Of a stretch of 27,678 bases of DNA, positions 1 through 27,678 are shown one piece after another. Within the stretch, counting starts at the first letter, position 1. Every line of letters starts with the position of its first letter. Both the position numbers and the translations under genes were made by a program. Source of the DNA: a virus. The notes below the pieces were generated by a model that was not told the origin of the DNA, did not search any database, and saw nothing but the letters and a program-made list of their open reading frames with translations. The DNA lies in IMG/VR virus record IMGVR_UViG_3300025120_000418, positions 1 to 27,678 of that record. One strand, 5' to 3'.

Positions 1-103
1 CCTTTGTTCTACAAGTCCTCTCGTAGAACCTTTTGGCATCACGATAATTTTTTACTGCTTCTGCTTTTGCATTAGCAATAACTTCAGGGCTATATCCTTC
101 CAT
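1..103 (-). CDS. Hypothetical protein, N-terminal part (runs off window)
   Basis: An open frame of 34 codons starts at an ATG at 103-101 and continues past the left edge. The visible start reads MEGYSPEVIANAKAEA and then a basic, probably helical stretch (KNYRDAKRFYERTCRTK). The ATG lies inside the end of the HNH gene (14-bp overlap), typical of tightly packed, translationally coupled phage genes, and a weak AAGG lies about 10 bases upstream. No family is recognised. It would be the last visible gene of the leftward recombination operon. Confidence 0.5.
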   Translation of the reverse strand, partial: MEGYSPEVIANAKAEAVKNYRDAKRFYERTCRTK

Positions 104-419
104 CTTTTTTTACCTTATCTATTATTCTAACTAATAAGTTTATTAAAACTTTAGCATTAAATTCTTTATGAGAAGTATGATCGTGACAGTTTCTACAAAG
201 AGGAGCGAGATTAAATTCAGTATCTTTACAATGATGCTTGTCTCCCCCAGCACCCCTACCCTTGACGTGATGAATATCGGTGGCAAAGTTTCCACACATA
301 ATACAATCAACATCTTCAGGAGTTTTGTACCCCCAATAACCCATAAAAAATTTCGTATGGTTCTTCAAAAAATTACTCCCATCTGTTTCCTCCATTACCC
401 AATCCTTAAATTTACTCAT
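90..419 (-). CDS. HNH endonuclease
   Basis: A 109-residue protein with the ordered motifs of a small zinc-containing HNH nuclease: C39-x2-C42, then D48-I-H50-H51 (the HH that opens the beta-beta-alpha-metal fold), N70 in NLAPLC, and C75-x2-C78-H79. In the family the first His activates water and the Asn and last His hold the metal; the cysteines bind a structural zinc. The start overlaps the upstream 31-codon gene as ATGA, so the two are probably coupled. It sits in an operon with a PD-(D/E)XK nuclease, ERF and an SSB-like protein. That context suggests a role in DNA recombination or junction processing, as for NinG/Rap-type phage HNH proteins, rather than a homing endonuclease. The exact substrate cannot be read from sequence. 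Confidence 0.85.
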   Translation of the reverse strand: MSKFKDWVMEETDGSNFLKNHTKFFMGYWGYKTPEDVDCIMCGNFATDIHHVKGRGAGGDKHHCKDTEFNLAPLCRNCHDHTSHKEFNAKVLINLLVRIIDKVKKDGRI

Positions 420-511
420 TTTTTACTCAACTGATCGCCTATGGCATACACCATTAAAGCTATTAGTATTAAAACTAACAACTCTAATGATGCTAAGATT
501 ACCATAATCAT
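416..511 (-). CDS. Tiny single-pass membrane protein (31 aa)
   Basis: A 31-residue frame fits exactly between its neighbours. Its ATG overlaps the stop of the SSB-like gene as TAATG, and its TGA overlaps the ATG of the HNH gene as ATGA. The peptide begins MIMVILASLELLVLILIALM and ends with a short polar tail (GDQLSKK), giving one hydrophobic segment of about 22 residues. Perfect stop-start packing on both sides is the main support for it being a gene. No family is recognised. It may be an inner-membrane peptide, or simply keep ribosomes moving through the operon. Confidence 0.55.
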   Translation of the reverse strand: MIMVILASLELLVLILIALMVYAIGDQLSKK

Positions 512-789
512 TAAAAAGGAATGTCCTTAGAGTCTAAGTCATTGACTGTAGGTTCTTCGATTACTGTTTCAGTAGGTTTTCTATAAGCCTCTTGTATTCT
601 TACAGAGAGACTACCCTTATCACCTTTCCAAAGAGCAATACTGTATGCCTGTCCTCTTTTAAGAACTATATCTTCTTGTAAGACATCATCAGGATAACAA
701 ATTGTTTTATTCTGATAGTCAGGCTTTGAGTCTCCTTCCTCTTTATACTCATTCTTAAATAGAGTAGCTTTAATTAATACTTCGCTCAT
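511..789 (-). CDS. Small SSB-like protein with acidic DIPF C-terminal tip
   Basis: A 92-residue protein of mixed beta-type sequence (for example EDIVLKRGQAYSIALWKG, then LSVRIQEAYRK), followed by an acidic, probably disordered tail ending DLDSKDIPF. Bacterial and phage single-strand DNA-binding proteins end in an acidic tip closing with D-I-P-F, which docks onto recombination and replication partners. The rest is shorter than a normal SSB OB-fold (about 110 residues) and I cannot prove an OB fold by eye. It overlaps the ERF gene by ATGA upstream and a tiny membrane peptide by TAATG downstream. An SSB next to an annealing protein and an exonuclease is a common phage arrangement. It could also be a non-SSB protein that mimics the tip. 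Confidence 0.55.
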   Translation of the reverse strand: MSEVLIKATLFKNEYKEEGDSKPDYQNKTICYPDDVLQEDIVLKRGQAYSIALWKGDKGSLSVRIQEAYRKPTETVIEEPTVNDLDSKDIPF

Positions 790-1217
790 ATACTATGCTC
801 CTTCTTTTCTTGTTTTGGTTTACTGGCAACAGGATTTTCATTTTCTGAATCTTCTGCTTCGCCAACTTCAAGTAAAAATAATTTCATTATTAAATACTTG
901 TATGCGTATGTTGTAGCCTTACCGACTCCCTTATCAGAATTATCAACCCCATACCCATAGTAGTCACCAACTGTCATTTTCTCGTTGGTATCTACATCTA
1001 TGACATCACAATTCATTTTTACTGTAGTTAAATTACCCTCTTTTGTGTGATCCATAACTTTAGGAATGAGAAGTAATTTATGTTTAGCTAATTGTTCACG
1101 AACAACATCATTAACATCATTCCAATTAGTGACTTTATATTGAATACCTTTTGGTTTTGTCTGTGATACAGATTTAACCTCATGTGTGATATCGAATATC
1201 TTTCTATATATCGTCAT
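786..1217 (-). CDS. erf: ERF-family single-strand annealing protein
   Basis: A 143-residue protein carrying the ERF signature near its middle: YGYGVDNSDKGVGKATTYAY at 87-106, followed by KYLIMKLFLL. This is the Gly-Asp/Ser-Asp-K...A.TYA.KY block typical of P22 Erf and relatives. ERF proteins form rings on single-stranded DNA and anneal complementary strands during phage recombination and genome circularisation. The C-terminal 25 residues are charged (SENENPVASKPKQEKKEHS) and probably flexible. The gene overlaps the nuclease gene upstream and the SSB-like gene downstream, each by ATGA, so all three are likely made together. The length is at the short end for the family, but the core is present. 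Confidence 0.88.
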   Translation of the reverse strand: MTIYRKIFDITHEVKSVSQTKPKGIQYKVTNWNDVNDVVREQLAKHKLLLIPKVMDHTKEGNLTTVKMNCDVIDVDTNEKMTVGDYYGYGVDNSDKGVGKATTYAYKYLIMKLFLLEVGEAEDSENENPVASKPKQEKKEHSI

Positions 1218-1846
1218 TTTTTTTTCGCCTTTCTTGTTAGTTCACTAACCTTTTTATCGAGATCATAAGCCTCTCGTAAAACTTTAAAATATTTCCAACC
1301 CTTATTAAGATCTGATTTAGAAAAATGACGTATTTCAAAATCATCTGTCTCTTTTCCAAACCTTGCAAGAATACCTTTGTTGATTGATATCTGATCCTGT
1401 TCCTCGATCATAAATCTATAAGCGGACATTTGTACGAGGTGATCGTCATACACTTGCTTACTTGTTTTAAAGTCAATGATTGTATCTCCATTAACAACTA
1501 GATCCGCAGTTCCACCATACTCGTATGCACGACAACAAAAACTTTTTTCAGTAAAAGTGACATCATAATCTTGCTCACTCCACCAATCTTTAAATTTATT
1601 AAAACATTCTTGCACAACTGGATCTTCAGGTAGTTCGTAAAACTCACCTTTAATATGTAGTTCAGCTAATTCATGTAGTGCAGTACCTATGTCACCAGCT
1701 TTATTAAGTTCTGCATGATATGATTTACCTTCAAGACCTAATTTATTACTCCATATAATGAGTCCTGTTGAATTTTTAAATCGTCCTAATATCTGTGTGA
1801 CACTAGGAACTTTGTTTCCGTTTACTTTATAGCTAATTTTAGACAA
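1214..1846 (-). CDS. PD-(D/E)XK (RecB/Cas4-like) exonuclease
   Basis: A 210-residue protein with the ordered motifs of the PD-(D/E)XK nuclease fold: GTALHEL (54-60, His of motif I), GGTADLV with D115, IIDFKTSK with D125 and K127, and Q139-x3-Y143 (QMSAY). Asp115, Asp125 and Lys127 are the expected metal and catalytic residues. The start is a TTG at 1846-1844, about 7 bases after an AAAGGA ribosome site; no nearby ATG fits the conserved N-terminal VPSVTQIL. In phages, such nucleases usually resect DNA ends to feed a neighbouring annealing protein. Here the next gene is ERF, overlapping by ATGA, so a Red-like exonuclease/annealase pair is a strong inference. Confidence 0.87.
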   Translation of the reverse strand: MSKISYKVNGNKVPSVTQILGRFKNSTGLIIWSNKLGLEGKSYHAELNKAGDIGTALHELAELHIKGEFYELPEDPVVQECFNKFKDWWSEQDYDVTFTEKSFCCRAYEYGGTADLVVNGDTIIDFKTSKQVYDDHLVQMSAYRFMIEEQDQISINKGILARFGKETDDFEIRHFSKSDLNKGWKYFKVLREAYDLDKKVSELTRKAKKK

Positions 1847-1862
1847 TCGCTTTCCTTTCTAG

Positions 1863-2051
1863 TTATGACGAGTAATCAGTAGTGCTGTGTATGTGATACC
1901 AGAGCAATCTCTTTTGTAGATTTGTTTTCAACGGAGATTTGAGATTTTCTCTACAGCTTTGTTGAAGCTTCTGCTCTTTCAAAGCAAGTTCTTTTCTTTT
2001 CTCAGAACTTAGGAGGAATTGATTTAGATCAAGAACTTTATTACTCGCCAT
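1863..2051 (-). CDS. Small hypothetical protein, first gene of recombination operon
   Basis: A 62-codon frame from ATG 2051-2049, beginning MASNKVLDLNQFLLSSEKRK. It is a charged, Lys/Gln/Glu-rich sequence, predicted helical by composition, ending in an aromatic segment (LLWYHIHSTTDYSS). A longer reading from a TTG at 2081 would run into the operator half-site at 2071-2078, so the ATG is preferred. No clear ribosome site precedes it, which lowers confidence. It lies between the repressor operator and the nuclease gene and would be the first gene transcribed. No family is recognised; a small regulator or nuclease partner is possible by position only. Confidence 0.5.
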   Translation of the reverse strand: MASNKVLDLNQFLLSSEKRKELALKEQKLQQSCRENLKSPLKTNLQKRLLWYHIHSTTDYSS

Positions 2052-2070
2052 ATCAGAGACAATAAAGATA

Positions 2071-2110
2071 TATTCGTACAAATCAAGCTATATTCGTAAA
2101 AATGCGAATA
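2071..2110. promoter_or_regulatory. Repressor operator O1 (20-bp palindrome plus half-site)
   Basis: TATTCGTAAAAATGCGAATA at 2091-2110 is an 8-4-8 inverted repeat with one mismatch. A further half-site TATTCGTA lies exactly 20 bp away at 2071-2078, in direct orientation. The site is between the stop of the repressor gene and the first gene of the leftward recombination operon, where an operator controlling that operon would be. Close relatives occur at 2749-2768 and 8174-8193. On the minus strand the half-site overlaps a -10-like TATAGC. Assigning it to the adjacent CI-like repressor is inference. Confidence 0.7.
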
Positions 2111-2119
2111 TTTGTTTAT

Positions 2120-2704
2120 TTATATAGAATTTTCGATTTTATAAATGTTTGCGTGTTTTAAATAATGAATACTAATAATAGGATAACATATAGTGTACCT
2201 AGTTTTCACAATACTATTTGTATGAACATTAAAAAGTTCAACACTTGTCTTAGTTTCTTTTATAACTGTTCCTAAATAATTTTCTTTTGCTGTTTTAATA
2301 TAACAATAACTACCTACAACTTTTGTATTTTCACATGACAATTTTGAATTATAAAAAAATATAATCTCTTGATGTTTTGAGTAAATAGCAAAAAATTTAG
2401 TGTCAGCAATTTCATTATCAGCTATACAGATATCAGTTTCATCTTCCTCTCTCATGCGAACACCACCACTCTCTGATACATAAGCCACAATGGGATATTT
2501 AAAAGTAGAGTCATCTAATATTTTTGCAACAGGAACGTCTAAGCCTTGTGCATATTTTTCAGCATGATACATAGATAATTTTTTTGTTCCTGATAAATGT
2601 GCAGACACAGTAGATTTATCTACACCTGATAATCTTGATAATTGTATGCCCATACTTTTAGTCAAACCTTTTTGTTGGGCAAATCGTTTTAAATTTGCGT
2701 TCAT
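2120..2704 (-). CDS. CI-like phage repressor (XRE HTH plus divergent C-terminal domain)
   Basis: A 194-residue protein. Residues about 14-60 form a Cro/CI-type helix-turn-helix (GIQLSRLSGVDKSTVSAHLS, then a Gly-Thr-Lys-Lys turn and YHAEKYAQGLDVPVAKIL). The remainder (70-185) is beta-rich, as expected for a dimerisation domain related in layout to LexA/CI C-terminal domains. I do not see the Ser/Lys dyad of the self-cleaving S24 family, so it may not be RecA-cleavable. Operator-like palindromes lie on both sides of the gene, and it is divergent from the replication operon, as in lambdoid immunity regions. A weak GGAA precedes the ATG, and a TTGACA lies at 2733-2738 on this strand, but no good -10 at standard spacing was found. 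It most likely maintains the prophage state. Confidence 0.8.
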   Translation of the reverse strand: MNANLKRFAQQKGLTKSMGIQLSRLSGVDKSTVSAHLSGTKKLSMYHAEKYAQGLDVPVAKILDDSTFKYPIVAYVSESGGVRMREEDETDICIADNEIADTKFFAIYSKHQEIIFFYNSKLSCENTKVVGSYCYIKTAKENYLGTVIKETKTSVELFNVHTNSIVKTRYTICYPIISIHYLKHANIYKIENSI

Positions 2705-2748
2705 TATTTTCCATTAAACTATTGCGTTTTTGTGTCAATAACTTTATT

Positions 2749-2768
2749 AGTTTGCATTAATGCGAATA
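2749..2768. promoter_or_regulatory. Repressor operator O2 between repressor and replication operon
   Basis: AGTTTGCATTAATGCGAATA fits the 8-4-8 layout of O1. Its right half and the next four bases (TGCGAATATTTG, 2761-2772) are identical to 2103-2114. It lies in the divergent interval between the repressor start (2704) and the rightward start at 2788. A rightward -10-like TATTTT at 2775-2780 would place the transcript start at or next to the ATG at 2788. Binding here could turn off the replication operon and autoregulate the repressor. Confidence 0.65.
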
Positions 2769-2787
2769 TTTGCGTATTTTGTGAGAC

Positions 2788-3129
2788 ATGGAAAATTGTC
2801 AAGATTTTCTTTATGAAAGCGATACTGTTGAACATAGAGAACTTAGATTTTTATTCTGCGTCTTGGATTTTTGGGAAATAAACCTGAAAATTTGTAAGGA
2901 AAATAATATTGAATTTCCCAATATGGAAAGTATCATTTGGGAAAGTACCTTGAGGGAGTTTGGTTATTTTGACGACAAATCACAATGTTTGCCCAACCTG
3001 TCAGAGATCATTAATCTCCACAGATTACATTCCTACCGCAAAAGAAATAAAGATAATGAAGTTTATTATCGAATACCAAAAGATAGAGAAGAAATCACCC
3101 TCTTACAGGGAGATAGCAGTCCATGTTAA
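2788..3129 (+). CDS. Hypothetical protein, first rightward early gene (overlaps next gene)
   Basis: A 113-codon frame from ATG 2788. The first about 60 residues (MENCQDFLYESDTVEHRELR and on through FWEINLKICKENNIEFPNM) look protein-like. The last about 50 residues overlap the LexA-like gene in another frame and look like an out-of-frame reading of it. Either this is a genuine long overlap, or a frameshift has split one longer protein: a +1 shift near 2985-2992 would join the two while keeping the C-x2-C. No good ribosome site precedes the ATG; the message may be leaderless from a promoter overlapping O2. No family is recognised. Confidence 0.45.
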   Translation: MENCQDFLYESDTVEHRELRFLFCVLDFWEINLKICKENNIEFPNMESIIWESTLREFGYFDDKSQCLPNLSEIINLHRLHSYRKRNKDNEVYYRIPKDREEITLLQGDSSPC

Positions 3130-3241
3130 ACTTAAAGGAACTAACTCTATTAATACCTACCTGTATCGCCTTAAAAGAAAAGGATATGTTGATTTCATTC
3201 CAGCACACAAAAGATCAGTACAAGTTATTAAGGAGATATAA
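2969..3241 (+). CDS. LexA-type winged-helix protein with N-terminal CxxC
   Basis: From a TTG at 2969, ten bases after a GAGGGAG ribosome site (2952-2958), a 90-residue protein starts MTTNHNVCPTCQRSLISTDY. The CPTC pair suggests a small zinc-binding knuckle, although only two cysteines are seen. Residues about 20-88 match the layout of the LexA N-terminal DNA-binding domain: IPTAKEIKIMKFIIEY, then SPSYREIAVHVKLKG, NSINTYLYRLKRKGYV. There is no peptidase domain. Stand-alone proteins of this layout occur in alphaproteobacterial phages near replication genes and probably regulate transcription. It is followed two bases later by the replication gene. The upstream frame overlaps it by 161 bp (see 2788-3129). 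Confidence 0.75.
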   Translation: MTTNHNVCPTCQRSLISTDYIPTAKEIKIMKFIIEYQKIEKKSPSYREIAVHVKLKGTNSINTYLYRLKRKGYVDFIPAHKRSVQVIKEI

Positions 3242-3243
3242 AA

Positions 3244-4065
3244 ATGATTGATAAGCTTCCAGCTATGTATTTGTTTACAAACGACTACATTACAGGAACA
3301 AGAACTCTATCACTAGCTGAAAGAGGAATATATATAGACCTATTATGTTTTGCACAAAGTAATCATGGTAAGGGATTACCTAATGATGTTAGAGAACTAG
3401 CTAAAATGGTTTTACCATTCGAACTTAACCCTGAAACAAATGAAGAAAATATGGCTTCACTTGTAAAAGTATTAAATGCTAAATTTTATTTAGAGAACAA
3501 CAGATACTTTAATAAGAGACAACATCTTGAATACGTTAAAGGATTAGAACTATCTAATACTCGTAGCCAAGCTAGAAAAAAAACAAAAGAAAAATTTGAT
3601 ACTGTTTTGTCAAATCAAAAAGCAATCAACGTAGATAAAGATAAAGATGAAGATAAAGATAAAGAGGATAATACTAATATACTAGCACTAGAAACCCTGT
3701 GGAAAGGATTATCAGCTAAAATGAGGCAAAGATCATCAAAACCTAAATCTTTTTCCAAGTTTAAGGCTCTTACAGAGCAAAAACAAAGCTTAGTAATACA
3801 AACATACCCTGAATATTGTGGTCAACAAGGCGACTACGCAGTAGCTTTAGAAAGATTTATTGACAACGAAAAATATAATGAAGTCCAAACCCCTGAGTCT
3901 AGGAAAGATGAAGAAGCAAGGCATGAATTAAATATGCTTAGGACAAGGTGGGAAATGTCAAAAAAATTAGGTCGTCCAGTTTATAATATGAGCATACAAG
4001 ACTTTAACAAAGCAGAGGAATTATTTGGCAAAGAAAAAGAAAAAGCAGAAGAAATCCAAGCCTAG
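3244..4065 (+). CDS. DUF1376-family replication protein (replisome organiser-like)
   Basis: A 273-residue protein. Residues 4-85 carry the DUF1376 pattern: PAMYLFTNDYITGTRTLSLA followed by ERGIYIDLLCFAQ, GKGLPNDVRELAKMV, and later FYLENNRYFNKRQ. The middle (about 118-145) is a charged linker with a KDKDEDKDKED run, and the C-terminal half is helical and polar. Members of this family sit where phage replication initiators or helicase loaders sit and are thought to organise the host replisome at the origin; that role comes from context, not biochemistry seen here. A GGAG site precedes the ATG. The gene's 3' end overlaps the next gene by 41 bp. The tandem repeats at 4582-4647 just downstream are a candidate origin for it. 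Confidence 0.75.
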   Translation: MIDKLPAMYLFTNDYITGTRTLSLAERGIYIDLLCFAQSNHGKGLPNDVRELAKMVLPFELNPETNEENMASLVKVLNAKFYLENNRYFNKRQHLEYVKGLELSNTRSQARKKTKEKFDTVLSNQKAINVDKDKDEDKDKEDNTNILALETLWKGLSAKMRQRSSKPKSFSKFKALTEQKQSLVIQTYPEYCGQQGDYAVALERFIDNEKYNEVQTPESRKDEEARHELNMLRTRWEMSKKLGRPVYNMSIQDFNKAEELFGKEKEKAEEIQA

Positions 4066-4552
4066 TCCTGAGTCCACAGAGGTTAAGGATTTAGGTGGTC
4101 AGGAAATAATCAGGATTGAAGATAAATTGTTTCGACTACCTGATTATAAAGAGTTAAAAATGGGCTTAAAACATATTTACGGAGTCTATAATACTAATTT
4201 ACAGAAATATTATGCTCGTAATTTACTGTGTCCACAGGATCATAAGGTAAATACCCTTCGCTTTTTAGCTGGTGAAAAGCTGGAGGCTCTTGCTGTTTAC
4301 AGTTCCAAACAAAAATCTATTACTTTTAATTGGGATAAACTTGATAATATAGTTGTTGGAGGGATAGAGTTGTTTGTTGGGAACGGATATGATGCTGAAC
4401 AAGAGTTTAATGAAGCTATGAAGTCCACTAAAACACACCAATCTTTACTGTGGGATTTAATCGTTAATGATATTCCAGTTGGTAGAGGTAAAAAATTTCA
4501 AAATTTAATTGAGGCTCTTGATTATTTAAGGGATCACTTTAAGATGTCTTAG
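4025..4552 (+). CDS. Hypothetical protein of replication operon
   Basis: A 175-residue protein starting at a TTG six bases after AGAGGAA within the preceding gene. The N-terminus is strongly basic (MAKKKKKQKKSKPSPE), followed by a folded-looking region with many aromatic and charged residues (for example ELKMGLKHIYGVYNTNLQKY). The next in-frame ATG is 45 codons later, so the TTG start is favoured by the ribosome site, although the basic start partly reflects a Lys-rich overlap with the previous gene. Its stop lies at the base of the terminator-like hairpin at 4552-4579. No family is recognised; position suggests a replication accessory protein. Confidence 0.6.
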   Translation: MAKKKKKQKKSKPSPESTEVKDLGGQEIIRIEDKLFRLPDYKELKMGLKHIYGVYNTNLQKYYARNLLCPQDHKVNTLRFLAGEKLEALAVYSSKQKSITFNWDKLDNIVVGGIELFVGNGYDAEQEFNEAMKSTKTHQSLLWDLIVNDIPVGRGKKFQNLIEALDYLRDHFKMS

Positions 4553-4592
4553 TGCGTCTTTATTCGCTTTCAGACGCACACTATCGTTTTTT
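4552..4592 (+). terminator. Candidate intrinsic terminator after replication operon
   Basis: An 8-bp perfect stem GTGCGTCT (4552-4559) / AGACGCAC (4572-4579) with a 12-base loop begins at the last base of the stop codon of the preceding gene. A T6 run follows at 4587-4592. The seven-base gap between stem and T run is longer than ideal. The following repeats add two more short ATAC...GTAT stems with T6 tracts, so termination may be reinforced. Confidence 0.55.
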
Positions 4593-4647
4593 AATACTGT
4601 TAGTATCGTTTTTTAATACTGTCAGTATTGTTTTTTAATACTGTAAT
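4582..4647 (+). repeat. Three 22-bp tandem repeats (iteron-like or tandem terminator)
   Basis: Units at 4582-4603, 4604-4625 and 4626-4647 follow the pattern TATYGTTTTTTAATACTGTY and then AG or AT, with only a few differences. Across each junction ATACTG and AGTAT form short inverted repeats; the second junction gives AATACTG-T-CAGTATT. The array is non-coding, very AT-rich and directly downstream of replication genes. The 22-bp period and AT-richness fit origin iterons; the repeated hairpin plus T6 also fits a tandem terminator. Sequence alone does not separate these. Confidence 0.75.
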
Positions 4648-4670
4648 CTAAACGTTCAATCAATGTTCAA

Positions 4671-4690
4671 TTTAGGAAATTACTCCTAAA
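4671..4690 (+). promoter_or_regulatory. Perfect inverted repeat masking a ribosome site
   Basis: TTTAGGA (4671-4677) and TCCTAAA (4684-4690) form a perfect 7-bp stem with a six-base loop. The AGGA in the left arm is the only ribosome-site-like sequence for the ATG at 4690, and the right arm ends on the A of that ATG. Folded, the mRNA would hide the ribosome site. It could instead be a 20-bp protein-binding palindrome. Confidence 0.5.
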
Positions 4691-5016
4691 TGTTAATGTT
4701 TTTTCATGCTCAAAAAGTCCGTAAAAAATATATGGAAAAACAATATTTACGACTTTATGTTGCGATCATCACAAGAGCAATTTTAGATAATTCTTTTAGA
4801 ACGTCACCTAATTACAATAATTCAGATATAATTATTTGCGAAAGAGCTAGAAAATGGTTTTTTAGCCATGATTTTGAATATATTTGCTCAATAATTGATA
4901 TAGAACCTAGTGTGGTCAGGAAGATTAACAATGAGTTTAAAAAAACCCAAAAAAAATTTGCACAAAACGAAGCTTTCAAAATCATCTTTGAAGTTATCAG
5001 AAGAAATATTGAATAA
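4690..5016 (+). CDS. Conserved-type small phage protein (ARKWFFS...C.I motif)
   Basis: A 108-residue protein. Its central segment ERARKWFFSHDFEYICSIID, followed by IEPSVVRKI, resembles a family of small uncharacterised phage proteins with an A-R-x-W-hydrophobic-S-x-D/E-F...C/I...IDP pattern and a probable helix-turn-helix at the end. The rest is basic and helical. The ATG at 4690 is preferred because an AGGA lies 12 bases upstream, though inside a hairpin; an ATG at 4732 is the alternative. The last 86 bp overlap the next gene. A DNA-binding or regulatory role is a guess from the helix-turn-helix-like segment. Confidence 0.6.
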   Translation: MLMFFHAQKVRKKYMEKQYLRLYVAIITRAILDNSFRTSPNYNNSDIIICERARKWFFSHDFEYICSIIDIEPSVVRKINNEFKKTQKKFAQNEAFKIIFEVIRRNIE

Positions 5017-5200
5017 AAAATTAATTTGCAGACTGTATCTGCACACAGACGAAGATAATAATAATAATGTAGTGGTGATGTATAGTAATTTTGATGATGA
5101 AGCTGAGTCAAAACTATTTATTGAAAATTTTAAGAACGACCATGATGAATATCAAGAAATTGATGAGGGAAATTTAGGGGAGAAGTGGACAATCCATTAG
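4931..5200 (+). CDS. Small hypothetical protein with acidic C-terminal half
   Basis: An 89-codon frame from ATG 4931, eight bases after AGGAAG. The N-terminal third is very basic (MSLKKPKKNLHKTKLSKSSL) and overlaps the preceding gene in another frame. The rest is distinct: KKLICRLYLHTDEDNNNNVV, then an acidic half (NFDDEAESKLF, YQEIDEGNLGEKW). A shorter version starting at the TTG at 5010, inside the stop of the preceding gene (TTGAATAA), would remove most of the overlap and also fits coupling. No family is recognised. It is the last rightward early gene, convergent with the ParB-like gene. Confidence 0.55.
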   Translation: MSLKKPKKNLHKTKLSKSSLKLSEEILNKKLICRLYLHTDEDNNNNVVVMYSNFDDEAESKLFIENFKNDHDEYQEIDEGNLGEKWTIH

Positions 5201-5227
5201 GCAACCCAAGAATATCGGATTGCCTAA
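5197..5227. terminator. Stem-loop between convergent genes
   Basis: TTAGGCAA (5197-5204) and TTGCCTAA (5220-5227) pair perfectly, and inner CC/GG pairs can extend the stem past one mismatch. It lies exactly between the rightward gene ending at 5200 and the leftward gene ending at 5246. No T run follows on either strand, so it is a weak intrinsic terminator at best, or a 3'-end stabiliser. Confidence 0.45.
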
Positions 5228-5245
5228 AATTATAAGGAGAGAAAA

Positions 5246-6001
5246 CTACTCGAAAAAGTATTTTGCTTTTTTTCTGTTCCTGTAATTATGAACAGTAATA
5301 ATACTCTTGATGTTTTCTTCTATAGTATAAGCATTTTTCCATTGGTGAGGAAACTTTTTATAATTTCCTATGAAGCTATAGATATCAAAACTATCTTCTC
5401 TTTTTAGTTTTAATAAGCCTCTTAGAAAACTTTGCCTATTCCATACGTCTTTATCTATTGATGAGTTTTTCAATAGCATTATTAGACCTGATGCTTGTTC
5501 TTCAACATTATCAGGTATAACAAGATTACCATTTTTAAAATCAAAAGTGCTGGTTCTTGCCTCAGTATTACCAATAGACAAATACATACAAATTTCGATT
5601 ACTGTAGAATGAGAAACACCTAAAGAATATATTGATAAATATTTTTTATAGTGTTCTGCGTTTTTAGAGTAAATTGTGTAAGCTTCTGCAATATCTAATG
5701 CGTTCCAGTTATTTTGAACTGAATTAATATCTCTTACTAAGCTTAACAATTTATGTTTTTCGACATTGAATACCGAATAACGAACTGGTACTTCTAAAGT
5801 TTTACAACATTCCAGTCTATGTTGTCCGTCAATGACCTGTTTATATTGGTCAACGACTATTGGATTGATTAGACCATACGTTTTAATACTGTCTAACATT
5901 CTGTTTACTTTGTTAGATCTTATGGTTCTGTTCCCTTTGAAGAAAATAAATTCTTCGTAGTTTTCAGACGTATAGATCTGATCTTGTAAATAATGAGTCA
6001 T
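5246..6001 (-). CDS. ParB/Srx-fold (ParB-like nuclease domain) protein
   Basis: A 251-residue protein. Residues 22-77 match the ParB N-terminal domain: NRTIRSNKVNRMLDSIKTYG, then LINPIVVDQYKQVIDGQHRL with the hallmark DGQHR at 58-62. The rest (80-240) is helical, with a basic C-terminus (HNYRNRKKAKYFFE). ParB-domain proteins bind or cleave DNA or hydrolyse CTP. In phages, stand-alone versions act as partition proteins, nucleases, transcription regulators or DNA-modification accessories; which applies here cannot be told. There is no ParA in the window, so classic partition is not supported. An AGAGGAG site precedes the ATG, but it sits in the loop of a hairpin (see 6002-6054). It is the last gene of the leftward small-gene operon. 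Confidence 0.8.
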   Translation of the reverse strand: MTHYLQDQIYTSENYEEFIFFKGNRTIRSNKVNRMLDSIKTYGLINPIVVDQYKQVIDGQHRLECCKTLEVPVRYSVFNVEKHKLLSLVRDINSVQNNWNALDIAEAYTIYSKNAEHYKKYLSIYSLGVSHSTVIEICMYLSIGNTEARTSTFDFKNGNLVIPDNVEEQASGLIMLLKNSSIDKDVWNRQSFLRGLLKLKREDSFDIYSFIGNYKKFPHQWKNAYTIEENIKSIITVHNYRNRKKAKYFFE

Positions 6002-6054
6002 AGAGACTCCTCTCTAGTATCTAAATGATACTCAACCACCTGTAAAGGTAGTTG
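6002..6054 (-). promoter_or_regulatory. Three back-to-back stem-loops leading into the ParB-like gene
   Basis: On the minus strand, three hairpins follow each other without a single spare base. CAACTACCT/AGGTGGTTG (6054-6033) has nine pairs including one G-U as RNA, loop TTAC. AGTATC/GATACT (6032-6016) has six pairs, loop ATTTA. AGAGA/TCTCT (6015-6002) has five pairs, and its loop is the ribosome site GGAG. The ATG starts at the next base. They fill nearly the whole gap after the stop at 6063. A translational switch or protein-binding leader is inferred. Confidence 0.6.
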
Positions 6055-6062
6055 ACTAGCAT

Positions 6063-6272
6063 TTAATGATGATCTGTTTCTGTAAAAGTTACAGTAACTT
6101 CTATGTCACCATAAAGTCTATGTGCGTCCTGAAACTCCTCTAGTATTCTGTCAAGACTTTTAAACATTAGACATTGATCTACTTCGATCTTTTGTTGTCG
6201 AGGTAAATGCTTATCTTTTTTTCGATTGTATTCTGTGTCGTTAATAATGATAGTATATTTGTCGATATGCAT
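6063..6272 (-). CDS. Small hypothetical protein (69 aa)
   Basis: A 69-residue protein from ATG 6272-6270, with GGAG six bases upstream. A longer reading from a TTG at 6302 is rejected because it would start inside an 8-bp hairpin (6286-6305) and bypass this ribosome site. The sequence begins MHIDKYTIIINDTEYNRKKD and ends in beta-like EVTVTFTETDHH; it is mixed alpha/beta, polar and without recognisable motifs. The start codon itself lies in the loop of a small palindrome (GATAT...ATATC). It belongs to the leftward small-gene operon, after the terminator-like structure at 6304-6374. Function unknown. Confidence 0.6.
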   Translation of the reverse strand: MHIDKYTIIINDTEYNRKKDKHLPRQQKIEVDQCLMFKSLDRILEEFQDAHRLYGDIEVTVTFTETDHH

Positions 6273-6285
6273 GATATCTCCGTTC

Positions 6286-6305
6286 TTCTTGGTATAAACC
6301 AAGAA
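6286..6305 (-). promoter_or_regulatory. Perfect 8-bp stem-loop in a gene leader
   Basis: On the minus strand, TTCTTGGT and ACCAAGAA form a perfect 8-bp stem with a four-base TTAT loop. It starts within the T run that ends the terminator-like structure at 6304-6374 and stops 13 bases before the start codon at 6272. It is the only sequence besides the ribosome site in this short leader. Confidence 0.5.
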
Positions 6306-6374
6306 AAAAACCCTTTTTAAGAGTCATACAGACACTTTTAAGATGTTTGATGAACTCTAAGTCAGGGCTTTTTT
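6304..6374 (-). terminator. Long imperfect hairpin with T7 tail (leftward)
   Basis: On the minus strand an A6 run and CCCT (6367-6364) pair with AGGG (6314-6311) and the T7 run (6310-6304). Inside, TTAGAG pairs with CTCTTAA (one bulge), TCAT with ATGA, and ACA with TGT, giving one long interrupted stem ending in T7. It lies between two genes of the leftward operon. It may end part of the transcripts, or act as an attenuator for the 69-residue protein and ParB-like gene. Confidence 0.45.
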
Positions 6375-6380
6375 ATTAGT

Positions 6381-6581
6381 TTATTGATCTAATCTTTGAC
6401 TTGCTCTTTTATAGATTTCTATTTGAGATTTTTGTAAGTCAATTCCGTATTTATGTTGGTATTCGTCAACAATAAAATCTTTTGCTTCATCTTCGTCAGC
6501 AAAATGTATCTGATCTATTTCAGGATCAGAATATTTTATTTTGATACCATTAATGATTGCACAATATAAAGTCATTACCAA
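6381..6581 (-). CDS. Small hypothetical protein (66 aa)
   Basis: A 66-residue protein. The TTG at 6581-6579 lies six bases after AAAGGAG and is favoured; an ATG two codons on (6575) would have 12-base spacing. The sequence (MVMTLYCAIINGIKIKYSDP, then DEDEAKDFIVDEYQHKYGID) is acidic and looks like a compact alpha/beta domain. No family is recognised. Unlike its upstream neighbours it is not joined by a stop-start overlap; a 124-base leader with three stem-loops precedes it. Confidence 0.6.
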   Translation of the reverse strand: MVMTLYCAIINGIKIKYSDPEIDQIHFADEDEAKDFIVDEYQHKYGIDLQKSQIEIYKRASQRLDQ

Positions 6582-6601
6582 ATATTTCTCCTTTGTGATG
6601 T

Positions 6602-6698
6602 AGGTAGTTTTGACAGAATTTAACTGCTTGGCACTACCTGAGCCATGCCTGAATATTTAATTAATAAATATTCAAGAAAGCCCATGAACAGGCTTTCT
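6602..6698 (-). promoter_or_regulatory. Structured leader with three perfect stem-loops
   Basis: On the minus strand three perfect inverted repeats occur in order. AGAAAGCC/GGCTTTCT (6698-6675, loop 8) is followed with no spacer by TGAATATTT/AAATATTCA (6674-6650, loop 7). After a ten-base linker comes AGGTAGT/ACTACCT (6639-6602), enclosing a 24-base loop that contains a small CAG/CTG stem. They fill the gap between the stop at 6706 and the ribosome site at 6592-6588. Neither a strong terminator T run nor a known riboswitch is recognised. Confidence 0.55.
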
Positions 6699-6705
6699 AA
6701 AATAT

Positions 6706-7038
6706 TTAAGGGTGTGTTTCTTCAAGGCGGTTTGATAAATCATCAATCCAAGGAAGATTAGTAGTCCAGTCAGATAGATCCTCGCAACTATGCTCGTCAT
6801 ACTGCTTGATGTATCTGCACCAACCTTTTTCATTAAAAACGATATATGCTTCATTGTAAATATCTTCGACAAAATCAACAGTTTCTTTTATCTTGTCGGT
6901 ATATTTCCAATTATCGTAATCGTAATAATCATCTTCATTGGGGAATAAATTTTCTCCACCTTGTTGAACTAACCATTTAAGGTTTCTCTTTTTAGCTTCC
7001 TGTAAAAGAAGTCTAAGTACGTTTGCTTTTCTTGCCAT
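6706..7038 (-). CDS. Hypothetical protein (110 aa), aromatic and acidic
   Basis: A 110-residue protein starting MARKANVLRLLLQEAKKRNL and rich in Asp, Tyr and Trp (for example EDDYYDYDNWKY, LSDWTTNLPWID). The Asp/Tyr-rich stretch and low pI give it a nucleic-acid-mimic look, but no known anti-defence or DNA-mimic family is recognised. Its ATG overlaps the stop of the upstream gene as TAATG, supporting the start and translational coupling. It is followed by the stem-loop leader at 6602-6698. Function unknown. Confidence 0.65.
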   Translation of the reverse strand: MARKANVLRLLLQEAKKRNLKWLVQQGGENLFPNEDDYYDYDNWKYTDKIKETVDFVEDIYNEAYIVFNEKGWCRYIKQYDEHSCEDLSDWTTNLPWIDDLSNRLEETHP

Positions 7039-7406
7039 TATTTTCTATCCCTCGACAATCTCCATATTGCGTTAGTGTGGGCATGACAAAAAGAAAGTAA
7101 ATGCCATACTGCAATATCGTATTGCTTCTCTGCGGTCTTACAAAAATTAAAAGTTATGTCCTGACCTTCGTAATCAGGTTCGGTCTGTGCTTCTTTATGT
7201 AAGATAAAAGTTTCGTGATCCTGATTATTCTCAGGGTTGCCATTAAAGACAATCGCTTCATCTCGTGATGAAAAAGCGACTTTTGTTTCGTCAATAATAA
7301 CAGATCCGCCTAAGATATCTTTAATGTAATCGTATTCGTCTAAAACCTTCGACCATTCTTCATCAGTAAAAGATTTTCTTTGATGCCAGTAATTAGTGTA
7401 GCCCAT
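7038..7406 (-). CDS. Conserved phage protein of the GYTNYWH / FCKTA family
   Basis: A 122-residue protein with a pattern met in many unrelated phages: start MGYTNYWHQRKSFTDEEW, a middle AIVFNGN...ETFIL, and FCKTAEKQYDIAVWHLL near the end. The family is widespread but has no assigned function to my knowledge. Strong conservation and compact size suggest an early host-interaction or nucleotide-related role; that is speculation. An AAGGAGA ribosome site lies inside the end of the preceding gene, and the start overlaps that gene's stop as TAATG. It ends in TAATG with the next gene too. Confidence 0.75.
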   Translation of the reverse strand: MGYTNYWHQRKSFTDEEWSKVLDEYDYIKDILGGSVIIDETKVAFSSRDEAIVFNGNPENNQDHETFILHKEAQTEPDYEGQDITFNFCKTAEKQYDIAVWHLLSFCHAHTNAIWRLSRDRK

Positions 7407-7582
7407 TATTTATCTCCTTCTTGGTCTATCCATAATTTTGCGTGTTCGATTGTAATAAATTCTTCTGCAACTAGATCAGTTCTATCAGGCGTCCACACTA
7501 CAAAATGATTTATTTCTTCGTAGCCTTCTGAACAGTCAAAAACATAATCTATCCAAAAAGATTTATATTGGATCTGTTCCAT
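7406..7582 (-). CDS. Small hypothetical protein (58 aa) in coupled chain
   Basis: A 58-codon frame starting MEQIQYKSFWIDYVFDCSEG and ending FITIEHAKLWIDQEGDK. Both ends are TAATG stop-start overlaps with neighbours. The ribosome site GAAGGAGATAAATAATGG for the following gene is encoded in its own last codons (EGDK-stop). The protein is acidic and aromatic with a probable beta-beta-alpha layout. No family is recognised. The perfect fit between neighbours, with ribosome sites on both sides, makes it a convincing gene despite its size. Confidence 0.7.
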   Translation of the reverse strand: MEQIQYKSFWIDYVFDCSEGYEEINHFVVWTPDRTDLVAEEFITIEHAKLWIDQEGDK

Positions 7583-7686
7583 TATTTATCTCCTTCGTCT
7601 TTGAGTCTCTTATACAATTTATAAGAGACATAAAAAAATACTGTGAGCAAAATGATATCTGCTCCGTCTAAGCCTTGTAATAACAT
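7582..7686 (-). CDS. Tiny single-pass membrane protein (34 aa)
   Basis: A 34-codon frame: MLLQGLDGADIILLTVFFYV, then SYKLYKRLKDEGDK. It has one hydrophobic segment of about 13-15 residues and a basic tail, so an N-out/C-in membrane peptide is likely. Its ATG overlaps the stop of the upstream gene and its stop overlaps the next ATG, both as TAATG. Like the following gene it ends EGDK-stop, because the next ribosome site is written into the 3' end. Function unknown; small phage membrane peptides can inhibit host processes or aid lysis, but nothing here decides it. Confidence 0.6.
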   Translation of the reverse strand: MLLQGLDGADIILLTVFFYVSYKLYKRLKDEGDK

Positions 7687-7931
7687 TAAGCGACTTCCTT
7701 AAAATAATCGTAATTAGTGTCGTCAATGTCGGTTATCATTACAGTCTTAGGTAAGAACCTAGTCTGTGCGATAAAACCAGTAAGCTTAAGACCTTTCTTA
7801 ATTTTAAAGATCCAGTCTTTTCTCTCTGATTTTTTAATCGTAGTAACTATCTGATCTTGATAAATAGTAGTCACTAAATTTAGCTGGTATGCTGTTTCAA
7901 TATCAGCAATTTGTATTTGTACTTTTTGCAT
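7686..7931 (-). CDS. Small hypothetical protein (81 aa)
   Basis: An 81-residue, beta-rich protein: MQKVQIQIADIETAYQLNLV, then a basic middle (TTIKKSERKDWIFKIKKGLK) and an acidic end (ITDIDDTNYDYFKEVA). The ATG lies six bases after AAGGAGA, the best ribosome site of this operon. The residue pattern suggests a small beta-barrel, but no family is recognised. It is the first gene of the coupled chain with a standard start codon. Its start also overlaps a preceding frame's stop as TAATG. Confidence 0.65.
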   Translation of the reverse strand: MQKVQIQIADIETAYQLNLVTTIYQDQIVTTIKKSERKDWIFKIKKGLKLTGFIAQTRFLPKTVMITDIDDTNYDYFKEVA

Positions 7932-8011
7932 TAATTGTCTCCTTGTTGATTGATAACTGTTTCGATCTTTAAGATCTCATCAGGTAAGATTGAATATCTT
8001 ACTACAGTTAT
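7931..8011 (-). other. Open frame without a usual start codon
   Basis: A minus-strand frame ends in TAATG on the 81-residue gene and reads ITVVRYSILPDEILKIETVI followed by NQQGDN, which looks protein-like. Upstream it stays open only to a stop near 8040, and no ATG, GTG or TTG is present; an ATA at 8011-8009 stands where a start would fit, 13 bases after AAGGAA. It may be a gene whose start codon was lost, one using a rare start, or chance. Hairpins GTAAGAT/ATCTTAC and GATCT/AGATC lie inside it. Confidence 0.3.
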
Positions 8012-8126
8012 TGAATGGGCTTTCCTTGCTAATTATCTAAACTTTGGGAAGTCTGCTCATCACAAACCTAGCAAGGCATATAAGTTCTGTATGTTTTAAA
8101 GTCTGAGGAACTTAGCAAGTTAGACT
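7964..8126 (-). promoter_or_regulatory. Multi-hairpin leader of the leftward small-gene operon
   Basis: Four inverted repeats precede the first genes. AGTCT/AGACT encloses AACTT/AAGTT (8100-8126). CCTTGCTA/TAGCAAGG has eight perfect pairs (8024-8031 with 8069-8076) around a 37-base loop with its own ACTT/AAGT stem. GTAAGAT/ATCTTAC spans 7984-8002 and GATCT/AGATC spans 7964-7976. With operator O3 upstream, a leftward transcript would carry a structured leader of about 200 bases. No known riboswitch is recognised. Confidence 0.45.
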
Positions 8127-8173
8127 GTCTGAATTTATTTATAAGCAAATCTCCATATTTAATTATTGGGATA

Positions 8174-8193
8174 TATTCGCATGATTACGAACA
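8174..8193. promoter_or_regulatory. Repressor operator O3
   Basis: TATTCGCATGATTACGAACA has the same 8-4-8 inverted layout as O1. Read on the minus strand it matches O1 at 17 of 20 positions, and all three operators share the 10-mer ATGCGAATAT in the same register. It sits between the leftward small-gene operon and the late operon, overlapping a minus-strand -10-like TATATC. Control of one or both operons by the repressor is inferred. Confidence 0.65.
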
Positions 8194-8290
8194 AATGCAA
8201 ACATTTAATAACATATTAGTAAACTTTATTTATTGTGATCCTGTAATTTTCGGGGAAAGAAAGAAAAAGAAAACTATGTGAATTTTAATC

Positions 8291-8327
8291 AACTTACATA
8301 GAAAGAATAAGAACTTATATAGAAAGA
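8291..8327 (+). repeat. 16-bp direct repeat with candidate late promoter
   Basis: AACTTACATAGAAAGA (8291-8306) is repeated with one change as AACTTATATAGAAAGA (8312-8327), a 21-bp period or two helical turns. CTTACA at 8293-8298 and TATATA at 8316-8321 are 17 bp apart and could be -35 and -10 boxes for the late operon. Both matches are partial (4/6), so the promoter call is tentative; the repeat itself is plain. Confidence 0.4.
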
Positions 8328-8393
8328 GATATAGAGTAAGACAGTAGCTCCTGTTGTACTGGAACTGCCTCTGATTTAATTGTGCTGGAAACA

Positions 8394-8459
8394 ATGGCAT
8401 TACCAACAGATACATTCGACACATACAACATATTACAAAACATTCCGCAAAGGTCTTAA
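8394..8459 (+). pseudogene. 21-codon frame echoing the major capsid protein N-terminus
   Basis: ATG at 8394, with GGAAA five bases upstream, opens a frame starting MALPTDTFDTY and ending at TAA 8459. The major capsid protein at 14459 starts MAQPTNTFDTY: 9 of 11 residues agree, and 26 of the first 33 bases. Similarity stops abruptly after this block. It may be a recombination scar left by a capsid gene, or a translated leader peptide. The match is too long to dismiss easily as chance. Confidence 0.5.
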
Positions 8460-8657
8460 AGCAACTAATTATTAGACAAACCAGCAACGACAACTGCAAG
8501 AACCTACCATATATCTACCACAACATAGCAAAACATAACAAAGACAACAAAGAACACAGAACCAACAAGACGGAATTATACAAAAGAACACCCCCCAGCA
8601 ACCCTGCTGTATATACATAGGGAGTGATTACAACACAGAACAAATATCTCTAAAGCC

Positions 8658-8879
8658 ATGCATGATTTTAAACTAACAAAGAAAGCAGTACCTAATGGTC
8701 GCTTGTATTCTTCTAACGAAATACTATCATGGACACATGAACAATCTTTTAAAAACAAAAGATGTCTGTACTGTGATGAATTTGGATCTTTCGCAGTAGT
8801 GCCGAAAGACGCATATATGCAATACTATTTTTTATGTGGAGATCATTATTCAAATGAAAACAAAAAAAAAGAAATCTAA
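8658..8879 (+). CDS. Small zinc-ribbon-like protein
   Basis: A 73-residue protein with C36-x2-C39 (RCLYCDE) and C60-x2-H63 (LCGDH), a likely single zinc site. It begins MHDFKLTKKAVPNGRLYSSN and ends in a basic tail (SNENKKKEI). No good ribosome site precedes the ATG. It is the first gene of the rightward packaging and head operon and overlaps the next gene by 26 bp. Small zinc-ribbon proteins at this place may be transcription regulators of late genes or HNH remnants; the nuclease His-Asn residues are absent, so HNH activity is unlikely. Confidence 0.6.
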   Translation: MHDFKLTKKAVPNGRLYSSNEILSWTHEQSFKNKRCLYCDEFGSFAVVPKDAYMQYYFLCGDHYSNENKKKEI

Positions 8880-9027
8880 GAATATAATTAATCCTTTTGC
8901 AATATTTGTAAAAGAAATGAACGATAAAACTCCTGTTACTCCCAATTCAGGCAAGGGAATTGTAACAGACGAAACTGTAGCAAGAATACAGGATATATAT
9001 AAGGGGGAAAAGAAAGGTGACGCATGA
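8854..9027 (+). CDS. Small protein directly before terminase (possible packaging partner)
   Basis: A 57-residue protein from ATG 8854, with GGAG 12 bases upstream; a GTG at 8836 is the alternative start. The N-terminus is very basic (MKTKKKKSKNIINPF) and is followed by AIFVKEMNDKTPVTPNSGKG and TDETVARIQDIYKGE. Its stop overlaps the terminase start as ATGA. This is the usual place of a small terminase subunit, but it is far shorter than known ones (100-180 residues) and lacks a recognisable helix-turn-helix, so I leave the function open. Confidence 0.55.
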   Translation: MKTKKKKSKNIINPFAIFVKEMNDKTPVTPNSGKGIVTDETVARIQDIYKGEKKGDA

Positions 9028-10277
9028 CCACCATTACTATTCCTTATAAGCCTAGAGAATTACAACAACAGATCCATAAGAACTTAGTTAGATTTAATGT
9101 TCTTGTTTGTCATAGACGATTTGGAAAGACAGTCTTGACAGTAAACGAATTGATTAAGAAGTGCCTACAATGTCCATTACCGAGACCTCGTTATTATTAC
9201 ATAGCACCTACTTACTCAATGGCAAAAAGAATAGCTTGGGACTACCTTAAATATTATACCTCTGTTTTACCCAATATGGACTACCACGAGACGGAATTAA
9301 GAGCAGAACTACCCAATGGGGGTAGGATTCAATTATTGGGCTGTGAGCGTCCCCAAACGCTAAAAGGACTCTATATAGATGGGGTAGTCTTAGATGAGGT
9401 AGCCCAGATGCCACCGAAGATGTGGACTGAAGTCATTAGACCTGCTCTATCAGACAGAGAAGGATTTATGATTGCGATTGGTACTCCTCAAGGTCATAAT
9501 TCCTTCTTTGATTTATACAATCATGGACTCCATAATGACAAATGGTATGCCACAAAATTTAAAGCAAGTGAGACTAAAGTCGTTAAAGAAGAAGAATTAG
9601 CTGAAGCTAAATCAATGATGCCTCCTGAGATATATGAGTCAGAATATGAATGTAGTTTTGAGAGTTCAGCAATAGGTGCAATCTATTCGCAAGGACTAAA
9701 TAAAGCAGATGATGATGATAGAGTAACTTCTATACCTTATGATGAAACTTTAAAGGTATCTACCTTTTGGGATTTAGGTATGGCTGATAAAACCGCTATA
9801 TGGTTCTGTCAACAAAAAGGAACTGCTATACACTTAATAGATTACTTTGAAGATAGTGGTGAGTCACTAGAATATTATGCCAGAGTTCTTGACGATAAGG
9901 GGTATGTATATGATACACATTACTTACCGCATGATGCTAATGTCCGAGAGATAGGAACTGGTAAATCAAGAGTAGAAATAGCACAGAGTTTAGGTCTATC
10001 GACAAGCATAGTACCTAAGATGAGTGTTGAAGATGGAATTAATGCAGTTAGAATGACACTATCAAGGTGTTGGTTTGACTTTGAGAACACTAAAGAAGGT
10101 TTAGATGCCCTAAGACAGTACAAATGGGCAGTAGATGATAAAGGAATTACAAAAAATAGACCACAACATGACTGGACTTCGCATAGTGCAGACGCATTTA
10201 GATACCTTTGCACAGGATTACAAGAAACGAAAGACTGGTCAACGGAAATTAAGTACCCAAAATTAGGAATAGTATAA
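9024..10277 (+). CDS. terL: Terminase large subunit
   Basis: A 417-residue packaging motor with both domains. ATPase: deviant Walker A CHRRFGKT (29-36) and Walker B VVLDEVA with D124/E125. RNase H-fold nuclease: FWDLG with D250, LPHDAN with D304, and HDWTSHSADAFRY with D390 as metal-binding acids. The enzyme pumps DNA into the empty head through the portal and cuts the concatemer. Length and motif style fit P22-like headful terminases, which would predict circularly permuted genomes; that is inference. It overlaps the upstream small gene by ATGA and abuts the portal gene without a gap. Confidence 0.95.
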   Translation: MTTITIPYKPRELQQQIHKNLVRFNVLVCHRRFGKTVLTVNELIKKCLQCPLPRPRYYYIAPTYSMAKRIAWDYLKYYTSVLPNMDYHETELRAELPNGGRIQLLGCERPQTLKGLYIDGVVLDEVAQMPPKMWTEVIRPALSDREGFMIAIGTPQGHNSFFDLYNHGLHNDKWYATKFKASETKVVKEEELAEAKSMMPPEIYESEYECSFESSAIGAIYSQGLNKADDDDRVTSIPYDETLKVSTFWDLGMADKTAIWFCQQKGTAIHLIDYFEDSGESLEYYARVLDDKGYVYDTHYLPHDANVREIGTGKSRVEIAQSLGLSTSIVPKMSVEDGINAVRMTLSRCWFDFENTKEGLDALRQYKWAVDDKGITKNRPQHDWTSHSADAFRYLCTGLQETKDWSTEIKYPKLGIV

Positions 10278-12275
10278 ATGAAATTAACAAAAGACAGACT
10301 TAAAGCTTTAATAGGGCAAGAGATTACAAACTCTCTTGGTTTCTATGGCGGAGAACTTTCTAGCCAACGAAAAAATGCCCTTAAATTTTACTTAGGAGAG
10401 CCTTTAGGCAACGAAGTAGAAGGTCAAAGCCAAGTTAGGTCACAAGATGTTTTAGAAGTAGTAGAAAGCATACTACCTTCTATGATGAGAGTATTTACAC
10501 AAGGCGAAAGCATAGTCAGATTTGAACCTCAAGGTGCAGAAGATGTAGAATATGCAGATCAAGCTAGTGATTACATCAATCATGTGTTTATGAAAGATAA
10601 CAATGGCTATTCTATTTTACATACTCTTTTTAAAGATGCATTAATAAGCAAAAATGGATTTGTAAAATACTATTGGAAAACATCTAAAGAACAAAAGCAA
10701 GAATCTTATGAAAATTTAACAGGTGCAGAGTATCAGTCTTTAATAGCTGATCCTGAAGTAGAGGTTATTGAGGTAGAAGATACTGCAACCGAACTTGATT
10801 ACGATAACATAGACCAAATGGAAGAAACTTTTAATGTTAAAGTTAAAAGAGTAAAAGGTTATGGAAAGATCTGCGTAGAAAACGTAGCACCTGAGTCTAT
10901 GCTTATTAGTAAAACAGCTACTAGCTTAGAAGATTCTAATTTTATTGGTCAAAGAGTTTTTAAAACAAGATCAGAACTTGTTGATATGGGCTTTGATAAG
11001 AAAAAAATTATGGAACTATCTCCTGCTGATGAAGATATTTATAATACAGAAGCAGTAACAAGAAGATCATTTGACGATCAAACAACACCGCAAGATTATC
11101 AGAATATAGATCCTATGCTTACGATTGTAGGAGTCACAGATTGTTATATGAAATGTGATTTTGATAATGATGGCATATCAGAACTAAGACACATAGTAGT
11201 TGGTGGCACAGGAGTTAATACATATCAGATATTAGAGAATGAACCGATAGAAGAAATACCTTTTGCTATGGTAACAGCAATACCAATGCCTCATAGATTT
11301 TTTGGTTTATCTATTTATGATCTTATTGGTGACGTACAAGAAATTAAAACAACACTTCTTAGACAGACACTTAATAATGCTTATTTACAAAACAACGCAA
11401 GAACAGTTGTTGTAGATGGTCAAGCAAACATTGACGATATATTAAATTCAAGAGCAGGTGGTATTGTTAGAGTTAAATCACCTAATGCAGTAACTCCGCT
11501 ACAAGCACCAAACTTTATGCAAGAAGGTCTTGCTATGATTGGTAAGGTTGACGAAATAAGAGAAGCTAGATCAGGTGTATCTAAAGTACAAATGGGACTA
11601 GACTCAGAAGCTATAAATAAATCTCATACAACAGCTACAAGTGCTAACGTAATGATGAACGCATCAACACAAAGAATAGAACTATATGCTCGTAATTTTA
11701 GTGAAGGTATCAAAAGAATGTTTCAAGGTATCTTAACTCAAGTATGTAAGTATCAAGATCAAGAACGTATTATCCAATTAAGAGGAAAGTTTATTCCTAT
11801 GAACCCTAGAGAATGGGTACACAGATACAATGCAACAGTTCAAATAGGACTGGGTAGTGGATCTATGGATCAGAAACTAGAAGTTTTAAGTAGAGTTCTT
11901 GCAGTACAAGAAAAACTTATTGGTGCTGGTGGTATGGGTATTGTTGATCCTCAAAAGATTTATAACACCTTAGAGAAGTATTTAGAAAATGCAGGTTACA
12001 AAGATGCAAGTCAGTTCTTTAATAATCCTGCTAATATGAAACAACCACAACAACCTAAACCTGAAAAACCTGATCCAACATTACAATTAGCACAAGCAGA
12101 TTTACAAAGACAACAAATGAAAGATCAAGCAGAAATACAACTAAAACAAAAAAAATTACAACTTGACGAACAAAAATTAGCATCACAGTTATTAAAAGAA
12201 GATGATGCTACAGAAATACAAAAAGAAAAACTAGCAACACAAATATTACAACAAGGAATGAGAAAAAATGGTTAG
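10278..12275 (+). CDS. Portal protein (podovirus P22-like type)
   Basis: A 665-residue protein following TerL directly. The N-terminal part has the usual podovirus portal text: SQRKNALKFYLGEPLGNEVE, VRSQDVLEVVESILPSMMRV, FTQGESIVRFEP and KDALISKNGFVKYYW. The core around residues 310-430 (PFAMVTAIPMPHRFFGLSIY, and a later SGVSKVQMGLD) fits the wing/stem region. The last about 110 residues are Gln/Lys-rich and strongly helical (QLAQADLQRQQMKDQAEI and on), like the barrel or a coiled-coil end. Twelve copies form the DNA gate at one head vertex and dock the terminase. Its stop lies inside the next gene (8-bp overlap). Confidence 0.92.
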   Translation: MKLTKDRLKALIGQEITNSLGFYGGELSSQRKNALKFYLGEPLGNEVEGQSQVRSQDVLEVVESILPSMMRVFTQGESIVRFEPQGAEDVEYADQASDYINHVFMKDNNGYSILHTLFKDALISKNGFVKYYWKTSKEQKQESYENLTGAEYQSLIADPEVEVIEVEDTATELDYDNIDQMEETFNVKVKRVKGYGKICVENVAPESMLISKTATSLEDSNFIGQRVFKTRSELVDMGFDKKKIMELSPADEDIYNTEAVTRRSFDDQTTPQDYQNIDPMLTIVGVTDCYMKCDFDNDGISELRHIVVGGTGVNTYQILENEPIEEIPFAMVTAIPMPHRFFGLSIYDLIGDVQEIKTTLLRQTLNNAYLQNNARTVVVDGQANIDDILNSRAGGIVRVKSPNAVTPLQAPNFMQEGLAMIGKVDEIREARSGVSKVQMGLDSEAINKSHTTATSANVMMNASTQRIELYARNFSEGIKRMFQGILTQVCKYQDQERIIQLRGKFIPMNPREWVHRYNATVQIGLGSGSMDQKLEVLSRVLAVQEKLIGAGGMGIVDPQKIYNTLEKYLENAGYKDASQFFNNPANMKQPQQPKPEKPDPTLQLAQADLQRQQMKDQAEIQLKQKKLQLDEQKLASQLLKEDDATEIQKEKLATQILQQGMRKNG

Positions 12276-13170
12276 CCCAAACAGCCCTACAAACTCACAG
12301 TCTATTATAGATAAATTTTTAACAGGTGGATTCCAAACAACAGATTCTACTAATCCTTACTTAGTACCAGTAGATCCTTATGTTCCTCCTTCGGCTGATC
12401 CTGAAGATCCTGTTCCTGATTGTAGTGTATTATTTCCTAACGAAAACAGAGTGTATGATCCTATACAAAAAGCTTGTGTGTTAGTAGAAGAAGAAGCTAT
12501 AGGTGATGATAGTGATGATAAAAGCCCTCAAGAAGATCCTAATCAAGCATTATTAAGAAAAATGCGTAATGATCCTAATACAGGATTTGGTGCATCAAAT
12601 ATTTTAGATGATTATATAGTTCAAGGAATGGGTGATGGTACATTTTTAAAATTTGATCCTAGTGTTGGAAAACCTCCTCCTATTTTTGGTTTAGGAATAT
12701 TAGATTTTTTAACAGGTGGTAATGCAAGAAGGCAAAACAAATATAATGATTCGTTAAAATTTATGGAAGAAAATGCTTATGGACAATCAGTAGGTAATGA
12801 TTTGTTTAATATTTTTACACCTCAACAATATTACAGAAATGTATCAGGTAATTTATTAGATCCTAATGCTCAAAGAACACCTCAAGGTCAAAACATAACT
12901 GTTGGAGAAGCTGTTGAAGCGGCTGTAAATAATGATTATTCAAATGTTTCAAGTGGAGGTTCTCCAATAGCAGAAGATTTATCAGGTGGTTTATTATATA
13001 CTTCACCTTTAACATCAGTAGATTCTAGTGGTAACAGATCAAGAAACAATGATGCTTATAGGGCTGGTATTGCTAGGAACATAGAAAGAAACAAAAAGAA
13101 TTTGGGCACTAGTGGATTTTCTATGGACGTAGGTGGTACTGGTATGGCAGGATTTACTCGTGGAAGATAA
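12268..13170 (+). CDS. Proline- and glycine-rich protein between portal and scaffold
   Basis: A 300-residue protein overlapping the portal end. The first third is Pro/Asp-rich and low in order (VPVDPYVPPSADPEDPVPD, with two Cys), followed by LTGGNARRQNKYNDSLKFME and a Ser/Gly/Asn-rich second half ending GGTGMAGFTRGR. No family is recognised. Position among head genes suggests a virion or head-assembly protein; composition is typical of flexible structural proteins. It shares no obvious motif with a capsid protease, so processing of the scaffold by it is not supported. Confidence 0.6.
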   Translation: MVSPNSPTNSQSIIDKFLTGGFQTTDSTNPYLVPVDPYVPPSADPEDPVPDCSVLFPNENRVYDPIQKACVLVEEEAIGDDSDDKSPQEDPNQALLRKMRNDPNTGFGASNILDDYIVQGMGDGTFLKFDPSVGKPPPIFGLGILDFLTGGNARRQNKYNDSLKFMEENAYGQSVGNDLFNIFTPQQYYRNVSGNLLDPNAQRTPQGQNITVGEAVEAAVNNDYSNVSSGGSPIAEDLSGGLLYTSPLTSVDSSGNRSRNNDAYRAGIARNIERNKKNLGTSGFSMDVGGTGMAGFTRGR

Positions 13171-13390
13171 AGAAATTAAAAGAAGCGACCAAGCTAAAAG
13201 AATATTACAAGATGAAATATTTATAGAAGCAGTACAAAAGATTCGATCCGATTTAAACTTAGAATGGTTAAATAGCGATCTAACAAATTCAGAACAGAGA
13301 GAAAACATTTTCGTTATGAGGAGAATGTTAGAACTTGTTGTGATGCAACTACAATCAGTCATGGAGACTGGTAAAATCATAAAAAAATAG
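13160..13390 (+). CDS. Small conserved-type head-region protein
   Basis: A 76-residue helical protein from GTG 13160, seven bases after AGGA; a frame extension to 13133 is less likely. It reads MEDKEIKRSDQAKRILQDEI, then FIEAVQKIRSDLNLEW, EQRENIFVMRRMLELVVMQL and VMETGKI. This pattern (acidic start, A-K-I-L, E-x-R-E-x3-M and metGK end) is met in small genes between portal and scaffold of podoviruses. Function is unknown; a scaffold or portal accessory is plausible. It overlaps the preceding stop by 11 bp and is followed by a GGAG site for the scaffold gene. Confidence 0.65.
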   Translation: MEDKEIKRSDQAKRILQDEIFIEAVQKIRSDLNLEWLNSDLTNSEQRENIFVMRRMLELVVMQLQSVMETGKIIKK

Positions 13391-13399
13391 GAGTAATTA

Positions 13400-14437
13400 A
13401 TGGCAGAACAACCAGTAATGGAATCTGCAACAGAGACTCAAACTGAGTCTGTTGCACCAATGCCCAGTTCTCGTAGTGTGAACGAGACCGCAGAACACTT
13501 GAATAACTTACTTAATACGGAAGCCTCTAAGACTCAAGAAACTGCAAGTGAAGAATTAACAGAAGAAGTAAGCACCCCTGAAACGGATATTGACGAAACT
13601 TTTGAAGATAATGAACTAATAGATCAAGTTGAAGCTGAAGAAACAACTGATAGTAATCAGGAACTTTATGCTATTACTGTTAATGGACAGGAAGTAGAAG
13701 TCACCCTTGATGAACTTAGAAAAGGTTATTCTCGACAACAAGATTATACTCAGAAAACCGAAAAGCTATCGCAAGATAGACGTAATGTAGATGAATTAAA
13801 AAATGAATTTACAAGGCAATCTGAGGAGGCAAAAATCAAACGAGACCAATACGAGAAACAACTTCAAGTATTGTCAGAACAAATAAAAGCTAGTGAATCA
13901 AAAGTTGACTTAGATAAACTCTATGAAGAAGATCCTGCTGAATATGTGAAAGCAAAAGCAGAACAGGATAGACGCAAAGAGGCTATTGAGTTAGCTAGTA
14001 AAGAGCAAGAAAAGATCCAAGCTGAAAAACAAGAGGAGTATAATAAAACTTATGCTAACTATCTTGCACAGCAAAGAGAACTTCTTTCTCAAAAATTACC
14101 TATTTATGCTGATAAAGAAAAAGGTGCAGAGTTTGTAAAAAATTTAACTAACTTTGCGAGAGATTCTTTAGGTTATTCCGATCAGGAAATAGCACAGCTT
14201 GTAGATCACAGAGCGGTACTTATGTTAGCTAATGCCTATCGTTACGATAGATTAAAAAAAGCTAATCTTAAAAATAAAAAAGTAACCAAAGTATCTAAGG
14301 TAGTAAGTTCTTCTAGCCCTAAAGTTCAAGACGATAGTGATGTTATGAAACGTATGAAGTCTAAAAAGGCAACTCTCAAAAAAACAGGAAAAGTAAATGA
14401 TGCTGTTTCTGTTTTGCAAGAGATGTTTTCTCAATAA
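13400..14437 (+). CDS. Scaffolding protein
   Basis: A 345-residue, highly charged protein directly before the capsid gene, the standard place of a scaffold. The N-terminus is acidic and disordered (Glu/Thr/Ser-rich to about residue 90). Next comes ITVNGQEVEVTLDELRKGYS followed by RQQDYTQKT (about 95-122), a motif usual in podovirus scaffolds. A long coiled coil follows (about 125-235), and the C-terminus is very basic (KKANLKNKKVTKVSKV...MKRMKSKKATLKKTGK), as expected for the part that binds the capsid protein. It guides shell assembly and leaves before or during DNA packaging. GGAG lies upstream of the ATG. Confidence 0.85.
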   Translation: MAEQPVMESATETQTESVAPMPSSRSVNETAEHLNNLLNTEASKTQETASEELTEEVSTPETDIDETFEDNELIDQVEAEETTDSNQELYAITVNGQEVEVTLDELRKGYSRQQDYTQKTEKLSQDRRNVDELKNEFTRQSEEAKIKRDQYEKQLQVLSEQIKASESKVDLDKLYEEDPAEYVKAKAEQDRRKEAIELASKEQEKIQAEKQEEYNKTYANYLAQQRELLSQKLPIYADKEKGAEFVKNLTNFARDSLGYSDQEIAQLVDHRAVLMLANAYRYDRLKKANLKNKKVTKVSKVVSSSSPKVQDDSDVMKRMKSKKATLKKTGKVNDAVSVLQEMFSQ

Positions 14438-14458
14438 CATATAGAAAGGACTAATTAG

Positions 14459-15436
14459 ATGGCACAACCAACTAATACATTTGACACCTATGATGGTGCA
14501 AACTCTATAAGAGAAGATTTAGCTGATGTAATCTACGCAATTTCACCAACTGAAACTCCTTTTATGAGTAATGCCGCTAAAGGCACAGCAACAAGTACAC
14601 TTCACGAATGGCAAACTGATGCTTTAAAAGCAGTAGGAGTAAATGCACAAATCGAAGGTGATAACTATGATGGTGAGGCAAGAGCCGCAACCACAAAACT
14701 TAACAACAGAACGCAAATATCTAGCAAAGCAGTAACAATTTCTGGTACTGATGATGCAGTAAACAATGCAGGTATGGGTACGCAAATGGCATATCAACTT
14801 GCAAAGATGGGTAAAGAAATCAAGCGAGACATGGAACACGCTATGGTTGGTTTATCAACTGCAAAAGTAACAGGTAATGCTACAACAGCTAGAAAAGCGG
14901 CTTCTGTGGACACATGGTATGGAGGTAATCTTCCTGATGGTGGTTCAACTGCGGCTGGTAACTTCTTAGAAGTATCACTCACAACTGATCCTACAGGTGA
15001 TGGTGCGGCGGCTCCTGCTGGAAACGGAACAACAAGAACATACTCAGAGGCATTATTAAAAAGTGCTTTAGCAGTATGTTTTGATAATGGTGGAGAGCCT
15101 GATACAGTTCTTATGACTGCGGCTCACAAGCAATTAGCTTCTGCATTTAATGGCGTGGCTTCAAAATATAAGGACGCCACAGATAGAGTATCTATTGGTA
15201 CAACCGATATTTACGTTTCTGATTTTGGAGAAGTAGCTTTCGTTCCTGATAGATTGCAAAAAGCATCATTAGTAAACGTACTACAAATGGATATGTGGTC
15301 TATTGACTTTTTAAGACCATTCCAAACTACTGATCTTGCAAAGACTGGTGACTCCGATAAGAAGTTACTACTTGCTGAATGGACTTTAACTTGTAAAGCT
15401 CCAAACGCATCATGTGGAATATTTAACTTAGCTTAA
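14459..15436 (+). CDS. Major capsid protein (SU10/DUF5309-like)
   Basis: A 325-residue protein after the scaffold, with AGAAAGGA upstream. The text matches the SU10-type (DUF5309) capsid family: AQPTNTFDTYDGANSIREDL, DVIYAISPTETPFMSNAAKG, STLHEWQTDAL, TQISSKAVTISGTDDAVNNA, QMAYQLAKMGKEIKRDMEHA, and near the end FLRPFQTTDLAKTGDSDKKL. It would form the HK97-fold icosahedral shell. Codon use is slightly richer in GC than its neighbours, as usual for a highly expressed gene. An intrinsic terminator follows at 15457-15484. The first 11 residues are echoed at 8394. Confidence 0.92.
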   Translation: MAQPTNTFDTYDGANSIREDLADVIYAISPTETPFMSNAAKGTATSTLHEWQTDALKAVGVNAQIEGDNYDGEARAATTKLNNRTQISSKAVTISGTDDAVNNAGMGTQMAYQLAKMGKEIKRDMEHAMVGLSTAKVTGNATTARKAASVDTWYGGNLPDGGSTAAGNFLEVSLTTDPTGDGAAAPAGNGTTRTYSEALLKSALAVCFDNGGEPDTVLMTAAHKQLASAFNGVASKYKDATDRVSIGTTDIYVSDFGEVAFVPDRLQKASLVNVLQMDMWSIDFLRPFQTTDLAKTGDSDKKLLLAEWTLTCKAPNASCGIFNLA

Positions 15437-15456
15437 TATTTATTAAGTCAAAGGCA

Positions 15457-15484
15457 TAGGGGAGTTTTAATACTCCCCTATTTT
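15457..15484 (+). terminator. Intrinsic terminator after the capsid gene
   Basis: TAGGGGAGT (15457-15465) and ACTCCCCTA (15472-15480) form a perfect nine-pair, GC-rich stem with a six-base loop, followed by TTTTATT. It comes 20 bases after the capsid stop. In phages such a terminator lowers expression of the downstream tail genes relative to capsid, and stabilises the capsid mRNA. Confidence 0.85.
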
Positions 15485-15502
15485 ATTAACAAAGGAGTAA
15501 AA

Positions 15503-15724
15503 ATGGGAATATTTAAAAAAACTAAATACTCATCACCATTAAGTAAAATGGTTGAGAATGCAAAAAAATCAGAACCTATGATTTCAAAAGGTAGTAACAA
15601 CAAACAATCTAAAATGACTTCAGCAGGTGATAGAAAATACGATCCAATGTTAAGTTTTTCAGGTAATCAAGGATTAGCTGTTAAAGGAACAATAGATCAA
15701 ATGATTGCAAAGGCAATAAAGTAA
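15503..15724 (+). CDS. Small basic hypothetical protein
   Basis: A 73-residue, Lys/Ser/Gly-rich protein starting MGIFKKTKYSSPLSKMVENA, preceded by AAAGGAG. The low-complexity, basic sequence (pI high, few hydrophobics) suggests a small virion or DNA-binding protein. No family is recognised. It is the first gene after the capsid terminator, with the next gene one base after its stop. Confidence 0.55.
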   Translation: MGIFKKTKYSSPLSKMVENAKKSEPMISKGSNNKQSKMTSAGDRKYDPMLSFSGNQGLAVKGTIDQMIAKAIK

Positions 15725-15725
15725 T

Positions 15726-16079
15726 ATGGCTACAAAATTCTCTCTTAATGAACCTAATGACGGATCAGTTGTAAAGACTAATCTTATTGTTGATGAAGCA
15801 GAGAATAAAATTCATATCGAAAACTATCAAGATCAAGCATCTATAAAAGAAATTTTAGACGCAAACAAGGTTGCACAAAACGAAGGTGCATATAAGTCAA
15901 AAGCTATGCAAAACGAAAAAGGTTATCGTGTAGCTAGACTTCCAAACATTGTAGTTCATCAATTAGCAAAAAAAGGCATATTAAATTACAATGGTAAAGT
16001 GTTAGACAAAACTAGATTTTTTAGATGGTTAAACGATTCTGATAACAGACATTTTAGAATTTATACAGGTAATTTATAA
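15726..16079 (+). CDS. Hypothetical protein of the neck region
   Basis: A 117-residue protein. The beginning is beta-like (TNLIVDEAENKIHIENYQD), the middle helical, and the end reads TRFFRWLNDSDNRHFRIYTG followed by NL. A similar 'F-x-x-W-L-N...FR...G-L' ending is met in uncharacterised proteins between capsid and adaptor genes of podoviruses. It might join the neck or be a head completion factor; this rests on position. It ends with a TAATG overlap on the adaptor gene. Confidence 0.6.
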   Translation: MATKFSLNEPNDGSVVKTNLIVDEAENKIHIENYQDQASIKEILDANKVAQNEGAYKSKAMQNEKGYRVARLPNIVVHQLAKKGILNYNGKVLDKTRFFRWLNDSDNRHFRIYTGNL

Positions 16080-16708
16080 TGGCAATAACTACATACTCTA
16101 ATCTTAAAACAACAATAGCATCTTATTTAAACAGAGAAGATTTAACTGCTTATTTAGGAGACTTTATTACTCTTGCTGAAAGTAGATTAAATAGAGAATT
16201 ACGAGTTAGAGAAATGGTAGAAATAAATACATCAACTAATACAGTTGCAGGTACACAAAGTTATGATTTACCAACTGGATATTTAGAAGCTTTAACTGTT
16301 ATTTATCAGAGTAATCCATTTACTACATTAAGGTTTATGGCAAACTCAGATTTTTATAATAATTATAATTCTTCACAATCTTCAGGAATACCAACATATT
16401 TTACTATAGTTGGAACAAAAATTTTATTAGGTATGCAACCTGATTCTGCACAAACATTACAAATAAATCATTATAAAAAAGTTAGTGCATTATCTGATAG
16501 TAATGCAACAAATGACATTCTTACAAACTATCCTGAATTATATTTATATGGAGCATTAGCTGAGAGTTCACCTTTCTTAATGCAAGATGAAAGATTACAA
16601 ATATGGGCAGGATTATACAAAGAGGCATTGAAAAATGCTAATGAATCATCATCTAAAGGATCTACTACTTCTTCACCATTACAAATGTCAACAACGCAGG
16701 TGGCATAG
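16079..16708 (+). CDS. Head-tail adaptor (P22 gp4-like)
   Basis: A 209-residue protein whose N-terminus reads YSNLKTTIASYLNREDLTAY, then LGDFITLAESRLNRELRVRE, a helical start that occurs in adaptor proteins of podoviruses (gp4/gp11 type). A beta part follows (SYDLPTGYLEALTVIYQ, TYFTIVGTKILLGMQPDSAQ) and then helices with YPELYLYGALAESSPFLMQD. Twelve copies would sit under the portal and hold the tail hub. The next gene is the gp10-like hub, the order seen in P22. It is linked to the upstream gene by TAATG. The tail end is Ser/Thr-rich and probably flexible. Confidence 0.7.
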   Translation: MAITTYSNLKTTIASYLNREDLTAYLGDFITLAESRLNRELRVREMVEINTSTNTVAGTQSYDLPTGYLEALTVIYQSNPFTTLRFMANSDFYNNYNSSQSSGIPTYFTIVGTKILLGMQPDSAQTLQINHYKKVSALSDSNATNDILTNYPELYLYGALAESSPFLMQDERLQIWAGLYKEALKNANESSSKGSTTSSPLQMSTTQVA

Positions 16709-18208
16709 ATGATTGAGTTTGGAGATTTACAAGCTGATCTACCTGCATATCAAAACTCAGGTGCATTAAAAGTAGATAATGTTGTTCCTCTAGCTAAAGG
16801 CTACAGAGCATTAGCAGGGTTTCAAAGTTTAACAACAACACCTTTAACAAGAGAGACTGGATCTACACCTTTAGATGCAGTTGGATTGTTTTCAGCTTTT
16901 CTTAGTGATGGTGTTACTAACTATTGCGGTAATGCAACAAGACTATTTCAAATGAATAGTAGTGGTGATTTTGTAAATAAATCAAAGTCAGGTGGTTATA
17001 GTAATTCAACAACTTCTAATGCTAGAGACTTTTGGGCATTTACACAATTTGGCACAAACATTATTGCAACTAATGGTGCTGATAATATACAAAAATTTAA
17101 TCAAGGTACTGATAGTTTATTTTCAGATCTTGTTGCGATCAAAGCTAAATACCTAGCTATTATTAGAGACTTTGTTGTTGCTGGATATACCACAGAGTCA
17201 GGTACAAGTTATAACCAAAGAGTTAAATGGTCAGGACTTAATGATAGTTCTACTTGGACACCAAGCCAAGCAACTCAATCAGGCTTTCAAGATATTGTTG
17301 GTACACATGGTAATATCCAAGCGATAGTTGGTGGTGAGTCTTTTGGAATTATATTCTTTGAAAAAGCTATTTATAGAATGGAGTATGTTGGTACTCCTTT
17401 AATTTTTACTTTTAATAAGATTGCAGACAATATAGGTGCTTTTGCTCCTAAGTCAGTTTGTTCTTATGGTAGTGATATATTCTTTCTTGCTCAAGATGGT
17501 TTTTATAAATTATCAGGTGGTCAACAATTAACACCTATTGGTAATGGTAAAGTAGATAATTTTTTCTTTGAAGATTTATCATCTAATTTAGATGGTATTT
17601 GTTCAGCTATAGATCCTAACAACTCCATAGCTGTATGGTCTTATCGTGGATCAGGAGCTACAGGTACAACAAATAATAAATTATTAATTTATAATTATTC
17701 AGTTAATAAATGGTCAACAGGATCAGGACAAGATTTAGAATTTATAGCAGGTGCTTCTCAAGAAGCTTTTAACACATTAGAAAGTTTAGATGTGTTTGGT
17801 GAGTTAGATAACCTTACAAGATCATTAGACTCTTACTATTATGGAGAAGGTATTGTTGGTCTTGCAGGATTTAATTCTTCTCATTTATTTGGTAAATTTA
17901 TTGCAACAAGTTTATCAGCAACAGTTGACACAACAGAGTTTGAAGGTGCTGAAGGTAGAAGATCAACATTAATAAATTGTCGTCCTATTGTAGATGGTAC
18001 TGCAAATACAACAGTTACAGTAACTCCAATAACTAGAGACTCACAACTTAATAGTATTTCTGTAGGTAGTGCTGTAGCTAACAATACTGATGGATCTGTT
18101 CCGTTAAGATCTACAAGCAGGTATCATAGAGTAAGAGTAAATGTGACAGGAAACTTTAATACTTTGTCAGGAGTAGATATAGAAGCTAGACCAGAAGGGA
18201 AAAGATAA
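16709..18208 (+). CDS. Tail hub / packaged-DNA stabilisation protein (P22 gp10-like)
   Basis: A 499-residue, beta-rich protein. It begins MIEFGDLQADLPAYQNSGAL and VDNVVPLAKGYRALAGF. Propeller-type repeats such as GTNIIATNGADNIQKF, LAIIRDFVVAGY, VKWSGLNDSSTW and YGSDIFFLAQDGFYKLSGG follow, and the end is YHRVRVNVTG...GVDIEARPEGKR. These are hallmarks of the P22 gp10 family, whose members plug the neck after DNA filling and serve as tail hub. The gene follows the adaptor without a gap and overlaps the next small gene by TAATG. Confidence 0.82.
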   Translation: MIEFGDLQADLPAYQNSGALKVDNVVPLAKGYRALAGFQSLTTTPLTRETGSTPLDAVGLFSAFLSDGVTNYCGNATRLFQMNSSGDFVNKSKSGGYSNSTTSNARDFWAFTQFGTNIIATNGADNIQKFNQGTDSLFSDLVAIKAKYLAIIRDFVVAGYTTESGTSYNQRVKWSGLNDSSTWTPSQATQSGFQDIVGTHGNIQAIVGGESFGIIFFEKAIYRMEYVGTPLIFTFNKIADNIGAFAPKSVCSYGSDIFFLAQDGFYKLSGGQQLTPIGNGKVDNFFFEDLSSNLDGICSAIDPNNSIAVWSYRGSGATGTTNNKLLIYNYSVNKWSTGSGQDLEFIAGASQEAFNTLESLDVFGELDNLTRSLDSYYYGEGIVGLAGFNSSHLFGKFIATSLSATVDTTEFEGAEGRRSTLINCRPIVDGTANTTVTVTPITRDSQLNSISVGSAVANNTDGSVPLRSTSRYHRVRVNVTGNFNTLSGVDIEARPEGKR

Positions 18209-18363
18209 TGAAAAAAGAACTTACAAAAAAACAAAAAGATACATTAAAAAAACATTCAGTACATCATTCAACTAAACACATGACTATGATGAAGAAAGAA
18301 ATGAAAGCTGGTAAAACATTTACACAGGCACATAAAAAGGCACAACGATTAGTAGGTAAGTAA
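18208..18363 (+). CDS. Small conserved phage protein (HHSxxHMxxM type, 51 aa)
   Basis: A 51-residue, basic, helical protein: MKKELTKKQKDTLKKHSVHH, then STKHMTMMKKEMKAGKTF and TQAHKKAQRLVGK. The HHSxKHM...M...MKxGxxFxxAHxxAxxxVGK text is a recurring small family in tail regions of many phages. Its function is not known to me. TAATG overlaps on both sides (with the hub gene and the next gene) confirm the frame. Confidence 0.75.
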   Translation: MKKELTKKQKDTLKKHSVHHSTKHMTMMKKEMKAGKTFTQAHKKAQRLVGK

Positions 18364-18692
18364 TGGCAGATAATTCTTTTCCTACTGTTCCTTTATCTAT
18401 ACCTGATACTGCACAACATTTAAGATTAGTATCTGCTTCATTAAACAATACAATAAATGGAAAATTAAACAGTACAGGATCAGTTACGTTAAGAGCAAAT
18501 CAAACAACTACTACTCTTACAGATGCAAGACTTGGTGGTAATTCTATAATCTTATTTATGCCTATTACAGCTAATGCAAGAACAGGATTAAATGGAATGT
18601 ATGTGTCAGCTAGAACAGAAGGGAGTGCAACTTTAACTCATGCAAGTTCAAGCAACGCAGATCAAAACCTCGCCTACACTATTATTGGATAA
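18363..18692 (+). CDS. Small beta-rich virion protein (tail appendage type)
   Basis: A 109-residue protein of Thr/Ser/Asn-rich beta character: GSVTLRANQTTTTLTDARLG, NSIILFMPITANARTGLN, then ATLTHASSSNADQNLAYTII. A 'vTL...t.T.v.d.r...l.P.TanA...yvs...f..h.ss...r.y.y.i.G' layout recurs in small tail-associated proteins. It may decorate the tail or form a knob. The ATG overlaps the preceding stop as TAATG, and the end overlaps the acetyltransferase-like gene by 53 bp. Confidence 0.65.
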   Translation: MADNSFPTVPLSIPDTAQHLRLVSASLNNTINGKLNSTGSVTLRANQTTTTLTDARLGGNSIILFMPITANARTGLNGMYVSARTEGSATLTHASSSNADQNLAYTIIG

Positions 18693-19089
18693 TGTAGTCA
18701 CAAGAGTACCAAGCGAAGATTTATTATTTATTTGGAGTCAAGTGTCTCCCCTACTAGAAAAAGCATTAGACGAAACATATACTATTAAGGATATTTTATA
18801 TGGATTGTCTAATGATACTATGCAGTTATTTATAAGCTGGAATAATAATAAAATAGAAAGTGCTGTTGTAACTGAAATAGCACAATATCCTCAAGCTAAA
18901 GTATTACGATATTTTTTAGCTGGTGGGACTAACTTAGAAAATTGGTTAGAAAGAATACAAGAAAAAATAGAAAAATTTGCAAAGCAAAATGAATGTACTC
19001 ATCTTGAAGTCGCTGGACGTAAAGGTTGGGTAAGAAAGTTAAAGGGATATCAAATGAAGGCAATAATATTAAGTAAGGAAATTAAATGA
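18640..19089 (+). CDS. GNAT-like acetyltransferase fold protein (phage type)
   Basis: A 149-codon frame. The central strand-helix pattern (IESAVVTEIAQYPQAKVLRY, then GGTNLENWLERIQEKIEKFA) and the end HLEVAGRKGWVRKLKGYQMK (GRKGW at 126-130) match GNAT-like proteins often found among podovirus tail genes. The classic acetyl-CoA loop Q/RxxGxG/A is not clear, so activity is uncertain. The ATG at 18640 gives a 53-bp overlap; a TTG at 18685 (MDNVVTRVPSEDLLF) would give a cleaner fit but has no ribosome site. The stop overlaps the next start as ATGA. Confidence 0.6.
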   Translation: MQVQATQIKTSPTLLLDNVVTRVPSEDLLFIWSQVSPLLEKALDETYTIKDILYGLSNDTMQLFISWNNNKIESAVVTEIAQYPQAKVLRYFLAGGTNLENWLERIQEKIEKFAKQNECTHLEVAGRKGWVRKLKGYQMKAIILSKEIK

Positions 19090-19904
19090 GTAAAGGTAGT
19101 AATCCAACAAACGTAACAACAACTACGTCAGCAGAACCAAGTGAGTTTATAAGACCATATTACACACAAGCTATTGATGCGGCACAAGGATTGTATGAGT
19201 CGGCTTTACCAAATTATTTTCCAAATAATACTTATGTTGATACTCCAGCAGAAACTAATGCGGCATTAGCATTGGCAACTAATAGAGCAACAGCAGGTAA
19301 TCCTTTATTAAATCAATCACAAACTGAAGCTGGTAATATTCTTTCAGGTAATTATTTGAATCCTAATTCTAATCCTTATTCACAAGCATTATTTAATCAA
19401 ATGGCTGGTGATGTGACATCAGGAGTTCAATCACAATTTAGTAGTGCAGGAAGATTAGGAAGTGGTGCTAATCAAGAAATACTAGCAAGAAGTTTAGGTA
19501 ATTTAGCAAACGAAGTTTATGGCGATCAATATAATCGTGAAAGACAAAACATGGTTAATGCAACACAACTTGCTCCTCAACTTGGTGAAATGGATTACAA
19601 TGATATTACACGATTAGCACAGGTTGGTGATACTCGTGAGGCTATCGAACAAACAAAATTACAAGATGCTATGGCTAGGTTTGATTACGAACAACAAAAA
19701 CCATACATTAAATTAAATCAATATCTTGGTGCATTAGGTGCTAACGTACCAATGAATACATTACAGACTCAACCTTATTTTAGAAACACAGGAGCAGGAT
19801 TGCTTGGTGGTGCTATGGCTGGTGGTCAACTAGCAGGTATGATGGGAGCATCTAATCCAATGGCATATATGTTAGGTGGCGGTCTGTTAGGAGGGTATGC
19901 ATAA
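19086..19904 (+). CDS. Virion protein, probable DNA-ejection component
   Basis: A 272-residue, Ala/Asn/Gln-rich protein. It starts MSKGSNPTNVTTTTSAEPSE and has a helical middle (ALFNQMAGDVTSGVQSQFSS, LARSLGNLANEVYGDQYNRE). It ends in a Gly/Ala/Met-rich hydrophobic stretch (GAGLLGGAMAGGQLAGMMGA and GGGLLGGYA) that could enter a membrane. This composition and place, before a very large internal protein, fit the ejection proteins of podoviruses. No enzyme motif is seen. It joins the upstream gene by ATGA and the downstream gene by TAATG. Confidence 0.65.
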   Translation: MSKGSNPTNVTTTTSAEPSEFIRPYYTQAIDAAQGLYESALPNYFPNNTYVDTPAETNAALALATNRATAGNPLLNQSQTEAGNILSGNYLNPNSNPYSQALFNQMAGDVTSGVQSQFSSAGRLGSGANQEILARSLGNLANEVYGDQYNRERQNMVNATQLAPQLGEMDYNDITRLAQVGDTREAIEQTKLQDAMARFDYEQQKPYIKLNQYLGALGANVPMNTLQTQPYFRNTGAGLLGGAMAGGQLAGMMGASNPMAYMLGGGLLGGYA

Positions 19905-20614
19905 TGGTTGATATAAATGCTCTTATAAATGAAAGACTAATGAACAAGTATGCTAAACCTGCAAACAATAATCAAGGTGGGTTTGGAGGATTGTTAAATT
20001 TTGTTCAATCACCTAGAGGTATGGACATGGCTACAGGTTTATTAGCACAGTCAGGTTATTCCCCTACCCCTACAAATTTAGGATCAGCTTTTGGTAAAGC
20101 AAATCAATATGCTTCAGGTATGGAACTGAAAAGAAATGCAAATGATTTAGCTGAGTTACAAGCTTTAGGAACAATATATAAAAATACAAAAGCACCTAAA
20201 AAATCAGATTTTTTTCAACAGTTAGATATGTTTAATGAGATATCATCTATACCAGCAGATCAAAGATCAGCAGATCAAATAAATAGTCTTGAAGTATTAA
20301 CTGATAAATTAAAAAAAGATCCAAGTATAAATGAATTTAAAGTTTATCTTGCTAATAAATACCAAAGCGGTAAAGAATTAACAAAGGAAGATAAAGATTT
20401 ATTAGGTTTCTTAAAAACTGTTGATCCTATTGCTCAACTATTGCAAGAAAGAATTGAAAGTAAAGTTGGTGGTAATGATACTAAAAAAGAAAAAAAAGAA
20501 AAAAGAATAACAATACCTGAAAATGCTCCAAAATTAAAAAACGATCAAGGTGTTATAATTTATGAAGTAAATGGTAAATATTATAATGCAGATGGAACAG
20601 AATATAAGCAGTAA
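19904..20614 (+). CDS. Hypothetical virion or ejection-associated protein
   Basis: A 236-residue protein. Its first 75 residues are Gly/Asn-rich (NNNQGGFGGLLNFVQSPRGM, DMATGLLAQSGYSPTPTNLG), like the C-terminus of the preceding protein. The rest is helical and charged with a Lys/Glu-rich linker (TKKEKKEKR). It ends with a small beta motif, GVIIYEVNGKYYNADGTEYK, resembling a short KYY/DGT repeat. No family is recognised. It lies between two probable ejection proteins and starts by TAATG overlap. Confidence 0.6.
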   Translation: MVDINALINERLMNKYAKPANNNQGGFGGLLNFVQSPRGMDMATGLLAQSGYSPTPTNLGSAFGKANQYASGMELKRNANDLAELQALGTIYKNTKAPKKSDFFQQLDMFNEISSIPADQRSADQINSLEVLTDKLKKDPSINEFKVYLANKYQSGKELTKEDKDLLGFLKTVDPIAQLLQERIESKVGGNDTKKEKKEKRITIPENAPKLKNDQGVIIYEVNGKYYNADGTEYKQ

Positions 20615-20616
20615 AA

Positions 20617-23600
20617 ATGACAGATGTTCCAGAAGGATTTACAGCAGTAGAAAACACAATACCTGAAGGTTTTACAGCAGTTGATAATGCTATACCTGAA
20701 GGGTTTTCTCCAGTTGAAAGTTCTGTGCCTGAAGGTTTTAATAAAGTAGAGGAACAATCTAATTTTGTTTCTAATGCTAATGCTTCAGTAAATCAAGAAC
20801 CTGTAATTAATAATGTGCCTAAAGGTTTTAAAAAAGTAGAACCTGAGATATTTGGTCAACCATTATCTGAATTACAAAAAGCAGATAATAGTGCCATTTT
20901 AAATGTAATTGGAAATGCTTTTGGTAAAGATTCAACATTAAGAGAAAGATATTCTGATGTTGGTGTACCTGAAGGTGCTAAGATAGCTGGATCAAAAGAA
21001 GAAAAAGATTTTTTTGGTTTTAATACAGTACCAATGGATCAATCTAAAGTGTTAGGAATAACAATAGATAATCCAATTTCTTTATATAACAAATCAGATG
21101 GAGTATTAGATTTTGGTAAAAATGTTTCTAAACATATTAGTAAAGATGTTATTGGAACAGGGTATTCTGCACTTAACCAAGCATGGAAAGCTACTGAAAC
21201 TTTAATAGATGTACCTATAGATTTAATAACACAATCTATAGAAGAAACTGTTTTAGCTACTTTAGGTGAAGATGGTTTTGAAGATTTACAAAAAAAAATA
21301 TTTAAAAGCAATACTGTAAAAGCTGAAGATATATCAGAACTTATGAAAGAAGTTACCTATATTGTATTAGCAGATACAGCATCAAGACCACCTAAACAAA
21401 CCAATAAACAAATTTTTAACGATCAACTTATTACAATAGAAAAAGCTATAAAAGCAGATCAACAAAAAATAGCAAATGATGTAATAACTAAAAATGAAAA
21501 AGATCCTTTAAATGTCGCTCCCAAGAATGATTATATTCAAGCTAAAGAAGAATTTTTTGTTCAAAAAAATAAAGAAAGACTTGAGCCATATTTAGCTGAA
21601 GCTGAAGGTAGAGTCATAGACTATGCTTCTAATTTAATAGCTAAAGAAACTAATAAAGATCCTATGGCTGTTAAGTCAACAGTTACAAATATATACAATC
21701 AAAATAAAACAAAGAATAATGTTCCTAATTATCTTAAAAACATTTTTGATTTTAGAAAAAATAGTACAAAAAGAACTTTAGAACAGGCATATAAAGAAAG
21801 TCAAGGTGCAAAAAGATTTTCTGAAATACAGGCGGTATATCGTCCTTCTGAAATATTTGAAAAAATTGCTAAAGAGTTTCCTGATGTAAGGAGTATTGTA
21901 GAAAAAAACAAAGGCATCAAACAACCTATTTCAAGACAAACTATTTTAAGTAACTTTGTTAAAGATCTTAAAGTTCCAGTTACACAAAAGAAACAAGGTA
22001 AAGCATTAGGTCTTTATTTCCATGATGAAACTGTAACATCATTATACAAGTATGACTTGAATACTATTGCTCACGAAATGGGACACTTTATTAATGGAAG
22101 ATTTCCTAAAATTACAAAAAACTACAGAGAAAATTTAATTTTTGATAAAGAGTTAAAAGCAATATCTTATGATAAGTTTAGTAATGCTGAAGGATTTGCT
22201 GAGTTTATACGTTTGTATTTAAACAAACCTGAAATGGTGCAGAAATATGCACCTAATTTTTATCAATGGTTTGACAGTAATTTAAAGAAAGGTGAGTTTT
22301 CTACTTATGTTGGAGGAAAGCTAGTCAACCTTGACAAAGCATTATTAAAGGCTCAAAAAGAATTTTCATCATATTGGAATCAAGGATCACTTGCTAGATT
22401 ACAATCTAATATAGGATTTACAAAAGATATTAACAGAGGTGTAGCCAAACCTAGAGAGTATTATTATGCTGATATGGTTGATGCTTTATATGGATTAAAA
22501 AGAGCAGGTAAAGATTTAGGTTTTGGAGATATGCTATACGATATAGCTAAAGAACATAGAGGCGGTTTGTTTATGACCGAAAAAATCCTTGTAGATGGTG
22601 TTCCTATTGCTAAGTTAGATGCTAGAACTAAAATTGGAGAACCGAAACAATTTATATTTGAATATACAGGCAAAGGTTTACTTGAGGTTTTAACACCTGT
22701 TGCTAAAGAAATTGATAATTTTATATTATATGCAACTGCAAGATCTGCAAAAGAAACTTACAGACAAGGTAGAGAAAACTTATTTAAACCAGACCAAATA
22801 AAAGCAGGGTTAGAATTAGAAACACCATTATTTGTAAAAGTGTTTGATGATTTACAGACTTGGCAAAAAGGAATTGCTGATTTTGCTCAAAACTATGGAA
22901 AACTTTTTACTAAAGCGGAAAGAGCAAAATGGAACAGAATAGATTATATTCCTTTTAAAAGAGAAAAAACCTCAGGTATTTTTACTGAAGGGTTTACATC
23001 TTCTAATATATCACCTCAGTTTAGTGGTATTAAAATGCTAACAGGTGGACGAGATAATCTAAAACCTATTTTAAGCAATATTATAAATAATGCTTCGTCA
23101 TTAATAGAAGCTTCTATACAAAATAGATACAAGTTAGAAATGTTAGATTTCTTTTCAAAAGAAAGATATTTAGGAACAGGTAGGTTTATTCATATTGCAA
23201 AAGAACCTTCTCGTGCTGTTAAATCAAAAGCTATTACTAAAGATATTATAGATACCTTATCTAATGAATTACAAATTAGATTAGAAAAAATGGGTATGCC
23301 ACCTAGAGATATTGGTAGTGCTAAAAATATGTTACGACAAGCAGGGAATCAAGCTGGATCTTTAATAGAAGTTTTAATACCTGAAAAAAAACCAAAAAGA
23401 TCAGATGGTAAAATGTATATGCCAGTTAGAAGAAATGGCAAAACAGAATATTATGAAGTTCGTGATCCTTTATTATTTACAGCATTAAACAATCTTAAAC
23501 CTAAATCTATAGGTGAAGGTATTGTTAAAAGCTATATTAGCCCTATTAGAGTATTATCACAAAATTTAATTACTCTTGCTTTTGATTTTATAGCAAACAA

Positions 23601-25305
23601 TATTTTAAGAGATACAATTCAATCTTGGGTTACAAGTAAAGCAGGATATATTCCAGTTAAAGATTTTGTAATAGGTTTAAATTCAAGAATTAGACGAGAT
23701 CAAAATTACAAAGAGTTTGTAAATAATGGTGGTGGAAGATCTAGTTTATATGCAAGTGAAGCTAATGTTAAAAGAAAGCTAGATGATTTTTATAATAGTA
23801 AAGGAATTACGCCTTCTCTTGTTTTAAATACACCAAGAAAATTTTTTAGAATGTTAGAAACCATAGGTGATGCTATGGAAGTAGCTTCAAGGCTTGGTGA
23901 AAAAAGATTATTAAAAAAACAAGGTAAATCTATGACCGAACAAATTGTCGGTGCTAAAGAAGTCACAGTAGATTTTGGAACAAGAGGTGCATATCAAACA
24001 GGATTTGGTAAGTTTTTAGAACAAACAGAAAATATTGTTTTGTTTTTAAGAGCCGCAAAACTTGGTATGGATAGAATCTACAGAGCAGGTTTTTTTGATA
24101 AACATAAGAAAAGAGTACAAGCTAAAGTTGTTGGTATGGCAAGTGCGTCTATGGCATTAGGTGTTTTAAATCAGGATAATCCTTTATATAGAGAATTACA
24201 AGATTGGGACAAAGACGGACATTGGCATTTTTTTATTCCCACTTTTGATGGTGCTTGGGGTGAGTATTTTGCAGAAACAGGAGAAATACCTAATCCTCAA
24301 AGTTCAGCAGAAGCTATAGGATATGATCCTGCAACAGGTAACACTAATCCTTTTTACACACATTACAGATTACCCAAACCTTGGGAGATAGGATCTATTA
24401 ATAGTGTTGCTGAAAGATGGGCAATAGGTATGATGAATGGGACATTAGATGCCAAAGAAGCGTTACACATGGCAAAAATACTTCTTGCTAATGTAAGATT
24501 TGAACCTACTTTTCCTATACTTACTCCTATTTATGAAAACATTGTAAATAAAAATACATTTACAAACAAACCAATTATTGATCCCTACGAAGAAAAAACA
24601 TTAGAATCTTTTTTACAAGGATCTACAACTGCATCTGAAACATCAAAAGCAGTATCGCAATATTTATACAAAAAGCTTGGTGTAAATGTTTCAACATTTT
24701 CTGCACCTATGATTGATAATTATGTCAAAGGAATACTTCACACTTTTGGTAATTATGGATTACTGATATCAGATAAAATATTTTTTGATGAGGCGGAAGA
24801 TTTATCAATAAATAAATATCCTGTTATAGGTAAATATTTAAGAGATCCTGTAAACAAAAGCACAGAAAGTGTTTCAAAAGCTTTTGAGTTGATTGCAGAT
24901 TTTGCTAAAGCAGATCAATCTGCCGCTCATTTAGCTAGAGATTATGGTTTTAATGATGATGAAGAATTACTTAATATTTATCTTAATGAAGATCAAAAAT
25001 CTTTAGAAGCTGGTTTAGATTCTTCAGCTAATACAGTTAGACAACAATTCGTAGAAGCAAACTCATTAATTAAAAATATTAAAAAATCAAACAAGCTAAC
25101 TGTAGTTCAATCTTTTGCAAGAATAGTAGCAGAACAAAAAGGAGTTAATGCAGATAACTACATACAAAATTTAAAAGACATAGGGATATACAACGACATA
25201 GGTGCTTTAAAGCAACATATTAACAATGATATTATTATACAAAGAAATATACGAGCAGAAGAATTTGTAAAACTTATCGAAGAAATAAAAGTAGAACCAT
25301 TTTAA
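20617..25305 (+). CDS. Giant polyvalent internal virion protein with zinc-metallopeptidase motif
   Basis: A 1562-residue protein. The N-terminus holds four tandem 11-residue repeats (VPEGFTAVENT type, residues 4-47) and a fifth copy at 67-77 (VPKGFKKVEPE). A metallopeptidase-like segment follows with AHEMGHFINGRF (HExxH at 486-490) and AEGFAEFIRLYL, where E525 or E529 may be the third ligand. A later FDFIANNILRDTIQSW (989 on) and many long helices recall the large polyvalent proteins of phages, which carry several domains into the host with the DNA. It probably sits in the head core and is ejected at infection; the peptidase could act on the cell wall or a host protein. No lysozyme motif is seen. 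Confidence 0.72.
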   Translation: MTDVPEGFTAVENTIPEGFTAVDNAIPEGFSPVESSVPEGFNKVEEQSNFVSNANASVNQEPVINNVPKGFKKVEPEIFGQPLSELQKADNSAILNVIGNAFGKDSTLRERYSDVGVPEGAKIAGSKEEKDFFGFNTVPMDQSKVLGITIDNPISLYNKSDGVLDFGKNVSKHISKDVIGTGYSALNQAWKATETLIDVPIDLITQSIEETVLATLGEDGFEDLQKKIFKSNTVKAEDISELMKEVTYIVLADTASRPPKQTNKQIFNDQLITIEKAIKADQQKIANDVITKNEKDPLNVAPKNDYIQAKEEFFVQKNKERLEPYLAEAEGRVIDYASNLIAKETNKDPMAVKSTVTNIYNQNKTKNNVPNYLKNIFDFRKNSTKRTLEQAYKESQGAKRFSEIQAVYRPSEIFEKIAKEFPDVRSIVEKNKGIKQPISRQTILSNFVKDLKVPVTQKKQGKALGLYFHDETVTSLYKYDLNTIAHEMGHFINGRFPKITKNYRENLIFDKELKAISYDKFSNAEGFAEFIRLYLNKPEMVQKYAPNFYQWFDSNLKKGEFSTYVGGKLVNLDKALLKAQKEFSSYWNQGSLARLQSNIGFTKDINRGVAKPREYYYADMVDALYGLKRAGKDLGFGDMLYDIAKEHRGGLFMTEKILVDGVPIAKLDARTKIGEPKQFIFEYTGKGLLEVLTPVAKEIDNFILYATARSAKETYRQGRENLFKPDQIKAGLELETPLFVKVFDDLQTWQKGIADFAQNYGKLFTKAERAKWNRIDYIPFKREKTSGIFTEGFTSSNISPQFSGIKMLTGGRDNLKPILSNIINNASSLIEASIQNRYKLEMLDFFSKERYLGTGRFIHIAKEPSRAVKSKAITKDIIDTLSNELQIRLEKMGMPPRDIGSAKNMLRQAGNQAGSLIEVLIPEKKPKRSDGKMYMPVRRNGKTEYYEVRDPLLFTALNNLKPKSIGEGIVKSYISPIRVLSQNLITLAFDFIANNILRDTIQSWVTSKAGYIPVKDFVIGLNSRIRRDQNYKEFVNNGGGRSSLYASEANVKRKLDDFYNSKGITPSLVLNTPRKFFRMLETIGDAMEVASRLGEKRLLKKQGKSMTEQIVGAKEVTVDFGTRGAYQTGFGKFLEQTENIVLFLRAAKLGMDRIYRAGFFDKHKKRVQAKVVGMASASMALGVLNQDNPLYRELQDWDKDGHWHFFIPTFDGAWGEYFAETGEIPNPQSSAEAIGYDPATGNTNPFYTHYRLPKPWEIGSINSVAERWAIGMMNGTLDAKEALHMAKILLANVRFEPTFPILTPIYENIVNKNTFTNKPIIDPYEEKTLESFLQGSTTASETSKAVSQYLYKKLGVNVSTFSAPMIDNYVKGILHTFGNYGLLISDKIFFDEAEDLSINKYPVIGKYLRDPVNKSTESVSKAFELIADFAKADQSAAHLARDYGFNDDEELLNIYLNEDQKSLEAGLDSSANTVRQQFVEANSLIKNIKKSNKLTVVQSFARIVAEQKGVNADNYIQNLKDIGIYNDIGALKQHINNDIIIQRNIRAEEFVKLIEEIKVEPF

Positions 25306-25317
25306 GGAGCAATAAAA

Positions 25318-27348
25318 ATGACAGTAAGTTCATATAGTACAACAGCAAATAGCAATACATCAGTCAATGGAATAAATATTTCAGAGGGCATGAGTCCAAG
25401 TGATGTTAATAATGCACAGAGAAGTATTTTATCAGACACAAGATCAGTATGGAATGATAAGGAATGGTTTATACTTGGTGATTCAAATGGAACAACAACA
25501 TTTACAAGAGCCAGTACAACTTCCGTTACAGTAGCGGCAGACATTACATCAACACATCATGTTAATCGTAGAATAAAAATTGTTGGATCTAACACAGGAA
25601 CAATCTTTGGTAAGATTGCAACATCTAGTTTTTCTTCTCCAAATACAACTTTAGCATTTACACTAGATAGTGGATCTATTAATTCAGGTGATACAACTGT
25701 AGATGTGTATGTAGGTTCTACTTACACAGGGTATGCTATTCCAGTTGTTGACGAAGATGATATGGCTAGTAACTCAGCTATACTCCCTCCTTCACAGCAA
25801 TCCGTTAAAGCTTATGCAGATGGTGGTACAGCAACCATTACAGGTAAAACAATTAACCTTGCCAACAATACATTAACTGGAACAACTGCACAGTTTAATA
25901 CTGCTCTTTCAGATAATGATTTTGCTACACTAGCAGGATCAGAAAGTTTAACTAATAAAACATTAACAAGCCCTGTTCTTAATACAGGTATTAGCGGTAC
26001 AGCATTTAAAGATGAAGATAACATGGCTTCAAATAGTGCTACTGCTGTTGCTTCTCAGCAATCTATTAAAGCTTATGTTGATACACAAGTTGGTTTAAGT
26101 GACTTAGATATTAGTGATGGTTCTTCTACAATAGCTATAGATTTAGATTCTGAGACACTAGGATTGCTTGGTGGGACAGGTATAGATAGTACAGCTTCAG
26201 GCAACAATGTAACATTTGCTATAGACTCTACTGTAGCTACTAAGACTGGATCAGAAACACTTACTAACAAAACTATTAGTGGTGCTTCAAACACATTGTC
26301 TAATATAGGCAACTCAAGTTTAACTAACTCCTCAGTTTCTTATGGTGGTGTATCTTTAGCTTTAGGTGCTAGTGATGCTACCCCTGCTTTTAATTTATCA
26401 GATGCAACTGCTTATCCAACAAGTGCATTGAATGGCACAATTTCTAATTCACAATTAGCTTCAGGTATAGATGCTACGAAGATTGCAGATGGATCAGTAA
26501 CAAGTACAGAGTTTCAATACATCAATACTTTATCATCTAATGCTCAAACTCAAATTAGTAGTAAACTAACTGCTTCAAGCAACTTATCAGATTTAAGTTC
26601 TGCTTCTTCAGCAAGATCAAACTTAGGTCTTGGTACAATAGCAACTCAAGCATCTAATAATGTTTCTATAACTGGTGGATCTATTACAGGTATGTCAACT
26701 CCAAGTGGTAATTCAGATGTCGCAAACAAAGATTATGTAGATCAAGCAGTAGCAGGGCTTAGAACAAGAACTATTGCTGAATGTGCTTCAACTGCTAATG
26801 TAAATATTTCAAATGGTTTAGAAGCAGGAGACACAATAGATGGTGTAACTTTGGTGGCAGGTGATCGTTGTTTGTTGAAAGATCAATCTACAGCTACAGA
26901 GAATGGTTTATACATAGCTGTTTCAAGTGGAGCGGCATCAAGAGATCCTGAACATGATACAATAGCAGAATTATCAGGTGGTATGATTGTAGTTAATCAA
27001 GGATCTACAAATGATAATAAAATATTTTTATGTACTACAGATAACACAGGCTCTATTGGTTCTACAAATATTTCGTACACAGTTGTAACTCCTTCAAATT
27101 CAGGCACAGTCACTTCTATAGGGTTAGCACAATCAGGTTCAGAGTTTAGTATATCAGGTTCACCTGTTACTTCAGCAGGAAACATTACATTAAATGTAAA
27201 CAGAATATCTGCAACAAAGATTGGAGCAAACTCAAATGTGTCCGATACAGAGTTTGGTTATTTAGATGGAGTAACCTCACCAATACAAACACAAATAAAT
27301 AATTCTGCATCAGCAGGATTTGCAATAGCTATGTCTGTTGCACTTTAA
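25318..27348 (+). CDS. Tail fibre / receptor-binding protein
   Basis: A 676-residue, Ser/Thr/Asn-rich, beta-type protein with internal repeats: DEDDMASNSA (145 on) and DEDNMASNSA (232 on), each followed by SQQS-V/I-KAY, and several ETLTNKT-like units. Two similar segments end the repeats, TEFQYINTLSSNAQTQIS and TEFGYLDGVTSPIQTQIN. The N-terminus (NGINISEGMSPSDVNNAQRS) is typical of marine phage fibres and would attach to the tail. The fibre probably trimerises and binds the host surface. AAGGAG precedes the ATG. A chaperone or enzyme domain is not visible. Confidence 0.82.
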   Translation: MTVSSYSTTANSNTSVNGINISEGMSPSDVNNAQRSILSDTRSVWNDKEWFILGDSNGTTTFTRASTTSVTVAADITSTHHVNRRIKIVGSNTGTIFGKIATSSFSSPNTTLAFTLDSGSINSGDTTVDVYVGSTYTGYAIPVVDEDDMASNSAILPPSQQSVKAYADGGTATITGKTINLANNTLTGTTAQFNTALSDNDFATLAGSESLTNKTLTSPVLNTGISGTAFKDEDNMASNSATAVASQQSIKAYVDTQVGLSDLDISDGSSTIAIDLDSETLGLLGGTGIDSTASGNNVTFAIDSTVATKTGSETLTNKTISGASNTLSNIGNSSLTNSSVSYGGVSLALGASDATPAFNLSDATAYPTSALNGTISNSQLASGIDATKIADGSVTSTEFQYINTLSSNAQTQISSKLTASSNLSDLSSASSARSNLGLGTIATQASNNVSITGGSITGMSTPSGNSDVANKDYVDQAVAGLRTRTIAECASTANVNISNGLEAGDTIDGVTLVAGDRCLLKDQSTATENGLYIAVSSGAASRDPEHDTIAELSGGMIVVNQGSTNDNKIFLCTTDNTGSIGSTNISYTVVTPSNSGTVTSIGLAQSGSEFSISGSPVTSAGNITLNVNRISATKIGANSNVSDTEFGYLDGVTSPIQTQINNSASAGFAIAMSVAL

Positions 27349-27361
27349 AGAAAGGTAAATA

Positions 27362-27678
27362 ATGGCACAAAATTTTAGAAATCAAATAGCACGAAACACA
27401 GGTACTTCAGCAGTAGATATTCTTAACGCAGTTGACAGCTTCGATACTGTAATTGGTATAAGATTAGCTAATGTTCACACAGCATCAATATCAGTAAATG
27501 TATTTATTGTGAGATCATCAACAAACTACTTCTTAGTTAAATCAGCACCTATCCCTGTAGGTGGTTCACTTGAGTTGATTGACGGAGGTGCGAAAGTTGT
27601 ATTAGAATCAGGTGATAAGATTCAAGCAATTTCAACAGTCGCAAACAGTTTAGATTCAGTTGTTTCTTACATAGACAC
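27362..27678 (+). CDS. Conserved small virion-associated protein (runs off window)
   Basis: A frame from ATG 27362, after AAAGG, stays open to the right edge (105 codons visible). It reads MAQNFRNQIARNTGTSAVDI, then DTVIGIRLANVHTASISVNV, YFLVKSAPIPVGGSLELI and KVVLESGDKIQAIS. This is the 'TVIGI-LAN...V.VF...YLVK-APIP-GgSLel...KvVLesGD' family of small beta proteins found beside fibre genes in many marine phages, including cyanophages. It is likely a minor structural protein; its role is not settled. Confidence 0.75.
   Translation, partial: MAQNFRNQIARNTGTSAVDILNAVDSFDTVIGIRLANVHTASISVNVFIVRSSTNYFLVKSAPIPVGGSLELIDGGAKVVLESGDKIQAISTVANSLDSVVSYID

Follow-up and report, generated by a model that had tools for sequence, protein, structure and literature searches.

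The antitermination RNA put of phage HK022 is formed by two adjacent short stem-loops in the phage RNA. Phage accessory regions swap small genes fast, and how the inserts are expressed while their neighbors are spared is seldom clear. In T4-type phages, promoter-early stem-loops (PeSLs) are intergenic cassettes that are dense among small accessory genes and are associated with gene shuffling (PMC4503421, citing Arbiol 2010 and Comeau 2014). RiboJ-type synthetic insulators carry a hairpin immediately before the ribosome site; it is suggested to expose the site and to standardize the 5′ end (PMC6206723).

The locus described here is the leader of a parB-like gene in a viral record of 27,678 nt (IMGVR_UViG_3300025120_000418), the whole of which is referred to as the window. 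By its portal, terminase, and capsid matches, the window belongs to a podovirus-like group of uncultured phages. The nearest phage by portal protein is Pelagibacter phage HTVC106P, a distant relation (43% identity) that points to a marine origin of the phage. The parB gene is the last gene of an accessory operon on the minus strand, and its leader is a member of a family of intercistronic elements in the accessory small-gene operons of this phage group. The elements combine a first hairpin (T) with a second hairpin (H2). With a probability of roughly 55%, they constitute a mobile structured intercistronic RNA linker that runs from the upstream stop codon to the next ribosome site, capping one gene cassette and providing the following one with a standard structured leader. 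The anatomy of the element is well supported, and from it and the comparisons below we infer the mechanism. The coordinates in the window are collected in Table 1.

Like PeSLs, the elements are stem-loops in the intergenic gaps of a plastic accessory region with gene shuffling. Compared to PeSLs as described in PMC4503421, the elements differ by their two hairpins, the second of which covaries, by a start that is fixed at the upstream stop codon, by the ending of most copies at a ribosome site, and by their podovirus-like phage group. In addition, a sigma-70-like early promoter is not above chance here, although the promoter type of the host may be unusual. A test for the promoter by which PeSLs are defined was negative, so the elements are not filed as PeSLs; in gene shuffling they appear to work like them. 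H2 adjoins the ribosome site as the RiboJ hairpin does, and a parallel in function is hypothetical. RiboJ differs by its self-cleaving ribozyme, whereas the elements match no Rfam family: no covariance model reached the gathering score in the window or in the relatives L085, L092, L094, and L096, and a permissive search of 5990-6720 returned only sub-threshold matches outside the element. T resembles an intrinsic (Rho-independent) terminator in its placement as a hairpin behind a stop codon and, in relatives, between convergent operons. It differs in that most T hairpins are followed by three to five U in the next 8 nt and that the position of the U-tract is taken by the 5′ arm of the second hairpin.

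Table 1. Features of the parB cassette and the neighboring elements in the window (positions of the window; E1, E2, and E3 are the element copies, E1 being the parB leader).
Feature	Position	Strand	Details
Hairpin closing the parB cassette	5195..5229	-	convergent operon end; second hairpin absent
ParB-N-like protein, 251 aa	5246..6001	-	PHROG 12305, E 2e-19; Pfam ParB_N below cut-off
Ribosome-binding region	6002..6015	-	GGAG 6010-6007; foldable as hairpin 3, AGAGA-GGAG-TCTCT, 5 pairs, -4.0 kcal/mol
Hairpin 2 (H2)	6016..6032	-	AGTATC-ATTTA-GATACT, 6 pairs, loop ATTTA; flush behind T
Hairpin 1 (T)	6033..6054	-	CAACTACCT-TTAC-AGGTGGTTG, 9 pairs, one U.G
Strand U	6055..6065	-	stop codon plus about 8 nt
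69-aa protein gene	6063..6272	-	MHIDKYTIIIND...; function unassigned; upstream of parB leader
E3, analogous element	6286..6383	-	stop TAA 6383-6381; large T-tailed terminator-like hairpin
E3, second hairpin	6305-6286	-	TTCTTGG-TTTATA-CCAAGAA; before ribosome site of 69-aa gene
E2, second copy in the window	6642..6708	-	R1 match, E 0.0013; model trained on other elements
E2, parts		-	stop TAA 6708-6706; T 6698-6675; H2 6674-6650, zero spacer

The parB leader is tiled from 6054 to 6002 (minus strand) by hairpins of nine, six, and five pairs with zero spacers, followed by the ATG at 6001, exactly as reported in the first-pass annotation. The minimum free energy of this stretch is -21.2 kcal/mol (z -4.3), and an equal stability was reached in 0 of 200 shuffles. 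The same annotation regarded such tiling as improbable by chance, which holds in so far as tiles of at least 9, 6, and 5 pairs are rare and would be rarer still at an ATG; with 3 occurrences in 40 shuffles (one strand, any position) the tile does not decide the matter by itself. In shuffled sequence, 6% of the ATGs have a hairpin of five or more pairs flush on their 5′ side. By itself, H2 of the window reaches just -4.4 kcal/mol. When a wider context is folded, an extended hairpin 1 is preferred, in which strand U pairs with the 5′ arm and loop of H2 to give a 19-pair stem (6066-6021), and hairpin 3 has a competitor in GAGTC-TCTAT-GACTC. This GAGTC/GACTC stem is able to enclose the parB start codon in the window (6009-5995, minus strand) and in the leader of the relative L001 (-5.5 and -5.9 kcal/mol); being identical in both, it cannot be tested by covariation. 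A 13-aa ORF that spans hairpins 1 and 2 (6062-6021) was discarded, as it is not retained in L001 or in L006-type leaders. Chance arguments by themselves do not settle the reality of the tile; homology decides.

Relatives of the parB leader were obtained from searches of viral contigs (L001, L006, L022, L029, L030, L035, L036, and L042, plus L034). The ParB protein of L001 is 70% identical to that of the window. Hairpin 1 is kept with differing stems (CAACTACC/GGTGGTTG, CAACTGCTCA/TGAGCGGTTG, TTAAAAGCTC/GGGCTTTTAA, and TCAAAAGCC/GGCTTTTGA), and its loop length varies as well while the structure is kept. Four of its pairs are double-changed among the parB leaders, and the covariation score is 0.286 compared to 0.128 in shuffled and at most 0.096 in slid alignments. 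Hairpin 2 of the relatives reads either AGTATC/GATACT or AGTATG(T)/(G)CATACT. These compensatory substitutions and the retained end-to-end packing identify both hairpins as genuine RNA structures. The preference of the first-pass annotation for a role as RNA over a DNA palindrome is thereby borne out, as the stems of both hairpins change on both sides and stay paired, and as the stem and loop lengths of H2 vary in a way that would not be tolerable for a fixed DNA operator. Such an operator was rejected because the dyad changes its sequence and its spacing. Relatives' leaders, which had been named as a possible source of refutation, keep hairpins 1 and 2 with compensatory changes and do not keep hairpin 3. 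The ribosome site held in the loop of the latter had been part of the original description; the hairpin is absent from all examined leaders that differ in sequence and is not clearly beyond chance. In L001 the corresponding AGAAAGGAGTCAATC does not fold, the leaders of L006, L022, L029, L030, L034, L035, L036, and L042 lack the hairpin, and only the near-identical contig L002 has it in common with the window.

The leader was also initially taken to belong to the ParB-like gene, whose product might bind it. Its position directly before parB in the window and close relatives and the perfect dyad of hairpin 2 would suit autoregulation by the ParB-like protein, bound either to the RNA of its leader or to the AGTATC dyad as a DNA operator. 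This explanation is largely refuted. In L034 the leader precedes the 69-aa gene instead, which fills the slot of parB between the hairpins, and the record of L034 has no parB match; L080 and L096 carry an element though the 31-kb record G013 is without a parB match. ParB homologues at 57% identity or less have no leader and place the ribosome site directly or nearly directly after the upstream stop codon. The dyad, moreover, varies in sequence and spacing (N7 versus N9), and the window holds no further copies of it as a fixed site. An exact search for GAGTATCATTTAGATAC gave only chance matches beyond the parB leaders, the parB region had no blastn match among cultured phages, and the patterns applied to bacterial and archaeal genomes recovered no ParB relative.

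A scan of the relatives for long hairpins revealed further elements that have other sequences and the same order of parts: stop codon, T, H2 directly behind it, ribosome site, and start codon. All 30 elements listed start at the upstream stop codon or at most 3 nt from it, and nearly all copies end at the next ribosome site. In the window, the TAA stop of the 69-aa gene (6065-6063, minus strand) is the first codon of the parB-leader element. The type-B elements form an alignment of 11 distinct members, in which 99.5% of the cells are paired and 7 of 17 pairs show a double change. T and H2 together yield a covariation score of 0.293 (0.141, sd 0.021, when shuffled; at most 0.111 when slid). The H2 arms of an element fit each other better than arms swapped between elements, with the native pairing being reached in 0 of 20000 permutations. 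A type-B pattern added five more contigs.

A covariance search, which had been suggested for the leader, was run over 526 kb with a model (R1) that was built from type B only. R1 matches the parB leaders of eight relatives, E2 of the window, E2 of L001, and the copy in L002 (E 0.001-0.02). The parB leader of the window itself is unmatched at E ≤ 1 and is assigned to the family because its homologues match. E3 is not detected by R1, and among the distant parB loci there is just one weak match (L064, E 0.61). R1 has no match in HTVC106P, and such an architecture is not present in the annotated gaps of this phage. E2 of the window is followed by a longer leader and then by the gene 6381-6581, with no ribosome site directly at its end. 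Hairpins at 7664-7610 were initially read as another element and were rejected, as they are located within a 34-aa ORF.

The presence of H2 follows that of a downstream gene: it is found in 14 of 14 variants with a following gene and in 0 of 8 copies without one (P of the gene-less copies 0.19-0.97). The elements in this comparison were chosen by a long hairpin or by the type-B pattern, with E3, which was picked by eye, being excluded; one copy added later, L102, stems from a pattern that requires part of H2. H2 has 7 to 11 pairs in most gene-headed variants. In the parB leaders it has six, and an individual copy there does not reach significance (P about 0.08). L078-L082 have hairpin 1 between convergent operons, and both parB and a second hairpin are missing behind it. 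In the relatives that bear parB, the gene sits between hairpin 1 and another hairpin at the convergent end.

T alone between convergent operons and a parB cassette that is flanked by hairpins on both sides would fit a strict PeSL-type promoter–terminator cassette, in which T ends the upstream transcription and a hidden promoter starts the next message. Modular shuffling, position, and a TATAAT in the H2 loop of some type-B copies fit as well. We nevertheless consider such a cassette unlikely. The best sigma-70 match per element scores 8.35 of 12 compared to 8.16 in shuffled sequence, a value reached by 37 of 200 shuffles with a consensus that may not be that of the host, and the parB leader has no promoter-like match. 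The U-tracts are weak in most T hairpins: the 8 nt after T contain three U in the window copy, five in the parB leaders of the relatives, three to five in type B, and seven in E3. Since a good U-tract is missing in most cases, T can be called a putative terminator only.

The alternative pairing of strand U would allow a translation-coupled switch, in which strand U contends with the 3′ arm of H2 for one middle strand (M). A ribosome that terminates upstream would cover strand U and let H2 form; otherwise a long U-T-M stem would arise. In length, strand U is close to the stretch that would be shielded by a ribosome at termination. Each of the 17 variants allows both folds, which lie 0-6 kcal/mol apart, and masking strand U leads to T plus H2 in every one of them. 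The U-M helix, however, is conserved less strictly (87.5% of cells, a double change in one pair) and shows no covariation within type B. In most variants the ribosome site is outside the competing helices, so a clear on/off output is missing. The bistable switch was at first favored and was demoted due to the weak U-M covariation; we now consider it unlikely.

Two short hairpins with almost no spacer, a conserved spacing, and many sequence variants also recall the tandem stem-loops of HK022 put, and with them a cis-acting RNA that would bind a protein or modify RNA polymerase. The elements differ from put in position, copy number, and variable sequence, with copies at internal gene junctions and not only at operon heads. 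The variable stems and loops leave little constant sequence for recognition, and H2 depends on the following gene. We consider a put-like function very unlikely.

The structural linker is favored by the strong covariation of H2, the modest gain in accessibility of the ribosome site, the lack of promoter enrichment, and the poor U-tracts. In such a linker, T would mark or protect the 3′ end of the upstream message through partial termination, processing, or stability. H2 would supply the next gene with a standard structured 5′ leader and would separate its ribosome site from whichever gene recombined upstream. Genes could thereby be swapped with little effect on their neighbors, with recombination between element copies probably driving the exchange. 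Upon masking of strand U, the near-zero spacing between T and H2 is kept in 17 of 17 variants. In 10 of 11 cases the ribosome site is predicted to be more accessible behind the native element than behind a shuffled one; the gain is small (mean about 0.58 versus 0.49, 12 contexts for each), and folding by itself gives only a rough approximation.

The genes on both sides of the elements are exchanged. E1 precedes parB or the 69-aa gene, and its upstream genes differ too. E2 precedes MVMTLY or MQYYNG genes, the L001 copy standing before a MQYYNGKK... gene, and E3 precedes MHIDKY or MFTIEL genes, with the same block before a different gene in L001. Type-B elements are followed by at least six different downstream genes, and L002 has, relative to the window, a 67-aa gene that was inserted together with an element. 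Unrelated small proteins upstream of type-B elements have the C-terminus PxPFFN* in common (L085, L086, L090, L092, L098, L102, L105, and L106), which indicates that exchanged segments extend into the upstream gene by a few codons. As the joint recurs with many different flanking genes, it looks like a reusable connector for gene swapping.

More tentatively, and with a rather low probability, the elements may represent a new RNA family that acts as a universal gene connector, in which a stop-anchored hairpin is combined with a second hairpin able to re-pair the middle strand, possibly sensing upstream termination, and which is shuffled together with the cassettes. If this is true, a gene could be inserted into an operon via the connector without a promoter of its own. 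A conserved RNA joint from stop codon to ribosome site that travels with the cassettes would be a concrete and testable answer to how inserts are expressed. The joint could also serve as a signature for cassette boundaries in metagenomic phages and would be a natural parallel to the synthetic insulators.

Further features were observed beside the elements. The C-terminus of one protein, MDNNPFQYHHD..., differs between L030 and L036. The 34-aa ORF at 7686-7582 (minus strand) is unlisted and encodes a membrane-like peptide, MLLQGLDGADIILLTVFFYVSYKLYKRLKDEGDK; short genes that resemble it (MFLQGL..., MPFYGL...) follow type-B elements in the relatives. The accessory operon opens with a gene whose leader (8010-7945, minus strand) could form a three-way junction, noted by eye only, in which AACTGT/ACAGTT surrounds the hairpins GTAAGAT/ATCTTAC and GATCTT/AAGATC. 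At 493-448 (minus strand), a mismatch-free hairpin of 20 pairs (G-U allowed) lies within an apparent short membrane-like ORF that stands just before the gene 90-419.
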